DNA of 64,000 nt from Pediococcus claussenii ATCC BAA-344 (GTDB lineage: Bacteria > Bacillota > Bacilli > Lactobacillales > Lactobacillaceae): NCBI RefSeq assembly GCF_000237995.1, contig NC_016605.1:1302001-1366000 (forward strand). Reading direction: 5' to 3'. How positions within the stretch are numbered: the stretch's first letter is position 1; every line of letters starts with the position of its first letter. The position numbers and the translations under genes were made by a program. Positions 1-64,000 of the stretch are shown in pieces. The notes beneath the pieces were generated by a model. It was not told the origin of the DNA. It did no database searches and saw nothing but the letters and a program-made list of their open reading frames with translations.

Positions 1-1577
1 TTCCCATTGCTATTCTTATAATGTACCCATACGTAACCATTCTTATTGATGTATGAATCATATACAACTGCTTTTCCAGCTGCAAGAGTACCGACTACTG
101 ATGACGTTGTTGTGTAATTAGAATGGATAGAAATTGATACATTTCCATTCACAAACTGTCCTACTTCTGCTGTAAATCCCTTAGGAATTTTAATTGTCGT
201 CTTGTTTGATTCAGTTGAACTTGTCAATTGCAGATCAATACTTGAGTCATTTGTATTTTTAACAGATGTTACTGAAACTGGAGTTACATTAAAGTCACTA
301 ATCCAGCTGTCCACAGTAGAAAGAAGCACTTTACTACCATTCACCTGCTGGACTACATAGCTCTGCCCTTTTACATTAGTTGGGATAGCTTGCCCAGTAG
401 CCCACGTTTGTGCAGAAGACTTGATTTGAACTGTTTTACCAACTTGAATTCCCGTTGTTGGATATCCATTATTTGTTACACCCAACAGATCAACATCCCC
501 ATCTAGACCTCCTGAGGCATATGTAGATGTGAACTGCCAAATAGCAACGCCATTCATTGATGGGAAGTAGTTATAATTAGGCGTTGATGTGACATTATAG
601 TCTGGGTAAGCAGCTATCCATAGTGAATTAGGAAACAAATTTAAAATAGCATTATAGTTCACGTACTGTAACGTATATGGCTTATAACTATAATACATTG
701 GTGTATATCCGTAATTTTTTATTTGCGTCATCTGCTGAATCAAAGTATTAGTATTAAAACTTACGTTATTTGATGCACCGTCTTCGAAATCAAGAGCCAC
801 AATTGAGCCTTTAGGTGTTGTAACTTTTGGAAGGAAATAATTTAAAACATTGGTAGCATTGCTTGTACTTGAGCCAAACTGGTCCCAGATATATGTGTGC
901 ATTCGCAACCCATTTTTTAGCCCAGTAGCAACCTGTGTTTGGTAAGTAGACTGGTCATAAATGGAACCATTGATTGTTCCACCAATCTGAGCAATTGCAA
1001 ACTTATCAGTTGAATAGGCCTGCTTCCCATTGTTTCCTTGATAAACGGCCCAGTCAGTTCCTTGTTCTGGTTTACTAGCTGTTGAAGACGCTGGCGCGAC
1101 ACTTTTAGCTGTAACTGATACAGAACTAGCGGCCGCAGCACTTTTTTTGACCTGACTGGTTGCAGAACTCTTCACGGCTGCCACATTGCTTACAGGCTTT
1201 GCTACCGAAGATACTGCACTTTTAGTAGTTGCAGCCACAGAACTAGTTGCTGTACTACTAGAAGCAGCAGTAGTCTTGCTAACCGCTGCAGTACTTGTTG
1301 AAGCTTTTAAATTTGAACTAGCTACCGAGCTAGCCTTTGCTTGCGAACTAGTAGCTTGTGAACTAGTAACTACTGATGAGTGCGTTTGCAAACTATTTGC
1401 TGCTGAGCTAGCCTTCACAGTACTGGTTGCAACACTACTAGTCGTTGCAGCGTGAGCAGTCACGTCCTCCTGTAAGGTTGAAACTCCAACTCCAATTGCC
1501 AAGGCGGTAATTGCAGCCGCTACCCAATTTTTACCATCCTTGTACATCTTGTAACGCTTTTTATTCAAATTAAACAT
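1..1577 (-). CDS. GH25 family cell-wall hydrolase (lysozyme-like), C-terminus beyond window
   Basis: Secreted muramidase-type peptidoglycan hydrolase, open from an ATG at 1577 through the window edge (525 codons visible). The N-terminus carries a KxYKxGKxW-type signal (K7, Y9-K10, G15-K16, W18) followed by a hydrophobic stretch to about residue 42. Residues 43-170 are a low-complexity Ala/Ser/Thr/Val linker, typical of wall-exposed enzymes. The GH25 domain begins near D175 (DWAVYQG) and contains the LDFED motif with D263 and E265, matching the family's acidic catalytic residues. After about residue 385 come SH3-like wall-binding segments that continue past the window. GGAGG lies 6 nt before the ATG. 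A WalR-like box lies about 100 nt upstream. Family assignment is firm; exact bond specificity is inferred. Confidence 0.85.
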   Translation of the reverse strand, partial: MFNLNKKRYKMYKDGKNWVAAAITALAIGVGVSTLQEDVTAHAATTSSVATSTVKASSAANSLQTHSSVVTSSQATSSQAKASSVASSNLKASTSTAAVSKTTAASSSTATSSVAATTKSAVSSVAKPVSNVAAVKSSATSQVKKSAAAASSVSVTAKSVAPASSTASKPEQGTDWAVYQGNNGKQAYSTDKFAIAQIGGTINGSIYDQSTYQTQVATGLKNGLRMHTYIWDQFGSSTSNATNVLNYFLPKVTTPKGSIVALDFEDGASNNVSFNTNTLIQQMTQIKNYGYTPMYYSYKPYTLQYVNYNAILNLFPNSLWIAAYPDYNVTSTPNYNYFPSMNGVAIWQFTSTYASGGLDGDVDLLGVTNNGYPTTGIQVGKTVQIKSSAQTWATGQAIPTNVKGQSYVVQQVNGSKVLLSTVDSWISDFNVTPVSVTSVKNTNDSSIDLQLTSSTESNKTTIKIPKGFTAEVGQFVNGNVSISIHSNYTTTSSVVGTLAAGKAVVYDSYINKNGYVWVHYKNSNG

Positions 1578-1676
1578 CTACGTCCTCCAAAAAAACAATT
1601 CAATCTTCATATAAATAATCACCAAATTGTAACACCTTCATTGTAACTTCTTCATATTTTGTTCACATTATTTCAC

Positions 1677-1694
1677 TGTTACAATTATGTAACA
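1677..1694 (-). promoter_or_regulatory. Putative WalR (YycF) box upstream of the GH25 hydrolase
   Basis: Read on the minus strand the site is TGTTAC, five bases (ATAAT), TGTAAC. This fits the described WalR consensus TGTWAH-N5-TGTWAH exactly. It is also a 7-bp perfect inverted repeat (TGTTACA/TGTAACA). It lies about 100 bp upstream of the start of a cell-wall hydrolase, the usual WalRK target class. More TTACAA/TTGTAA half-sites lie between it and the gene. Site function is inferred. Confidence 0.5.
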
Positions 1695-1725
1695 TAAACA
1701 TATTACACACCGTATAACAATTTAA

Positions 1726-2976
1726 TTAATTATCTGATACATTTTTAAGTCCAGCCTGTAATTGTAGATCATAGTTGCGGGTCGCAGGCAGTCCAATAAT
1801 CAATAATCCACATGCAATTGTTGCCACCCCTGCAATCACAAAAATATTTTGAACACCAAGCCTGTCAGCAATTGGTCCCGCAAAAATTAGTCCAACCGGC
1901 CCTGCCAAATTCATTAATGAGTTCATAACTCCCAAAACTCTCCCTAAGAACTCAGAAGGGTAGCTTTGTTGAATCATCGCCATTAATAATGAGTTGGAAA
2001 AAGGAGTAGCAATGCCTGCCAAAAAATTTAAAAAAGCAAAGCAATTGAATCCCGAGTTGTTAGGAGCAACCATCCCACTTATTGTCACCGTTATTCCTAT
2101 CACCAAATAGGAAATAACAATGGGTTTAATTCGATTTCTCCATCTACCCCAGATACCAATCACACTCCCACCAAAAAGCATCCCCACCGAATAAATCATT
2201 TCTACAAAGCCAGCCTGTCCCACAGTTCCGTGAAAATAGTGCATTGTCATTAATGGGTAAAGAGTTGCAGCTGGCATAAAAAACAAAGTAAATAGTGTCC
2301 CTATTAAGGTGACATACCATAGTGCATGATTATCGATCAATTTTTTAAATCCAATTTTAGTATCTGCAAATATTCGTATTGGCTCCTCTGCAGCTTTTGT
2401 TTTCGGGAGATTTACAAAAATAATTACGCCCACGCCAACCAATGCTCCAAATACGTCAATTAGGATTAGGTAATTAATTGGAATAATTGCATACAAAAAG
2501 GCTCCTAGAGCTGGGGCAATAATAAGATTAGACGATTGTATCATTCCAAGTTGACCATTAATTTTTGTGATCTGTTCGGGTGGGACAATCATTGGAATTA
2601 AAGATTGCATTGTAGGCATCTGGAACGTTTGTGCCACCGCTCGCACAAATAAAGAAACAAAAATTAGCCATAGTGGAAAATGACTTGCTACTGTTCCAAC
2701 CACCGATAAAATCACGGCAAATGCTGCTGCAACCATATCAGGAACCACTAATAGTAATTTTTTATTCCATCGATCCACAAATGGACCAACAAAGGGACTC
2801 AATACAATCATCGGGATCATGCCTAGAAGCATGGCAAAACTCAGAACAGTTGCAGATCCAGTAGTTTTTGTTAAATACCAAACGATGGCATACTGAACGA
2901 TCATACTCGTAATTCCAGATAAAAATTGGCCCCCTAAAATCAAGTATATGTTCCTTTTCCAAAGTTCTTTTCCCAT
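1726..2976 (-). CDS. MFS transporter, drug/metabolite efflux type
   Basis: A 416-residue integral membrane protein with about 12 hydrophobic segments. It starts GKELWKRNIYLILGGQ and has the loop motif FVDRWNKK near residue 67, which resembles the MFS motif A between helices 2 and 3. The length and the helix-2/3 loop fit the MFS_3/macrolide-efflux-like branch of proton-coupled exporters. It lies 23 bp downstream of the unknown ORF at 3000-3749 on the same strand, so the two may be co-transcribed. Substrate cannot be deduced from sequence. Confidence 0.75.
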   Translation of the reverse strand: MGKELWKRNIYLILGGQFLSGITSMIVQYAIVWYLTKTTGSATVLSFAMLLGMIPMIVLSPFVGPFVDRWNKKLLLVVPDMVAAAFAVILSVVGTVASHFPLWLIFVSLFVRAVAQTFQMPTMQSLIPMIVPPEQITKINGQLGMIQSSNLIIAPALGAFLYAIIPINYLILIDVFGALVGVGVIIFVNLPKTKAAEEPIRIFADTKIGFKKLIDNHALWYVTLIGTLFTLFFMPAATLYPLMTMHYFHGTVGQAGFVEMIYSVGMLFGGSVIGIWGRWRNRIKPIVISYLVIGITVTISGMVAPNNSGFNCFAFLNFLAGIATPFSNSLLMAMIQQSYPSEFLGRVLGVMNSLMNLAGPVGLIFAGPIADRLGVQNIFVIAGVATIACGLLIIGLPATRNYDLQLQAGLKNVSDN

Positions 2977-2999
2977 TGGTTCTACCTCACTGATCGCAC

Positions 3000-3749
3000 C
3001 TATTTTACGATCGTATATTCATCGATTGTTTTATTATTTTTATCTTTTAATTCTAACCAACCATTGGTCCCACCAAAATATAGGAATAATCCCACTTCGT
3101 TAACACTTTTAAACGTTATATCTACAGTTGTACTTAATTTTTTTAGCTCACTTTCATGATCAGCACGTAACTTTTCACCCAATCTAGCCGCAAAGCCTAA
3201 CGACCCATCTTTATTTAAAGGAATATCCTCACGCAACTTTGCTCCCGATAGAATTAACATTTCATTGCGCTTTTTCCAATAGATTGTTGCTTTACTACCA
3301 TATGAATCAACAAAGAAAGGTATCTCGCTAATCTCCTTGCTCCAACGATGGGAGGCTTTGGCACCGACCTTCTTCTTACTAAACAACTCATATCCAAAAC
3401 TATTCAAAATAGTTATAATTTGTGTGACTTCTTGGTTAACAAGATTCACAAAATTAGCAGGAATTACCCCCTCTTCCTTATAACTACGTAGTTTCACCCT
3501 TGATTCTTTTGCCTTTTCAATAATTCCTCGAATTAAATATTTTTTTTCAAGTTGTTTTTTATCTTGGATAGCAACTACTGTTTCAGATTCTAATAAATTT
3601 GGCATCGTTTCTGTAACTTCCAACAACTTGCGATTTTTAGTTACTAAGAAAATTGCGCCTTCTACTTTTTCACCAATTGAAATAGTTAAATTTTTAGTCA
3701 TAGCTTTTATGGTTTGCCCATCAATGATTACGTTTAACTCAATTGCCAT
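3000..3749 (-). CDS. Hypothetical protein, 249 aa, soluble
   Basis: I do not recognise this protein with certainty. It is soluble, Lys/Glu-rich and has no signal peptide or membrane segment. The segment around residues 145-175 (SYGSKATIYWKKRNEMLILSG) faintly resembles the short DUF4357 domain found in some nuclease-associated proteins, but this is only an impression. The ORF is preceded by a GGGGG-containing ribosome site and an extended -10 hexamer, and is followed at 23 bp by the MFS exporter. Confidence 0.5.
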   Translation of the reverse strand: MAIELNVIIDGQTIKAMTKNLTISIGEKVEGAIFLVTKNRKLLEVTETMPNLLESETVVAIQDKKQLEKKYLIRGIIEKAKESRVKLRSYKEEGVIPANFVNLVNQEVTQIITILNSFGYELFSKKKVGAKASHRWSKEISEIPFFVDSYGSKATIYWKKRNEMLILSGAKLREDIPLNKDGSLGFAARLGEKLRADHESELKKLSTTVDITFKSVNEVGLFLYFGGTNGWLELKDKNNKTIDEYTIVK

Positions 3750-3785
3750 AGTGTTACCCCCGTTACAATGTTCAAATTAATGCTT

Positions 3786-3794
3786 ATTATATCA
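3786..3794 (-). promoter_or_regulatory. Extended -10 promoter element for the 3749 gene
   Basis: On the minus strand TGATATAAT gives a TGn extension directly followed by a perfect TATAAT, 37 bp upstream of the start at 3749. No good -35 hexamer is visible, as is common for extended -10 promoters. Confidence 0.4.
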
Positions 3795-3910
3795 AATCAG
3801 CGTATTAAAATAGCTGTTCCACCTTAATTGGTTAAAATATTCACAAACATCTCGAAACTACCAGTTTAAAGTGCTACACTCATCTAAATTAGTCAGATGG
3901 AGGAATTAAC

Positions 3911-4093
3911 TTGTTTTTACTTATACTAGTGCTACTTGCACTACTATTTATTCGCTTTAGTTGGAAAATCGTAAGCTGGGTATTGATTACCGTCATCGTG
4001 CTTGCAATTGCCACTTTATTTATCAGAATGGTGTTTTGGCTTATTGTTATTGTATTAGGAATTGGTGTACTAATGAGTTTTAGGAATGGGTAG
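3911..4093 (+). CDS. Small membrane protein, 60 aa
   Basis: A TTG-initiated 60-residue ORF with GGAGG 8 nt upstream. Nearly the whole protein is hydrophobic (two predicted transmembrane segments, about residues 2-13 and 18-55, with a basic RFSWK turn), ending in RNG. It stops 9 bp before pepP and is probably co-transcribed with it. Function unknown. The clear ribosome site and spacing argue that it is real rather than a chance ORF. Confidence 0.55.
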   Translation: MFLLILVLLALLFIRFSWKIVSWVLITVIVLAIATLFIRMVFWLIVIVLGIGVLMSFRNG

Positions 4094-4102
4094 GTAACTT
4101 AT

Positions 4103-5161
4103 ATGAGCAATATTAATCAAGTTAGATTGACTTTACGCGACTCCGCACTTCTTATTTCAGATTACTATAATATTCAATACTTAACAGGTTTTAGAGGGGC
4201 CGAAGGGGATGCAAAGATATTATTAACGCCACAAAAAAGCTATATCATCACTGACTCTCGCTATGAAGAAGAATTAGCCACCTCAGTTTACGATTCCTTC
4301 GAAGTTCAGATTACACGGTCCTTTGATGAGGCTGTCGTTCAATTATTAAATAGAGAAAATATAACAACATTACAATTTGAAGATACGTTATCCTATCGCG
4401 AATATCGTCTTTTGAAATCGCACTCAAGACTTAAACTTTCGGCAAGTCGTGAATTAATTGATAAGGTTCGTTCCATTAAAACACCGTCTGAAATCGGAGC
4501 AATCAAAGCTGCAAATGAGCTTTCATCGGAAGGATACCAATATGTATTAAACTTCATTAAAGCTGGCATGACTGAAAAAGAAGTTGCTACTTCACTCGAT
4601 GATTGGATGAAATCACACGGGTCCACTGGTGCCTCATTTGAAACAATCGTGGCGAGTGGCCCTCGAGCTGCAATGCCACATGGTTCCGCAACAAGTAAAA
4701 TCATTCAAAATGGAGAAATGGTTACTCTAGATTTTGGATATTATGTTGATGGCTACACTTCAGATATTACTCGTACTTTTGCCGTTGGAAATCCCTCATC
4801 AAAAATGAAAGAAATTTATGAAATTGTACTATATGCGCAAGAACTTGTTATTAATACTATTCACAATGGAGTTGGAGGGCCAGACTTAGATCAAGTTGGA
4901 CGTGATTACATTACTAGTAAGGGCTTTGGCAAAGAATTCAACCATGGTATGGGACATGGAATCGGCCTAAATATCCACGAGTACCCACAAAGCTATGGTG
5001 GAATGCAAAAATACCAAACTCATACTAATGAAATAATAACGGTTGAACCCGGAATCTACGTAGAGGGATTAGGAGGCGTCAGAATCGAGGACGACTTACT
5101 AGTTACAAAGGACGGATATAAAGATTTGACCACAGCACCTAAAAATTTGATTATTGTATAA
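4103..5161 (+). CDS. pepP: Xaa-Pro aminopeptidase/dipeptidase, M24B family
   Basis: Cytosolic metallopeptidase that cleaves X-Pro bonds during peptide utilization. It is 352 residues, normal for the short Firmicute form. Residues 1-125 form the creatinase-like N-domain and the pita-bread catalytic domain follows. Metal ligands are visible: two Asp in LDFGYYVDGYTSDITRTF, His in HGMGHGIGLNIHE, and two Glu in TVEPGIY and GGVRIEDD. It could equally be named pepQ; the N-terminal domain and length favour the aminopeptidase P-like branch. It follows the small membrane protein. Confidence 0.85.
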   Translation: MSNINQVRLTLRDSALLISDYYNIQYLTGFRGAEGDAKILLTPQKSYIITDSRYEEELATSVYDSFEVQITRSFDEAVVQLLNRENITTLQFEDTLSYREYRLLKSHSRLKLSASRELIDKVRSIKTPSEIGAIKAANELSSEGYQYVLNFIKAGMTEKEVATSLDDWMKSHGSTGASFETIVASGPRAAMPHGSATSKIIQNGEMVTLDFGYYVDGYTSDITRTFAVGNPSSKMKEIYEIVLYAQELVINTIHNGVGGPDLDQVGRDYITSKGFGKEFNHGMGHGIGLNIHEYPQSYGGMQKYQTHTNEIITVEPGIYVEGLGGVRIEDDLLVTKDGYKDLTTAPKNLIIV

Positions 5162-5244
5162 CAGTTAATGCTCTGGATTGCTAAGACGAAATCATCAATT
5201 CGCGGTATACTATTATTAATACTTAATAAAGGAGTTTTTTATTC

Positions 5245-6654
5245 ATGGAAAAAAGAATTAAGGGTTCGTGTACCACTATTTTAGTTGGAAAGGATGCTTC
5301 AATCGATGGCTCAACCATCATATCAAGAAATGATGATGGTCATGAGGCCCTCGATCCACAACGTTTTGTTGTTGTTCAACCAGAAGACCAACCTCGCCAG
5401 TATAAAGCAGTCATCAGCGGAGTTGAGGTTTCCCTACCTGACAATCCCTTACGCTATACTTCAATGCCAAATTCCATTTTAACTAACGGTATTTGGCCGG
5501 CAGCAGGAATTAATAGTAAAAACGTTGGAATGTCTGCAACCGAAACGATTACAACCAACTCACGAATACTTCGAGGACTTGATCCCTTTGTTGAAAATGG
5601 TGTCGGTGAAGAAGACCTTGTTACCTTAGTACTTCCCTACATTAGCTCAGCACGTGAAGGTGTTGCACGTTTAGGTTCACTACTTGAACAATATGGTACC
5701 TATGAGCCAAACGGAATCGCTTTTTCTGATAATAAAGAGGTTTGGTGGTTAGAAACTATCGGTGGACACCATTGGGCAGCTGTTCGCATCCCAGATGATG
5801 CATATGTCGTTGCGCCAAATCGCATGAATATTGATACTTTTAATTTCGATTCAGAAGATACTATGTCTTCTAATGATTTAAAGACCTTGATTGATGATAA
5901 TAATCTTAATCCTGATTTCTCTGGTTATAACCTTCGCCACATATTTGGAAGTGCCTCTGTTAAGGACACGGTTTATAACAACCCTCGAACTTGGTTTGGA
6001 CAGAAATACTTCACACCAGAAGTAAAAAGCGATCCAATGGATCAAGATTTGCCATTCATTTGTCATGCTAACCGTAAAATTTCAATCGAGGATGTTAAGT
6101 ACGTTTTAAGTTCTCACTTTGAAAATACGCAATACGATCCTTATGGTCATGGATCCGAAGACGACAAGAAACTATTCCGTCCGATTGGTATTAATCGAAA
6201 TCACAATGTTCACATTCTTCAAATCAGAAATAACGTTCCTTCTGAAATTGCAGGTATTCATTGGTTGGCTTATGGTGCTAATACATTCAATACAGTTGTA
6301 CCATTCTATTCAAATGTTGAAGATACCCCAGCTGTGTTTAAAAACGCCACTGGTAAGTTTGACCTGACTAACATGTATTGGTTGAGCACAACAACTGCCT
6401 TATTAGGAGACACCGACTACGATTTATACGTTGATTTGCGTAATACGTTTGAATTGGAAGCAATGAGTGCTTATCGTCATATTCAAAATCAAACGGATAA
6501 GGATCTTGCTAACCAATCTGATTTACAAAATTACTTGTCAGTTGCAAATGAAAAACTAGCTAACGAATCTTTTGAACGTCAGACCAAATTATTAGGTGAA
6601 ATGGTCGTTCTTGGATCAGCTAACATGAAATTACGTTATAATTTAAACGACTAA
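5245..6654 (+). CDS. pepD: C69 family dipeptidase
   Basis: Cytosolic Ntn-hydrolase dipeptidase of the PepD/C69 family, 469 residues as expected. The catalytic nucleophile Cys9 lies in [10 protein letters not shown]; in this family many members act with an internal or short N-terminal pro-region. NDDG and the later APNRMNID segment are family hallmarks. AAAGGAG is 9 nt before the ATG, with a TATACT hexamer at 5206-5211 as a possible -10. It is monocistronic or read through into csbD. Confidence 0.88.
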
Positions 6655-6674
6655 TTCAAGCAAAATATTTCCCA

Positions 6675-6734
6675 AAATAATACCTCCTTGTTAAAATTAT
6701 ATTGTAATCAAAAAACTTATAGGAGGTATTATTT
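6675..6734 (+). promoter_or_regulatory. 14-bp inverted repeat that buries the csbD ribosome-binding site
   Basis: Positions 6675-6688 (AAATAATACCTCCT) are the exact reverse complement of 6721-6734 (AGGAGGTATTATTT), with a 32-nt AT-rich loop. The right arm is the csbD Shine-Dalgarno up to the base before the ATG. In any RNA starting upstream of 6675, the SD would be fully paired. RNAs starting inside the loop would lack the left arm. Confidence 0.7.
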
Positions 6735-6947
6735 ATGTCTGATAAAGATAAAGTAAACAATGCTAAAGATCAAGTTGCAGGTAAAACCAAGGAACTAACT
6801 GGCAAAGCCACTGGAGACAATCAACAAGAAGCAGAAGGCAAGCTCCAAAACCTTGCCGGAAAAGCTAAGGATAAGTTGGAAGATGCCAAGGATACCGCAA
6901 AAGGTGTGGCAGACTCCGTAAAAGAGAGATTTGATAAAGATAAATAG
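6735..6947 (+). CDS. CsbD family stress-response protein
   Basis: A 70-residue, highly charged, Lys/Asp/Ala-rich protein with the CsbD pattern DKVNNAKDQVAGKTKELTGK followed by an amphipathic Lys/Glu helix. CsbD proteins are general-stress or hyperosmotic/cold induced in many bacteria; the biochemical role is unknown. It has a perfect AGGAGG site locked in an inverted repeat, suggesting translational control. A terminator follows directly. Confidence 0.88.
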   Translation: MSDKDKVNNAKDQVAGKTKELTGKATGDNQQEAEGKLQNLAGKAKDKLEDAKDTAKGVADSVKERFDKDK

Positions 6948-6951
6948 TTTC

Positions 6952-6992
6952 GAGCGGACGATGACAATATATTTGTTGTCGCCCGTTTTTTA
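6952..6992 (+). terminator. Rho-independent terminator of csbD
   Basis: GCGGACGATGACAA pairs with TTGTTGTCGCCCG (some G-U pairs) and is followed by a run of six T on the plus strand, just past the csbD stop. Confidence 0.8.
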
Positions 6993-7042
6993 ATATAAAT
7001 TCAACTGAACAGTTTCAGAAAATAAAATTTACTTTGAAATTA

Positions 7043-7091
7043 AAAATATCACAATGTAGTAATAAAGACATACTAGATATTGTGATATTTT
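7043..7091 (-). terminator. Terminator-like hairpin downstream of ilvE
   Basis: A 13-bp perfect inverted repeat (AAAATATCACAAT/ATTGTGATATTTT) with an inner TAGTA/TACTA pair. It sits 16 bp past the ilvE stop on the minus strand and ends in T-rich sequence. AT-rich, so it is a weak but plausible terminator. Confidence 0.6.
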
Positions 7092-7106
7092 AAAATACTT
7101 TATAGA

Positions 7107-8138
7107 CTATAAAATCCGTTCAACCCAACCCTCTGGCGCCTCAACTGTTCCAAATTGGATTCCAGTTAGGGTATTAAATAATTCACCTGTGATTGGCCCT
7201 ACCTTTGTTTCGCTATAAAAAATATGTAGCTTACCATTATGCTGCAATCCTCCAATTGGTGAAATAACAGCTGCAGTTCCACAAGCTCCAGCCTCAGAAT
7301 AATCGTCCAACCGATCAATATAAACATCCGCTTCTTCAGCTTTTAGACCAAGACGATTCTCTGCCAGCCATAATAAAGAGTACTTGGTAATGCTTGGTAA
7401 AATTGATGGTGACTTCGGCGTTCTGAATATTCCATCCTTGGTAATTCCGAAGAAGTTAGCTGCGCCAACCTCTTCTATTTTTCGATGTTCAATTGGATCT
7501 AGATAAACACAGTCGGCAAAGCCCTGTTTACGTGCTCGATCACCAGGCAATAAACTAGCCGCATAATTTCCTCCAACCTTGCTCTGACCCGTTCCACGAT
7601 GAGCGGCTCGGTCGTAGTCAGAAGTTATAAAGTTGACTGGCGACAATCCACCCTTAAAGTAACTCCCAACTGGCATTGCAAAAATGGTGAAAATGTACTC
7701 GTCAGCTGCATGCACGCCAATCATTTCACCGGTTCCGATCATAAGAGGTCGCAAATATAAAGTTGCACCACTCCCATATGGAGGCACAAAATCAATGTTG
7801 GCCTTCACAACTTGTTTAACAGCATCTACAAATTGTTCTTCCGGAAATACTGGCATTAATAGCCGTTCACATGAGCTTTGCATTCGCTTTGCATTTTGAT
7901 CTGGTCTAAACAGTTGCACCGAATCGTCAGGTGTTCGATAAGCTTTCATTCCTTCAAACACAGCTTGCCCATAGTGTAAAACCGGTGATGCTTCACTAAT
8001 ATGTAGCGTACTGTCCTCAACAATTCCCGCATCTTGCCATTCACCATTTTTCCAATGTGCTGTAAAACGATATGGTAAATCCATGTAGTTAAATCCTAAG
8101 TTTTCCCAATCAATATCCTTAGCTTCTACCCTGCTCAT
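7107..8138 (-). CDS. ilvE: Branched-chain amino acid aminotransferase
   Basis: Fold-type IV PLP enzyme that interconverts Leu/Ile/Val and their 2-oxo acids, 343 residues from the chosen start. The segment SKVGGNYAAS supplies the PLP-binding Lys region, and GACGTAAVISPIG is the cofactor phosphate-binding loop. I chose the ATG at 8138 (protein MSRVEAKDIDW) because AGGGGTG lies 6 nt upstream; an ATG at 8177 would add 13 atypical residues. In lactobacilli this enzyme mainly serves amino acid catabolism. Single gene with its own terminator; an inverted repeat overlaps the upstream region. Confidence 0.92.
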   Translation of the reverse strand: MSRVEAKDIDWENLGFNYMDLPYRFTAHWKNGEWQDAGIVEDSTLHISEASPVLHYGQAVFEGMKAYRTPDDSVQLFRPDQNAKRMQSSCERLLMPVFPEEQFVDAVKQVVKANIDFVPPYGSGATLYLRPLMIGTGEMIGVHAADEYIFTIFAMPVGSYFKGGLSPVNFITSDYDRAAHRGTGQSKVGGNYAASLLPGDRARKQGFADCVYLDPIEHRKIEEVGAANFFGITKDGIFRTPKSPSILPSITKYSLLWLAENRLGLKAEEADVYIDRLDDYSEAGACGTAAVISPIGGLQHNGKLHIFYSETKVGPITGELFNTLTGIQFGTVEAPEGWVERIL

Positions 8139-8472
8139 CCTAACACCCCTACTAAAAATTATAATGTTACTTACCATTTTACATTATAATCCAATTAAAA
8201 AATAGTTAATTTACAAAAAAATTGTGTCAAAATTGACTCGTCTTTGTTTGATAAACAGCTTGTCAATTGATTCTAATGCTTTCAACATATCAACATTTTG
8301 AATCTTTCGGTTCATTAGAATCATTACTACTACGGTTTTAGTCATACGTACACTTTATTGATTGCCTTATGCCTTGTTGGAATTAGCAAATGAAAATATA
8401 TAATATAAAAAAGAGAGGAATACACATTAAATGTACTCTTCTCCCTTTATAATCCTCTATTAAAAATTATTT
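8139..8472. other. Gene-free stretch between ilvE and the tautomerase gene
   Basis: This stretch holds two inverted repeats and a terminator. ATTATAATGT (8158-8167) pairs with ACATTATAAT (8181-8190) just upstream of ilvE, each arm containing a TATAAT. TGATTCTAATG (8268-8278) pairs with CATTAGAATCA (8313-8323) with a 34-nt loop. The terminator for the tautomerase gene lies at 8407-8443. A 44-codon ORF on the minus strand (8211-8345) has no convincing ribosome site. I see no RNA gene. Confidence 0.5.
8407..8443 (-). terminator. Terminator downstream of the tautomerase gene
   Basis: On the minus strand GAGAAGAGTACAT pairs imperfectly with ATGTGTATTCCTCTC and is followed by TTTTTT. It lies about 30 bp past the stop at 8473. 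Confidence 0.7.
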
Positions 8473-8862
8473 TTAGAGATCTCCTGTCAAAAACTGTGCT
8501 TTTCCCATTCCAAAGCTCCAGTCTTCATCACTATTAACTGTTAAATTAATCATCACATCTTCTGGACGAATACCAGTTTTTTCATGCAGTTTGCTAACTA
8601 GATTAGCGTAAAATTTTTTCTTCTGTTCACGTGTTCTAGGTCTTGTTGTTAAGCTAAACACCAATACTTGATCTGTTCTTTCAAATCCTAATCCGGTATC
8701 CAAAATTTGCATTTCATACGCTTCATGCTGATTTACCACTTGATATCGATCTCCCACCGGTGCTCCAAATGCATCGAGCATAACTTGATACGAAATATCT
8801 AAAATCTTCTTGATCTCATCTTCTGAACGTCCCTTTAACATATCAATTTTCATTAATGGCAT
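8473..8862 (-). CDS. Tautomerase family protein, malonate-semialdehyde-decarboxylase-like
   Basis: A 129-residue protein of the tautomerase superfamily, which uses an N-terminal proline as catalyst. I chose the ATG at 8862 because it gives Met-Pro (MPLMKIDM) with AGGAGA 7 nt upstream. The upstream start at 8898 would bury the catalytic Pro. Length and the motifs DRYQVV, TGLGFERT and the C-terminal DWSFGMGKAQFLTGDL strongly resemble bacterial malonate semialdehyde decarboxylase. The natural substrate here is not known; many such proteins in lactobacilli lack a pathway context, and none is seen nearby. It has its own terminator. Confidence 0.8.
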   Translation of the reverse strand: MPLMKIDMLKGRSEDEIKKILDISYQVMLDAFGAPVGDRYQVVNQHEAYEMQILDTGLGFERTDQVLVFSLTTRPRTREQKKKFYANLVSKLHEKTGIRPEDVMINLTVNSDEDWSFGMGKAQFLTGDL

Positions 8863-8979
8863 AATTATTCTCCTTTTGATTATTGCTACTCCTATCATAT
8901 ACTTTTTGGGTTGAAGTTCAGCACAAAGTGACTGATAAATTTCATAACACGAGAATATTGATTTCTATTTTTTAGTAGT

Positions 8980-9435
8980 TTATTTTTCTTGCATATTCAA
9001 TAAATCATTAATTTGCGCAACAACCTTTTTAGCTTCTAACATTTCAAGCGACCATATCGAAAAATAAATCAGGATAAACACAATCACATAAAAGAATAAC
9101 CAAAAGCCACTTATTGGAAACCACCCACTTAATAAGGCTAATGGTGTAAATCCTACAAACGTAATAGCAAAATGGGCTACAGTTTGTCTTGTTATACTCC
9201 ATCGCTCTATTTGAAAAATAAAGCTTGTTACTGTGAATAGACACCCAATTAACGCCCATAATATCGTTGAAAAAGCTGTCGCACTCAATGTCGTTCTAAA
9301 CTGACTTACAAATAGTGGTGCTGATGGGAACAAATATTTTGTTTGAAATAAAACTGAAAAAATTAATGCATTTATATAACCAATTGCAATACCAATAAAA
9401 GCACCGTTTAAAATTTTTAATAGTATTCGTGTCAT
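8980..9435 (-). CDS. DUF3021 family membrane protein
   Basis: A 151-residue membrane protein with four hydrophobic segments (about residues 8-30, 45-75, 85-105, 110-130) and a cytosolic tail. It begins MTRILLKILNGAFIGIAIGY, the form seen in DUF3021 proteins. Its start overlaps the stop of the LytTR regulator gene by 4 nt. LytTR plus DUF3021 is a recurrent two-gene unit in Firmicutes, in which the membrane protein is thought to antagonise the regulator. That role is inferred by analogy. Confidence 0.8.
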   Translation of the reverse strand: MTRILLKILNGAFIGIAIGYINALIFSVLFQTKYLFPSAPLFVSQFRTTLSATAFSTILWALIGCLFTVTSFIFQIERWSITRQTVAHFAITFVGFTPLALLSGWFPISGFWLFFYVIVFILIYFSIWSLEMLEAKKVVAQINDLLNMQEK

Positions 9436-9893
9436 TTTAGAAAATTCCTCCTAATTCTTTGAGCATATCTTCGCGAACTATAGGTTTGCTTGCCATTTTT
9501 TAAGTTAATACGCAGTTCTCCTTTACCTGTTAGTTCAAAATTTCTAATTACATTAATTCGAATAATTTCGCCACTGGATGTGCGCATAAATAATTTACTT
9601 GGCAACAATTTCTCAAGTTCATAAATTCGTTTATGAACTTCAAATTGCTCTCCATCTATTTCACAAAGTACGCGTTTATTTTCTGTAAAGAAACGTTCAA
9701 CTTCAATTAGCGTTACTCTTTTAATTCGTTTATTTTTTTGCAAAACAACACTAATTTCATCAGTTAGCATTTGTAGGCTACTAGCCAAATTAGAATCCCT
9801 TTTTGTCGCATGAATAGTAATAAAAGTTTTTATAAACTTACTTGATATATCCCATAAAATTTCCAAATTCCCCATCTCCCCTTTTAAATTCAT
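9432..9893 (-). CDS. LytTR-domain DNA-binding transcriptional regulator
   Basis: A 153-residue protein with a short N-terminal region and a C-terminal LytTR DNA-binding domain (about residues 50-150). Family features are FFTENKRVLCEIDG, FEVHKRIYELEKLLP and FMRTSSGEIIRINVI. It has no receiver domain, so it is not a classical response regulator. The start is uncertain: the ATG at 9893 or a second ATG six codons on, which has AAGGGGAG too close to it. A pair of GGTCAG direct repeats 21 bp apart lies upstream, fitting LytTR autoregulation. Confidence 0.85.
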   Translation of the reverse strand: MNLKGEMGNLEILWDISSKFIKTFITIHATKRDSNLASSLQMLTDEISVVLQKNKRIKRVTLIEVERFFTENKRVLCEIDGEQFEVHKRIYELEKLLPSKLFMRTSSGEIIRINVIRNFELTGKGELRINLKNGKQTYSSRRYAQRIRRNFLK

Positions 9894-9935
9894 AATAGAT
9901 CCCGCTATTCTTTTTTAGAAGTTTTTTTCGATAAA

Positions 9936-9968
9936 TGGTCAGCTAAGATAGAAAATCGGTCAGATATC
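9936..9968 (-). promoter_or_regulatory. Candidate LytTR binding site (direct repeats, 21-bp period)
   Basis: TGGTCAGCTA at 9936 and CGGTCAGATA at 9957 are near-identical direct repeats exactly 21 bp apart, two helical turns. LytTR proteins bind two direct repeats about 21-22 bp apart. A third GGTC occurs at 9973. The site lies 45-75 bp upstream of the regulator start. Confidence 0.45.
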
Positions 9969-9990
9969 TATCGGTCGCTATGTCATTAAA

Positions 9991-10035
9991 CAAAAAAGAA
10001 ACCCAATTCAAAATTTGAATTAGATTTCTCTTACG
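9991..10035 (-). terminator. Terminator downstream of guaA
   Basis: On the minus strand GAAATCTAATTCAA pairs with TTGAATTGGGTTTC around a 3-nt loop and is followed by TTTTTT, about 35 bp past the guaA stop. Confidence 0.85.
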
Positions 10036-10069
10036 ACCAAGTTGTAAATTACTATAACTTAGAATATTT

Positions 10070-11623
10070 TTATTCCCACTCCACGGTTGCAGGTGGCTTC
10101 GAAGTGATATCATACACTACGCGGTTAACGTGATCTACTTCATTTACAAGGCGAACTGAAATCTTTTGCAATACATCCCAAGGAATACGTGCAAAATCTG
10201 CTGTCATTCCATCAATTGAAGTAACCGCACGGACTCCGATTGTGTAGTCGTAAGTCCGACCATCGCCCATTACACCGACACTACGAATACCTGGTAATAC
10301 TGTGAAGTACTGCCAAATATCGCGGTCTAAGCCGGCCTTTTTAATTTCTTCGCGCAAGATGAAATCACTATCACGAACAATTTCTAATTTATCTTCGGTA
10401 ATTTCACCTATTACCCGAATTCCAAGCCCAGGACCTGGGAAAGGTTGACGCCAAACTAGTTCTTCTGGCATACCCAACTTTTCACCCAATGCACGTGCTT
10501 CATCCTTAAACAGGCTACGCAATGGTTCAATCAAGCTAAAGTGCATGTCTTCTGGCAATCCACCGACATTATGATGTGATTTAATCGTTTGGGCTGTATC
10601 TGTACCACTTTCAATTACATCAGTATAAAGAGTTCCTTGAGCAAGAAAATCGATTCCTTCAAGCTTTTGGGCCTCGTCATTGAACACTTGAATAAATTCA
10701 TTACCGATGATTTTACGTTTTTGTTCGGGATCTGAAACTCCGGCTAACTTGTTAAGGAAACGGTCCTGCGCATCGACTTTCACGATGTTCAAACCAAACT
10801 TACCTTCCAAGCTATCCATAACTTGTTGTGCTTCACCTTTTCGTAGTAAACCATGATCTACGAAAATGCTAACAAGTTGATCACCAATAGCCTTATGCAA
10901 TAAAACACCAACAACACTAGAATCAACACCACCAGAGAGTCCTAATAGAACCTTCTTATCGCCAACTTGTTCGCGAATTTTGGCAATCTGTAGGTCGATG
11001 AAGTCATCCATTGACCAGTTTGCGGCTGCTTCACATACATCAAATGCAAAATGCTTCAAGATTTCGTTACCATATTGCGTATTACGAACTTCAGCATGGA
11101 ATTGGATACCATAAAACTTACGGTTATCGTCAGCCATTGATGCAATCGGACAGTTTTTGCTTGTTGCGACCGTTTTAAATCCTTCTGGAACTTCGCGGAC
11201 TAAATCGCCATGGCTCATCCAAACGGACTGATTCGATGGCAATCCCTTGAACATTACTGCATCTGGATCAGTAACATCAATATCAGCACGACCATATTCC
11301 CGGTTATCAGCAGGTTCAACCTTGCCACCCAAATTATAGGCCATTAGTTGCATTCCATAACAAATACCTAAAATGGGAATACCCAGTTCATAGATCTTAG
11401 GATCAATTCTAAATGCATCTTTATCGTAAACACTGTTAGGACCACCCGAAAAGATAATACCTTTAGGGTTAATCTTCTTGATTTCTTCAGCAGAAATCTT
11501 GTGCGACAATAATTCGGAGTAAATTCCGAATTCACGAATTCGACGAGTAATCAATTGGTTATACTGACTACCAAAATCTAAAACAATGATTTTATCGAAA
11601 TTAGATAAATCTAAACCTGCCAA
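10070..11623 (-). CDS. guaA: GMP synthase (glutamine-hydrolysing)
   Basis: Converts XMP to GMP with ATP and glutamine. It is 517 residues from the chosen TTG at 11623, which sits 6-8 nt after GAGGTGA and gives the usual lactobacillus N-terminus before [16 protein letters not shown]. The N-terminal class I glutaminase domain shows GICYGMQ (catalytic Cys) and FHAEV. The ATP-pyrophosphatase domain has the PP-loop LSGGVDSSV, and the C-terminal dimerization domain ends PPATVEWE. In-frame codons upstream of 11623 look non-coding. Monocistronic with its own terminator. Confidence 0.96.
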
Positions 11624-11697
11624 GCCCTTCACCTCGTTTTTCAATCTACATACTATGATACAGGAAAAAAAGTCTAAAACCAAACCGAAAAGTTCAA

Positions 11698-11722
11698 AAT
11701 TAAAAAGACCCCTACATGGGAT
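11698..11722 (-). terminator. Terminator of the lipoprotein gene
   Basis: On the minus strand AGATCCC-ATGTA-GGGGTCT is followed by TTTTT, immediately past the stop at 11726. Confidence 0.75.
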
Positions 11723-11725
11723 CTC

Positions 11726-12353
11726 TTATTTACTCGTATTAATACTAAATTGTGCTTGTGGATCAATCGATTTACAAATTTCTAATTGAGACTGTAAATA
11801 ATTCTTTTTTATATTTTTATCTTTGATCATGACCGTATAACTATGAGTATCTAATTGTTTCACGGTAGCATTTACCCCAGCTACATCTAAAGAATCGTTC
11901 ATCCTAGCAGAAAGATTAAAAACAGAATAACTCACCTTTCCTTTTGAACATACTAGTATTAACGTATTATTTGGTCCACCAGCAGGTAAATAAATTTTTC
12001 TATTAACAAAAGAACTAATATTTTTAATCAGTGGTTCAAAGTAATTTTTTACATATCCGTCACTATCGTTAGTATTAACCGAATTTAATAAATGATTAAC
12101 TGTAGTTCTATCTGTTAAATCAATTTGATACCCCCGAATCAAACGGAATGACTCGAACATTATCGAACCCTTTCTCGCTAAACTTCTTTTTTATCTCGCC
12201 AACTTCTTTTTTGTTCCCCGTGAATAATTTAAAATTTTTTTGTTTCCTACCAGTTGCAGCTTCTCTATGAGTAGCTGAAGACTCTTTTGAAACCGTACTT
12301 GAACAACCGGATAATATTAAAGTAACTAGGCACAGAACAATAGTTTTTCTCAT
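11726..12353 (-). pseudogene. Frameshifted small lipoprotein gene
   Basis: Two overlapping reading frames together form one lipoprotein. The first part starts at the ATG at 12353 (GGGGGA site) with a lipobox signal, LVTLILSGCSS, then a Lys/Glu-rich mature region to NVRVIPFDSG. At the run of five G on the minus strand (12131-12135) the frame is lost: it reads on to a TGA at 12120. The continuation YQIDLTDRTTVNHLL to a stop at 11726 is open in the next frame. Removing one G joins them into about 207 residues. The C-terminal part is not a recognised family. It may be a true mutation, phase variation or a sequencing error. The downstream frame also has an internal ATG at 12160. Confidence 0.7.
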
Positions 12354-12437
12354 CTTAATCCCCCGGATCAACAAAATAATTTTGTCACCAAACAAATTTC
12401 ATGTCAACCAAGGCCTTTTTTCTCACTGTATTACAAA

Positions 12438-12506
12438 ACAAAAAATGGTCTTGAATATCACAGAATTACGGAATCTCCGCCTCTCTATAAAGTATCCAAA
12501 ACCATT
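12438..12506 (-). terminator. Terminator downstream of coaA
   Basis: A 14-bp stem (AATGGTTTTGGATA with TATTCAAGACCATT, two G-U pairs on the minus strand) encloses a smaller CGGA/TCCG hairpin and is followed by TTTTTT. It lies 20 bp past the coaA stop. Confidence 0.75.
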
Positions 12507-12525
12507 TTCTAAAATACTAGATGAA

Positions 12526-13443
12526 TCATTTTCTAACCATCACTCCGTCCAAAACATGATGTTCAGTTTTATGCAAAATCACATCTGCTCTAAACCGTGT
12601 TGGTAAAATAAATTCCTTTAAATTCTTTAAATCAATATCTCGCCATATTTCTCGAGCCATTTTAAAAGCTTCTTTACGGGGCATTTGCGCATACTGATAA
12701 TAATAATCAGTTGGATCATGAAATGCAGTATCGAGCAAAACTTCGAACCGTTCCAAGAACCATTTTTCAATCAATTCTGGATCCGCATCAACGTAAATTG
12801 ACCAATCAAAGAAATCACTAACATAGATCGATTGATTTGCAGGTAGTTGCAAAACATTGATTCCTTCAACGATTAATATATCAGGCTGATCTATTACATC
12901 ATATTCACCCTCAACTATGTCGTAAACTTGATGTGAATACTTAGGAACTTCAATATTCCCTCTGCCACTCTTAACGGCTCCCAAAAAATCAATCAAGGCA
13001 TTCATGTTATAACTTTCTGGAAATCCCTTACGATTCAAGATACCCCGTTGTTCAAGTTCTGCATTCGGATACAAGAACCCATCCGTTGTAATCAACTGAG
13101 TCTTCAAATCACCAAACCAATTACTTAGCAGAACCTGCAGCAAACGTGCTGTTGTGCTTTTTCCAACTGCCACACTCCCAGAAATACCAATAATAAACGG
13201 TGTTTTTCTCATTGGAATTTGTAAAAAATCCAACTTATCACGATTCCACTTTTCAAAATCGGAATACTTTTTCTGTAGTAAACGAACTAACGGAACATAA
13301 ACATCTTGCACGTCTTCCAGCGAAATTCGATCGTTTAATGCTTTAATGTCAGTTAATTGTTGTGTAGTCAATGGTAACTCGGCTCGCTTAGACAACTTTT
13401 GCCATTCTACACGTTCAAATTTGAAATATCCCTGTGGTTCCAT
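12526..13443 (-). CDS. coaA: Type I pantothenate kinase
   Basis: Phosphorylates pantothenate, the first and rate-limiting step of coenzyme A synthesis. It is 305 residues, the normal length for the bacterial type I (PRK-like P-loop) enzyme. The Walker A motif GISGSVAVGKST spans residues 86-97. ITTDGFLYPN and LIVEGINVLQLP are further family motifs. It sits alone between a terminator and the acetoin operon. Coenzyme A supply is relevant to the acyl-CoA steps of the pdu pathway but there is no operon link. Confidence 0.95.
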   Translation of the reverse strand: MEPQGYFKFERVEWQKLSKRAELPLTTQQLTDIKALNDRISLEDVQDVYVPLVRLLQKKYSDFEKWNRDKLDFLQIPMRKTPFIIGISGSVAVGKSTTARLLQVLLSNWFGDLKTQLITTDGFLYPNAELEQRGILNRKGFPESYNMNALIDFLGAVKSGRGNIEVPKYSHQVYDIVEGEYDVIDQPDILIVEGINVLQLPANQSIYVSDFFDWSIYVDADPELIEKWFLERFEVLLDTAFHDPTDYYYQYAQMPRKEAFKMAREIWRDIDLKNLKEFILPTRFRADVILHKTEHHVLDGVMVRK

Positions 13444-13494
13444 TATAAAATCCTCAGCTTTGAATTAAGATAGTATAATTCTATCATAAACCGC

Positions 13495-14199
13495 TTACTT
13501 TTCCGATTCAGATATTGATTGGTGCACATCCTCCATACTGCTGGGATGGTGTCCCATGAATTCAGAATCTCCAGTTGGTAATTCTAGATCAAGTCCATCT
13601 AAAATCTGCCATGATAATACTGCTTTGGTCGCTTCAAACCCTAATAAATGTCCACCAAATTGATGTTTGTCATCGAGGAAATGTAAGTGCATACCAGCTA
13701 CGCCCGCTCCGTTAAAAAGCTCTGGTGTGTAATACCCGACTACCGTTCCTGATATGGTTTGGGCATCAAAAACCTTCTGTTGTGATGCAGTTTCGCTTAA
13801 CCCTGGGTAAGGGCGTTCTTGTTTTTCAACAACGCGGGTTTGTACTTTATCAAAAGTCCCAGTTAATTTAATTGCCACAAACGTATTATGAAACATAGCC
13901 TCTTTTGAAAGTAACTGATCAACATTCTGCATATTTGCATTTTCAACTTGAACTCGATTTTCAAATTTAGACCAATTAACGTCAGCAAATGGTAGCATCT
14001 CATCATTAACTTTTTGAACTGATCCATCTGCCAAAGCCTGATAAATTACACCATTAAGTACAATTAACTCCCCGTTCAACCCTTCAGCTGTTCCAATCCC
14101 AAAATCACCATGTTTTAAAAGTTCATTTGAATCAATGGTTCCACCAAACAAGCCATCAACTAACATTGCTAAGGTACCATGTTGAAATAATTTTGCCAT
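13495..14199 (-). CDS. budA: Alpha-acetolactate decarboxylase
   Basis: Cytosolic zinc enzyme that decarboxylates 2-acetolactate to acetoin (also called aldB or alsD). It is 234 residues. The cluster MHLHFLDDKHQFGGHLLG supplies the three His metal ligands of the family and the C-terminal half fits well. It begins 12 bp after the alsS stop, forming the two-gene acetoin operon that removes excess pyruvate and buffers acid stress. Confidence 0.93.
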   Translation of the reverse strand: MAKLFQHGTLAMLVDGLFGGTIDSNELLKHGDFGIGTAEGLNGELIVLNGVIYQALADGSVQKVNDEMLPFADVNWSKFENRVQVENANMQNVDQLLSKEAMFHNTFVAIKLTGTFDKVQTRVVEKQERPYPGLSETASQQKVFDAQTISGTVVGYYTPELFNGAGVAGMHLHFLDDKHQFGGHLLGFEATKAVLSWQILDGLDLELPTGDSEFMGHHPSSMEDVHQSISESEK

Positions 14200-14211
14200 G
14201 TACTCTGCCTC

Positions 14212-15888
14212 CTATAGCTGATCAGGAAGAAGTGATTGTCCAAGACTAACATTGTCTGAATAATCAACAGGAATGTCAACAACAACGGGTCCATTCGTCT
14301 GGAACGCTTCGTCTAATATTTTCCCAAGGTCATCAGGTGTATTCACGCGCAACCCAGTAGCTCCATAACTTTCAGCTAATTTGACGAAGTCTACAGGTCC
14401 GAAGTTAACGCCTGCTGACTTACCGTACTTCATTTCTTCTTGGAACTTCACCATATCGTAATGACCGTCATTCCAAATGATGTGTACAATATTAAGCTTT
14501 TCGCGTACTGCGGTTTCAAGCTCTTGGGCCGAGAATAAGAATCCACCGTCACCAGAAATTGAAACAGATTTACTATTCGGACGTAACAATGCTGCTGAAA
14601 TTGCCCAAGGTAAAGCAACTCCTAGTGTTTGCATACCGTTACTGAATAGCAAGTGGCGTGGTTGATAACTTCTAAAGTGGCGAGCTATCCAAATGTAGAA
14701 ACTACCAACATCAACCGAAACAGTCATATCATCATCAACCCGGTATTGGAGTGCTGAAATGATTGAAAGGGGGTGAATTCTCGTAGCATCTTTTTTAGCA
14801 ACCGGTGGCAAGTCCTGTTTATTTTGAATCTCACGTAATCCTTCAAGATACTGTTCACCATCAGCGGTTGGCTTATATCCTGTTAAATGGGGAGTTAGCA
14901 AGTCAATGGTTTGTGCAATATCACCAACTAGTTCCTTTTCTGGTTCAAAGTTATGGTCAATCTCTGCAGGTGAATCATCGACAACAATAATACTTCCCTC
15001 ACCCTCAGCATTCCAGTTCCGTGGTTCATATTCAATTGCATCATAACCAACCGTGATAACAAGGTCACTATGCTTTAGTAACTTATCCCCAGGTTGATTG
15101 CGGAATAAACCAACTCGTCCATAAAAATGATCTTCTAAGTCATGTGAAATAATTCCAGCACCTTGGAAAGTTTCGACAACTGGCAAATCAGCTTTTCGAA
15201 CTAATTCACGCACGGCAGCCGTAACCTCAGGTGAAGATGCCCGCATACCAAGTAAAAGAACGGGTAGCTTAGCGTTTTTAATTGCCTCAGCCAACTTCTC
15301 AATTTCGGCTGGACTTGCTGGACCTAGAATCGGCTTACTAAGTGGTTTGATTGGACGCGTTTGAACAGCTGCGTTCACAACATCTTGTGGCACACTAACA
15401 AAGCTAGCCCCTTGCTTAGAAGATTCTGCAGCGCGATATGCATTAGCTAACACTTCAGAGATGTTTTCCGGTTCCTGAACTTCAACACTGAACTTAGTAA
15501 TTGGTTCAAAAAGTGCCGCATTACGCATACTTTGATGAGTTAAACGTAATAAGTCATTTCGTGGAACCTGCCCACCAATTGCAAGCACAGGATCGCCTTC
15601 CGCGGTTGCAGTAACCAATCCAGTGGCTAAATTACCCACGCCAGGGCCTGAGGTTGTCAAAACCACCCCTGGCTTACCAGTAATTCTTCCAACTGCGGCA
15701 GCCATGAATGATGCATTTTGTTCATGTCTTGTAATAACCAATTTAGGTTTGATTGCACGGTTAGAATGCTCCAATTGTTCAAATAAAAGGTCTATTTTAG
15801 CGCCAGGAATTCCAAAAACGTATTGAACACCATGATTGATTAAACTATCTAAAATTGCGTCTGATCCAGTATAGCTACTTTGTGTCAT
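14212..15888 (-). CDS. alsS: Acetolactate synthase, catabolic type
   Basis: Thiamine-diphosphate enzyme that condenses two pyruvates to 2-acetolactate. It is 558 residues from the ATG at 15888 (protein MTQSSYTG), chosen for AGGAGA 7 nt upstream; the extended start at 15912 adds eight unlikely residues. The catalytic Glu lies in [15 protein letters not shown], and the ThDP/Mg site is [15 protein letters not shown] followed by WNDGHYDM. There is no adjacent small regulatory subunit and the partner is budA, so this is the catabolic enzyme, not IlvB. A 14-bp palindrome lies about 60 bp upstream. Confidence 0.93.
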
Positions 15889-15947
15889 TTTATTTCTCCT
15901 TATTAATTGCAATTACTTTTAATACTTCTTAACCAATTTTATTACTT

Positions 15948-15961
15948 TTGGTACGTACCAA
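15948..15961 (-). promoter_or_regulatory. Perfect palindrome upstream of alsS, candidate operator
   Basis: TTGGTACGTACCAA is a perfect 14-bp palindrome, 60 bp upstream of the alsS ATG in otherwise AT-rich DNA. Such a GC-containing symmetric site is typical of a dimeric repressor or activator operator. A minus-strand TATAAT at about 15980 could place transcription start close by. The binding protein is unknown. Confidence 0.45.
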
Positions 15962-16003
15962 CTTACTTACTTTATCAAAAATTATAAAAAATTAACTATA
16001 TTT

Positions 16004-18304
16004 TTACTTATTTTGAAAAAATTCATATAAATTTTGGGGTACTTTAGCAATTAATGGACTAATTTGTCCGTCGGTAACAACCAATAACCGATGCATTGCT
16101 CGCGAACAAATCGTATAAAGCAGTTGCTGATCATTCTCGCCATATTCTTTCTCGGATGCATTCCAAACTACTACAGAATCAAATTCAAGCCCCTTAGCCA
16201 AGAACGACGGTACGATAATGGTTCCCTCAACCAAACGCTGGTTTTCAGACTTAATTAATGTAACCTTTTGACCGGCTGCCTTTAATAAATCAGCAATTTC
16301 TTCACACTCTGCTGTACTCCTACCAATAATGGCAGTTGTTTCGTTATCCTGCTCATCGCGTTGCAATTGGTCCACAACCGATTGAACCATCTGTTGTTGC
16401 GTCGAGCTTAATACAACTTTTGGCAATTCACCATTGCGGCTAAACGAATCAATCGACTCTCCTTCAGTCAACAATTCCTTAGTGAAATCTGTAATCTGCT
16501 GGGTTGAGCGGTACGATTGTGTTAATTGGATCACTTCGGTTTTTTCAGGATTAAACATCGTTGAAAGTTCATTTAAAAGACTATGAGTAGTTTCACCAGT
16601 AAAAATTGACTGGTTCAAATCCCCTAGTAAAGTAAATTTAGCTCTTGGAAAGTTATACCGGATATACGCAAGTTGGAAAGCATTATAGTCTTGGATTTCG
16701 TCAATAAAGACGTAACGCATTGAGCGATCTCCACGTTTACCAACCATTTGATCGTACAAGTACAAATATGCAGATGTATCTAGAAGCGAGATATGATGAT
16801 TCCGGATATCATTAACGACTGATTCAACATGTGAATCCCATTCTTCCTGTGTAATCCCAATATTTTCAAGGCTTACAATCTTGGGTATTGCTCGTAGCAT
16901 CTGAACATACTGTGCATTGATACTAAAGAAGCGGTTTCTAACGATAGCATCTCGAACAGGTTTTAATTCTTTCATTACTAACTGACGAGCTAAGAATTTA
17001 AACTCTTCATCGTTATCCTTAAACTCGTGATCAGCTTTTTGTAATATGGTACGAACCTCCTCTTGGCTAAGTTCCTGAACAGCATCTTCAACCCAGTTAG
17101 AACGTAACTCGGAACCAACACGTTGATTTAACATTTTAACCAACGCCTCACGAGTACCATCTAATCGATTCCCCAAATTATAGGTGCTACTAAATGAATA
17201 GTAAATATCACGAATCTTTTCCTTCTTAAAAATTGGTTTACCCTGATACATAATATTTCTAAAACGCATTCCATTCTGATTCAGGTGCGTTGCATAACTT
17301 GTAACTGCATTGAAAAATTGCAGGCTACCTTCGAAATCTTGAATATTTTTTTGAGCCGGAGTTACCTCTCGTTCAAAGCGTTCTTGTAAGCTTTCAATAT
17401 CTAAATTAGGAAGACGCCGACGTGAAAATTGAAAATAGGTCATCTGAACCATATTTTGTTCTCCTAGTTCGGGCAAAACTTGATCCACATAGTCATTAAA
17501 CAATTGGTTTGGTGAAAACATTAAAACCTGTCCGGCTGTCAATTTGCCACGATAACGGTAAAGTAGAAAGGCCACGCGCTGTAAAATTGCGGCGGTCTTA
17601 CCCGATCCGGCCGCACCTTGAACAAATAGTAAATCCGCCGAAGTATTACGAATAATCTTATTTTGTTCCCTTTGAATTGTGGAAACAATACTTTTCATTT
17701 TTATGTCGGACTGGTTTCCCAGGGCATCCAAAAGCATCTGATCCCCAATTGTCTCATCCGTATCATACACGCTGATCAGTTTGCTATCTTCAATCACAAA
17801 CTGTCGCTTACTTTTTAGATCGACCTGTTGAGTACCATCAGGAGTCGCATATTCAACGTTTCCCATTTTCCCGTCATAATAAACACTTGAAATTGGCGCA
17901 CGCCAATCATATACCAAGAAATGATCCGGACTGTCTGAAAACGAACTCATGCCAATGTAAATTGTTTCGTCATTCTTTTCGCCATTTTCATGGATATCAA
18001 TTCGTGCAAAGTAGGGTTTCTTCTCAAGTTTAGTCAGTACATCCAATTGTTTAGTAGCATGTTGCCAGCTATTTTCGCGCTCGGCAAGTAGTTGTTGCTG
18101 CTGACGAACTGATGCAGCCGTTTCCAGCAATTCCGAATAGTTGGCAGTATTAATTCGAACATCATTGCTAAAATTCTTATGGATGGCATTCGTATCTTTT
18201 TCAGCCGTCTTGGCATCTTTTTCAGCCTTTTGAATAGCAGTCTGTATCTTGACTACCACACCGTTTAAATGTGCTTTTTCGTTTTTAAAAATTGGATTAT
18301 CCAC
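16004..18304 (-). CDS. helD: HelD-like RNA polymerase-recycling helicase (UvrD/Rep superfamily)
   Basis: A 766-residue superfamily I helicase. The N-terminal 120 residues form a charged coiled coil, followed by VYDWRAPISSVYYDG, characteristic of HelD. Walker A GAAGSGKT is at about 230-237, and further motifs include VFIDEIQDYNAFQ, LLGDLNQSIF and TQSYRSTQQI. In Firmicutes HelD binds RNA polymerase and frees stalled complexes using ATP. I favour the GTG at 18304, 8 nt after GAGGAG; the GTG at 18313 sits too close to it. Older annotations call this DNA helicase IV. Confidence 0.88.
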   Translation of the reverse strand: MDNPIFKNEKAHLNGVVVKIQTAIQKAEKDAKTAEKDTNAIHKNFSNDVRINTANYSELLETAASVRQQQQLLAERENSWQHATKQLDVLTKLEKKPYFARIDIHENGEKNDETIYIGMSSFSDSPDHFLVYDWRAPISSVYYDGKMGNVEYATPDGTQQVDLKSKRQFVIEDSKLISVYDTDETIGDQMLLDALGNQSDIKMKSIVSTIQREQNKIIRNTSADLLFVQGAAGSGKTAAILQRVAFLLYRYRGKLTAGQVLMFSPNQLFNDYVDQVLPELGEQNMVQMTYFQFSRRRLPNLDIESLQERFEREVTPAQKNIQDFEGSLQFFNAVTSYATHLNQNGMRFRNIMYQGKPIFKKEKIRDIYYSFSSTYNLGNRLDGTREALVKMLNQRVGSELRSNWVEDAVQELSQEEVRTILQKADHEFKDNDEEFKFLARQLVMKELKPVRDAIVRNRFFSINAQYVQMLRAIPKIVSLENIGITQEEWDSHVESVVNDIRNHHISLLDTSAYLYLYDQMVGKRGDRSMRYVFIDEIQDYNAFQLAYIRYNFPRAKFTLLGDLNQSIFTGETTHSLLNELSTMFNPEKTEVIQLTQSYRSTQQITDFTKELLTEGESIDSFSRNGELPKVVLSSTQQQMVQSVVDQLQRDEQDNETTAIIGRSTAECEEIADLLKAAGQKVTLIKSENQRLVEGTIIVPSFLAKGLEFDSVVVWNASEKEYGENDQQLLYTICSRAMHRLLVVTDGQISPLIAKVPQNLYEFFQNK

Positions 18305-18438
18305 AACAACCACTCCTCTAATTTATTGACTTAATATTCTACTCCTTTTTTGGACCATATAGTAGTGAAAACCAACTTAATCAAACATTATTTTATGGTA
18401 GAATTATTAAAGTCTGTTTTTAAGAAAGGATAATACTT

Positions 18439-19107
18439 ATGAAATCAATTGAACTCTACTTTGTTCGTCACGGGCAAACCGTTTTCAATAAATATAATCG
18501 TATGCAAGGTTGGAGCGATTCTCCCCTGACCGATCAAGGTTACGAAGATGCTACTAACGCTGGAAAACGGTTGTCAGATGTTAAATTTGATGCTGTCTAT
18601 TCCTCTGATACTACTCGTGCAATTAATACTGCACATTCAATAATGAAGGAAAATCACAATAGCATCCCAAAATTAACGATTGCCAAAGAATTCCGGGAAG
18701 AATTTTATGGATACTTTGAGGGGGCCGATTCTGCCCAAACATGGTATTTAGCTCTAATGCCTATTTCTGGTCAAAAGACTTTCCATGACTTTTTAGAGGA
18801 CCATCCCATTGCTGCCTCAAAGGATGCAATGAAAGCAGCAGATCCCTTTAACGATGCGGAAAATGATGCAGAATTCTGGCATCGTCTAAATAAGGGGTTC
18901 GCCAATGTCTTAGAAGCCGCTAAAGACGGCGATAAAATTTTAATTGTCAGCCATGGTACGACAATTCGTTCAATTGCTGGAAAAATTGATCCTCAACTTG
19001 ATATCACCTGGGGGCCTCAAAACGGGAGTATTACACGTGTTTTAATGCAAGATAAAAACTTATCATTGGACTTTTACAATAACCATTCTGATGACAAGTT
19101 GAATTAA
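18439..19107 (+). CDS. Histidine phosphatase family protein (phosphoglycerate-mutase-like)
   Basis: A 222-residue cytosolic phosphatase of the histidine phosphatase superfamily. The phosphohistidine motif RHGQT is at residues 10-14, and the second catalytic His is in LIVSHGTTIRSI. AAGGA precedes the ATG. It starts divergently from helD and is followed at 16 bp by an amino acid permease, so the two may be an operon. Substrate unknown; despite the common name it is unlikely to be the glycolytic mutase. Confidence 0.85.
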   Translation: MKSIELYFVRHGQTVFNKYNRMQGWSDSPLTDQGYEDATNAGKRLSDVKFDAVYSSDTTRAINTAHSIMKENHNSIPKLTIAKEFREEFYGYFEGADSAQTWYLALMPISGQKTFHDFLEDHPIAASKDAMKAADPFNDAENDAEFWHRLNKGFANVLEAAKDGDKILIVSHGTTIRSIAGKIDPQLDITWGPQNGSITRVLMQDKNLSLDFYNNHSDDKLN

Positions 19108-19123
19108 ACTTTGGAGAGATAAT

Positions 19124-20767
19124 ATGACAAATTCACCTTTGGATTCAAAAAAGAGGTTCATTAGCTGGCCGGTGGTAGCCTTAATGGATTTCGTTACAGT
19201 TATCGGTTTTGATGATTTAATTTATAACTTTCATAATCAAGGTCTAGCAATTGTTACAACCTGGATTATTATGATTCTTCTGTTTGTTTGGCCTTACGAG
19301 ATGATGGTTGGACAACTCGGCGGCACATTTAACGAAGATGGTGGCGGACTTGCTTCGTGGGTTCGTGCAACTAATGGTGATTTAGCTGGTTACGTAGTTG
19401 CTTTCTTCTATTGGATTGCTGGACTGCCGTACGTAGTCGATGTAGCTAATTCGGTGGTCGTTTCAATCAGTTGGCTTGTAAAAGGAAATGGTAATCTCCA
19501 AAACTATATGCCGACAATTGTCTTTGCACTTTTTACTGCCATCGTATTCCTTGTATTCATTTGGTTCCAACACTTTTTCAAAAATCGCTCACTTGAGGTC
19601 TTAAGTACCATTGGTGGGATAGCGATGTTTGTTATGACAATTTTATTCGTTGTAATGACGGTAGCTGCTTTAATTAAAGGACGTCATATTGCCACCCAAC
19701 CGTTTAATTTGCACTCATTCATACCCAATCTAAGTGGTGGCACAAATCTTTGGCACTTCCTTTCAACCTTCGGACTGTTAATTTTTGCAATTAACGGTGC
19801 GGAGCTAGCTGCTCCATACGTTAAAGAAATGAAAAATGGTAAAAAGGACTTTCCAAAGGCAATGATGATGCTTCTTATCATGACTATTTTCTTAACAGTC
19901 TTTGGTTCATTCTCACTAGCCGTATTCTTTAATGCTCATAACTTACCTTATGATTTAAAAATGAATGGTTCCTATTATGCTTTCCAAGCCTTAGGTCGAG
20001 AATTTGGAATTGGTAATACATTTATGTATACCTTTGCAGTATCTCAAGCAGTCTATATGTTCGCCCAACTTGCCGTCATTCTTGATGCAAGTACACGAAT
20101 TTTCCTTTCAGACGTTGCTCTCAAATATTTACCAAAGTCCCTTGGTAAATTAAATGATGATGGCTTACCAATCAACGGATATTGGCTAACAACCGGAATT
20201 GTTTCACTTGTTTTATTCCTCAGTAACTGGCTGCCAAGCATTAATGACATGTTTAACTGGCTTTTAAACATCAACGGAATTGTTTCTCCGTTTGTTACCA
20301 GTTTTGTTTTCTTCGCCTTTATGCGTATTCGGCAACGAAGCAAGGACTTTCCATCAGCATACGTCTTTATTAAGAACGACAAGTTAGCTTGGTTAGTCGG
20401 TGCCTGGTGCTTTGTAATCACGATCGTATTTTCAATTCTTGGCATCTTCCCAACTGACGCCAAAGCTGGCACCATGTTATACGACAAAGAACTAATTTTA
20501 AACATTGTAATCCCAGTTATTTTTGTTGCGTTATCAGTATTGCTCCCTTACCTTGCTTGGGTTGAACGTAATGCACTACAAAAGGCGCTGCGCCGGGCCC
20601 TTCCTTTTGCAGTAATTGCATTTGGCATTGGTGCTTACATCGTAATCCGCAATGGATTAAATGACCAGATATGGATTGCTCTAGGCGCTTGGGTTGTCGT
20701 AGTGGCAATTAGTGTTTTAATTTACTGGATGGCGTTTGGATTGTTTAGAAAACATCAAACACGCTAA
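19124..20767 (+). CDS. APC-superfamily amino acid permease or antiporter
   Basis: A 547-residue membrane protein with about 12 transmembrane segments. It resembles the glutamate/GABA-antiporter-like branch of the APC superfamily (N-terminal FISWPVVALMDFVTVIGFDD, then VWPYEMMVGQLGGTFNEDGGGLASW, equivalent to the TM1-TM3 region). A GAGAG ribosome site lies 8 nt before the ATG. It is just downstream of the histidine phosphatase and ends in a bidirectional terminator. Substrate cannot be assigned; no decarboxylase gene is adjacent. Confidence 0.8.
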   Translation: MTNSPLDSKKRFISWPVVALMDFVTVIGFDDLIYNFHNQGLAIVTTWIIMILLFVWPYEMMVGQLGGTFNEDGGGLASWVRATNGDLAGYVVAFFYWIAGLPYVVDVANSVVVSISWLVKGNGNLQNYMPTIVFALFTAIVFLVFIWFQHFFKNRSLEVLSTIGGIAMFVMTILFVVMTVAALIKGRHIATQPFNLHSFIPNLSGGTNLWHFLSTFGLLIFAINGAELAAPYVKEMKNGKKDFPKAMMMLLIMTIFLTVFGSFSLAVFFNAHNLPYDLKMNGSYYAFQALGREFGIGNTFMYTFAVSQAVYMFAQLAVILDASTRIFLSDVALKYLPKSLGKLNDDGLPINGYWLTTGIVSLVLFLSNWLPSINDMFNWLLNINGIVSPFVTSFVFFAFMRIRQRSKDFPSAYVFIKNDKLAWLVGAWCFVITIVFSILGIFPTDAKAGTMLYDKELILNIVIPVIFVALSVLLPYLAWVERNALQKALRRALPFAVIAFGIGAYIVIRNGLNDQIWIALGAWVVVVAISVLIYWMAFGLFRKHQTR

Positions 20768-20769
20768 AT

Positions 20770-20809
20770 AAAAAGAGAAACTAGCTTGATAAAGCCAATT
20801 TCTCTTTTT
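20770..20809. terminator. Bidirectional terminator between the permease and fabV
   Basis: AAAAAGAGAAA (20770-20780) and TTTCTCTTTTT (20799-20809) are perfect complements with an 18-nt loop. It serves the plus-strand permease and the minus-strand fabV, whose stop abuts it. Confidence 0.8.
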
Positions 20810-20810
20810 A

Positions 20811-22019
20811 TTATGGTTTAAGTTGGACTAATTCATCAAAATCAACTTGATCACTAATCGAATCGTTAACTTCAAATCCATTTAAATTCATAAACTCTGT
20901 TTTAAAAGTCCGATAAGCTGTTAAATCCGTTTTAAAATTATCTGGTGTAATCTTTTGTAAGAGGTCTTTTGTTTGAGCCTGCGTATCAGATTCTAACTCC
21001 CAACTGTCAGGCCTTAAGCGCCCTTTTTCATCCCATTTCGGTTGTTTACCATACAACATTGTTCGAAATGTACGGTCTTGATGCATAATTGGCGTCTCGT
21101 GAGTTCCCTTTGCTGTCATTACTTTATATAAAGCTATACAATAAACTGGAAAAATTGGAATTACTAAAGAAGCCTTTGTGGTTACAGCTTTATTTACAAT
21201 CACAGTAGCTTTTCCATTCAGACTTTCAAGTTTACTTTGAATCGCTTTAGCATGAATATCATCGTCATCCTTAGCCACACCTAAGGTACCTTCATGGTAA
21301 AAAGAATAAGTTAGTGGTGACCCAATGTAAGAGAAAATAACCGTTTTAAAACCATCGACAAGAACGTCAGCTTTTTTCAAAAAATCAATCCATCTTTCCC
21401 AGTCTTCGCCTCCCATTACTTTGATGGTTTGATCAATTTCAGACTGGTTTGCTGGCTCAATTGTTTGCTCAACCATTTCGTTTTTTTCGAGATTGAGATT
21501 ATAGCCCGTTACCGCTTTATCGATTGGTTTAATAACCGATGTATAAATCTTTTCTGGATTAGCAGGATCAATTCGTTTAGGAGAAGCCAGACTATATACA
21601 AGCAAATCAATCTTGCCACCAAATGAAGTTTTAATGTAGTTAATTACATCGTCTTTCATTTGATCGCTGAAAGCATCTCCAATAAAGTTTGTGGCAATTA
21701 AGCCATGTTGTTCTGCAAATTGTCGAAAATAAATATTATTGTACCAACCAGCGGAGCCTAACATATTTCCATTCTTAGGACCTCTTTCAAAAGAAACCCC
21801 AATTGTGTCGGCTCCACCACCAAACGCTGTAGTAATTCGTGCTGCTAATCCATAACTGGAGGATGCACCTAAAACGAGTACCTTCTTAGGACCATTGTAC
21901 TCACCTTTTGATTCAACATACTCAATTTGATTTCTAATATATTTTTTTAGTCCGTTCGGATTAATTGAACGTGCTATATTTCCTTTGAGGATTGGCTGAG
22001 TTGTGATTAGCTGTGTCAT
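20811..22019 (-). CDS. fabV: Trans-2-enoyl-ACP/CoA reductase, FabV/TER family
   Basis: NAD(P)H-dependent reductase of 2-enoyl-ACP or 2-enoyl-CoA, a FabI-independent enoyl reductase known for triclosan insensitivity. It is 402 residues from the ATG at 22019 (protein MTQLITTQP), where AAAGGAAG is 8 nt upstream. The ATG at 22037 would place the SD inside the gene. LVLGASSSYGLAARI is the extended Rossmann glycine motif. The catalytic Y-x8-K appears in YHEGTLGVAK. It is a stand-alone gene with a shared terminator. Confidence 0.9.
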   Translation of the reverse strand: MTQLITTQPILKGNIARSINPNGLKKYIRNQIEYVESKGEYNGPKKVLVLGASSSYGLAARITTAFGGGADTIGVSFERGPKNGNMLGSAGWYNNIYFRQFAEQHGLIATNFIGDAFSDQMKDDVINYIKTSFGGKIDLLVYSLASPKRIDPANPEKIYTSVIKPIDKAVTGYNLNLEKNEMVEQTIEPANQSEIDQTIKVMGGEDWERWIDFLKKADVLVDGFKTVIFSYIGSPLTYSFYHEGTLGVAKDDDDIHAKAIQSKLESLNGKATVIVNKAVTTKASLVIPIFPVYCIALYKVMTAKGTHETPIMHQDRTFRTMLYGKQPKWDEKGRLRPDSWELESDTQAQTKDLLQKITPDNFKTDLTAYRTFKTEFMNLNGFEVNDSISDQVDFDELVQLKP

Positions 22020-22091
22020 GCCATTACTTCCTTTCAATTCAATAACAAATAAATTTAACTAACACATTTTTGTTCATTATTCATGCACTTG

Positions 22092-22120
22092 TTTCAACAT
22101 ACCAATAAAGTAATTATAAT
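22092..22120 (+). promoter_or_regulatory. Promoter of the glpK-like gene
   Basis: TTTCAA (22092-22097), a 17-bp spacer and a perfect TATAAT (22115-22120). The predicted start would leave a short leader of about 28 nt before the ATG at 22155. Confidence 0.55.
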
Positions 22121-22154
22121 ATAGTAAAAATAAAAAATAAGGGAATGTCTGCTC

Positions 22155-23669
22155 ATGTCCGAAAAATATATATTATCGATTTTTGCCGGTAGCACATCCG
22201 TACGCTCCACAATCTTTAATCATGATGGACTTCAAGTTATCTCGTTCAAAAAGGATATTACTCCCCACATCCAACACAATGGTTGGTATGAGCAAGATGC
22301 AATTGAAATTTGGGACGCCGTATCTTCCACAATTGCAAACGCTCTGATCGTTTCTGAAATTCATCCCGATCAAATAGCCAGTATTGGCATCACCAATCAA
22401 CGTGAGACAACTGTAATTTGGAACAAAAAAACAGGTATACCAATTTATAGTGCAATTGCTTGGCAGTCAAGACAAACCAAAGACATAGCCTATCAATGGA
22501 TTAGGGATGGGTATTCAGATTTTTTTCAGAAAAAAACTGGTTTAAGAATCGACGCCTATTTTTCAGCGACCAAGGTTCGTTGGATTCTGGATAATGTTTC
22601 AGGTGCTCAGGAAGCTGCCAATCATGGTGATCTTTTATTTGGAACCATTGATACATGGGTATTATGGAATCTAACTAAGGGCAAAACTCATACCACAGAT
22701 TACACCAATGCTAGTCGAACTATGCTATTTAATCTGCTAGACCTACAATGGGACACAGAGATTTTGACCCTATTGCATATTCCAAACTCAATGATGCCAA
22801 ATATCAAATCAAACTCCGAAATATATGGTTATACTGATCCAGATGTCTTTTTTGGTAGTTCTGTTCCCATTGCTGGCATGGCGGGTGACCAACAAGCAGC
22901 CTTCATTGGCAATAGTGCTTTCAAACCTGGGGTCGTTAAAAACTCGTATGGGACTGGTGCCTTTATCATGATGAACATTGGTGAATCACCTAAAATATCT
23001 AATAATAAATTACTAACAACTGTTGCTTATGGTATTAATCATAAAGTTTACTACGCGCTTGAAGGTAGCATCTTCGTTGCTGGGTCCGCAATTAACTGGC
23101 TTAAAAATGGTTTGGAAATGATTGATGATCCACAAGAATCTTCTAAACTAGCATTACAATCAAGTCAAACAAATAGTCTGTACATTGTTCCTTCATTTAC
23201 TGGTCTTGGAGCCCCATACTGGGATCCAGATGCTAAGGGTGCAGCCTTCGGAATCACCGAGCAAACCAACAGAAATGATTTTATCAAAGCCACCTTACAA
23301 TCAATTGCGTATCAGGCTAAGGATGTTATTAATACTATGGAAAATGATTCTAATATTAGAATTACATCAGTTAGAGCTGACGGTGGTATTTCACGCAATG
23401 ATTATCTGATGCAATTTCAAGCTGACTTGCTACATATCCCTGTTAATATTGCAAATACTTTGGAAACAAAATCTCTTGGTGTTGCCTTTTTAGCAGGATT
23501 AGCAGTTGGATATTGGGAAAATCTAAACGAAGTACAAAAGATTTACAGTCCAGGCGCAATTTTTAATCCCGTAATGGAAAATGCCGAGAGTAACAATCTT
23601 TATGAAGGATGGCGAAACGCTGTTCAAGCCACACGCGTCTACAAACACGTTCCTTATCAGAATAACTGA
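22155..23669 (+). CDS. glpK: Glycerol kinase family protein, divergent
   Basis: FGGY-family carbohydrate kinase most similar to glycerol kinase: 504 residues, with ITNQRETT (glycerol contacts), DAYFSATK and GMAGDQQAA with the catalytic-base Asp245 in place. The usual N-terminal ATP/Mg loop AIDQGTTS is changed to SIFAGSTS, so the conserved Asp and Gln are replaced by F10 and A11. The loop that carries the HPr-phosphorylated His in Gram-positive enzymes (YHFFG) reads DVFFG, with V231. It is therefore probably a second, altered paralogue. It lies convergent to the pdu operon, fitting glycerol metabolism. Confidence 0.8.
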   Translation: MSEKYILSIFAGSTSVRSTIFNHDGLQVISFKKDITPHIQHNGWYEQDAIEIWDAVSSTIANALIVSEIHPDQIASIGITNQRETTVIWNKKTGIPIYSAIAWQSRQTKDIAYQWIRDGYSDFFQKKTGLRIDAYFSATKVRWILDNVSGAQEAANHGDLLFGTIDTWVLWNLTKGKTHTTDYTNASRTMLFNLLDLQWDTEILTLLHIPNSMMPNIKSNSEIYGYTDPDVFFGSSVPIAGMAGDQQAAFIGNSAFKPGVVKNSYGTGAFIMMNIGESPKISNNKLLTTVAYGINHKVYYALEGSIFVAGSAINWLKNGLEMIDDPQESSKLALQSSQTNSLYIVPSFTGLGAPYWDPDAKGAAFGITEQTNRNDFIKATLQSIAYQAKDVINTMENDSNIRITSVRADGGISRNDYLMQFQADLLHIPVNIANTLETKSLGVAFLAGLAVGYWENLNEVQKIYSPGAIFNPVMENAESNNLYEGWRNAVQATRVYKHVPYQNN

Positions 23670-23675
23670 TCAGTA

Positions 23676-23738
23676 TTAAAAAGGATTCGCAATCAACATT
23701 GCCCTCACGTGCACATGTTTAATGCAAATCCTTTTTAA
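23676..23738. terminator. Bidirectional terminator between glpK and the pdu operon tail
   Basis: TTAAAAAGGATT (23676-23687) is the perfect complement of AATCCTTTTTAA (23727-23738). It ends both the plus-strand glpK-like gene and the minus-strand phosphatase gene. Confidence 0.8.
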
Positions 23739-24539
23739 TTAGTTTCTTAATTTTGTCAGATAAATATTTTTAATTCTAATAAAATCATCTTTTTTCAACC
23801 CAACCTCATCTTCTAAAAAGGGTACGGCACCTCCAAATTCGTATTCAAGTATGCCTAATAACTGATCAAAATATTCATTTCTTACGGTTATTAAGTCTCG
23901 AACAGAACAAACAAAATTAGATCCCAGATGCATTTTGCGTGCTTCAGCAACTCGCCAAGAAATCCTATCTTGGGATGCCTCGTTCGTTAGCATATAATCT
24001 GATTTAATTTGTTTTATGCTGACCCCTAACGCTGCAAGAAGCAAGAAACTGCATACGCCTGTTCGATCTTTTCCAGCTGAGCAATGAAAAAGAATCGTTT
24101 TTTCTTCACCATACTTCAGGATAAACCGGAAAAAATCTTGGTAAGCATGAATAGCATGACTGTCAACTAAAAATTTTCGATACGACTGCATCATTCGATA
24201 GTATCCTGCTAATTCATCACTAGAATATAGTTTTTGTATTCGTCGCAGGGATGCCTCGCTCTCAGTCTGATCGCTATTAAAAATTGGAATTCTGCGATAT
24301 TCAAAGCTACTCCAAATCTTATCTGGAAACCGACGAACCTCGTTATCAGACCTTAAATCAATAACTGTATCAATTCCATAGTTATCTAAATATTCTAAAT
24401 CATAACTAGATAAATCTGTTAGGTAGCCAGATCGAATTAACTTATGCCAACGTACAAAGCTTCCATCCGAGGTTTGATATCCACCAATATCACGAAAATT
24501 AAACCCATTAGAAACTTTTAAAATCCTTTCATCCCTCAT
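23739..24539 (-). CDS. Tyrosine-protein phosphatase, PtpB/LipA-like
   Basis: A 266-residue phosphatase with the P-loop HCSAGKDRTG: nucleophile Cys153 and phosphate-binding Arg159. The N-terminal NFRDIGGYQTSDG motif is typical of the triple-specificity PtpB/LipA-like group in Firmicutes. DLRS (about 62-65) carries the general-acid-loop region. It is the last gene of the pdu-side transcription unit, 12 bp after the flavin oxidoreductase, and ends in a shared terminator. A link to propanediol metabolism is not established. Confidence 0.85.
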   Translation of the reverse strand: MRDERILKVSNGFNFRDIGGYQTSDGSFVRWHKLIRSGYLTDLSSYDLEYLDNYGIDTVIDLRSDNEVRRFPDKIWSSFEYRRIPIFNSDQTESEASLRRIQKLYSSDELAGYYRMMQSYRKFLVDSHAIHAYQDFFRFILKYGEEKTILFHCSAGKDRTGVCSFLLLAALGVSIKQIKSDYMLTNEASQDRISWRVAEARKMHLGSNFVCSVRDLITVRNEYFDQLLGILEYEFGGAVPFLEDEVGLKKDDFIRIKNIYLTKLRN

Positions 24540-24551
24540 GGCTCCTCTTCC

Positions 24552-25613
24552 CTACCGTAAAAATTTATAAATGTCCTCCGAAATACCAATCTCAAATGCA
24601 GATTGCATTTTTTTACTAGTATTTGCTACACCTGTCAGTTCTGGGGCCCAATTGGGACTAGCAATTAACGGTGTGCCAACTGCAATCAAATCACTATTCT
24701 GTAATGCTAAATTTGTATCGACCACATTTCTAATTTTCCCTGAAGCAATGATTGGTATTTTTGTTATGGCTTTGAAAATTTCTAAAATGGAAAAATTAGA
24801 TTGGTAAGTTTTAGGAACACTCTTAAAATCATGTAGCGACAAACTTATATAATCTATATTTAGCGTATTAAGTAATTTAACAAGCAGTATTGTATCACGA
24901 ATTGTCATCCCGCCTGTCTCAAATTCTTCCGGTGAAAGACGATAGCCAAGTAAAAACTTGCCCTGATCGAACTGAGAAATCGTGCTAGACAATGAGCGAA
25001 TAAGAATTTCAATGAAGCGCAAACGATTTTCGATTGAACCACCAAATTGATCACACCTCTTATTAGATAGGGGCGAAACAAATTGCTGGGGAAGAAACCC
25101 GTTAGCTCCATGGATTTCAATACCATCAAACTTTGCAGCCATTGCTCTTTTAGTGGCAGTGGAAAAATCATTAACAACTTTTAAAATATTCATTCGCGTC
25201 ATTTCTCTTGGTACATCTAAAGTACCATAATTACCCTTAATTGAGCTGGGAGCCATAACTTGTTCGCCAAATGTGTTTATCCGATTCGTCATACGGCCGG
25301 CATGAACAAGTTGTAAGATAGCCTTAGTATCATTTGCATGGATAGTATTAGCAAGATCATTTAATCCCTCAATTTTACCATCATTATCTACCCCAACCGA
25401 TCCAGTAACCGTATTTCCATTCTTTGAAACAAATGCTGAACCAACAACATCCATTCCAACTCCTTTACTTCTTGATTTATGAAATGCAATATCATTTTGG
25501 CTAATGGTGCCATCAAATAAAGACATACGCAAATCCATCGGAGCCAGTATTATACGATTTTTTAAGGATACACCGTTCGCAAATATAAATGGTTTCTTTG
25601 CAATTGATTCCAA
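24552..25613 (-). CDS. NADH-dependent flavin oxidoreductase (old yellow enzyme family)
   Basis: FMN-binding TIM-barrel oxidoreductase, 353 residues from a TTG at 25613 that lies 8 nt after GGGAGG. The more distant ATG at 25685 would overlap pduU heavily. Family motifs are NRIILAPMD (FMN), LVHAGRM, and the HGANG active-site segment followed by QQFVSPLSNKRCDQFGGS. It begins 16 bp after the pduU stop, so it is part of the pdu transcription unit. OYE-type enzymes reduce activated alkenes and may detoxify acrolein-like products of glycerol dehydration; that role is my inference. Confidence 0.85.
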   Translation of the reverse strand: MESIAKKPFIFANGVSLKNRIILAPMDLRMSLFDGTISQNDIAFHKSRSKGVGMDVVGSAFVSKNGNTVTGSVGVDNDGKIEGLNDLANTIHANDTKAILQLVHAGRMTNRINTFGEQVMAPSSIKGNYGTLDVPREMTRMNILKVVNDFSTATKRAMAAKFDGIEIHGANGFLPQQFVSPLSNKRCDQFGGSIENRLRFIEILIRSLSSTISQFDQGKFLLGYRLSPEEFETGGMTIRDTILLVKLLNTLNIDYISLSLHDFKSVPKTYQSNFSILEIFKAITKIPIIASGKIRNVVDTNLALQNSDLIAVGTPLIASPNWAPELTGVANTSKKMQSAFEIGISEDIYKFLR

Positions 25614-25629
25614 TATATTTCCTCCCAGA

Positions 25630-25974
25630 TTAAGTTCGAGTAATGATTGGAATATCGAAACCGAGTAGGCTATGTAAAGTTTCAATAACCTGTTTTAAAG
25701 CCGATTCTACTTCCGAAACTTCGCCAACAACTACTACTGAACCGCTGAAACGGTCAATAAATCCGAGTTTAACGTTGCTTGATTTAGTTGCAATATCCCC
25801 TGCAATTATCGAGGCCTCACTTGGAGTAATTGTTAGAATACCTAAAGCGTTTTTAGGTTCTTGAACACCCAATTTTTCGTATATATCTTCTGTTGGATTA
25901 GCCACAATGTGTGCCAAAGTAACTTGTTTTCCAGGAACATACTCTTGGATTGTCCTCTCAATATCTCTACTCAT
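25630..25974 (-). CDS. pduU: Microcompartment shell protein PduU (circularly permuted BMC)
   Basis: A 114-residue BMC shell hexamer subunit. The N-terminal [19 protein letters not shown] segment forms the beta-barrel cap typical of PduU/Eut[28 protein letters not shown] and the C-terminal PIITRT match Salmonella PduU closely. It lies downstream of pduW and is the last canonical pdu gene of the operon. PduU is reported to bind PduV, which here is encoded far upstream near pduA. Confidence 0.93.
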
Positions 25975-25986
25975 TATTGATTCCTC

Positions 25987-27174
25987 CTAGTCGCTAAATC
26001 CAGCAACTTCCATAACATCGCGGGCAATGATGATCTCCTCATCAGTTGGAATTACGGCAATCTTAACTTTACTATCATCTGCTTCAATACTCAAAGCATT
26101 AGTTTTGTTTTTCTCCTCATCAACTTTAACTCCTAAATATCCAAGTTGCGAACAAACCATCGCGCGAATTGTTGGCGAATATTGACCAATTCCTGCAGTA
26201 AATACGATCATATCAATACCATTTAAATCAGTTGCATACGCACCAATGTAGTGTTGGATTTGATGAACAAAAACATCTAGTGCAAGTTGGGCCCGCTTAT
26301 TTCCTTTACTTGCTGCTTCTTCAAGATCCCGCATATCATTTGAAATGCCAGAAATTCCTAGCAACCCAGATTTTTTATTTAGCATTTCACGCACGTCGTG
26401 CGAGTTCATATCAAATTCTTCTTCAATGAACGGTAGAATTTCAGGGTCAATATCGCCAGAACGAGTACCCATCACTAACCCTGCTAAGGGAGTGAACCCC
26501 ATCGAAGTATTAATAGATTCACCATCTTTAATGGCACATAAGCTACTACCATTTCCTAAGTGGCAAGAGATTAAACGGCTAGTTTGTTCCTTACCAAACA
26601 ACTCAACAGATCTCTCAGCAATGTATTGGTGAGATGGCCCATGAAAACCATAGCGACGAATGCCATGCTTTTCATAATACTCGTACGGCAATGCGTACAA
26701 ATATGCCTTTTCAGGCATTGTGTGATGAAAAGAAGTGTCAAAGACTGCTACCTCTTTTGCATCTGGTAAAAGTTTTTTAAAAGCTTTAATTCCAATTAAA
26801 TTAACTGGATTATGCAAAGGTGACAAAACAGACAACTCATCAATTCTATCCTCAACCTTTTGATCGATCAAAACCGATTTTGTGTATGAACCACCGTGCG
26901 AAATGCGGTGACCAACCCCATCAATTTCTGACTTATTATGGATGATACCACTCGTTAAAAGCATTTCGATCACTTCTTGAATTGCACTTGAATGATCGGG
27001 AATATCCTTCACAATCTTACTTTTTTCAGCATGTGCACTAAATGAAAATTCACTATTTTTTCCACCAATTCGGTCAATTGAACCACTCGCCAAAACTTCT
27101 TCTTCAGGCATCTGATAAAATTTAAATTTGATGGATGAACTCCCTGAATTAATAGATAGAATTTTTTGAGACAT
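25987..27174 (-). CDS. pduW: Propionate/acetate kinase
   Basis: A 395-residue ASKHA-fold acetokinase that turns propionyl-phosphate (or acetyl-phosphate) plus ADP into propionate plus ATP, the ATP-yielding end of the pathway. N-terminal LSINSGSSSIKFKFY is the phosphate-1 motif, and SCHLGNGSSLCAI and MGTRSGDIDP are acetate kinase hallmarks. Position between pduQ and pduU argues for the pduW name rather than a housekeeping ackA, though substrate choice is inferred from context. Confidence 0.9.
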   Translation of the reverse strand: MSQKILSINSGSSSIKFKFYQMPEEEVLASGSIDRIGGKNSEFSFSAHAEKSKIVKDIPDHSSAIQEVIEMLLTSGIIHNKSEIDGVGHRISHGGSYTKSVLIDQKVEDRIDELSVLSPLHNPVNLIGIKAFKKLLPDAKEVAVFDTSFHHTMPEKAYLYALPYEYYEKHGIRRYGFHGPSHQYIAERSVELFGKEQTSRLISCHLGNGSSLCAIKDGESINTSMGFTPLAGLVMGTRSGDIDPEILPFIEEEFDMNSHDVREMLNKKSGLLGISGISNDMRDLEEAASKGNKRAQLALDVFVHQIQHYIGAYATDLNGIDMIVFTAGIGQYSPTIRAMVCSQLGYLGVKVDEEKNKTNALSIEADDSKVKIAVIPTDEEIIIARDVMEVAGFSD

Positions 27175-27206
27175 AATCGTAAGCCCTCTCTACTCTGCTC
27201 TTTTTG

Positions 27207-28328
27207 TTACTTAATAATTTTTTTGTAAATAGTTGCTAGATCAGCATCTGAAGGAACAACTGGATTTCCAGGAAATGTTCCATCTAACTTAGCTGCTGCC
27301 ACAATCGTGTCAGTTGCAGCAATCGCTTCTTTTGGATCAATACCAAAGGAAGCCAACGTTGGAGGACAATCCATTTGACGCATCATTGTCTTGATGTGAT
27401 TTTCCAAACGACGAACTGCTACAGTATCTGCCATTCCATTTGAAGCTAAACCAGCTTTACGAGTTGCAATTGCATATTTGTGCATCGCTAATTTAGAATT
27501 TGAAGCGTTATATTCAACAACATACGATAGCAACATTGCATTAGCTAAACCGTGTGGAATATGGAAATTAGCACCCAATTGATGTGCAATTGAGTGACAA
27601 ATTCCTAGCCCTGCGTTATTAAAGGCTATTCCTGCAGAGCAAGACGCTTCATGTACAATTTTTCGTGCTTCCTCATTTTTACCATGTTTGAAACATTCCA
27701 CCAAAGTATTAGCAATTACATCAACACTTTTTTCTGCCAATGCATCCGTAATGGTATTGGCATCGACTGCAACTAATGACTCTAAAGCATGTGTTAAAAC
27801 ATCCAACCCTGAATATGCCGTAACACTATTAGGCGCACTCATTACCAATTGTGGATCTAAAAGTGCAATATTCGGTGTTAAGTGGTCATTAATAATCGGA
27901 AACTTACGATGATTTTCTGTATCCGAAACAACCGCCGTGTTTGTGACCTCTGAGCCAGTACCACTAGTAGTTGGAATTGCAATAAATTCCTTAATATATG
28001 AATTCGTTATCTTCTCTCCAAAGAAACGAATTGCCTTGCCGGTATCAATTGCTGATCCACCACCAATTCCAATCATAACGGTTGGGCAAACTTCAGTAAA
28101 TTGCTGAACCCCTTCCATAATGTTTGCCAAAGGTGGATCAGGTTTTACATTTGAAAAAATCGCGACTTGATTACTACTATTAATGTTGCTTAAAATTCCG
28201 TCCAACGTCGGCGTATTTGGTAAAAATGAATCACATACCATCAATACGTTTTCATTTGAGATGTTCTTAAGCTCGCTTAAACTATCATTACCAGAAAAAA
28301 TTTTAGTAGGAATTGAAATCTTCTCCAT
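27207..28328 (-). CDS. pduQ: Propanol dehydrogenase, iron-containing
   Basis: A group III iron-dependent alcohol dehydrogenase, 373 residues from the ATG at 28328, which has GGGAGG 8 nt upstream. Nucleotide motif GIGGGSAIDTGKAI is present. Metal ligands lie in the segment GLDVLTHALESL and in GLGICHSIAHQLGANFHIPHG. It reduces propionaldehyde to 1-propanol (or 3-hydroxypropionaldehyde to 1,3-propanediol), recycling NAD+ inside the microcompartment. Start and pduP stop overlap tightly. Confidence 0.93.
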   Translation of the reverse strand: MEKISIPTKIFSGNDSLSELKNISNENVLMVCDSFLPNTPTLDGILSNINSSNQVAIFSNVKPDPPLANIMEGVQQFTEVCPTVMIGIGGGSAIDTGKAIRFFGEKITNSYIKEFIAIPTTSGTGSEVTNTAVVSDTENHRKFPIINDHLTPNIALLDPQLVMSAPNSVTAYSGLDVLTHALESLVAVDANTITDALAEKSVDVIANTLVECFKHGKNEEARKIVHEASCSAGIAFNNAGLGICHSIAHQLGANFHIPHGLANAMLLSYVVEYNASNSKLAMHKYAIATRKAGLASNGMADTVAVRRLENHIKTMMRQMDCPPTLASFGIDPKEAIAATDTIVAAAKLDGTFPGNPVVPSDADLATIYKKIIK

Positions 28329-28330
28329 AA

Positions 28331-29761
28331 TTATGCCTCCCATGAACGAAGTGAGAATGCCTCAGGAGAATTTAGACGACGACGTCTTGTAAATGTTTTA
28401 GCAGTTGCTGTACCTTCACCAGTCGGTGTGGCAATTGTCAAAGCTGATGCTCCAGCATGCGCGCCGTTTGCACCTACTCCTGTACCAACATACGTTGCAC
28501 CATTAACAACAAAAATTGATGTATTCATACGGTGTGCTGCTTGATTAATATGTGGTAAGTTCTCTGAATGAATTGAAGCTGTATGATGTAAACCTTGTTC
28601 GACCTCAACAGCTGTTGCTAATGCACGGTCAAAGGTTGGGCAGGAAACAACTGGTAAGATTGGCATCAACATTTCCGTTGTTACTAATGGATGATTCTTA
28701 TGAGCCTCAAGAATAATTAGTTTGGGTGTTCCAGTATAATTAATTCCTGCACTATCAAGAATAAATGTTGCGTCTTTACCAACAAATTTACGGTCCGGAG
28801 CACCATTCTTACCAATCGTAATTTGAACTATTTTTTCAATATCATGGGCACTTGTAACCAAGAATGCACCCTCGTTTTGCATTTTAGAAATTAGTTCATC
28901 TTTAACGCTTTCCTCAACAACAACTTCTTTTTCTGCTGTACACAAAATATTGTTATCAAAAGATGATGAATCCACAATATTATGTGCGGCTAAATCGATA
29001 TTAGCAGTTGCATCAACAATTGCAGGTGGGTTACCAGCTCCAGCACCAACCGCCTTCTTACCACTAATCATAGCTTGATGAACAACACCAGGGCCTCCAG
29101 TAATTGAAAGCATCGCAATATCAGGATGTTGCATCATCTGTTGAACTGATTCAATTGAAGGTTCTTCGATTGAAACAACCATGTTTCTCATACCAGTTGC
29201 CTTAAAAACAAATTCATTTAACTTTTCAATTGTCCATCGTGTGATTTTTTTAGCACCAGGATGCGCACCAAAGTACACAGTGTTACCACCAGCAAGCATC
29301 ATTAAAGCATTTGCAATAACTGTTTCAGATGGGTTTGTACTTGGTCCTACAGCCCCAATCACTCCAAATGGTGCATATTCATATAATACTAATCCGCCAT
29401 CACCCGTCTCAGCTTCTGGTTCGAGTATTTCTGTTCCAGGAGTATTGTATAGAGCATTGTTCAATTTAGCGATCTTTGCTTCAACAGTACCCATTCCTGT
29501 TTCTTCTTTGATATCTTTAGCCATTTGTTCAATATAAGGCCGGAAACCTTCTTTAATGGCATCTAATACTTGGTTTCGAAAAGCCAATGATTTGTCAACA
29601 TATATTTCTTGCGCAGCTTTAGCGGCAGCAATCGCTTCGTCAACTGTTTTGAAGATTCCGTTCGTTCCATTATCACTTGAAGCGCTTACAGAATTATCAC
29701 TATCTTGTAGTTCCTCACTTAAAATTCGGCGGATATCTTGTTCTAACTTATCCATTTCCAT
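28331..29761 (-). CDS. pduP: CoA-acylating propionaldehyde dehydrogenase
   Basis: A 476-residue aldehyde dehydrogenase that oxidises propionaldehyde to propionyl-CoA with NAD+. The catalytic Cys is in NNILCTAEKEVVV. The N-terminal KLEQDIRRILSEEL is an amphipathic helix of the kind that targets PduP into the microcompartment. A linker with SDNSVSASSDNG separates it from the enzyme. The ATG at 29761 is preceded by AGGAGA. It lies between the HbpS-like gene and pduQ with almost no spacing. Confidence 0.95.
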   Translation of the reverse strand: MEMDKLEQDIRRILSEELQDSDNSVSASSDNGTNGIFKTVDEAIAAAKAAQEIYVDKSLAFRNQVLDAIKEGFRPYIEQMAKDIKEETGMGTVEAKIAKLNNALYNTPGTEILEPEAETGDGGLVLYEYAPFGVIGAVGPSTNPSETVIANALMMLAGGNTVYFGAHPGAKKITRWTIEKLNEFVFKATGMRNMVVSIEEPSIESVQQMMQHPDIAMLSITGGPGVVHQAMISGKKAVGAGAGNPPAIVDATANIDLAAHNIVDSSSFDNNILCTAEKEVVVEESVKDELISKMQNEGAFLVTSAHDIEKIVQITIGKNGAPDRKFVGKDATFILDSAGINYTGTPKLIILEAHKNHPLVTTEMLMPILPVVSCPTFDRALATAVEVEQGLHHTASIHSENLPHINQAAHRMNTSIFVVNGATYVGTGVGANGAHAGASALTIATPTGEGTATAKTFTRRRRLNSPEAFSLRSWEA

Positions 29762-29763
29762 CG

Positions 29764-30243
29764 TTATTTGGTCTCCTTTATAAAAGTTTCAACGGCTTTT
29801 TCACAAATTGCTTGATCTTCTTCAATTAATCCACCACTAACGCCAATTGCACCAATGATCTTCCCACCTAATTCGAGTGGAATACCTCCTGGAAATGAAA
29901 CTAACTTGCCATCAAGCATCGTCTCCATTTGATAAAGAGGTGCACCTGGTTGAATATCTTTACTAATTTCCTTGGTTGGTTCTTTCATTGCAATCGCAGA
30001 CCAAGCTTTTTTAGGTGCTAACTCAGAACTAACTAAATTAGCATTTGGCATATGGAATAACATTTGTACCACAGTTGCTTCACTCATAATACAAATTGTC
30101 ACACCAACACCAATTTCGTCTGCTTTTTGAACAGCGGCATCAATTACCTTTTCCATTTTATGTCGATCAAACAAATTTGAATCAACCGAACTATCTTTAG
30201 ATAAAATGCTTTGTACTATTTGATTAATTTGTTCTTCATTCAT
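29764..30243 (-). CDS. GlcG/HbpS-like protein (PduO C-terminal domain homologue)
   Basis: A 159-residue protein with the GlcG/HbpS fold. It corresponds to the C-terminal domain of two-domain PduO but is encoded separately. The N-terminal MNEEQINQIVQSILSK looks like an encapsulation helix, so it may be packaged in the microcompartment. FPGGIPLELGGKIIGAIGVSGG is the family signature. HbpS-type domains can bind heme or corrinoid. Its start lies right after the pduO stop. Function in pdu metabolism is unproven. Confidence 0.8.
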   Translation of the reverse strand: MNEEQINQIVQSILSKDSSVDSNLFDRHKMEKVIDAAVQKADEIGVGVTICIMSEATVVQMLFHMPNANLVSSELAPKKAWSAIAMKEPTKEISKDIQPGAPLYQMETMLDGKLVSFPGGIPLELGGKIIGAIGVSGGLIEEDQAICEKAVETFIKETK

Positions 30244-30244
30244 C

Positions 30245-30823
30245 CTAGTTAACCCCCGACTTCCCTTTGTACTGTTTTATTACTTCTTCGGTTATTTGAC
30301 GCAGATAATCTTCGTAATCTTCAGACCTAGCCATGATATAAAAGAAATCTGACAAACGGTTGATATATCGCTCTAAAACAGGTCGAACTTTCTCAGTCGA
30401 AGAAAATCGAACAAATTGACGTTCCGCCCTGCGACATACTGTTCGGCAAATATGCAACTGGGCTCCGGCCAAACTTGATCCTGGTAAAATAAAGCTTTTA
30501 ACTTTGGGTAGCTTAGCGGTATAGCGATCAATTATTGATTCCAAAAAATGAACATCTTCATCCGTAATCGTCACACTATTCTCTAGGAAAGTATCCGTAT
30601 TCAAAGTGGCTATTTCACCTTGTAAGAAGAACATTTTATATTCAACCTTCTGCAAAATCGCTTTGTTCTCGGTGCTTATACACATTTTATCGGCAAGGCT
30701 TACATTTGCATTTAATTCATCAAAGGTTCCATAAGTTTCAACTCGAAGCGAATCTTTTTTAACCCGCTGACCATCATACAGACTAGTTGAACCCTTATCG
30801 CCACCCTTTGTATAAATTGGCAT
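30245..30823 (-). CDS. pduO: ATP:cob(I)alamin adenosyltransferase, PduO type
   Basis: A 192-residue PduO-family adenosyltransferase that makes adenosylcobalamin from cob(I)alamin and ATP. The N-terminal IYTKGGDKGSTSLYDG is the ATP-binding signature; CRTVCRRAERQ and RYINRLSDFFYIMAR complete the site. It is the N-terminal domain only; the C-domain equivalent is the next gene. It restores the dehydratase cofactor in the microcompartment. A second homologue lies in the cobalamin series at 57672-58241. Confidence 0.93.
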   Translation of the reverse strand: MPIYTKGGDKGSTSLYDGQRVKKDSLRVETYGTFDELNANVSLADKMCISTENKAILQKVEYKMFFLQGEIATLNTDTFLENSVTITDEDVHFLESIIDRYTAKLPKVKSFILPGSSLAGAQLHICRTVCRRAERQFVRFSSTEKVRPVLERYINRLSDFFYIMARSEDYEDYLRQITEEVIKQYKGKSGVN

Positions 30824-30834
30824 ATGAATCCCTC

Positions 30835-31104
30835 CTAATGATCAAAACTATCAATTATTCCAACAATTGCGCAATCACTGACGTCATGAAAGTCTTCGTT
30901 ACGATTAGCCTTGCGAGCTCCAGCTCCCCGGACCAGCAAAACATATTCGCCAATTCCTGCTCCCACAGCATCAACAGCTACCTCTTCTGGTCGAACCGTT
31001 ACTCCTTTGGAATCAACAGCTTGAACGATCATTAGCTTTCTTCCAATTAAAGACTTATCCTTTTGAGTTGAAACTACACTTCCAACTACCTTTGCCATAT
31101 ACAA
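30835..31104 (-). CDS. pduN: Microcompartment vertex protein PduN (EutN/CcmL family)
   Basis: An 89-residue pentamer-forming vertex protein that caps the icosahedral shell. AKVVGSVVSTQKDKSLIGRKL and YVLLVRGAGARKA fit the EutN/CcmL family. The likely start is a TTG at 31104 (MYMAKV aligns with the usual MxLAKV); an ATG at 31098 is the alternative. It overlaps the end of pduM by 19 nt. Confidence 0.9.
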   Translation of the reverse strand: MYMAKVVGSVVSTQKDKSLIGRKLMIVQAVDSKGVTVRPEEVAVDAVGAGIGEYVLLVRGAGARKANRNEDFHDVSDCAIVGIIDSFDH

Positions 31105-31589
31105 TTTTCATCAGTCCTTACATGAAATTTCAAATTTTTTAAAACGCTAATTTCCTGAGCTTCCTCTGTTAAACGTTGCTGACTTGTAACGACAACCGTA
31201 GATTGATCAGGTATGGCAGCTATGTCTCTCCGGGTGATCAGCGAGTGATAAAAAGCAAATACTGGGCTACTTTGATTAACAATGAAGTTGACTGGCCAAT
31301 CCGTAATCATTTTCATTGGAATAAAGTTAAGTGTTTGCGATCCGATATAAAAATTGAATTTTGTTTCAAAATCAATTCCATATAGTATCCAGTCAATCCA
31401 ATCATTATCACGTCTTAAAGCATAAAGCTCTGAAACTAATTGAATCGAAACATTGCGCAAATTAATATTGCCATTTGTAATAAAAATCTGTTTATCTGGA
31501 CTTATAGCACTATTTTGATAAGTGAGATCCTTGGATTGTTGCTTACGACGCTTTAGTATTTCAATAACTTGGGAAACAATCGAATCCAT
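31086..31589 (-). CDS. pduM: Microcompartment assembly protein PduM
   Basis: A 167-residue protein in the conserved slot between pduL and pduN. Its N-terminus (SIVSQVIEILKRRKQQ) is an amphipathic helix and the middle contains the FxFYIGSQTLNF-type segment. PduM is needed for correct compartment formation in Salmonella but has no known enzymatic activity. The sequence is poorly conserved, so the call rests partly on position and length. Confidence 0.8.
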   Translation of the reverse strand: MDSIVSQVIEILKRRKQQSKDLTYQNSAISPDKQIFITNGNINLRNVSIQLVSELYALRRDNDWIDWILYGIDFETKFNFYIGSQTLNFIPMKMITDWPVNFIVNQSSPVFAFYHSLITRRDIAAIPDQSTVVVTSQQRLTEEAQEISVLKNLKFHVRTDENCIWQR

Positions 31590-31610
31590 TTATACTCACT
31601 CCCTTAACGT

Positions 31611-32240
31611 TTACTTTTTGATAATCTTACCAATCGTATTCGCATTAACATTGGCAGCGTTTGCCTCGTCTGTATCAATGTGCATCTCTAGTAAGAAGTC
31701 TTTTCTTGGACGGCAAATGACATCTTCGAAAATTGTCTTACGCTCTTCAGACTCAATTTCAACTGAAACGGAATCACCAAGTTTTACACCAAAGCGAGCC
31801 GCGTCATCCAAACTCATGTGAATATGACGTTTAGCAATGATCACACCTTGTATCTCAACTTCTCCGTCTTTTGTAACAATCTTCACGGTTGGCGTGTTAT
31901 CCAAATTTCCGGATAAACGAATTGGTACATCAATACCCAAAGTAAATGCTTCAGAACGAGCAATTTCAACTTGTGAATGTGCGCGATTAGGGCCCAAAAT
32001 TCTTACATGTTTGATTGTTCCGTTAGGCCCGACAATATCAGCAAATTGATTTGAAGCAAACTCTTCATGTTGATATAGGGGCTTAAAAACAGTTAATTCT
32101 TTTTGATCTGGAAATAGGGTATGAAAATCTTCATCAGTCAAATGAATATGGTGATTTGAAACACCAATGCGAATGCGATTTGGATCCATTTCCTCTTCAA
32201 TTATTTTACGAATAATTTGACGTAATTGATCTTCATCCAT
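31611..32240 (-). CDS. pduL: Phosphate propanoyltransferase
   Basis: A 209-residue PduL-type acyltransferase (unrelated to Pta) that converts propionyl-CoA and phosphate to propionyl-phosphate. The N-terminal DEDQLRQIIRKIIEEEM is a targeting helix. VSNHHIHLTDED and RHIHMSLDDAARFG carry the His residues that bind the zinc pair in this family. AAGGTGG precedes the ATG. Its product feeds pduW. Confidence 0.95.
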   Translation of the reverse strand: MDEDQLRQIIRKIIEEEMDPNRIRIGVSNHHIHLTDEDFHTLFPDQKELTVFKPLYQHEEFASNQFADIVGPNGTIKHVRILGPNRAHSQVEIARSEAFTLGIDVPIRLSGNLDNTPTVKIVTKDGEVEIQGVIIAKRHIHMSLDDAARFGVKLGDSVSVEIESEERKTIFEDVICRPRKDFLLEMHIDTDEANAANVNANTIGKIIKK

Positions 32241-32272
32241 AATATTTATCCACCTTTATTTAATTCTTTAAA

Positions 32273-32551
32273 TTATTTCTTGATTGAAGGTAAAATATTC
32301 TCAACTTCAGCATGTGGACGAGGAATTACGTATGAACTTACAACTTCTCCAATATTTTCAGCAGCAGCAACTCCAGCGTCAACAGAAGCTTTTACAGCAC
32401 CAACATCACCACGAACCATGATTGTTACCAAACCACTACCAATTTTTTCTTGACCAACCATTTCAACGTTAGCAGCCTTTACCATTGCATCTGCTGCTTC
32501 GATTGATGCAACTAAACCTTTTGTTTCGATTAATCCCAATGCGTTATTCAT
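32273..32551 (-). CDS. pduJ: Microcompartment shell protein PduJ (BMC-H)
   Basis: A 92-residue BMC-domain shell hexamer, nearly identical to PduA in the core ([40 protein letters not shown]). It lies downstream of pduK. The C-terminal tail differs from PduA ([11 protein letters not shown]). PduJ and PduA are among the main facet proteins, with pores thought to pass propanediol. Confidence 0.93.
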
Positions 32552-32592
32552 AATAATTTTCCTCCTAGGAAATTTTAAAATTTATTTTGTCT

Positions 32593-33015
32593 TTATTTTT
32601 TATGATTCTTTGTTGCTTTCTTTTTCTTTGTAGCTGCCGCCTTAGGCTTTTGAGTTTCTGCTACTTTTTCAATAGACTCTTCAAGCGGTTCTTCGATCTT
32701 TTCGACTACTGATGTCTTTACTGTATCTTCATACAAAACATCTGTCTTAATTAGCTTATCAAGCCCCTCAGCAGGATTAGCAATTACGGTTGATCCGATG
32801 TATGCACTTCCAAGTGAATCACGAGCTGTATCAATAGCGACTGACACTGCTGCAACATCACCCGAGATGTTAACCGTAATCCAGCCGCCACCCTTTGAAT
32901 TCTCAACAGCTTTAAGATGGACATCTGCCGTTTTTAACATCTTATCTGAAGCAACAATCGCTGCTGCTAACCCTTGAACCTCAATATAACCGAGTGTTTT
33001 CAATTTTTTCACCAC
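32593..33015 (-). CDS. pduK: Microcompartment shell protein PduK with charged C-terminal tail
   Basis: A 140-residue protein with an N-terminal BMC domain (about 1-85: GYIEVQGLAAAIVASDKML, VNISGDVAAVSVAIDTA). A C-terminal extension rich in Glu, then Lys/Ala, ends TKKKKATKNHKK. Enterobacterial PduK has a cysteine-containing C-terminal domain; here there is no Cys at all, so no iron-sulfur site is possible. The basic tail may interact with cargo or nucleic acid; that is inference. Located between pduH and pduJ. Confidence 0.88.
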   Translation of the reverse strand: MVKKLKTLGYIEVQGLAAAIVASDKMLKTADVHLKAVENSKGGGWITVNISGDVAAVSVAIDTARDSLGSAYIGSTVIANPAEGLDKLIKTDVLYEDTVKTSVVEKIEEPLEESIEKVAETQKPKAAATKKKKATKNHKK

Positions 33016-33016
33016 C

Positions 33017-33370
33017 TTATTGCTTCAATTCCTTGAATGGTGTTCCTTTAACTAGCCTTGCAGCATTTGCTCCCAAAATTCTTTGCTGACTTGCGTTGGC
33101 ATTTAAAATATCAAATAGCGGTTCTTCTTCATGCAAGTTTTTATAATGAACCACTATTTCACTTCCTTCAAAGCCAATTCCAACTGACAATCGCGAAGCA
33201 AGTGCAGCCTGATATGCCCTTTGTTTGACATCGTTAAATTTTAAAACCATTGTTGTTACAGGAATTTCTTCTTCTTCAATTCCATTAAACAGGCTTTGTA
33301 ACCTATCAATTGCTTGATTTTCATCTTCAATTGCTACAATGATCGAAGGCTTATCATTATTCATCATCAA
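33017..33370 (-). CDS. pduH: Diol dehydratase reactivase small subunit
   Basis: A 117-residue subunit of the chaperone-like reactivating factor that swaps damaged cobalamin out of the dehydratase using ATP. SIIVAIEDENQAI, IEEEEIPV and the C-terminal LGANAARLVKGTPFKEL match PduH/DdrB. It overlaps the pduG stop by 4 nt; the start is a TTG or one of two following ATG codons. Confidence 0.9.
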   Translation of the reverse strand: MMMNNDKPSIIVAIEDENQAIDRLQSLFNGIEEEEIPVTTMVLKFNDVKQRAYQAALASRLSVGIGFEGSEIVVHYKNLHEEEPLFDILNANASQQRILGANAARLVKGTPFKELKQ

Positions 33371-35199
33371 CTTAACTTCCTTTGACTTGCATAAGATAAA
33401 ATCAATCCCGTTGCAACAGCATTTCTAGGTCCCTCAACTGAGCGAATGTTTCCTCGTCCAGCGACTAGATTATAATGTGACAACTCATCAGTAACGAGCT
33501 GTGGGATTTCAAAATCTAATGCTGATCCACCGACGATAACCACAAAAGGAATATCACGGATATTACCAGTTGGGCTCACGTGTTGAAGAGCCCGACGCGC
33601 ATTTTCAACAAACACACGCTTCTTAGCAGTTTGCCGAACCGTTTTAATTTTTTCAATACTCATGTTGCCGGGCACCGGAATGTAGCCATCTTCTTTAATG
33701 ACTACTACCCGCGCAAAGATTTCTGATGGTAACGGCTGATCAAAGAATTGAACAGTTCCATCTTCGTGCCTAATTTGGAAGAGATTTTCAACTTTTGCCA
33801 AGGGATATTTTTTGATATCCTCTGCCAAATAAACATCATTCAGTCCAAGTTCGGAATTAATAATCATTGTGGTCATGTCACCGGCTCCAGCAAGATGAAT
33901 TGCAACAATTTCATCCTTTTGATTAATAATTGAAGCATCCGTGGAACCCGCGCCCAAATCAAGAATTGCAATCGGTTTAGTTGTTCCAGGAGTAGTTAAG
34001 GCTCCTAAAATTGCAGCTTCTGCTTCTGCACCACCAATTTCAACGTCAATATGTAACTCAGATTGAATCAAATCAGCAATTCGTTGCATTTGTAAGTGGT
34101 CGGACTTAACCATTGCAGCAATTCCAACAGCTTGTTCTGTTGAAAACTCACCAGCTAAACCACCTTGAACTCTAACCGGTACCGATGTGTCAACAGCCAA
34201 AAGATCTTGAATTGCAATATCTTTATTCTGCTTACCAGTCAGTTCTGCCATTGTTTGACGAACTTTTTCTAACATACCACCAACATTGGTTCCCGCTTCA
34301 CCTGAAATATCAGTAATTTGATCAAAGTTATTAATATGTTTCATAATTTCTGTTGCACCCGTTGCAACGTTTACCTTGTCAGTCCCATTGTCTCCCTCTA
34401 TGTTGATCGAACCTGCTGGAATCACTCGTGCCTTAACGTCACCCTCTGGTGTTTTAATAACAACAGCCGAACGGTTTCCAATCAAAGCCCTAGAAACTGG
34501 TACAATATTCTTTGTTTCATCTGAATCTAGATTGAACAAAGTGGCAATACCGTATGGATTAGACAACTGTGTAATCACTTTTCCTTTATCTGCAACTTCA
34601 ACGGCCGCTAACATCCCCATTGGTACTTTATCAATCAACTCAACTTCGTCAACAATTGGCATTTTTTTCTCAAGACGGTTATTAATTAAAACTCCATCAT
34701 CATTTTGAAGAATGGCTGACGTAATCTTGTAGCCAGAGATTCGATAAACATTGATTAGTTTTGCTGCATCAGCAAAGTCAACGCCCTTAGGAACGACGAC
34801 AATGTAATTTCGACTTAAATCTTTTTCTTTCACTAAATTCAGCAAATTAACCGTATATCCAGAGCCTATTCCAACACCACCAGGAGTATTGGGATTGTGT
34901 CCAATCATTGTCGATTCAGTAATGATTGTCTCTGAAATAGTTTCCATTGCTACATCACCAATAACTGGAGTTGCTTCATTAATTCGAACTAGATCAATGT
35001 CACTTAAGTTAAAATCCGTTTTATTTAAAACCTGTGTAATAGACTTCTTAATTCCAATTAAGTTTTGCTTTGTTCCCTTGATTCCTGTTGTTTCCGAAAT
35101 ACCGGAATCAATAAAATTAACACTTCCATTGTCATCCACTTCAGCCAAAGCAACCTCGGTTGAAGAATTACCAATGTCAACACCTATTACTCGTTTCAT
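33367..35199 (-). CDS. pduG: Diol dehydratase reactivase large subunit
   Basis: A 610-residue ATPase of the DdrA/PduG family with an Hsp70-like fold. N-terminal VIGVDIGNSSTEVALAE is the nucleotide motif, and AILDLGAGSTDASII is the second phosphate-binding motif. Length is normal for the family. It works with PduH to reactivate PduCDE. It is 15 bp after the pduE stop. Confidence 0.95.
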   Translation of the reverse strand: MKRVIGVDIGNSSTEVALAEVDDNGSVNFIDSGISETTGIKGTKQNLIGIKKSITQVLNKTDFNLSDIDLVRINEATPVIGDVAMETISETIITESTMIGHNPNTPGGVGIGSGYTVNLLNLVKEKDLSRNYIVVVPKGVDFADAAKLINVYRISGYKITSAILQNDDGVLINNRLEKKMPIVDEVELIDKVPMGMLAAVEVADKGKVITQLSNPYGIATLFNLDSDETKNIVPVSRALIGNRSAVVIKTPEGDVKARVIPAGSINIEGDNGTDKVNVATGATEIMKHINNFDQITDISGEAGTNVGGMLEKVRQTMAELTGKQNKDIAIQDLLAVDTSVPVRVQGGLAGEFSTEQAVGIAAMVKSDHLQMQRIADLIQSELHIDVEIGGAEAEAAILGALTTPGTTKPIAILDLGAGSTDASIINQKDEIVAIHLAGAGDMTTMIINSELGLNDVYLAEDIKKYPLAKVENLFQIRHEDGTVQFFDQPLPSEIFARVVVIKEDGYIPVPGNMSIEKIKTVRQTAKKRVFVENARRALQHVSPTGNIRDIPFVVIVGGSALDFEIPQLVTDELSHYNLVAGRGNIRSVEGPRNAVATGLILSYASQRKLS

Positions 35200-35214
35200 G
35201 TGTAAAACCCCTTA

Positions 35215-35739
35215 CTAGTTGTCACCTTTTAGTTTTTTTCGGGCTTCATAATTTGCAGCGGCTTCCTCAAACCACCCAGCACAGATTGTTGCATTATATT
35301 TGTCTCTCAATTCAGTCGCAATATCAAACAACTCCTGCTTTGTTGAACGGTATGGTCGCAGTGCATTATACATTTCTAGCACACGGTCATCAGGTATTTT
35401 GGTTAATTCGGCCGCACGTTGCAAATTACGCTGTACAGCACTTCGTCCAGCATCAGCAGCAACCTCACCCTGTAAGCGCAAAGTGTCAGTCGTAATCCGC
35501 AAATCATTTGACTTTACTTTTTCGCTTAACAAATTATCAATTGTAATCTCGTCTAAACTTTTTCCTGAAGGTGAATGAACCAGTTCAGGATGTTTGGAAT
35601 AGAGTGGATAATCTTTTGCTGTTAAAGCTGAATGGTTATCATCACTCGTTGGAATCGTGGTTGCTGTTCCACTTTTCTCAGATGATGATTGTCCCATTTG
35701 ACTCATGATTTTTGAAACCAAATCATCAATTTCACTCAT
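35215..35739 (-). CDS. pduE: Diol/glycerol dehydratase small subunit
   Basis: The 174-residue gamma subunit of the B12-dependent propanediol/glycerol dehydratase. SEIDDLVSKIMSQMG at the N-terminus resembles a compartment-targeting helix. The enzyme core follows at DYPLYSKHPELVHSPSGKSL, with DRVLEMYNALRPYRST later. It assembles with PduC and PduD as a dimer of heterotrimers. Confidence 0.94.
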   Translation of the reverse strand: MSEIDDLVSKIMSQMGQSSSEKSGTATTIPTSDDNHSALTAKDYPLYSKHPELVHSPSGKSLDEITIDNLLSEKVKSNDLRITTDTLRLQGEVAADAGRSAVQRNLQRAAELTKIPDDRVLEMYNALRPYRSTKQELFDIATELRDKYNATICAGWFEEAAANYEARKKLKGDN

Positions 35740-35751
35740 TTTTCGATCCTC

Positions 35752-36486
35752 CTAATTAAAGTTCACTTCAATTTCTTCAGCGGGTTTCCCAGGAACAACT
35801 TGTTTAGTTTCTTTAATATGCATTAAAGCTGACAAGGCCTGATAAGCAACCCGTGCCATCTGGTCATTGACCGTTGGTACCGGGCTTGGTGACATACCTT
35901 TAGCATATTCAGCGGCATTTTTACCAATTGCTCGATAAGTCTCGGGTGTTAAAACTGGTGCCTGAGGGAATAATTCCAAATTAGATAGGGGTTCTTGGTC
36001 CTTTTGATGAATAATCGAAGTACCCTTTGACTGAATTGCAACCGCGATCCCTGAACCAGACAACTTGTCAGCCTCCGCTCCACAGAAAGAAACATCGGAA
36101 GTACGATAAATTTTAATTACACGTGCCTTTAATCCTTCTTCTTCAATTCCAGCGATCACTTGTCGTAAGATTTCTTTGTGAGGAATTCCTGTCATATTTT
36201 TTTCCAAGACTTCTGCAAAAGCTGGTGCTACCGCGATAACAACTTCATCACGCGAATATCCTGCCTTTGCCGGTCCCACGTGCTTAAACCAATCAACATG
36301 TTTTTCTGGAACTGCATGTGACAAGGTAGAACGGTCGCTATCATCGATATCTTGGACAGCCACACTTTCTTTTGTGCTTGTTGTTGCCTGTCCATTAAAT
36401 GAAATCGGCTTATCTAATGTTCCTTTTTCAGCAATTACACTTTTTACAATTTGTCTTAGTAATGCTTCATCAATTTCTTGAGCCAT
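35752..36486 (-). CDS. pduD: Diol/glycerol dehydratase medium subunit
   Basis: The 244-residue beta subunit, from the ATG at 36486 (AGGAGG 8 nt upstream; an upstream GTG would add two residues). The N-terminal [21 protein letters not shown] is the targeting helix known in PduD to carry the whole enzyme into the shell. The core segment [20 protein letters not shown] follows and contributes to cobalamin binding in the family. Confidence 0.94.
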
Positions 36487-36504
36487 CTTCACTGCCTCCT
36501 TAGA

Positions 36505-38181
36505 TTAAAATTTCATATTTCCTGGGTCGATTGCAAACGGAACATTCTTAATGCGTTCCCATTCTTCTTTATCTTCTTCAAGTCGGTAACCTGTACCTGG
36601 TCCTTGATAGTCGTTTGCATCATTAACCGCAGAAATGATATTCCAATCCTTATCGAAAATTGAAGATGTTTGAAGGAAATCACCACAGACTTTTTGCTTT
36701 TGAAGATTTAAAACAGCCTCAGCAATATCTTTAAAGCCACGATTGTAAAGTGCTTTAACGATGTCAACAGCTGTAATCCCACGATCCATTAGATCTTGAG
36801 CAGCCTTCATATCTTCGACCATATTACGATCTGGCATATCCTTAGAAGTATTAGCATAGGTTGCGTCTTCGACTTCTTCATCAGTAATCTTTGGTAAGCC
36901 AAGTTCTTCAAAAACGGCTTGAAGAGCTTTTGCAGCTTTATTTCGAACCTTAATAACATCTTCTTCAACAACTGGATGAATACCACCATTTAGAGCTAAA
37001 TCACGTTCCATAATGTAGTAATCATCATAATCCATTGCGTCTGTATTAGAACCAGCAAATGTATTATCATAGTTTGGTGTTGAAGAGTAGCCCGACGAAA
37101 TATAATCAGTACCGGCAATGAATTGCCCTAACAAACGTTCAGTTCGACGCATATCTGAATGTGAAAATGCTTGGTCATTACCAGATGCACATTCTAGGTC
37201 AAGCATCATACATAATAGATTTTCACCCATAACGGAGCGAATTCCTGAAGGAACTGCACCTGGGATCCCAATACAACTCACACCACCATTTTGTAATCCT
37301 TGAACACCTGAAGCTTTGGTAATGAAAATACAACGTGATTCAAGATATAACATTGACTTTCCTTCGGTATAACCCATCATAGCTTCTGAACCAGATCCAG
37401 ATGTAAACCGCATTTTCAGACCACGTGATGCATAACATGAAGCAAGAAATCCCTTTGACCAAGGCGTATCATCACCATCAGTGAACACTTGATCCGTACC
37501 ATAAACCGAAATTGTTTCAGCATAACCGGTAAAACCGCGCATTCCTAAGCTTAGTTCAAGAGCTTCTTCAACTGAACATTGAGTTAGAACTCCGGGGCGA
37601 CCTGTTTGGGAACCAACCATAATCGAAATAGCATTTAACGGAGCATAACGTCCAACCGCTGTGGTTGTTTCCTGTTCTGGAAATCCACGCAAAGCTGCAT
37701 CAGCCGCATCAGCCGCAATTTGTACTGGATTATCTCGAATATTAGTAACGTGACATTGTGTAGCAGGTGTACGACGTGGACGCATTTTTTGCGTTGCCAT
37801 AATCATTTCACCAAAGTTCAACTTACTAATAACTTCTTCTGCTTTCGCAGGGGTCATTGCAGTCGTAATATCAACAACCTCCTTGCGAGGTACGTTAGGA
37901 TCGACTAGCATATTAGCAATTTTAACCGAATCCATGTTCATTACCTTTTCGGCATTATTTAAATTAATTCCATATTCAGCTATATATAGATCAATTAAAT
38001 CAAAATCAGCTCTTTGCTTACCATCTAACTCTGTTACAACTCCATTTTCGATTCTAATGCTTGGCTTGGGATCATTTGGCCCCATCATTGCTACTAATCC
38101 TTCGTCCGGCCATTCGCGAACAAAACCATCTTCATGAATTGGTCTCTTTTCTAATTCTTCAAACCTTTTTTGTCGTTTCAC
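36505..38181 (-). CDS. pduC: Diol/glycerol dehydratase large subunit
   Basis: The 558-residue alpha subunit holding the TIM-barrel active site where adenosylcobalamin radical chemistry converts 1,2-propanediol to propionaldehyde or glycerol to 3-hydroxypropionaldehyde. N-terminal KRQKRFEELEKRPIHEDGF and FTSGSGSEAMMGYTEGKSMLYLE are diagnostic. Sequence cannot separate diol from glycerol preference; lactobacillus enzymes use both. It lies 21 bp after the pduB stop. Confidence 0.97.
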   Translation of the reverse strand: MKRQKRFEELEKRPIHEDGFVREWPDEGLVAMMGPNDPKPSIRIENGVVTELDGKQRADFDLIDLYIAEYGINLNNAEKVMNMDSVKIANMLVDPNVPRKEVVDITTAMTPAKAEEVISKLNFGEMIMATQKMRPRRTPATQCHVTNIRDNPVQIAADAADAALRGFPEQETTTAVGRYAPLNAISIMVGSQTGRPGVLTQCSVEEALELSLGMRGFTGYAETISVYGTDQVFTDGDDTPWSKGFLASCYASRGLKMRFTSGSGSEAMMGYTEGKSMLYLESRCIFITKASGVQGLQNGGVSCIGIPGAVPSGIRSVMGENLLCMMLDLECASGNDQAFSHSDMRRTERLLGQFIAGTDYISSGYSSTPNYDNTFAGSNTDAMDYDDYYIMERDLALNGGIHPVVEEDVIKVRNKAAKALQAVFEELGLPKITDEEVEDATYANTSKDMPDRNMVEDMKAAQDLMDRGITAVDIVKALYNRGFKDIAEAVLNLQKQKVCGDFLQTSSIFDKDWNIISAVNDANDYQGPGTGYRLEEDKEEWERIKNVPFAIDPGNMKF

Positions 38182-38202
38182 GATTATTCACTCCTCCTTT
38201 CG

Positions 38203-38925
38203 CTACTTAATATAAGCAGGAAAATCATTTTTAGGTTCAACTCCACCCAACTGACCTAGGAGTTTCAAACCAACTTCCCGACCTGCAATAACTGCTTGGC
38301 GCACTGCACCTGAGTCACCAGAAATATGTAATGCTCCTTCATTTGAAAAACTAGTTCCATGTGAAGGAGAAGCAAATTTGATAACTTCAACACCGGCCGT
38401 TTTAATTGCCGTATCGGCCATAACTACGCCAATTCCTGATGGAGCTCCACAGATTAATCCATAAGCTTTTCCAATCGGAGCACCAAATGCCATATGAACA
38501 GCACCCGCAGCACTTGCCGTGAATTGTAATTCCAAATGACCCGCTGGTGAATTGTAAATATCACCGAAAGTACGTGGTAAATTTTCTAATGCTACCGAAA
38601 TAGCTTGACGGACATCTGATGGATCATTGCCACCAATTAAAATTAAGACACCATGTCCTGCCCCACCTTTAGTATCACGAGGCCATTCAACATCTAACAC
38701 TTCCGTATTAGTTGCCTTTACAGCTTCATCCATTGCTAAGATTTGGGGACCCGCACCGGTACGTGAACTTAAGATTCCGATTACCGAATACTTTTTTGTA
38801 CTAACCTGTAATTTATCTAAAAGCATTGCATCAACTGCTGGGATGCACATTCCAATCGTGTCACCCAGTTCAGTTGAACCGACAAATTCGGGAACAACAC
38901 TCGTTGAATTTAAAAAGTTATTCAT
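38203..38925 (-). CDS. pduB: Microcompartment shell protein PduB (tandem BMC-T)
   Basis: A trimer-forming shell protein with two BMC domains, 240 residues from the ATG at 38925 (GGAGG 7 nt upstream; an ATG at 38931 is too close to it). It is shorter than the long enterobacterial PduB and closer to the PduB' form, with only a short N-terminal tail. MCIPAVDAMLLDKLQV and DSGAVRQAVIAGREVGLKLL mark the two halves. Confidence 0.92.
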   Translation of the reverse strand: MNNFLNSTSVVPEFVGSTELGDTIGMCIPAVDAMLLDKLQVSTKKYSVIGILSSRTGAGPQILAMDEAVKATNTEVLDVEWPRDTKGGAGHGVLILIGGNDPSDVRQAISVALENLPRTFGDIYNSPAGHLELQFTASAAGAVHMAFGAPIGKAYGLICGAPSGIGVVMADTAIKTAGVEVIKFASPSHGTSFSNEGALHISGDSGAVRQAVIAGREVGLKLLGQLGGVEPKNDFPAYIK

Positions 38926-38979
38926 ACCCATTCCTCCAATTATTAACTAAAAGGACTAACTAAATTTGCAACACAATAA

Positions 38980-39264
38980 TTAATCTTGTGTCTTCTTAGG
39001 TAAAATTCGTTCAACATCTGTATGTGGACGAGGAATTACATAGCTTGATAATACTTCGCCAATTTCTTCTGCTGCGGCAACGCCCGCGTCAACAGAAGCT
39101 TTTACAGCACCAACATCACCACGAACCATTACAGTTACCAAGCCATGTCCAATCTTTTCTTGTCCTACCAAGTCAACATTAGCTGCCTTAACCATTGCAT
39201 CTGCTGCTTCAATTGATGCAACCAAACCTTTTGTTTCGATTAAACCCAATGCTTCTTGTTCCAT
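38980..39264 (-). CDS. pduA: Microcompartment shell protein PduA (BMC-H)
   Basis: A 94-residue BMC shell hexamer and the first gene of the pdu operon. The core is almost the same as PduJ; the C-terminus reads [16 protein letters not shown] precedes the ATG. The promoter region with a cre-like site lies 55-75 bp upstream. Confidence 0.94.
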
Positions 39265-39316
39265 AAGATATGTTCCTCCATTTTTTTATTTCCAAATACT
39301 CTTTGGAAGCACTTTT

Positions 39317-39338
39317 AGTATAATTGAAAACGCTTGCA
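39317..39338 (-). promoter_or_regulatory. pduA promoter -10 element with overlapping cre-like site
   Basis: TGAAAACGCTTGCA (39325-39338) differs from the CcpA consensus TGWNANCGNTNWCA at one base. On the minus strand it lies directly upstream of TATACT (39317-39322), where the -10/-35 spacer would be. No good -35 hexamer is seen 17 bp upstream of TATACT. This suggests activator-dependent transcription with catabolite repression; both points are inferred. Confidence 0.6.
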
Positions 39339-39430
39339 ATTTATTAAGTAGTTCATTTTAAATATCCACATCGAAACACACTAATATGACAATTTATTTT
39401 TAAAATGACAAAATTAAACAAATTAAATCA

Positions 39431-39496
39431 AAAAGCACAGTAATATTGATTTTGATTTACGAATATTTCGTCTCAAATCAACATTACTGTGCTTTT
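39431..39496. terminator. Strong terminator between pduV and the pduA promoter
   Basis: Two 22-nt arms (39431-39452 and 39475-39496) are complementary apart from one pair, containing AAAAGCACAGTAAT and its mate. T-rich DNA follows on both strands. It ends the cobalamin gene series 16 bp past the pduV stop and insulates the pdu promoter. Confidence 0.85.
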
Positions 39497-39511
39497 AATA
39501 AAAAAATAACA

Positions 39512-39955
39512 TTATTGAATATTAGAATTATCTAGAAAATCTTTAAAATCTGTCACACCTTCATTGTTCAATGCGGATACTTTAAAAATCTTTTTCACAC
39601 CCGCACTACGAAGTCTTTTTTCAATCACTTCTACTTCGGTATTAGATTTTGCTAGATCCATTTTGGTAATCACACCAATTACTGGTCGTCCAAACATCGT
39701 GCTAAATGCCTCTGGAAAAATTAGCCGCGGGTCGCTAATGCTTTGCAATATCACAATTATGCCAGCGTCCATTGCAGTAGTTGCAATATTTGTATACATA
39801 CGCCGGTGCTCAATATATTCCCCGGGTGTATCAATCACGTTGTCATAATACTCTACCGACTGAGTCTTATTATAATGTATTTCAATATTATTCATTCGTT
39901 GCAATAATGTTGTTTTACCGCAGCCAATTGGTCCAATAAACATTGGTCTTCGCAA
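39512..39955 (-). CDS. pduV: PduV/EutP family GTPase-like protein
   Basis: A 147-residue small GTPase-like protein. I chose the TTG at 39955, 6 nt after GAGGTG, giving the standard MRRPMFIGPIGCGKTT start; the longer frame to 39982 adds nine odd residues. Walker A is GPIGCGKT, the switch region has DTPGEY, and TKMD is the guanine-specificity motif. PduV is linked to microcompartment positioning through PduU in Salmonella. Here it is the last gene of the cobalamin series rather than a member of the pdu operon. Confidence 0.88.
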   Translation of the reverse strand: MRRPMFIGPIGCGKTTLLQRMNNIEIHYNKTQSVEYYDNVIDTPGEYIEHRRMYTNIATTAMDAGIIVILQSISDPRLIFPEAFSTMFGRPVIGVITKMDLAKSNTEVEVIEKRLRSAGVKKIFKVSALNNEGVTDFKDFLDNSNIQ

Positions 39956-40082
39956 AGCATCCACCTCTTTTAAATGAAACAATTTCTTTTATGAATAATA
40001 TCACTACTTTTTAGCATAATTTTATTATGACTAGAATCTCACAAAAAAATACAAATAATTATCAAAAAAATGTCAACTATTC

Positions 40083-41126
40083 TTATTTTGTAAATTCAAA
40101 ATTCAAATCATCTGTTGTATTCATGCCTTGCAAAATTGCCTGCATTGCATCAATCATTGATAATAACAATACTGCGCCGCTGCCTTCTCCAACTGCTAAG
40201 TCAAGATTAAGAACCGGTTCACAATCTAATAGATTCAATGCTTGTTTTGCGCCTGGTTCACGTGACAAGTGTGATGCAATCAGATAACCAACCGAGTTAG
40301 GATTGATTTTTTGAGCGAGTAATGCTGCTACATTTGCAATAAATCCGTCCATTATCAATGGCACTCCTTGTTCCGCTGCCTTAAGAATCGCACCACACAT
40401 TGCACCAATCTCAAATCCACCTACCTTTGCTAGCAAGTCAACAGGATCATCTTGATTAAAGGATCGTTTACGCAGAGCCTCATTGATAACTTGAATTTTG
40501 TGCTTAAATCGTTTTGACGAGATATTAGATCCCGCTCCAACAATTAACTCGGTAGGAAGTCCCGTAATTGCCGCCATTAACGTTGATGCAGTTGTAGTAT
40601 TTCCAATCCCCAATTCTCCAATTAATAACAACTGTGCTCCCTCCCTCAACTCTTTTTCAGCAACTTCATATCCGACTTTTATCGCCTTCACTGCTTCTTG
40701 CCGTGACATAGCATTTTCTTGGAGGAAATCCTTCGTACCATCACTGATTTTATGATTAATGATTTTTTTACTTGCTGGAAGACCATCAACGCCAACGTCA
40801 ATAACTGTTACCTTACACCGATTTTGATGAGCCAAAACAGCAACCGTTGTGTGACCGTTAATCGTATTAATTGCTTGCTTGCTAGTCACTTCTCTTGGGG
40901 TCGCTGAAACTTGTTCCCGCTCAATTCCATGATCCGCAGCAAAAACTAAACAGGTCCGACGATCAACCTGAATATCCAAAGTTTCCTGAATTGATGCAAT
41001 TTTAGTTACCATTCTTTCGAGATTTCCTAGACCCCGTTGTGGTTTTGCCAGCCGGTCTAACTTATCTTGCATTTGTTGCCCAACAATTGGCTTGACCGCT
41101 TTTATTGTAATTTTGTTTAAGTCCAT
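40083..41126 (-). CDS. cobT: Nicotinate-nucleotide:lower-ligand base phosphoribosyltransferase
   Basis: A 347-residue CobT that transfers phosphoribose from nicotinate mononucleotide to the lower-ligand base (dimethylbenzimidazole, or adenine for pseudocobalamin), forming the alpha-riboside phosphate. Motifs include FAADHGIEREQVSATP, GELGIGNTTTAS and the C-terminal GEGSGAVL with the catalytic Glu. Its ATG lies 3 nt after the stop of the LanM-like gene, so the two are translationally linked. Confidence 0.95.
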   Translation of the reverse strand: MDLNKITIKAVKPIVGQQMQDKLDRLAKPQRGLGNLERMVTKIASIQETLDIQVDRRTCLVFAADHGIEREQVSATPREVTSKQAINTINGHTTVAVLAHQNRCKVTVIDVGVDGLPASKKIINHKISDGTKDFLQENAMSRQEAVKAIKVGYEVAEKELREGAQLLLIGELGIGNTTTASTLMAAITGLPTELIVGAGSNISSKRFKHKIQVINEALRKRSFNQDDPVDLLAKVGGFEIGAMCGAILKAAEQGVPLIMDGFIANVAALLAQKINPNSVGYLIASHLSREPGAKQALNLLDCEPVLNLDLAVGEGSGAVLLLSMIDAMQAILQGMNTTDDLNFEFTK

Positions 41127-41129
41127 ACG

Positions 41130-43592
41130 TCAGTCATCCCATCCTACTTTACAAAATAATAAATCCGCATTTCCTGTTTGCTCTGCAAGCAAATAATATT
41201 GCAATCCAGCATATCCAACTCCCCAAGTTTCTCCAAGCACCCGTGGATTTTTTGCATCAATTCTAGCCATCAATTCCCGTTTTTTCTGTTCTTTCTTTTT
41301 ACCATAGTAATCTAACCGTTTTGCAACTAAAAGTTTGCCTATCAATCCGTTCTGAATCGAATCATTTTTAGTAGGCACCTTAAACGCCTGTTTACCCCAT
41401 GCCTTTTTTAAATATTCTTCTAGATAATTTGAACTTTTAATACTACTCAAGTTAACTAATAAAACACCCTCACGAACGCTTCCACGAATTGGATAATTAA
41501 TATTCCTGGGCAAATCTCTTCTATCAACAATCTTTCCTAAACAAATTACAATTAATTTTTTTTCAATTCGAGACTTAACTTTCTTCACATCAAATTGCTT
41601 TTTAAGCATAACAAGTAATTTCGAACATTGTTTTTTAAAATCCGTATGTGCTGCTAACTGAAAAACAATCCAAACTAACGACCCTGCACCTTCAAAGAAA
41701 CTCCAATCCTGGATCAATAATTCACTGTGTAGCAATTCATTTAAAATCAAATGCATCTGCTGTATTGCCCACTTTGATTTGAGGTGTGCAAGAACTAAAA
41801 GATAAGCCCCAACCCCGTTATAACCACTGAGTAGGCCCTCAGCGATTAACTGTTCAACTGGATACATTTCCAGAACAGTTTTTAAGGTTCGTTGAACTAA
41901 ATCGGTATTATTTCTATCAGAAAACAATAAAATATTTTCAATCTCACCTAAACCGACCCATAAAGAACAATCAATCGGTGCCATTATTAATCGTTGATCC
42001 TCATTGAACTGTGATATGAACAAAATACTATGTTCAAAGTCCATTTTAAAAATTCGTTGCTTAACATTCGTTATGTCACTTGTTACCTTTGCTTGTGCAG
42101 GCGATTCTTCTAATGTTTTCAGTGCACACCTGATTAACTCAAGCTGTTGATCAATTTGAAATGGTGTAATTTTACTAACTTGAAAAATTAAATAATTAAT
42201 ATCTTTTTCGTTAATTTCACATTCTTGGTAGGGAATATCATAGTTTTTCAAATCGGTCAAAATTTTTTGATTATCCAAGTTGCTAAATTCAACCTGCATA
42301 CCAATTAAGCCATTTACTTGCTCCATTGAAGTTGCATACTTGGGATGTGTCATATTTCCTTGCAATTTCTTATAAAAATCGGACGAAGCCACAAGTTGAC
42401 GGCTGTAAGTACCGTCAAGTAATCTTTTTACTTCTGATAAATGTTCCTGTATAAACTGGACACCAATAATAAATCCCTGATTAATTACCTTCTGATACCT
42501 AACCACCGGTTCATTCTTTAACTCTAAATCATTTTTAATAATCCGTTTTTCCGTGAAATCAAAACGAAGATTATCCGTTCCTAAATCTACTAACTGATTT
42601 ACTTTTATGTATTGTTCTTTACTACCTCTAAAACCGGAATAGTCAATCGTTTCGTTGTAAAACTTAATATGGAGTGGTAAAAGTAGACTGCCAAGCACAG
42701 AATCCCGAATAAAATTGCTGTAACAGTCACCAATTTTCTCAGACGACTCATCTGAAATTTGATTTGTCATCAGATTTTCAAGATCAATAACTCTGATTCC
42801 CTGTGCAGTTTGCAATACATTTCCATTATGCAAATCTCCAATTTTAAATAGCCAAGCCCATGCAGCGAGTATTCCAAACTCATAATAATATTCTGAAGGT
42901 GAGCCCTTAAATTCAGACTGATTAATATATTCTTGCCAACCGTGCAAATCAACCGTAATTGACTTTACACCGACCAGTTTGGTTTTCTTCCCACTTTTTT
43001 TATTCAGCAGTCCTAACATCTTTTCAAAGAAAATATCGTTATTTAAACGATGTGGTTTATATACAATTTTACCAAAACTAGTGATAATCACTAACACCTT
43101 CTGTGCACCATTTCTAGTGTCATTACGTTGGTAATTAAAATCTTCAATTCTAAGTTGGCTTCCAGTACAATTCAGAATTTTTTGACCCAATTGAAAACGA
43201 TCAGAATCAAAATCTTCGAGAACACTTCCGCCAAAATTAATAATCATAGGAATTCTTCGCTTTATTAGGCCATCTAGGTATGCATACCGCTGCATAAACT
43301 TCGCAACATATGATGAATTAATTTGACTACAAAAATGAATTAAGCATTTTGTTGAACCTTCCTGAAAAGTTAACTGCCCCGTTGTTCTCATTTCAAATTG
43401 CTTAAATTCGTAAACCAATGCGCGTCTACATATTGTATCAATTTCAATCATTATTTCATTCATCATGGTTTCCTGTAATCGCATTGGCTTAACTAACAGC
43501 GAGTGATGTTCCCATATCATTTGATGTAATTTATCTAAATATTGTTCCGCAACCACTGCGGAAAATTTGGAAAATACTAGCTCATTTTTCAT
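41130..43592 (-). CDS. LanM-like class II lanthionine synthetase homologue with degenerate cyclase
   Basis: An 820-residue protein, shorter than usual LanM (about 900-1100). The dehydratase (DUF4135, kinase-like) core is recognisable: D158 in a DTRNGA segment, Lys179 in VYKPH, D253-L-H255-x-x-N258 (GDLHNGN), D270 in VIDLENL, and R398. Two family positions are changed: the His of the D-x-H pair is R160, and the Thr after the C-terminal Arg is S404. The C-terminal region (about 585-820) keeps LanC-like helices (GYNGVGAYLLVLAHL; GVGYAGLQYYLL) but lacks the zinc ligands. The CHG motif reads QNG at about 747-749 and the WC(x)G site has no Cys. The upstream 45-residue peptide gene is the probable substrate. 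GAGGG precedes the ATG. Dehydratase activity and lack of cyclization are inferred. Confidence 0.82.
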   Translation of the reverse strand: MKNELVFSKFSAVVAEQYLDKLHQMIWEHHSLLVKPMRLQETMMNEIMIEIDTICRRALVYEFKQFEMRTTGQLTFQEGSTKCLIHFCSQINSSYVAKFMQRYAYLDGLIKRRIPMIINFGGSVLEDFDSDRFQLGQKILNCTGSQLRIEDFNYQRNDTRNGAQKVLVIITSFGKIVYKPHRLNNDIFFEKMLGLLNKKSGKKTKLVGVKSITVDLHGWQEYINQSEFKGSPSEYYYEFGILAAWAWLFKIGDLHNGNVLQTAQGIRVIDLENLMTNQISDESSEKIGDCYSNFIRDSVLGSLLLPLHIKFYNETIDYSGFRGSKEQYIKVNQLVDLGTDNLRFDFTEKRIIKNDLELKNEPVVRYQKVINQGFIIGVQFIQEHLSEVKRLLDGTYSRQLVASSDFYKKLQGNMTHPKYATSMEQVNGLIGMQVEFSNLDNQKILTDLKNYDIPYQECEINEKDINYLIFQVSKITPFQIDQQLELIRCALKTLEESPAQAKVTSDITNVKQRIFKMDFEHSILFISQFNEDQRLIMAPIDCSLWVGLGEIENILLFSDRNNTDLVQRTLKTVLEMYPVEQLIAEGLLSGYNGVGAYLLVLAHLKSKWAIQQMHLILNELLHSELLIQDWSFFEGAGSLVWIVFQLAAHTDFKKQCSKLLVMLKKQFDVKKVKSRIEKKLIVICLGKIVDRRDLPRNINYPIRGSVREGVLLVNLSSIKSSNYLEEYLKKAWGKQAFKVPTKNDSIQNGLIGKLLVAKRLDYYGKKKEQKKRELMARIDAKNPRVLGETWGVGYAGLQYYLLAEQTGNADLLFCKVGWDD

Positions 43593-43607
43593 TTTGCCCT
43601 CTAAAAT

Positions 43608-43647
43608 AAGCCATTTACAACTAGCGTTAATTAGCTGAAAACGGCTT
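43608..43647 (-). promoter_or_regulatory. Intercistronic hairpin between the peptide gene and the lanM-like gene
   Basis: In minus-strand RNA, AAGCCGTTT pairs with AAATGGCTT, then a 1x1 mismatch, then CAGCTA pairs with TAGTTG around an 8-nt loop. Two pairs are G-U and hold only in the coding-strand RNA. A U-rich tail (ATTTTAG) follows. This resembles the partial terminators that favour precursor over modifying enzyme in lantibiotic operons. Confidence 0.65.
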
Positions 43648-43677
43648 TGTAAGTATTGAAATGAATGTTACAACTAC

Positions 43678-43815
43678 TTATTTCGATGCAGTTGTCATCT
43701 TAAGTCCGGAAGTCGTGGTAATTCCACTAGTCATCATTGCAGATGTCATTAGATTCTGAGACTTATTCATTTCATTATTACTTGTTAATCCACTTAATTT
43801 TTCCAATTCTGTCAT
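43678..43815 (-). CDS. Candidate RiPP precursor peptide, 45 aa, Ser/Thr/Met-rich, no Cys
   Basis: An ORF of 45 residues with a very strong ribosome site (AAAGGAGGTGA, 43821-43831, 5 nt before the ATG), 24 nt after the cbiK-like stop. The N-terminus (MTELEKLSGL) is leader-like: acidic and amphipathic. The C-terminal 23 residues contain 11 Ser/Thr and four Met, with the central part MMTSGITTTSGLKMT. There is no cysteine in the whole peptide and no GG or GA leader-cleavage motif. It sits directly before a LanM-like gene with a hairpin between, the standard layout of a class II precursor. No homologue is known to me. Product probably dehydrated (Dha/Dhb) without thioether rings; inferred. Confidence 0.75.
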   Translation of the reverse strand: MTELEKLSGLTSNNEMNKSQNLMTSAMMTSGITTTSGLKMTTASK

Positions 43816-43839
43816 GTTAGTCACCTCCTTTCAAAAATA

Positions 43840-44616
43840 CTAACGACTCACTTCAACCACCCGTTTTAAATTTGAAATAAACTTATTTTGAACAAACTCA
43901 TATTCACCCAATCCAATCAACTGGCCGGTTGTTTCAAATCCGCCGTCCATCAGCATCTTATTCCAAGTTCCCTTTTCCCCTGAAACAATGTCTTTACTAG
44001 CATGAATGCCGGCAACGAGCATTAACGGGTAAAGATGAACCCTTTGAATGTTTTTTATACGCATTCGTTGCATAATTGAGCCTAAATCGGGATAACTTTC
44101 AACGGTTCCTACAAATGAATTAGTATCAAGCATCATATAATCTAGGGTGGTATGTAAAATGAAACGGTTACTCTTAGCGGTGCCGTGACCAATAAATAAG
44201 TTTCCTTCATCCAACTTTAAATCACCGACACTATTCAAAAAAATGGCAAAGTCTTTAAAGTCATTAACTGTGGTTAATAGTGGATCTCCAAAAACAATTT
44301 TTTGAAAATCTGCATCATATCCGTGAATAACCGTTTGCAATTTTGCTAAATCGTTGCTTTCTGTCAGATACAATGGTTCAACATATAATTCTCGGCATTC
44401 CTTTTGCTTCAGTTTTTGAATAGCGTCATCAAGATACTCAATGTTTGTATGCTCCTGATTACTAATCTTATCCATCACTTTGCGAGAAGTAAAAGCTCCT
44501 TGTACCAAAAAATCAGGAAACTGTTCCTTTGCTTTCTTTATAATTTTATTGGTTGTAGCTTGTCGCGCCTTAAGACTAGTTGTTCCAAAAGTAACGACTA
44601 AAATTCCTTTTTTCAC
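43840..44616 (-). CDS. Second CbiK-type metallochelatase, divergent
   Basis: A 258-residue class II chelatase paralogue of cbiK. The three residues corresponding to the metal-binding His/Glu/His of Salmonella CbiK are kept (H144, E173, H205). Surrounding pocket segments differ: the conserved LHIIxGxE segment reads LYLTESND, AAYACLDHM reads LHTTLDYMM, and AGDHAxND reads AGIHASKD. Its start overlaps the cbiL stop by 4 nt, and it is followed after 24 nt by the peptide gene. Likely binds a tetrapyrrole and a metal, but the substrate or metal may differ from cobalt and sirohydrochlorin. It could also be a duplicate cobaltochelatase under relaxed selection. Confidence 0.8.
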   Translation of the reverse strand: MKKGILVVTFGTTSLKARQATTNKIIKKAKEQFPDFLVQGAFTSRKVMDKISNQEHTNIEYLDDAIQKLKQKECRELYVEPLYLTESNDLAKLQTVIHGYDADFQKIVFGDPLLTTVNDFKDFAIFLNSVGDLKLDEGNLFIGHGTAKSNRFILHTTLDYMMLDTNSFVGTVESYPDLGSIMQRMRIKNIQRVHLYPLMLVAGIHASKDIVSGEKGTWNKMLMDGGFETTGQLIGLGEYEFVQNKFISNLKRVVEVSR

Positions 44617-45317
44617 TTATCCTTACCCTCTTTTTTAATTAGCATCGTGGTAAAGTATGGCAAATCCTCTGTTCCATCACAATCCTGCAAATTAATTACT
44701 TGTTCCGTTTCCATTGAAGCATTTGAAATTAAGTATGCTTGATCCAATAATGCACTGTCTTTGAGAAACGCAAACAGTTTCGGATAGTTAATTGCCACCT
44801 TCATCACAACAATATTCTCACCAATTTCAATTAACTGTTCTAGGTGCACTTGCTTAGTATTGGCTGGAACTACAATCAAACTTTCATCATCCAGCATTAA
44901 TGGCATTTTCGATATCGCAGCAATCTGCGAGAATGATGAGATACCGGCAATAATTTCAATTTTAATTTGATCATCTACCAATTCCTGAATGTAGCTAAAT
45001 GTGCTATAAACCGATGGATCTCCTAATGTTAAAAATCCAACGTTCTTACCCTGTTTTACATCTGTGACCATTTCTTGTGCAATCAAATTCCAACTTTTTC
45101 TTTTTTCATGCCAATTATTCGTCATTGGAAATTTACGTTTCTTAACATCAATTTCTTTTGGGATATACTGATCTGCGATTCGAAATGCCGTACTTGGTTT
45201 ATTATTTCGAGCTGTCGGCGTGTATAACACATCTAATAGCTTAATTGTTTCAATTGCCTTTACGGTGAGTAACTGCGGGTCTCCTGGTCCAACTCCGATT
45301 CCAAATAACTTACTCAT
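44613..45317 (-). CDS. cbiL: Cobalt-factor II C20-methyltransferase
   Basis: A 234-residue SAM-dependent tetrapyrrole methyltransferase acting at C20 in the anaerobic pathway. I chose the ATG at 45317 (protein MSKLFGIGVGPGDPQLL), with AGAGGTGG just upstream, overlapping the cbiK stop. GVGPGDPQLLT and LTLGDPSVYST are the family SAM-site motifs. Assignment to CbiL rather than other methyltransferases rests on the TPTARN segment after the N-terminal motif and position next to cbiK. Confidence 0.88.
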   Translation of the reverse strand: MSKLFGIGVGPGDPQLLTVKAIETIKLLDVLYTPTARNNKPSTAFRIADQYIPKEIDVKKRKFPMTNNWHEKRKSWNLIAQEMVTDVKQGKNVGFLTLGDPSVYSTFSYIQELVDDQIKIEIIAGISSFSQIAAISKMPLMLDDESLIVVPANTKQVHLEQLIEIGENIVVMKVAINYPKLFAFLKDSALLDQAYLISNASMETEQVINLQDCDGTEDLPYFTTMLIKKEGKDK

Positions 45318-46095
45318 TTTCCACCTCTCTGATAGCTTGTCTAACATGCTTAACAAAAAGCTTTTGAATTGTTTCGGATTCCCCTAAGCCTTTCAATTCT
45401 GACTCTACAGTAAATCCTTCTTTTTTTAACTTAGAAGCCCATGAATTTTCATTGCTTGAAGCCATATCGTTATTGGCGTGATCCCCTGCCACTAACATAA
45501 ACGGAATCATAGTTACCTTTTCCATATGATCCCGTTTCAATCTCTCAATTTCATCCTCAATTGTTGGATAACCTTCAACTGTTCCAACATAATGCTGGGT
45601 TTCTAACAACATGTGATCTAAACATGCGTATGCCGCAAAAGCCTCTTTAGAATCAGTACCGTGTCCCATAAACAAAACTGCTTCATCCAATGCTAGACTC
45701 TTCTGCTGTGCTAAATAGTTTGACACCGTCCGATAGTCAGTAAAATTATCCAGTAGAGGACGTCCCACTGAGATTTGACTAAACTGATTTGCAAAGATAT
45801 CTGCTTGTTCTAAAACTAATTGAAATTCATGTCCGGGAATAATATGAAGAGGTTGAATAATCACTTTTTGATATAATTGTTGCGTTAATTCTTTCAAAAC
45901 TTCGTGTAATGTTGGGACTGTAATTCCTTCATTAGCTTTAATTCGCTTTATTACAATATTTGATGTAAATGCTCTAAATATGTCGTATTCACTAAAATAA
46001 TTTTGGATAGCCTGTTCGGTTGCTAAAATATCTTTTTCGCGAGCTTCTTTAAAAGTTGTCCCAAAACTAACAACTACAATTGCATTTTTACTCAT
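45310..46095 (-). CDS. cbiK: Sirohydrochlorin cobaltochelatase
   Basis: A 261-residue class II chelatase that inserts cobalt early in anaerobic cobalamin synthesis. H145, E174 and H206 match the Salmonella CbiK metal ligands at nearly the same numbers. IIQPLHIIPGHEF and AAYACLDHM are conserved as in the enterobacterial enzyme. It lies directly after the cobA-hemD gene. A divergent second copy follows cbiL. Confidence 0.94.
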   Translation of the reverse strand: MSKNAIVVVSFGTTFKEAREKDILATEQAIQNYFSEYDIFRAFTSNIVIKRIKANEGITVPTLHEVLKELTQQLYQKVIIQPLHIIPGHEFQLVLEQADIFANQFSQISVGRPLLDNFTDYRTVSNYLAQQKSLALDEAVLFMGHGTDSKEAFAAYACLDHMLLETQHYVGTVEGYPTIEDEIERLKRDHMEKVTMIPFMLVAGDHANNDMASSNENSWASKLKKEGFTVESELKGLGESETIQKLFVKHVRQAIREVENE

Positions 46096-47492
46096 TTGTT
46101 ACCTCCAAATCTATCAACCACTGTGTCAATCGTAATTTCAGAAAGTTCTTTAACATTTCTAAATCCCTGTTCTCGTAGAAAACTAGCCCTGTCCGCCGAT
46201 TCGACAACTATTTTTATTTTTGACCATTCATTTGGCCAGTGTAACCTCAAAAACGAGACCACATTATCTACTGAACTAAGATTAGTTATCAACATAGTAA
46301 CGTCAGCATCACCATAATCTAAATCGTCACTACGGGGTGTAATACCGATTTGAATAATGTTTTTTACCGATGCACCATACTTAACTTCATTTTCGGCAAC
46401 TAAACTGCCATCTTCCGCTCCAATGTCCGCCATGGGGACTACCCGGTCAACTGCAATCATTTTTTGAGCCAAATATTCTGCCAATTGCTGAGATGTTGCC
46501 ACTATTTCACTTTCGCTGAAACGACGCATATCAACTCCTTGTTGAGTAACGAAATCAATGAAGAGGTCACTAGCAACGTGATTATCAAAAATTAAACGAT
46601 GCTGTTTAACTAGCATACTTAAATTCAGTCGGTCAGCCTGATATTGGTAGTCATCGCTAAAGGTTAAAACTCCAGCTCCCTGACCTCGTAATTCATCAAT
46701 TAAATCCTTATTACCGCCCGCTGCAATTATAAAGCGTTGATGATCCATTTTTTTTATTCGAAATAGTTCTTCGTGCAATTGAACAACATTTCCGATCGCA
46801 ATAATACTGGGCGAAGCAACATGTTGTTCCTCAACAATGTCTTCAATGTTTGCTAATGAACCAAACACAGATTTTTGACGCCACTGAGTTGCCCACTGAA
46901 TAATTGCAACTGGACAATTCTTATCTTTGCCATTTTTAACTAATTCCGACACAATGAACGGTAAGTTCTCCATTCCCATTAAAAATATTAGAGTACCTTC
47001 CATTTGGGCTAAATTCGCCCAGTTTAAATTACTTTGGTCACCCTTTAAATGAGCAGAAATTATATGTACACTAGAGGAGAAGTCTCGATGTGTGGCCGGA
47101 ATATCAACCGCAGTAAGTCCGCCCAGTGCACTTGTTATTCCAGGCACCACTTCAAAACTAACGTTATTTTTAATCAGAAATTGTGCTTCCTCGCCTCCCC
47201 GTCCAAAAATAAACGGATCACCAGCCTTAAGGCGTACTACCTGTAACCCTTGCTTAGCTAAGTCAACTAACATTTGATTAGTCTGTGACTGTTTAACAAG
47301 ATGATGATGAGGTAGCTTACCAACATCAATTAGCTTGGCACTCGAATTTGCCATCGAAACAATACTTGGATCCACTAGACGATCAAAAAGAATCACATCC
47401 GCATTCATAATCTTCTGTTGTGCTAACCCGGTTAGCAGGTTGGGATCTCCTGGCCCTGCACCAACTAACGCCACTTTTCCAACCTTTGCCAT
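46092..47492 (-). CDS. cobA: Uroporphyrinogen-III methyltransferase fused to a HemD-like domain
   Basis: A 466-residue fusion, from the ATG at 47492 (the longer frame to 47600 overlaps cbiJ with unlikely sequence). Residues 1-250 are a SUMT (CobA/CysG-A) domain: [42 protein letters not shown]. It makes precorrin-2 from uroporphyrinogen III. Residues 250-466 look like a weakly conserved uroporphyrinogen-III synthase domain. A separate hemD is present at 58704, so the fused domain may be redundant. CobA/HemD fusions are known in lactobacilli. Confidence 0.88.
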   Translation of the reverse strand: MAKVGKVALVGAGPGDPNLLTGLAQQKIMNADVILFDRLVDPSIVSMANSSAKLIDVGKLPHHHLVKQSQTNQMLVDLAKQGLQVVRLKAGDPFIFGRGGEEAQFLIKNNVSFEVVPGITSALGGLTAVDIPATHRDFSSSVHIISAHLKGDQSNLNWANLAQMEGTLIFLMGMENLPFIVSELVKNGKDKNCPVAIIQWATQWRQKSVFGSLANIEDIVEEQHVASPSIIAIGNVVQLHEELFRIKKMDHQRFIIAAGGNKDLIDELRGQGAGVLTFSDDYQYQADRLNLSMLVKQHRLIFDNHVASDLFIDFVTQQGVDMRRFSESEIVATSQQLAEYLAQKMIAVDRVVPMADIGAEDGSLVAENEVKYGASVKNIIQIGITPRSDDLDYGDADVTMLITNLSSVDNVVSFLRLHWPNEWSKIKIVVESADRASFLREQGFRNVKELSEITIDTVVDRFGGNK

Positions 47493-47497
47493 TACAC

Positions 47498-48241
47498 TTA
47501 CCCCAATTCCTTCATTAATTCTGAAACAGATGAAACCATATGTGGATAATCTAACTGAGGTCGTTTGATGATGAAACATGGAATGTTTAGTTCCTGGCAA
47601 GCGGCAATTTTTTCATTAATACCGCCTTGTAACCCGCTTTCTTTTGTAACCAGTGCACTTGCATCAGCATGCTTTAGCATTTGAACGTTAAGTTGTTCCG
47701 AAAAGGGTCCCCGCATGCCATCAATTTGATCGGCCCGTAATCCAACGTCGGTTAACTTACTAACTACGGATGGTACTGGTAACACACGAGCATGAATGCG
47801 TTCAATTCCTAATGCATTGACGTAATCTTCAACCGTTTTACTACCAGTCGTTAAATAAATCGTTCCTTCTGTTTTCCGTAATCCATTGCAGGCATCCTCA
47901 ACTGTATTAAATAATCTAATATTTTGATCAGATTCATAATTGTTGGGCCTTTCAAAACGAATATACTTTATATTTAACCGCCCCGTTGCTTCGATCGCAT
48001 TTTGGGAAGCCACTTTTGCAAAGGGATGTGTCGCATCGATCACTAAATTGATATGTTCTACTTTGATGTACTCTTCCAATGCCGCTTCATCCATTGCACG
48101 TGCAATCACGCGACCATGGTGTTGATTTGCAAGCACCTTACCGTAGTCAGAAACCACTGAGAGTATGAATTCGACCTTAATTCCTTCAAGTACATCCGCA
48201 ATTTCCAAGCTTTCAGTTGTACCACCCATTACTAAAATCAT
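47498..48241 (-). CDS. cbiJ: Cobalt-precorrin-6A reductase
   Basis: A 247-residue NADPH-dependent reductase of the macrocycle double bond. N-terminal MILVMGGTTESLEIA and the motifs DATHPFA and YIRFERP are family hallmarks. TTGSKTVEDY lies mid-protein. Start overlaps the cbiH stop by 4 nt (ATGA). Sits in the usual place between cbiH and cobA. Confidence 0.93.
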   Translation of the reverse strand: MILVMGGTTESLEIADVLEGIKVEFILSVVSDYGKVLANQHHGRVIARAMDEAALEEYIKVEHINLVIDATHPFAKVASQNAIEATGRLNIKYIRFERPNNYESDQNIRLFNTVEDACNGLRKTEGTIYLTTGSKTVEDYVNALGIERIHARVLPVPSVVSKLTDVGLRADQIDGMRGPFSEQLNVQMLKHADASALVTKESGLQGGINEKIAACQELNIPCFIIKRPQLDYPHMVSSVSELMKELG

Positions 48242-48963
48242 ATTTCATATCCTCGTGGTGTGATCATTCGATCATTTGCAATATACGTATGCTTATTACC
48301 AACTAAAACAATAGTTGTCATATTAATTTCTTCATAGTTAAGTTCTTTAATTGTTGTTACTTTTTCAGTCTCGTTTACACGGGCTACATCCTTACCAATT
48401 CCAACCACAGTTTCGTCCGATTTGTACTTGGTAATAATATCCATCGCTTCTTTTAACAGTTCAGGCCTTTCACTACTTCGTGGGTTATACAAGCAAATCA
48501 CAAAATCGGCTTTGGCCGCGGCATCAATACGGCTTTTAATCACCTTCCATGGTGTCATATGGTCGCTTAAACTAATATGGCAAAAATCATTCATCAAAGG
48601 AGCACCGAGTTTAGCGGCGGCTGCAATGCTAGCTGTAACCCCAGGAATCACTTTAATTTCAATCTCAGCATCCTCTTTATCAACTAACTCTAAAATCAGA
48701 CCTGCCATTCCATAAATACCGGCATCGCCACTTGAAATCATTGCAACCGTTTTTCCTTTTTTAGCAATTTTAATTGCCTTTTGACACCGTTCAACTTCTC
48801 CACGCATACCATTGCTAACAGTTTCTTTTCCTTGAAGCATATCTTCTATTACTTTAAGGTACGTTTTATAACCAACTATTACTTCGGACTGTTTGATTGC
48901 TCTAATAGCTTCTTGGGTCATAATATCACGTGAGCCTGGTCCAATCCCTACTATGTACAACAT
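48238..48963 (-). CDS. cbiH: Cobalt-factor III C17-methyltransferase (ring-contracting)
   Basis: A 241-residue tetrapyrrole methyltransferase that methylates C17 during ring contraction. N-terminal YIVGIGPGSRDIMTQEA, then SSGDAGIYGMAG and CLYNPRSSERP, are typical of CbiH/CobJ. It follows cbiG with a short gap. Confidence 0.94.
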   Translation of the reverse strand: MLYIVGIGPGSRDIMTQEAIRAIKQSEVIVGYKTYLKVIEDMLQGKETVSNGMRGEVERCQKAIKIAKKGKTVAMISSGDAGIYGMAGLILELVDKEDAEIEIKVIPGVTASIAAAAKLGAPLMNDFCHISLSDHMTPWKVIKSRIDAAAKADFVICLYNPRSSERPELLKEAMDIITKYKSDETVVGIGKDVARVNETEKVTTIKELNYEEINMTTIVLVGNKHTYIANDRMITPRGYEI

Positions 48964-48978
48964 ATAAATTAATCTCCC

Positions 48979-50031
48979 CTATCTTCCGATACTCATCGTT
49001 ATTTGATTTTCGTGAAATTGATCTACAACAACATGGTGTTGTGTCTGAAAATGTGCTGAACTTGAAGCCACGTTTCCAACCCCAACCGTCTTACGTACAA
49101 AATCGGAACCAGCATAATTTTGATCCACTGTTTTAAGCTCCTCAGCCGAATTAAATACCAGTTCAGTATTCAAAGTTTGTGCTAAATATTGAACCGCTGG
49201 TTCATACTGCTTAATATCAATTGACGTAATTTTTTGAATGGATCTCCAAGCCAGCTGATTTTTTCGCATAAATGTCACAAATGTATTTTGCATCATTTCA
49301 ATTGTTACATTCTTTCGACACCCAACCCCTAAAACATTAACTTTTGGTACAACTTGAATAAGGTTTTCAGCTTTATCAAAATTCGTTCTGTCTGAAACAA
49401 CCACAATTGGTTCCTCGGTAATTTCCTGAATCTGATCACGTTCAATAATTGTAAAACCCTTCAACGTTTCAACCATACCTTTTAGATAGTCCTCAATAAA
49501 AAGATAAACTGTGTCCCGTTCAACTAATTTGCGATTAATTAACTTAGTATTGTCTTTAAAATTAGCGTACCAACCATTTAGATCCTTGGCCAAATTATCC
49601 AGTGCAGCCACTTTCTGAGTATCGGTGGCAGTGGTGATAACCGGATCCGATTCTAATTGTTCCGCCAACAATTTTGCCCAACGATTAGCACCTCCAACGT
49701 GGCCCGACAAAAGACTAATAACATGATTAGCCTCTTCATCAACCACCAAAACAGCTGGATCCTTTGTTTTATCCTCTAGAACAGGTGCAATCGAACGAAC
49801 AGCAATCCCAGATGCCATAATTAAAATTAAGCAGCTTACTGCTTTAAATTGAGTTTGAAGAGTTGCCTTAAAATCCCCTTTTTGGATCCAATTAGCTAAA
49901 ATATCTGTTTGTAATCTAGCCGGTATAAATAATTGGACATTGTAATCATCAACGAGGACTTTTTGAATTCTTTCCGCTTGCTTCAAGCCATTCCCAGTAA
50001 TTGCAAACACTGCAATATTTTCCTTAGTCAT
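48979..50031 (-). CDS. cbiG: Cobalt-precorrin-5A hydrolase
   Basis: A 350-residue protein that opens the delta-lactone and releases acetaldehyde in the anaerobic route. I chose the ATG at 50031 ([15 protein letters not shown]), with AAAGGAA 7 nt upstream, overlapping the cbiF end by 8 nt. N-domain motifs: [11 protein letters not shown] and [13 protein letters not shown]. The C-domain has LGVGCRKN and TSIDIK. It is unique to the anaerobic pathway, confirming the pathway type. Confidence 0.93.
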
Positions 50032-50791
50032 TTTCAATTCCTTTTCTAAATTCATGGGTAAACGTTGGATCATAAAGGTGTGAATAGTTATACGATTTGC
50101 CCAAGAAATCGCCTACAAGGATTAACGCTGTCTTCTTAACACCTGCATCTTCAACCTTTTTAGCAATGTTTTCCAAGGTCCCCTTAATTGTCAACTCATC
50201 AGGCCATGTGGCTTTATAAATTACCGCCGCTGGGGTTGATTTTTTATATCCTCCTTCAATCAAATCATTTACAACGTTATCAATACCGCTTACTGACAAA
50301 AAGATGGCCATTGAAGTTTGGTGTCTTGCAAATGATTTAATTGATTCACGTTCAGGAACCGGAGTCCGCCCTGACATACGAGTAATAACTACACTCTGTG
50401 AAATCTGAGGAACAGTATATTCAAATTGCATACTTGATGCGGCTCCTAAGAAAGAACTTACGCCTGGAATAAATTCAAATTCAAGATTTCTTTTTTTAAT
50501 TTCTTCAATTTGTTCTCTAACCGAACCATAAATTGAAAAATCGCCAGTTTGAAGACGAACAACATTTTTATTTTCTTTTATAGATGCTTCCATTTGATCA
50601 ATTATTTGATCTAAATTCATTGAAGCACTATTGTAAAGCTCTGCCCCATCTTTACAATAGTCTAATAAGGCAAGGTTAATTAATGAACCCGCGTAAATTA
50701 CCACGTCAGCCTCATGCAACTTTCTATATCCCTTAAGGGTGATTAATTCTGGGTCTCCAGGGCCTGCTCCTACAAAACTGATAATTGACAT
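50024..50791 (-). CDS. cbiF: Cobalt-precorrin-4 C11-methyltransferase
   Basis: A 255-residue tetrapyrrole methyltransferase adding the C11 methyl group. [24 protein letters not shown] and [16 protein letters not shown] are diagnostic of CbiF/Cob[14 protein letters not shown] is the second conserved loop. It starts at the last base of cbiT. Confidence 0.95.
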
Positions 50792-51354
50792 TATTCTCCA
50801 TCCTTTCGTGCACTAATTATTATTGTGGGGTTTTGAGGCACAAAAAAGTGCCCCTTCCCTAATTTTTTAATGTGTGAAACTTCAATCCGTGAAACCTGTA
50901 AATCACTAAACACAGATTTTTCCAGCAATTGAGTTGCCTCAATCGCATTTTCCAGCAAAATGAAATTTAATACCAAGCATCCATTTTTATTGAGATGTTC
51001 AAAGCTATATTCAATAATTTCGCCTAACTCACCGCCAGATCCTCCAACAAAAATTGAATCAAAATTTTGATCCGGAAGATCCGTAGGTGCGGTCCCTGAC
51101 ATTAGTTCAATATTTTTAATATTAAATTTCTTTAGATTTTCCCGCATGATTGCAATTCCATCTGGATTTTTCTCTACAGCAGTCACTTTCAAGTTAGGAT
51201 ATTCAAGTGATGCTTGAATACTGACGCTTCCAGTTCCAGAACCGATATCTAGCATGCTTTTCTTATGGCCCAATGCTAATCGTTCAATACTGACACTTCG
51301 AACTTCCGCTTTGGTCATTGGAACTTTATTTCGTAAAAATTGATCATCATTCAT
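50791..51354 (-). CDS. cbiT: Cobalt-precorrin-6B C15-methyltransferase (decarboxylating)
   Basis: A 187-residue class I SAM methyltransferase with [15 protein letters not shown] as the SAM motif and [15 protein letters not shown] as the substrate-binding N-terminal signature. It methylates C15 and decarboxylates the C12 acetate. It is separate from cbiE here (fused as CobL in aerobic organisms), overlapping cbiE by 8 nt. Confidence 0.95.
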
Positions 51355-51940
51355 TTGTTATTAACACCACATTCATCTTGAATTTTTTTTTTGGAACTTG
51401 TTCAGCAGGATAACAACTAATTTGCTCATCAGCTGAACTCAATTGTTCTCCTATATAAATCAATCTTCTCTGCTTTCGCTTCAAAATCTCCTGTGCAATT
51501 TCAAATGGTCCTAGATTTTCATCTGTTACCATACCAACGGTTACATGTTGCAACAAAAAATCAAAGTCTGGATGCCGTCCGTGACTGCTAGTTAAGAACG
51601 AATCGTTCATCGCAATTCCCACCCGATTAAACATATACTGAATTGAGCTTATTCCGGGAACTACGTTAACTATGTTTTTCCCAAATTCCCTTCGTGCCCA
51701 ATTAGCAATCCCATATAAATTTGGATCGCCTGAAGCAAGTAATACTATATTTTTACTGGTGTTTTGCTCTAAAAACAATTTCAATTCCGCCAGCTTTGGC
51801 AATTTCATTTCATGCTTAACTTGAAATAAACCCAGCTGACGCGGGCTACCAATCACAACATCAGCATCTTCAATTTTCTCTTTTGCATTCGGTAAAATTA
51901 AGTCCTGCTCACCAGGCCCAATCCCAACAATTTGAATCAT
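51347..51940 (-). CDS. cbiE: Cobalt-precorrin-7 C5-methyltransferase
   Basis: A 197-residue tetrapyrrole methyltransferase for C5. IVGIGPGEQDLILPNA, VIGSPRQL and LASGDPNLYGIANW are the CbiE pattern. Overlaps both cbiD and cbiT by a few bases, consistent with a single polycistronic message. Confidence 0.93.
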   Translation of the reverse strand: MIQIVGIGPGEQDLILPNAKEKIEDADVVIGSPRQLGLFQVKHEMKLPKLAELKLFLEQNTSKNIVLLASGDPNLYGIANWARREFGKNIVNVVPGISSIQYMFNRVGIAMNDSFLTSSHGRHPDFDFLLQHVTVGMVTDENLGPFEIAQEILKRKQRRLIYIGEQLSSADEQISCYPAEQVPKKKFKMNVVLITNE

Positions 51941-53079
51941 TGCCAGTCACTCCTCAATTCATCCACTTTTTTGGTTGATGCCAAGAAATCTTTACCTGAG
52001 AAAAGTACAACATCAAAATCAACACGAGGAGATCGGTGAGCTAACAGTTTTTCGCATCGGTATTTAATCTTATCAACAATCTGTTGATAAACAGCCTGGT
52101 ACCCAGCTTGATTGATCAAATCGATCATCGCAATTGTGGTTAAGCAGCTATAAACCTGTTCCAACAGTTCCTTTGGGGCTCCAAGTAGTGCTAAATTTGC
52201 TACCATCACTTCTGCACGAGCATCCGCATCCTTACTGTGCGTTGAAAATATCCCAGCTGACACTTTAATAAATTTTCCGAGATCACCAACCATTAAACAT
52301 TTTTCAAACCCAATTCGCTGTACCTCGTGCAAAACGTAACCAACAAAGTTGCTCATTTGAACTTGCTTATCTAACGGAATTTTTAAATAGTCTCGTGTAA
52401 AATCTTCGCCATAATTTCCAGGTGTCAAAATAATTTCTTTTTCGCCCTTTTCATGATGGATATTGAGTTCAATCGAAATAGAATGTTTCCAACTCTCTTC
52501 CGACATTGGAACCACAATGCCACTAGTGCCTAAAATCGAAACCCCCCCTACAATTCCGAGTTTAGGATTATAAGTAAGTTTAGCGATTTCTACACCTTCA
52601 GGAGCCGAAATAATAATATCTGCTCCCTGCTTTTTTCCCAGTATTTCTCGTACAGACTGTCGGATCATTTTACGTGGAGTTGGATTGATAGCCGCCATAC
52701 CAGGTGGATTAGCCAATCCTTTTTGAGTGACACGGCCAACTCCTTCCCCACCATCAATCGTAATCTCATTGTCTATGCGAAGTGTGACTCTTGAATACAC
52801 CATCATTCCATCTGTCGCATCTTGATCATCGCCGCCATCTTTTTTTATGCCCACCTTAGCAAATTCTTGATTAAACTCAACACTATCAATATTGAATTTG
52901 GCAATTTGACCATTAGCGGCTTGCACAGCAATTTCATCAAGTGGCTTTTGATTCAGTAGGATTTGAGTTGCAGCAACGGATGCCGCTGTAGCCGTAGTTC
53001 CAGTTGTAAAACCTTTGCGAAGTTTACGACCGTTATCATAAACGTAATTTTGGTCATTTTTTTCATCCATTCTATTCAC
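51937..53079 (-). CDS. cbiD: Cobalt-precorrin-5B C1-methyltransferase
   Basis: A 380-residue enzyme that methylates C1, specific for the anaerobic pathway and unrelated to the other methyltransferases. N-terminal LRKGFTTGTTATAAS and IDGGEGVGRVTQKGLANPPG are strong signatures. It overlaps the cbiC stop by 8 nt and cbiE by 4 nt. Confidence 0.96.
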   Translation of the reverse strand: MNRMDEKNDQNYVYDNGRKLRKGFTTGTTATAASVAATQILLNQKPLDEIAVQAANGQIAKFNIDSVEFNQEFAKVGIKKDGGDDQDATDGMMVYSRVTLRIDNEITIDGGEGVGRVTQKGLANPPGMAAINPTPRKMIRQSVREILGKKQGADIIISAPEGVEIAKLTYNPKLGIVGGVSILGTSGIVVPMSEESWKHSISIELNIHHEKGEKEIILTPGNYGEDFTRDYLKIPLDKQVQMSNFVGYVLHEVQRIGFEKCLMVGDLGKFIKVSAGIFSTHSKDADARAEVMVANLALLGAPKELLEQVYSCLTTIAMIDLINQAGYQAVYQQIVDKIKYRCEKLLAHRSPRVDFDVVLFSGKDFLASTKKVDELRSDWQ

Positions 53080-53674
53080 CGCTAGCTAAATCCAAGTTAT
53101 ACAAAATTGCGTTTACAATTGCTGCTGCTAAATTACTGCCACCTTTTCGATCAATATTTACGATCGATGGAATACTGCTCTCATCCATCGCAATTTTACT
53201 TTCCTTTGCCTCCACAAAACCAACTGGAACTCCTACCACTGCACTGACATCTAATTGGTTCTGATCGTGCATTTCTAAAATTTTATATAATGCGGTGGGA
53301 GCATTTCCTATCACAAAAATCTTTTCGCGATTAGACTGCGCCGCCATTTCAATTGCTGCCATCGAGCGTGTAATATGTTTTTTAGCCGCTAATTCAAATG
53401 TTTTAGGATCAGCAATTAGACATTGATAATTTACATTTAATTCATTTAATTTACGTTTATTAATACCAGATAGTGCCATCGTCGTATCCGTATAAATTTC
53501 TCCACCATTTTGCAGAACGTTTGCAACTCGTTGAATGCCTTTATTCGTAAAGCTCAAACTATTCATATAATCAAAATCAGCCGTTGTATGAATTGCCCGA
53601 GTAATAATCGCATCTTCAATTGCTGAACTAAAATGGTATGTTGGATCAATCTGATTAATTTCATCATGAATCAT
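53072..53674 (-). CDS. cbiC: Cobalt-precorrin-8 methylmutase
   Basis: A 200-residue mutase moving the methyl group from C11 to C12, giving cobyrinate. RAIHTTADFDYM carries the catalytic His. VGVPVGFVEAKESK and DRKGGSNLAAAIVNAIL are conserved. It lies 10 bp after cbiB. Confidence 0.95.
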   Translation of the reverse strand: MIHDEINQIDPTYHFSSAIEDAIITRAIHTTADFDYMNSLSFTNKGIQRVANVLQNGGEIYTDTTMALSGINKRKLNELNVNYQCLIADPKTFELAAKKHITRSMAAIEMAAQSNREKIFVIGNAPTALYKILEMHDQNQLDVSAVVGVPVGFVEAKESKIAMDESSIPSIVNIDRKGGSNLAAAIVNAILYNLDLASGE

Positions 53675-53684
53675 CTCAAAGCTT

Positions 53685-54692
53685 TTATCTGTAATCTGAT
53701 TTGGAAATTTTAATGTAGTCTTTCATATCAGTCTCCTTTAAACTAATTAAAAATCGAATCGTTCCAAAAATAATTAACGCTATTAAGGCTGTCCCATACA
53801 AAATTTGAATCGTCTTTTGAACATCATCAATCGTTGTCGTTTTTTTCTGGGGGTTTCCAATAAACGGTTTAGATACAATCGTTCCAAAATAAATATGTGG
53901 CCCCCCCAATTGCAACTCTAACGATCCGGCCACAACGGATTCAGAGAATGCACTGTTAGGACTATTATGTTTGCGCCTGTCCCTCAAACTCACAGTTATA
54001 GCTTCTTTCGTATTTAATCGCATAATTGAGATGGTCATTACCATTAGTAACCACGTTAATCGAGCCGGAATATAATTGAAGTAATCATCAATGATAGCTG
54101 ATGCTTTTCCAATATATTGGAATTTTTCATTTTTATATCCGACCATAGAATCAAGTGTATTAACAGCCTTATATATCCATCCTAAAGTTGGTCCTCCAAT
54201 CAGTAAGTAACACAATGGGGCGATTACACCATCACATGTGTTTTCAGCGACCGTTTCAATCGTGGCTTTTAAAACTTCTTCTTCAGTTAGTTGACTTGTT
54301 TCTCTTCCCACAATCATTCCTAATTGGTTTCGAGCTTGTCTTAAGTTATCGCTTCGAACAGACTTCATTATTTTATGGGCTTCAACCGCTAACCCCTTCA
54401 CCGAAATTGCTGTGTACGCGAAGTATGTTCCAACAATTAAATAGATATATTCATTAAAATTAGCCAATCGCATAATTCCCCATATTACTAACCCAGTAGG
54501 AACCACAACGCTTATCCACATTGCTATACCCATCCAATTTTTTTGCAAATTAGTTAGTTTAAGTTTAAAGACCCAGTTTAAGATTGTTTGAATATAGTTT
54601 CCAATCACTTTAACAGGATGGGGCCAGCTATATGGATCCCCAATTAAAAGGTCTAACAAAAAACCACATACTGTCATGCTGATCACACTCAT
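53685..54692 (-). CDS. cbiB: Adenosylcobinamide-phosphate synthase, membrane protein
   Basis: A 335-residue polytopic membrane protein that attaches the aminopropanol(-phosphate) arm to adenosylcobyric acid. LLIGDPYSWPHPVKVIG near the N-terminus, ETVAENTCDGVIAPL and NSPNSAFSESVVAGSL are diagnostic. It uses the CobD product from the gene two places upstream. Overlaps cbiA by 4 nt. Confidence 0.95.
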   Translation of the reverse strand: MSVISMTVCGFLLDLLIGDPYSWPHPVKVIGNYIQTILNWVFKLKLTNLQKNWMGIAMWISVVVPTGLVIWGIMRLANFNEYIYLIVGTYFAYTAISVKGLAVEAHKIMKSVRSDNLRQARNQLGMIVGRETSQLTEEEVLKATIETVAENTCDGVIAPLCYLLIGGPTLGWIYKAVNTLDSMVGYKNEKFQYIGKASAIIDDYFNYIPARLTWLLMVMTISIMRLNTKEAITVSLRDRRKHNSPNSAFSESVVAGSLELQLGGPHIYFGTIVSKPFIGNPQKKTTTIDDVQKTIQILYGTALIALIIFGTIRFLISLKETDMKDYIKISKSDYR

Positions 54693-56077
54693 TTGGTAAT
54701 TGCCCCCAATTCTTTTAAGAAGTTAACGAAGAATTCTGGGCTCTGATAAAAATGGACATGTAGATAGCTTGCAAACATTTTTTGATATTGATAACCACCA
54801 GTCCAACTTTTAACTATTTCTCCATCACGCTGTTTGCTTATGCTTAAAATCGGATTTAATTTCCCGCTTTCTGGTTCAAAAACTGAATGATGAAATTCAT
54901 GGCCAACCACAGTTACTCCCGTTTTACCAATTAAACAGTCCGATTGGGGAATAGCTTTACAGTACCCAAATTGTTTCAAACGTTCAGTCATCGTACTGAC
55001 CCCTGGAAGGATACCAGTCATTTTGAATTCGTTTTGCTTTTTATCAATCAGCTTATCACCCATGTACATCAAGCCCCCACACTCAGCAAATAATGGTTTC
55101 CCATTTAAAACATATTGCTTAATTTGGTGCTGAATGGCTTGGTTACTAGCCAGTTCAACTGCAAATTCCTCGGGATAGCCGCCTCCAATCCAAATTGCAT
55201 CAACTTGAGGCAATCTTTGATCTTTTATTGGACTAAACGGAATAATCCGAATACCCACATCGCTTAATAATTTCAAATTATCACTATAGTAAAAATTAAA
55301 AGCATCATCCAATGCGATTCCAAGTTTAATCGGAATGATATTCTCCTTTTGTATCATCTTCCAAAACTGGTTAGTATCCGATGCTTGATGTTCGACTGCG
55401 ACTTTCAAAAGATCATTTATATCAACATGTTTTTCCAATATGTTGGCCAATCCTGCAATCTTTTGATCAACGCCCTCAATTTCTTGGTCTGGAACTAGGC
55501 CTAACTGGCGAGAAGGAAGCGAGTATTCTTTTTGAAAAGGTAGATATCCCAGAACCCTAATACCAGGACAGTAGCGGTTGATAGCCTTTTTGATAAGAGT
55601 AAAATGATTATCACTCATAACGCCGTTGATAATGACTGCTTCAACATCAACCGCTGAATCAAAATTAATAAATCCTTTAATAATAGCTGCTGCAGAAGTT
55701 GACATTGATCTTCCGTTCAAAACTAAGATCACTGGCAGTCCTAATTTTTTTGCCATACCAGCTGTTGAGTGCGCATCTTTATCAGTTCCAAGACCGTCAT
55801 AAAGTCCCATTACACCCTCAATGATTCCAATATCTTTATCGCTGGTATCCCTATCAAATAGATAAGCTAAGGTGTCATCATCAGGAACCAAAAAATCATC
55901 AATGTTACGTGAATCATTTCCAGTTACTCGAGTGTGGAACTTTGTGTCTACAAAATCAGGCCCAATTTTATAAGGTTGAACGTTATATCCCTTTTTAGTA
56001 AGGGCTTTCATTAAAGCCAAGGTTACACTAGTTTTACCAGATCCACTACTAACTCCCGCAATCAATACTTTCTTCAT
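54689..56077 (-). CDS. cbiA: Cobyrinate a,c-diamide synthase
   Basis: A 462-residue ATP- and glutamine-dependent amidase of the a and c carboxylates. The P-loop-like GVSSGSGKTSVTLALMKAL opens the N-terminal domain. IEGVMGLYDG is the second motif, and the C-terminal glutaminase has Cys in FAECGGLMYMG. Overlaps cobD by 4 nt. Confidence 0.95.
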   Translation of the reverse strand: MKKVLIAGVSSGSGKTSVTLALMKALTKKGYNVQPYKIGPDFVDTKFHTRVTGNDSRNIDDFLVPDDDTLAYLFDRDTSDKDIGIIEGVMGLYDGLGTDKDAHSTAGMAKKLGLPVILVLNGRSMSTSAAAIIKGFINFDSAVDVEAVIINGVMSDNHFTLIKKAINRYCPGIRVLGYLPFQKEYSLPSRQLGLVPDQEIEGVDQKIAGLANILEKHVDINDLLKVAVEHQASDTNQFWKMIQKENIIPIKLGIALDDAFNFYYSDNLKLLSDVGIRIIPFSPIKDQRLPQVDAIWIGGGYPEEFAVELASNQAIQHQIKQYVLNGKPLFAECGGLMYMGDKLIDKKQNEFKMTGILPGVSTMTERLKQFGYCKAIPQSDCLIGKTGVTVVGHEFHHSVFEPESGKLNPILSISKQRDGEIVKSWTGGYQYQKMFASYLHVHFYQSPEFFVNFLKELGAITK

Positions 56078-57144
56078 AAACTACTCTCCAAAATTTGTTT
56101 CAGGCTTTTTATCAACACTTCATTTTCCCTATGACTCCGAACTGCAATACGAATATAGCTACTATCCAGCATTCTAAAATTAGAGCAATCCCGCACCAAT
56201 ACTTTTCTCCTCATTAACTTCTTTGCTAAATCCATTCTTGGTGATTTTAAGAGGTAAAAGTTAACTTGAGATGAATAAAAGTTTATATCTCTAATTTTGG
56301 AAAGCTCCCTCTCCAAATACCCTTTTTCTGTCTTCAACCATTCAGCAGTAGCCTGCTTATAGTCTGAATCATTAATAATATTTTCATCAATCAACGCTGC
56401 AAAAGTGTTAACTGACCACGGTTCCATTCTTTCTTTCAATCGTGTTACCAAATCGGCAGATGGACAAACTGCAATTCCCAACCTAATCCCTGGAATAGCG
56501 TAGAATTTAGTTAACGACTTAATGATAATCACTTTATCCTGAGGACGTATATCCTGTTCAAAAGAAAAAGTTTGGCGATCTTCTAATAAAAAATCATTAA
56601 ATGCTTCGTCCAACATGAGCCAAATATGATTTGCATTACAATAATTTACGATCATTCTTATTGCATTCGTATTAATCATAGAACCAGTTGGGTTATTGGG
56701 GTTGCATAGACAAACGAAATCAATATCAGAATTTTGTTTCAAATAACTAATAATTTCGTCTGCGTTGTACTGAAAACTCTGTTGTTTATTCAGTTGAAAA
56801 GTTCGAATATCAATTTCCATCTTTCTCATTGCTGCCTCATATTCACCAAACGTGGGAGCAAATACTAACGCCGTTCGAACATTCAAAACTCTCACGGCCT
56901 CATAAATTAAACTAACTGATCCATTTCCAACCCATATATTTTTAAAATCTAGTTTGTAAGCTGCAGCAATCTGCTTCCTTAATCCGCAGTAATCAGGATC
57001 AGGATAATAAATTAGTTGATTAAGGTTCGCGCTTATCTTTCTCTTTAGTTCTAAGGGAACCCCAATTGGGTTAATATTGGCACTAAAATCTAACAGATCT
57101 GGGTCAATCTGCTGTCCTCTTCCACCGTGATTAATAACTGACAT
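56074..57144 (-). CDS. cobD: Threonine-phosphate decarboxylase
   Basis: A 356-residue PLP enzyme of the aminotransferase fold that makes (R)-1-amino-2-propanol phosphate for the corrin side arm. DFSANINPIGVP at the N-terminus is typical of CobD. The PLP Lys is in IIKSLTKFYAIPGIRLG, and CNPNNPTGS is the cofactor motif. HisC is the close relative; gene context decides for CobD. Confidence 0.92.
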   Translation of the reverse strand: MSVINHGGRGQQIDPDLLDFSANINPIGVPLELKRKISANLNQLIYYPDPDYCGLRKQIAAAYKLDFKNIWVGNGSVSLIYEAVRVLNVRTALVFAPTFGEYEAAMRKMEIDIRTFQLNKQQSFQYNADEIISYLKQNSDIDFVCLCNPNNPTGSMINTNAIRMIVNYCNANHIWLMLDEAFNDFLLEDRQTFSFEQDIRPQDKVIIIKSLTKFYAIPGIRLGIAVCPSADLVTRLKERMEPWSVNTFAALIDENIINDSDYKQATAEWLKTEKGYLERELSKIRDINFYSSQVNFYLLKSPRMDLAKKLMRRKVLVRDCSNFRMLDSSYIRIAVRSHRENEVLIKSLKQILESSL

Positions 57145-57159
57145 TGTTTGTACCTCACA

Positions 57160-57675
57160 TCACTTTTGAAAATTAGCAATCATTTTAGGCCTTGCCTGGC
57201 GGATAACTGCAAAAACAATTTCAGCAACAACTATATTAGCGATTGATGCAATAGTTAATGGAAAGAAATACGCAAAAACTGCTTGTTTTAGAATTGGATA
57301 AAGAAACACTAGTGATAGCGGAACATTAATCGCATAGGCAACTACGTCGGAAATTAAAACCCTTATAAAGGTATTCCCTTTTACTCCCTTTCTTAAATAG
57401 CCATACGCTAACATTGTTAAAAACATAATTCCAGCAATCACAAGATGAACTGGAAGTGTCAACGGGAACCCTGATAATCCTGCTGATACTAAATGCCCCA
57501 GCAAACCGAGTACGCCACCCAGAACGGGTCCCAATACCAACGTGCCAAAGAAGGCTGGCATTGAATCAAATGCCACTGAACCCATTACCTTAATGTTTGC
57601 TCCGACCACACAAAGTGCTATCAGAAGTGCTAATAAAGTTAATCGTTTCGTGTTCATAATCTTTTCTCCAATCAT
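57160..57675 (-). CDS. ECF-type S component, CblT-like (alpha-ribazole transporter candidate)
   Basis: A 171-residue membrane protein with five or six hydrophobic segments, of the ECF-transporter S-component type (RLTLLALLIALCVVGANI start). A start at the ATG at 57660 (MNTKRLT) would fit better than 57675. No energising module is adjacent. In Listeria-type cobalamin loci an S-component-like protein, CblT, imports alpha-ribazole for CblS. With a CblS-like gene in the same series I favour that role. Cobalt or other precursor uptake is possible. Confidence 0.6.
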   Translation of the reverse strand: MIGEKIMNTKRLTLLALLIALCVVGANIKVMGSVAFDSMPAFFGTLVLGPVLGGVLGLLGHLVSAGLSGFPLTLPVHLVIAGIMFLTMLAYGYLRKGVKGNTFIRVLISDVVAYAINVPLSLVFLYPILKQAVFAYFFPLTIASIANIVVAEIVFAVIRQARPKMIANFQK

Positions 57676-58241
57676 CTAAAAATATTTTTACTATTCCTGT
57701 ACAAAGTTTCTGTACCGTTATCATTTAAATTGGCGTACCGAGCAACTGTAAAAAAATAGTCAGATAGTCGATTAATAAATCGTAAAACTTCGTCATTAAC
57801 TGGTTCACCCTGCATTAAATCCACAATTGTTCTTTCTGCACGCCTCGTTACAGTCCGGTCAACCTGTAATGCGGCAGCCGTCGGAGATCCAGCAGGCAAA
57901 ATAAATTTTTTGATTTTTGGTAAAGGTTCCGTATATTTATCAATTAAATCCTCCAACTTAGCCACATACCCTAATTCTTTAGTGATCATAAACGGAATGC
58001 CCTCTTTCTTAGACGAGATGGCTAAGTCATGACCACAGTCAAATAAAATTTGTTGTATTTCTTCTAATTCCTCGTCCAACCCTTTATTGGCTTTTGATAA
58101 GTTTGCACGAGTCTGTCCAACCAATGAGTTCAACTCATCAATAGTTCCGTATGACACAACCCTTTTGTTAGACTTGTACATTACTTCATGACCAATGACT
58201 TGTGTCTTCCCTTTATCGCCGGCTCTAGTGTATATTTTCAT
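57672..58241 (-). CDS. PduO-type ATP:corrinoid adenosyltransferase (second copy)
   Basis: A 189-residue PduO-family adenosyltransferase: N-terminal IYTRAGDKGKTQVIG, then VDRTVTRRAER and FINRLSDYFFTVARYAN. It is unlike the CobA/BtuR type and is a paralogue of pduO at 30245. In the cobalamin series it probably adenosylates cobyrinate diamide or scavenged cobinamide. It overlaps the S-component gene by 4 nt and follows the flavodoxin gene, which may supply electrons for Co(II) reduction. Confidence 0.9.
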   Translation of the reverse strand: MKIYTRAGDKGKTQVIGHEVMYKSNKRVVSYGTIDELNSLVGQTRANLSKANKGLDEELEEIQQILFDCGHDLAISSKKEGIPFMITKELGYVAKLEDLIDKYTEPLPKIKKFILPAGSPTAAALQVDRTVTRRAERTIVDLMQGEPVNDEVLRFINRLSDYFFTVARYANLNDNGTETLYRNSKNIFR

Positions 58242-58245
58242 ATCA

Positions 58246-58698
58246 TTACTCCTTTGCCTTAATAGCTTTTACTAACTCATCCGCTATTTGATCAATTTTC
58301 ATAACATCTTGTTCATCCGGTTCTAGCTCAATCTTTAAATTTTGGGCACCCTGCTTCGCGCCAGTTTGCTCAAATACTTTAGTAAATTTATCAACTGCAA
58401 CATTGTAAAATTCTTCATAAAAAGTATCACCAGACCCCATTACACAAAAGAGCTTACCGCTTAAATTGACACCGGCTAAATCCTCATAAAAATCAAGTCC
58501 TTCTTCCGGCAATGCTCCCTCATCATATGTATAAACGCACATCAGACATAAGTCATAATTTCGATAATCGGTCGGGTCCGCCTGTGAAATTTCAATTTCA
58601 TCAACATCAACTCCACGGCTTGTCAACTGGTCATTTAAGATATCTGCAACTGTCTGATTATTGCCGGTAATAGTTGCATAAACGATCATCGCTTTCAT
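58246..58698 (-). CDS. Flavodoxin
   Basis: A 150-residue FMN electron carrier. The phosphate-binding loop is YATITGNNQTVAD, with MGSGDTFYEEF and CVYTYDEGALPEE further on as family motifs. Position immediately before an adenosyltransferase suggests it reduces cob(II)alamin to cob(I)alamin for adenosylation, as flavodoxins do in enteric bacteria; here this is inference. Confidence 0.9.
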   Translation of the reverse strand: MKAMIVYATITGNNQTVADILNDQLTSRGVDVDEIEISQADPTDYRNYDLCLMCVYTYDEGALPEEGLDFYEDLAGVNLSGKLFCVMGSGDTFYEEFYNVAVDKFTKVFEQTGAKQGAQNLKIELEPDEQDVMKIDQIADELVKAIKAKE

Positions 58699-58703
58699 TT
58701 CAT

Positions 58704-59417
58704 TTAATCCCTTTCTTTTCTCAAATTATTCATTTGTTTCAATGTTTCTTTTAAAACTGGAACGCACTTTACAGGCGGGATCGCATTGAAACCAAATTGC
58801 TTAATTTGCCGATAAGTAGCATCCCCCAATGAAAAAAAATCTGCACCTACAAATTTAGAAACATTTCGTTTTTCTAATTGAGCAAAGCGTTTAACAGCAG
58901 AAGAACTTGTAATCAGCACTTGGGTATACCCAGGATATTTTAACGATTCATTTGCTCGATCTTGATCTTTTTTGCTCCAAGTATTCCGATAAATATCGAT
59001 ATTCATCAAGCCTTCCTGCTCAATCATCGGAGCTAAATTCCCTTTTAAAAAAACTCCATGCACTGATTGCTGGTTGATTATTTTGACCGATTCCAACACG
59101 CTTTTTCGATTTTCACTCTGTGCAACTATAATATTTTTGAATCCATTCGCTTCACATAGCCTTGCAATGTGGTTACTAAGAACAAACAACTCTTTATTAA
59201 AATCTTCAATCAGATCTTCATTAATCATGATTTTAGCCGCTTCTAAACTGGTCAAAACAAGATAATCAGTTGAACGAATTAATTTCTCCGTTGCAACTTT
59301 TAAAGTGATCGGTTCGATACGCTTAAGGCTTAAATAGGTCACTGGTATGTCTTTCAATTCACTCCGCAACTCTTCATTAACTTCGCTTATATTACGTGTA
59401 ATTAAAATTGCCATCAT
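58704..59417 (-). CDS. hemD: Uroporphyrinogen-III synthase
   Basis: A 237-residue HemD-fold protein that closes hydroxymethylbilane to uroporphyrinogen III. The family is poorly conserved. YLVLTSLEAAKIM, VFLKGNLAP and VLITSSSAVKRFAQL fit the two-domain HemD pattern. It starts at tandem ATGs overlapping the cobC stop. A second HemD-like domain is fused to CobA at 46092. Confidence 0.8.
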   Translation of the reverse strand: MMAILITRNISEVNEELRSELKDIPVTYLSLKRIEPITLKVATEKLIRSTDYLVLTSLEAAKIMINEDLIEDFNKELFVLSNHIARLCEANGFKNIIVAQSENRKSVLESVKIINQQSVHGVFLKGNLAPMIEQEGLMNIDIYRNTWSKKDQDRANESLKYPGYTQVLITSSSAVKRFAQLEKRNVSKFVGADFFSLGDATYRQIKQFGFNAIPPVKCVPVLKETLKQMNNLRKERD

Positions 59418-60013
59418 CCAATATTCCTTATCATTAATTTGGGAATTCGATTAGTCATTTGATAAATCGTGTACTTTCCTGACTTGTATTGAATATTCCA
59501 AAAAACATCCTGAGGATCATTCCAATACTGATCAATGACTCGTAAAACTCCGAGATGTGTCACTATCAAGATCGTCTTAGCTTGATGTACTTGCGCGTCA
59601 TTAATTAAGTAATCAGTGGACTGCTGAACTCGTTTGACAAAAGAATCAAATTTTTCAGCTCCTCTTGGGGTGACTTTAAATGGATCATTAATCCATTTTT
59701 GCCATTCAACTGGATACTTACTCTCAATTTGATTGGCATCAAGACCCTCCCAGTGACCAAAACTTTTTTCAACCAAATTAGACATTTTAATGCGGACAGC
59801 CGATTTATTCACACAGGTTTCCATTGTCTCAACCGCTCTTTTTAATGGACTAAAGTAGACCCTATCAAACTGAATCGCGTTTTTTTGAAAAATATCTTTT
59901 AATTTTTGTGCATCTTCAATACCATTTTGATTAAGTGGCACATCCGCTGAACCGTAAAATTTTTTTTGTAAATTATAATCAGTCTGACCGTGTCGAATTA
60001 AAATAATATCCAT
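59414..60013 (-). CDS. cobC: Alpha-ribazole phosphatase
   Basis: A 199-residue histidine phosphatase: RHGQTDYN near the N-terminus and LIVTHLGVLRV for the second catalytic His. In this context it removes the 5-prime phosphate from alpha-ribazole phosphate or adenosylcobalamin phosphate. It overlaps cobS by 16 nt. Confidence 0.88.
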   Translation of the reverse strand: MDIILIRHGQTDYNLQKKFYGSADVPLNQNGIEDAQKLKDIFQKNAIQFDRVYFSPLKRAVETMETCVNKSAVRIKMSNLVEKSFGHWEGLDANQIESKYPVEWQKWINDPFKVTPRGAEKFDSFVKRVQQSTDYLINDAQVHQAKTILIVTHLGVLRVIDQYWNDPQDVFWNIQYKSGKYTIYQMTNRIPKLMIRNIG

Positions 60014-60780
60014 AGACGTATCACCACCAAAAAACTAAGCAAAAAAATCACTTGATAAATATCAGCAAAGGCCCCCACGGTATCACCGGTGAACCCTCCA
60101 ATCCGTTTATAAATCCAATTTTTATACACTGGAACAAATAAGAAACTAAGAATAGCTGCAATTAGCCCCTTAAGACCCAATGCTGCTCCAGTAACAATTA
60201 AGAAAACGCCAATATCAAAAAGCATTTTACCCTTTGAAATGTGGCCCCAGCTTTTTAAAAGACCATTTTCAGCGTCCGCATTTTTTATATTAAAGAAAAC
60301 AAGACTGATTCCAGTTTTTGTGTTCATAATGGTGATCGCAACCAACAACACATTGGTTAAAACACCAAAATGTTGACTGATAATAACTGCACAGCCAATC
60401 ATTGATATATAATAAAAAATTAAGGCGAGCGCCCCCATCGTTCCTAAGCGACTATCCTTCATAATCGCGTGAATTTTATCAGCACTTCGCGAAGAAAACA
60501 TTCCATCTGCGGTATCAGCTACAGCATCTAAATGGAACCCCCCCGTTAAAATCCCATCAAAAATGAGAATCAAAATCCATGCGAACCAGACTGGAAATAA
60601 AAACGTTACTAAATAAAAAATTGCCGCTTCGATAACTCCGAGTACCAGTCCAAATATTGTTAGATACTGCATACCACGATTAAATTCTCTTTGTGGGTCT
60701 TTAAACATTTTATTAATTGGAATTCGGGTAAAAAATTGAAAGTAAATAATTAATGCATTTAAGATTCCGATTTTCCTCAA
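59998..60780 (-). CDS. cobS: Cobalamin synthase (adenosylcobinamide-GDP ribazoletransferase)
   Basis: A 260-residue polytopic membrane enzyme joining adenosylcobinamide-GDP with alpha-ribazole (phosphate). FFTRIPI near the start, GGFHLDAVADTADGMFSSRSADKI split by a conserved Asp-rich loop, and GGFTGDTVGA are diagnostic. Adjacent to cobU. Confidence 0.95.
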   Translation of the reverse strand: MRKIGILNALIIYFQFFTRIPINKMFKDPQREFNRGMQYLTIFGLVLGVIEAAIFYLVTFLFPVWFAWILILIFDGILTGGFHLDAVADTADGMFSSRSADKIHAIMKDSRLGTMGALALIFYYISMIGCAVIISQHFGVLTNVLLVAITIMNTKTGISLVFFNIKNADAENGLLKSWGHISKGKMLFDIGVFLIVTGAALGLKGLIAAILSFLFVPVYKNWIYKRIGGFTGDTVGAFADIYQVIFLLSFLVVIRLWILF

Positions 60781-60781
60781 C

Positions 60782-61372
60782 CTATCCTTCCTTTATTTTT
60801 AGGGGTAGTCCACTCACAACAATCCAAACCGTTTCAGACTTTTGTGCAATTAATTGGTTGACCGATCCATAAATATCTCGCAGGATTCTAGTTAATTTGG
60901 TGGCGGGAACAATACCTAGCCCCACTTCATTAGTAACAATGACAACTTTCTTATCAATATTTTGAGTAAGTTCAAAAATTCGATTCCACTCAATCATAAT
61001 TTTCTTTGTTATCTGTTCAACTTCGGTATGTGACAGGCTTTCTGCAAACACATCATCTAAATCATTTGATTTATTGATGCGCGCCAAAATATCAAAAAAA
61101 AGATTAGTTGTTAGGTTTGTCGCATCATCAATTAAGAAATAAGAACAAGGTGTATCGACGATTAATTGTCCTAAATTTTTATATTCTTCTTTAGTTTCCC
61201 AAGTATCCGGTCGACGTTTTTGATGTATCTTAATTCGCTGTTCCATTTCCTGATCAAAAAAATCCGTTCGACTGGTTGCTACGTAACAAACTGGCTGTTC
61301 CGTGTTGAACATATTCTCAGCAAATTCCGACTTTCCGCTACGTGATCCACCCGTTACCATTGTTAAATTCAT
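60782..61372 (-). CDS. cobU: Adenosylcobinamide kinase/guanylyltransferase
   Basis: A 196-residue bifunctional enzyme. P-loop GGSRSGKSEFAE at residues about 7-18, CYVATSR for the nucleotide region, a family His in QKRRPDTWETKEEY, and VTNEVGLGIVP near the C-terminus. It activates adenosylcobinamide to its GDP form for CobS. Starts a few bases after the CblS-like gene. Confidence 0.95.
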   Translation of the reverse strand: MNLTMVTGGSRSGKSEFAENMFNTEQPVCYVATSRTDFFDQEMEQRIKIHQKRRPDTWETKEEYKNLGQLIVDTPCSYFLIDDATNLTTNLFFDILARINKSNDLDDVFAESLSHTEVEQITKKIMIEWNRIFELTQNIDKKVVIVTNEVGLGIVPATKLTRILRDIYGSVNQLIAQKSETVWIVVSGLPLKIKEG

Positions 61373-61376
61373 TATT

Positions 61377-62102
61377 TCACCGCTTCATTCGTGCAATATA
61401 TTTTAAATCTGGAAAGTTGTCCTCTACCTCAGTGCGATCAACATTGGCGCTAACTACAAGTAAAACGGTTGAGGGACCTGCCGATAAATTTAAATCAGAC
61501 TTTGTTTTAACTATTGAATTCAATTTGTATTCCTTCGCTAAAACAGAAATTTCATGACCAATTCCCTGTGATCCAACTGGGATCATGTCACAAATCAAGG
61601 CATCGTTACGAATTTCTAACGCACGTTTTACCGTAAACACTTTATCCAAACTATTGAGGACGGCTTCTCCAACTAACGGAGTACCCAATTGAAAAACTGC
61701 AAACTCCGCGCCTTTAATTTGTTCCTTAGGTTTCGCTAATCCATTTGCTGTAACACTAACCGAGGTAAGATCAATTTTAAGATTATCTTCTGTACTACCG
61801 TTAATTGGAATTTGATCATATCCGATTTCATTTAAGTCCGACTGCAAACGTTTAATTACTCGTTCACCATTCGGAAGGAATTTTAAACTTAGATCATCAA
61901 TGATACTAATCGGCGTCGCACCATAAGCAATTAGTTCCAATAATGTAGTTCGTAAGGTGAAAGAAGCCGTAGTTTCCAATGAACAGTGAATTAAATCATT
62001 GGCCATTTCACCAAATCCAGAACTAATATCCGTGCTTGTTACTAATTCTTGTTCCTCATTCAGCGAAGTGATTGTTAAATCTCGATATCGATAACTTTTC
62101 AT
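61377..62102 (-). CDS. PurM/AIR-synthase-like protein, candidate alpha-ribazole kinase CblS
   Basis: A 241-residue protein with an AIR-synthase-type pattern: DISSGFGEMANDLI, then ELIAYGATPISIIDDL, and a C-terminal GSQGIGHEISVLA segment. Small proteins of this kind in Firmicute cobalamin loci include CblS, which phosphorylates alpha-ribazole from salvage. Location between hemL and cobU, with a CblT-like gene in the same series, supports this. No PurM purine context exists here. Assignment is moderate; an unrelated ATP-dependent function is possible. Confidence 0.6.
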   Translation of the reverse strand: MKSYRYRDLTITSLNEEQELVTSTDISSGFGEMANDLIHCSLETTASFTLRTTLLELIAYGATPISIIDDLSLKFLPNGERVIKRLQSDLNEIGYDQIPINGSTEDNLKIDLTSVSVTANGLAKPKEQIKGAEFAVFQLGTPLVGEAVLNSLDKVFTVKRALEIRNDALICDMIPVGSQGIGHEISVLAKEYKLNSIVKTKSDLNLSAGPSTVLLVVSANVDRTEVEDNFPDLKYIARMKR

Positions 62103-62110
62103 TTTTTAAC

Positions 62111-63394
62111 CTACATCGTTTTAAAAGCATCTGAAAAAACTTGAATCGTTTTTTCAATATCATCATCTGTGTGTTTTGTTGATAAAAAGCTTGTTTCAAA
62201 TGGAGAAGATGCTATATACAATCCATTACGAATTGCATAATTGAAAAACTTATAGAAATTATCTTTATTAGTTGCTTGCACATCATCAAAGTTTTCCACT
62301 GTACCATCTGTAAAGAAGTACCCCCACATAGAACCGACATGGCGGATCGTAAATGGAATTCCATTTCGGTTTGCAGATGCCTGAACTTTTTCGCTTAGAT
62401 AATCAAGCTTTCGCGAAATATTACTATAATCTTCTTCTTTAAGCTGAGTCAGAGTTGTAATACCAGCAGTCATTGCTAGCGGATTACCCGAAAGCGTACC
62501 AGCATGATAGACCGAGCCCTCAGGAGTAATATTTTTCATGATTTCTCTCTTACCACCAAAAACGCCAACTGGTAACCCTCCTCCGACGACCTTTCCGAGA
62601 GTTGTTAAATCTGGAGTAATACCATATAAGCCTTGTGCCCCATGTAAATCACACCGGAATCCTGACATTACTTCATCAAATATTAAGACTGAGCCGTGTT
62701 GAGTTGTTAATTCACGTAATTTTTGTAGAAATTCCTTTTTACCAGGAATTAATCCCATATTCCCCGCAATTGGTTCAACAATCACGCCGGCAATTTCATC
62801 TCCAAAGTTTTCAAATAACCGTTGAATTGCCTCAACATCGTTGTAAGGGACTGTTAGTGTTTCATACGTAATACTCTTTGGTACACCAGGTGAAGTATTA
62901 ATATCAAGAGTCGCAAGACCCGATCCAGCGTCCACAATTAATGAATCACTATGGCCGTGGTAGTTTCCAATAAATTTCACAATTTTATCGCGACCCGTGT
63001 AACCTCGAGCCAAACGAACTGCACTCATAGTTGCCTCAGTTCCAGATGAAACCATCCGCATCATCTCCATTGAAGGTACAATCGATTGAATTGTTTGTGC
63101 TAATTTAGTTTCAACAAGCGTTGGTGCTCCAAAACTTGTACCACGGTCAATTGTTTCTTTTAAAGCTGAAATCACGGTATCATCAGCATGACCTAAAATA
63201 AGTGGCCCCCATGACAGAACATAATCAACGTATGAGTTGCCATCGATATCATACAAATATTGATTTTTTCCTCGTTCGATAAAAATCGGATCCATCTCAA
63301 CGTTACTAAAAGCACGTACAGGACTATTTACACCACCGGGCATGTAACGAACTGCTTCCTTGTATGCTGCAATTGATTTTTCAAAATTCTTCAT
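62111..63394 (-). CDS. hemL: Glutamate-1-semialdehyde 2,1-aminomutase
   Basis: A 427-residue PLP/PMP aminomutase making 5-aminolevulinate. [12 protein letters not shown] at the N-terminus, [10 protein letters not shown], and the PLP Lys in [15 protein letters not shown]. Full family length. It lies 4 bp after hemB. Lactobacilli generally lack heme synthesis, so these hem genes serve corrinoid synthesis. Confidence 0.96.
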
Positions 63395-63398
63395 TTAA

Positions 63399-64000
63399 TT
63401 ACTCTCCTTGTTGGTCCAAATACTTAGCATAGTCCTTAGCAAAATATGTGATTATCAAATCAGCACCTGCTCGTTTCATGCCGGTTAACGTTTCATATAC
63501 AACAGATTGTTCATCAATCCAACCGTTAGCGGCTGCCGCTTTAATCATTGCGTATTCCCCAGAAACGTTGTAGGCAACCATTGGTAGATTAACTTGATCC
63601 TTAATCTCACGCATTACATCCAAGAAAGCCATTGATGGTTTAACCATTACAAAGTCTGCACCTTCTTTTTGATCACTGACTGCTTCTCGAATTGACTCTA
63701 AGCGATTTGCAGGATCCATTTGATAAGACTTTCGGTCACCAAACTTTGGTGCACTGTTCGCAGCTTCTCGGAACGGACCATAAAAACTTGAAGCATATTT
63801 AACCGCATAAGACATTATTGGTATATTGACCAGATTAGCTTGATCCAAAGCAAATCGAATTGCTGTAACATAACCGTCCATTGCATTCGAAGGCGCAATG
63901 ATATCAGCCCCCGCCTTAGCTTGACTAACTGCGGTACGAGCAATGTATTTTAATGACTCATCATTATCAACATAACCTTCTTTAACTATTCCGCAATGAC
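63399..64000 (-). CDS. hemB: Porphobilinogen synthase, N-terminus beyond window
   Basis: The reading frame runs unbroken past the window end; the visible 199 codons are the C-terminal part. The visible start contains HCG (zinc-ligand region), then [18 protein letters not shown]. The two active-site lysines are in [14 protein letters not shown] and MVKPSMAF. It condenses two 5-aminolevulinates. hemA and hemC, not in the window, probably lie further upstream. Confidence 0.95.

Follow-up and report, generated by a model that had tools for sequence, protein, structure and literature searches.

Pediococcus claussenii is a beer-associated lactic acid bacterium. On the minus strand of the 64-kb window, the whole stretch of DNA analysed here, open reading frame coordinates place a three-gene cassette with intact frames inside the cobalamin operon, in the order cbiL, cbiK2, a gene for a 45-residue peptide, a hairpin, lanM and cobT.

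45310..46095, minus strand: cbiK1, ordinary sirohydrochlorin cobaltochelatase (Pfam CbiK, E 6e-84)
44613..45317, minus strand: cbiL, C20 methyltransferase (277.5 bits for NF004059, whose cut-off is 274)
43840..44616, minus strand: cbiK2, diverged second CbiK-type chelatase with a GTG start (Pfam CbiK, 192.4 bits)
43821..43831, minus strand: ribosome-binding site of the peptide gene, exact match to AAAGGAGGTGA
43678..43815, minus strand: peptide gene, 45 aa, Ser/Thr/Met-rich, putative LanM substrate
43608..43647, minus strand: intercistronic hairpin between the peptide gene and lanM, 9+6 bp
41130..43592, minus strand: lanM-like gene, 820 aa, with a largely intact kinase/dehydratase half and a LanC half lacking zinc ligands
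40083..41126, minus strand: cobT, which follows in the cobalamin operon (Pfam DBI_PRT, E 1e-115)

The cbiL start was placed at an ATG; a TTG is also present at 45356. The end of cbiL (44613) overlaps the GTG of cbiK2 (44616) by 4 nt, 24 nt separate the end of cbiK2 (43840) from the peptide ATG (43815), 85 nt lie between the end of the peptide stop codon (43678) and the lanM ATG (43592), and 3 nt between the end of lanM (41130) and the cobT ATG (41126). Codon statistics gave 0.225 bits per codon for lanM, 0.283 for cbiK2 and 0.257 for the 45-codon peptide gene, with negative values in all five other frames; these scores are slightly weaker than those of cbiK1, cbiL and cobT (0.325–0.381). CbiK1 is the orthologue of the single CbiK of other Lactobacillaceae, sharing 41–55% identity with the proteins encoded at 25 other CbiK loci of this family. 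The cassette sits at the point where operon gene order departs from that of 18 other Lactobacillaceae clusters. Reading of open reading frames and Pfam matches for the neighbouring cbiK2, lanM and cobT revealed no exporter or protease gene adjoining the cassette. Riboswitch control was rejected, as no Rfam family reached its gathering score in the window or the adjoining 18 kb.

CbiK2 scores 192.4 bits against 26.2 for Pfam PF06180 (CbiK) and matches Salmonella CbiK (1qgo) with an E value of 6e-28. Both catalytic His residues (Salmonella His145 and His207) are kept, a pair with a catalytic role in CbiK according to the available part of PMC7689651. Overall, 47 of 68 near-invariant positions are retained, and the near-invariant HxIPGxE stretch has been lost and now reads YLTESND. 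In a tree of 57 CbiKs, the end branch of CbiK2 measures 1.84 versus a median of 0.25; CbiK2 falls outside 29 phylum rows (split 100/99) with an undefined place among the other 28, a position for which the branch is long enough to mislead. Its best non-self matches are Lactobacillaceae CbiKs (up to 40%). NCBIfam NF047852 is uninformative, since CbiK2 (174.7 bits) and CbiK1 (283.7 bits) both score below 400. As judged from its sequence, CbiK2 is a fast-evolving CbiK paralogue. A second copy is not rare as such: of 58 further genomes of the phylum in which the family was matched, 13 carry at least two CbiK-family genes.

The peptide contains 16 Ser/Thr and 6 Met among its 45 residues, with 11 Ser/Thr in the C-terminal 25, and its gene was found as a single copy in its own genome. 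Lanthipeptide precursors are marked by a GG/GA leader cleavage site and an adjacent exporter or protease; neither GG nor GA occurs in the 45 residues, and Cys is likewise absent (0 of 45). The ribosome-binding site AAAGGAGGTGA is the sole exact match in the window, and one mismatch gives 3 matches, consistent with chance (16 of 100 shuffles had as many). The 98-nt hairpin stretch has a folding energy of -21.4 kcal/mol (z -2.6), with equally good folding in 4 of 200 shuffles. A scan of 39300-46200 identified 3 terminator-like sites, none of them at the hairpin, and a terminator there was rejected.

LanM residues are numbered here without the start Met. The dehydratase domain DUF4135 was matched at residues 103-457 (219.8 bits, E 8.3e-65), whereas the whole-protein model TIGR03897 stops at residue 651 and stays below its cut-off (202.9 versus 304 bits). 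Fold comparison returned LicM2 (E 2e-22) and CylM (E 5e-20) at a TM of about 0.6, with matches spanning nearly the whole length at an rmsd of 8.7-9.4. In the AlphaFold model, 10-residue confidence means are mostly 80-96 in the kinase half, with some of 52-77, and poor (31-80) in the cyclase half. Identity to the best matches is only 21-28%. LanM is a genuine homologue of class II lanthipeptide synthetases, but an aberrant one.

Residue counts were taken from alignment A3, which holds 18 of the 25 LanM open reading frames from 15 loci; in an earlier alignment, A1, the first zinc Cys was misaligned in several rows. The 7 frames outside A3 were incomplete, split, interrupted by unread bases or simply not taken, and show the same residues wherever a position is covered. 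Kinase residues K178, D252, H254, N257, D269 and E271 are kept, as in 18/18 others. Equivalents of the CylM phosphorylation residues D347, H349, N352 and D364 are all present, and we take CylM K274 and E366 to belong to this set as well. Of the phosphate-elimination residues, equivalents of CylM D252, H254, R506 and T512, D157 and R397 are kept and two are changed (H159R, T403S), whereas all four persist in 18/18 others; alignment with LicM2 pairs the same residues, and the elimination His and Thr occur in 10/10 other rows of A1. The zinc ligands are lost (C701I, C746Q, H747N) and the conserved cyclase His of the AHG motif falls in a gap; all are present in 18/18 others. Of the invariant positions, the kinase half keeps 14 of 18, leaving the start Met aside, and the cyclase half keeps 7 of 15, every one of them Gly.

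Ser is a possible chemical stand-in for Thr. In CylM, the available part of PMC4550811 describes all four elimination residues as important and the Thr as critical, with a His-to-Ala change merely slowing elimination. Ordinary dehydration by LanM may thus persist despite H159R and T403S. No lanthionine can form, because the peptide has neither Cys nor a GG/GA site and no exporter is adjacent; an ordinary lantibiotic cluster was rejected for the lack of Cys, zinc site and adjacent exporter. The likely product is a Ser/Thr/Met-rich peptide that stays linear and is phosphorylated, dehydrated or both.

The sequence observations of the original prediction hold, and its interpretation is supported in part. 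The tight junctions it listed (4-nt overlap, 24 nt and 3 nt) agree with the coordinates, as does its picture of three intact genes packed into the cobalamin operon; the second CbiK-like chelatase is a true second copy; the ribosome site it called near-perfect is the only exact match to AAAGGAGGTGA in the window; and the hairpin, the Ser/Thr/Met-rich peptide beside a LanM homologue and the dehydratase gene (by DUF4135 and the LicM2/CylM fold) were all recovered. Its term LanM-type RiPP cassette suggests a lanthipeptide and in that sense lacks support, with zinc ligands and Cys absent and two elimination residues changed. Loss of the cyclase zinc site and the Cys-free nature of the peptide are additional observations that the prediction did not mention.

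We looked for the cassette elsewhere using stop-to-stop open reading frames of at least 60 aa and HMM matches at E <= 1e-5. LanM was matched near CbiK in 0/25 Lactobacillaceae loci (1.5-kb flanks), in 0/18 of the larger cob clusters (18-19 kb) available for 18 of those 25 genomes and in 0/29 phylum-sample CbiK loci (1.5-kb flanks; best-scoring places of 59 genomes with a match); conversely, CbiK was matched in 0/15 LanM loci (flanks up to 6 kb). No close LanM turned up in the sets searched, and scanning genome contigs with the one LanM produced 24 pattern matches, none of them a relative. A cassette conserved across B12 producers was therefore rejected, neither the trio nor the LanM-CbiK pair recurring in the genome sets examined. 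The assertion that the cassette is no passing insertion finds no support, with this lack of recurrence and the position at a gene-order break. A trio confined to one genome with disrupted frames would have refuted the prediction; within the samples searched it does occur once, but every frame is intact. Absence from the sampled genomes leaves the peptide a putative LanM substrate and a service of the cassette to B12 synthesis a hypothesis.

Other origins were also rejected. A plasmid of plantaricin C type in this genome encodes another LanM, and a matching plasmid record includes a peptidase-domain ABC transporter; a plantaricin C-like origin of the cassette LanM was rejected, the plasmid enzyme being just 26% identical to it over part of the protein. 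PHROGs gave one match for LanM at E 0.14 and none for the peptide, and PADLOC gave nothing at E 0.01; a phage or defence origin was likewise rejected.

The cassette LanM resembles class II enzymes (CylM, LicM2) in its DUF4135 domain, fold, kinase residues and Gly skeleton of the LanC half. It departs from them in its 820-aa length, sub-threshold TIGR03897 score, two altered elimination residues and missing zinc ligands and AHG His, and in its Cys-free partner and lack of an adjacent exporter. Class II systems with Cys-free peptides exist; one bicereucin peptide is of this type, with a LanM-type enzyme acting on a Ser/Thr-rich ringless peptide, as proposed here. Such systems come with exporter and protease, and with reductases where D-residues form, none of which is found in the cassette.

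We tentatively favour, at somewhat below even chances, a LanM, a precursor-type peptide and a diverged CbiK duplicate that were built into the cobalamin operon and repurposed. At the sequence level, the frames are intact and operon-packed; LanM keeps its kinase residues, lacks the zinc site and is altered at two of four elimination residues, and the peptide is free of Cys. With a strong ribosome site ahead of the peptide gene and a hairpin behind it, much peptide and little enzyme would be made. LanM would bind the N-terminal half of the peptide and place several phosphates on the Ser/Thr-rich C-terminal half, with slow or no elimination of phosphate and without ring formation. The product would stay a linear phospho- and/or dehydro-peptide, probably intracellular given the lack of an adjoining exporter or protease gene. 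Most speculatively, its Met- and phospho-Ser/Thr-rich tail and CbiK2 might jointly handle cobalt or a tetrapyrrole in B12 synthesis, for example by Co(II) buffering or delivery; location alone points to such a cob-linked function. There is a slim chance that this lantibiotic synthetase has become a dedicated multi-site peptide kinase that works with a specialised CbiK and makes a phosphopeptide for handling cobalt or a tetrapyrrole inside the cell; this would be the first case of a ribosomal modified peptide in the cobalamin pathway.

Against a functional reading stand the very long CbiK2 branch and the 21-28% LanM identity, as decaying genes might show. The locus could instead be a slowly decaying relic, in which a stray remnant of lantibiotic genes (precursor gene and lanM) and a cbiK duplicate, caught at a cob rearrangement point, encode inert proteins and keep open frames only through the polar effect that frameshifts or stops would have on cobT. 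The gene-order break, LanM active-site loss, CbiK2 branch, single occurrence in the samples searched and missing exporter or protease fit this account, which we nevertheless consider somewhat less likely than repurposing, as 820 + 258 + 45 codons remain stop-free with gene-like, if slightly weaker, usage, kinase residues and both CbiK His residues are retained, loss is uneven between kinase (14/18) and cyclase (7/15) halves, and the peptide has the sole exact AAAGGAGGTGA site of the window. A Cys-free, Dhb/Dha-rich linear peptide expressed together with the B12 genes but acting outside the cell as bacteriocin or signal, exported for instance by the plasmid plantaricin C exporter, would draw on the kinase residues and the two elimination residues (of four) that are kept, and on the plasmid transporter; it is improbable given the absent GG/GA site and exporter/protease gene, the two changed elimination residues and a biosynthetic operon as location. 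We give a similarly low probability to a LanM-like protein that works independently of a peptide, as regulator or general Ser/Thr kinase along the lines proposed for a LanM-like effector of Clostridium acetobutylicum, with the small open reading frame unrelated. In the available part of PMC10301443, the Clostridium protein CA_C0082 also lacks the zinc motif and lies at a non-lantibiotic locus, where it is an Agr quorum-sensing effector dispensable for the Agr peptide. Proteins of its type are there described as 670-728 aa long and located beside agr, with phosphorylation and elimination residues lacking or partly conserved, and C. acetobutylicum as having no other lanthipeptide genes. The cassette LanM is not of this type: kinase residues are kept, the setting is a cob operon, and directly upstream of lanM there is a Ser/Thr-rich peptide gene preceded by a strong ribosome site.

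A chelatase, a small peptide and a lantibiotic-type enzyme without its ring-closing site form an unusual combination in a B12 operon, and no title or abstract opening among the literature matches listed linked peptides of the RiPP type with the handling of cobalt or B12. If functional, the locus would tie such a peptide to cobalt or B12 handling, show that the LanM scaffold was drawn away from ring-forming antibiotics to serve primary cofactor metabolism, and offer a natural test of whether the LanM kinase step works alone; if a relic, it would be a case of operon polarity sheltering useless genes. CbiK2 shares sequence family and His pair with Salmonella CbiK (1qgo) and FetB (9b86), unlike them in its lost HxIPGxE stretch and far longer branch. 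FetB is named heme-binding in its PDB entry, which suggests that CbiK homologues have other roles.

An unusual gene set lies between cbiL and cobT in the cobalamin operon of Pediococcus claussenii ATCC BAA-344. It comprises a second, diverged CbiK-type chelatase gene (cbiK2), a 45-codon peptide gene and lanM. Genes run on the minus strand throughout, in the downstream order below, and the spacings given for the cassette in the original prediction proved exact.

Minus-strand features of the cbiK1-cobT region, in window coordinates
ends at 46092 (start not fixed), minus strand, cobA, upstream of cbiK1
45310-46095, minus strand, cbiK1, the ordinary sirohydrochlorin cobaltochelatase gene
44613-45317, minus strand, cbiL
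43840-44616, minus strand, cbiK2
43678-43815, minus strand, 45-codon peptide gene
43608-43647, minus strand, hairpin within the 85-nt gap between the peptide gene and lanM
41130-43592, minus strand, lanM
40083-41126, minus strand, cobT
downstream of cobT, minus strand, pduV (Pfam), followed by ORFs that we take to be pduA and other pdu genes

A codon-usage model built from 22 genes of the window, among them cobT and cbiK1, favored the annotated frame of lanM (0.225 bits/codon), cbiK2 (0.283) and the peptide gene (0.257), with all five other frames of each gene negative; cbiK1, cbiL and cobT scored 0.325-0.381 bits/codon. G+C content of lanM and the peptide gene (0.34) is somewhat below that of cobT (0.405) and cobA (0.397), and is intermediate in cbiK2, cbiL and cbiK1 (0.354-0.362). 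The ribosome site of the peptide gene, AAAGGAGGTGA, has its sole exact match in the 64-kb window there. The encoded peptide, MTELEKLSGLTSNNEMNKSQNLMTSAMMTSGITTTSGLKMTTASK, has 45 residues with 16 Ser/Thr and 6 Met, and 11 Ser/Thr fall among the last 25 residues. It contains no Cys and no GG or GA, matched no family in domain, family, phage and defense profile searches, and has no second copy found in its own genome. Its position, composition and ribosome site mark it as a putative LanM substrate.

The LanM-like protein has a strong DUF4135 match (E 8.3e-65). The whole-LanM model TIGR03897 gave 202.9 bits, below its cut-off of 304, and its match ended at residue 651. A predicted structure (mean pLDDT 73.5), confident in the kinase half but not in the cyclase half, resembled LicM2 (E 2e-22) and CylM (E 5e-20) across almost the full extent of both, with TM of about 0.6 and rmsd of 8.7-9.4. 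The protein was aligned with 18 of 25 LanM ORFs from 15 loci in named genomes (residue numbers omit the start Met, which is also excluded from the count of invariant positions). Of the positions invariant across those 18 ORFs, it retains 14 of 18 in the kinase half, including K178, D252, H254, N257, D269, E271, D157 and R397, and has lost four (H159R, P265I, T403S and E442K). The cyclase half keeps 7 of 15, every one a Gly, and is missing, among others, the AHG His and all three zinc ligands (C701I, C746Q and H747N). By leave-one-out, each of the 18 LanMs misses just 0-2 positions per half, and the seven ORFs outside the alignment agree at every position covered. His and Thr occupy the H159R and T403S sites in all 10 other LanMs of a separate alignment.

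In CylM, D252, H254, R506 and T512 are all reported as important for phosphate elimination, which T512A abolishes and H254A only slows (PMC4550811). The corresponding residues in this protein are D, R, R and S, as assigned by motif with CylM itself outside the alignment; a LicM2 alignment pairs the same residues. With kinase residues kept, two of four elimination residues altered and zinc ligands lost, phosphorylation by this protein looks possible, phosphate elimination doubtful and zinc-dependent cyclization unlikely. Cyclization without zinc is described for class III enzymes (PMC10604976); for such a route the cassette peptide offers no Cys. The original prediction identified a real and unusual gene set but over-read it as a lanthipeptide-type RiPP cassette, there being neither cyclase site nor Cys. 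What the cofactor operon encodes is a LanM homologue that lacks the cyclase site.

The nearest precedent is CA_C0082 of Clostridium acetobutylicum, a LanM-like protein without the zinc motif that is reported to act in Agr signaling, with kinase residues missing or partly conserved and no other lanthipeptide genes described in the organism (PMC10301443). Among the literature matches listed, judged by the openings of their abstracts, none placed LanM or RiPPs with cobalamin genes. In the main text of a P. claussenii beer transcriptome study, a lantibiotic is mentioned for pPECL-6 only, and "cobalamin", "cbi" and "lanM" are absent (PMC3765258).

The genome comprises 9 contigs and 1,978,793 bases, with 37.5% G+C in the window; for the strain, plasmids pPECL-1 to pPECL-8, 1,966,362 bases and 37.0% G+C are reported (PMC4394401). 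Its 18.8-kb plasmid contig matches plasmids bearing a plantaricin C-type cluster, and pPECL-6 of this strain is described with such a locus (PMC6107846). The LanM of the plantaricin C-type lantibiotic cluster on this contig has WC and CHG zinc motifs; therefore, one genome carries both an ordinary and an aberrant LanM.

LanM matches, own genome counted, occurred in 3 of 60 relatives and 6 of 397 family genomes (E <= 1e-3), 7 of 395 order genomes (E <= 1e-15) and 2 of 319 class genomes (E <= 1e-20), in sets that overlap. Non-self matches were partial in length at 21-28% identity. One scan of the genome contig collection found no relative, a second found 15 loci (best 28%), and none of 59 plasmid records reached 80% coverage. 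The recurrence of LanM near CbiK genes that the original prediction proposed as a check did not materialize: LanM profiles matched at 0/25, 0/18 and 0/29 CbiK loci and CbiK profiles at 0/15 LanM loci, results that hold for the sampled genomes and flanks, in sets that may omit records close to this genome.

CbiK2 is a CbiK family member (PF06180, 192.4 bits) whose best non-self match, a Lactobacillaceae CbiK, has 40% identity; CbiK1 reaches 55% to that group. Outside its own genome, the best-scoring CbiK2 match in the phylum sample has 33% identity. Aligned with CbiK1 and 23 of 25 Lactobacillaceae loci (two were dropped by a filter that itself demanded both His motifs), CbiK2 retains 47 of 68 near-invariant positions, both catalytic His among them, and has lost the HxIPGxE stretch. 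Its end branch in a 57-row tree is 1.84 versus a median of 0.25; it falls outside 29 phylum rows (split 100/99), with no resolved position among the other 28. CbiK2 could be either a specialized enzyme or a decaying one. CbiK and CobT each matched 1 of 12 genus genomes, the own genome only. CbiK occurred in 26 of 397 family-sample genomes (E <= 1e-10), in two copies only here. Carrying more than one CbiK-family gene is not in itself rare: of the 58 other matching genomes in the phylum sample, 13 have at least two.

Gene order was compared with 18 of 25 other Lactobacillaceae cob clusters, all of which lack the cassette. In 14, cbiK-cbiL is followed by four ORFs, named cbiM, cbiN, cbiQ and cbiO from size, then one ORF of about 500 aa. 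Elsewhere the first of the four is split (L059), the small one went unlisted at the 110-aa cut-off (L062 and L063, the next ORF being larger in L063), or the 500-aa ORF directly follows cbiK-cbiL (L057). In P. claussenii, the cassette and then cobT come after cbiL, and CbiM, CbiQ, an ABC ATPase and a CobQ-type protein are encoded at the opposite end of the operon (Pfam); the cassette therefore sits where gene order departs from that of its kin.

That location makes chance capture plausible, and by itself supports neither a working cassette nor a sheltered relic. The genes are intact, co-oriented and tightly packed, with kinase residues present, the cyclase site absent and the peptide Cys-free. 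Our leading reading, held tentatively and at somewhat below an even chance, is a repurposed LanM-peptide pair, working and tied to the cobalamin operon. The cassette would be co-transcribed within the operon, the peptide probably made in excess of the enzyme and phosphorylated on Ser/Thr; speculatively, the product and CbiK2 would serve cobalt or tetrapyrrole handling. A sheltered relic, to which the order break and a decaying CbiK2 would be congenial and the intact, coding-like frames less so, we consider somewhat less likely. An exported dehydropeptide, which would call for the doubtful elimination step, and a kinase or regulator acting independently of the peptide, as the CA_C0082 precedent might suggest, jointly take up the remaining probability.

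Across window positions 40083-63881 and the adjoining 18 kb (L044), the operon is block-rearranged relative to the other Lactobacillaceae clusters compared: instead of following cbiL, the cbiM-to-hemL block precedes cobU-cobS and the cobD-cbiL block (several gene names are provisional or inferred from size). No Rfam family, cobalamin riboswitch included, reached gathering score in the 82-kb pdu-cob region formed by the window and L044. Within the operon (57160-57675, minus strand), an ECF-transporter S component (PF12822) is flanked by what are presumably cobD and a PduO/CobO-like gene; as to its substrate, NCBIfam gives a weak FolT-family match. A 241-aa ORF between hemL and cobU (61377-62102, minus strand) has a 34% match in one other cluster, L057; its Pfam matches stay below cut-off (AIRS, E 0.019), and NCBIfam gives none at E 0.01. 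At the head of the cob operon, about 7.5 kb past the window end (L044:7547-8662, plus strand), the gene for an AraC-type regulator adjoins that for a NicO metal transporter. The DNA-binding part of the regulator is PocR-like (NF047788 at 83 bits, far below the cut-off of 500), and its C-terminal domain is a DUF4430 (E 8e-11). We take DUF4430 to be related to the transcobalamin C-terminus, and the regulator therefore might sense B12.
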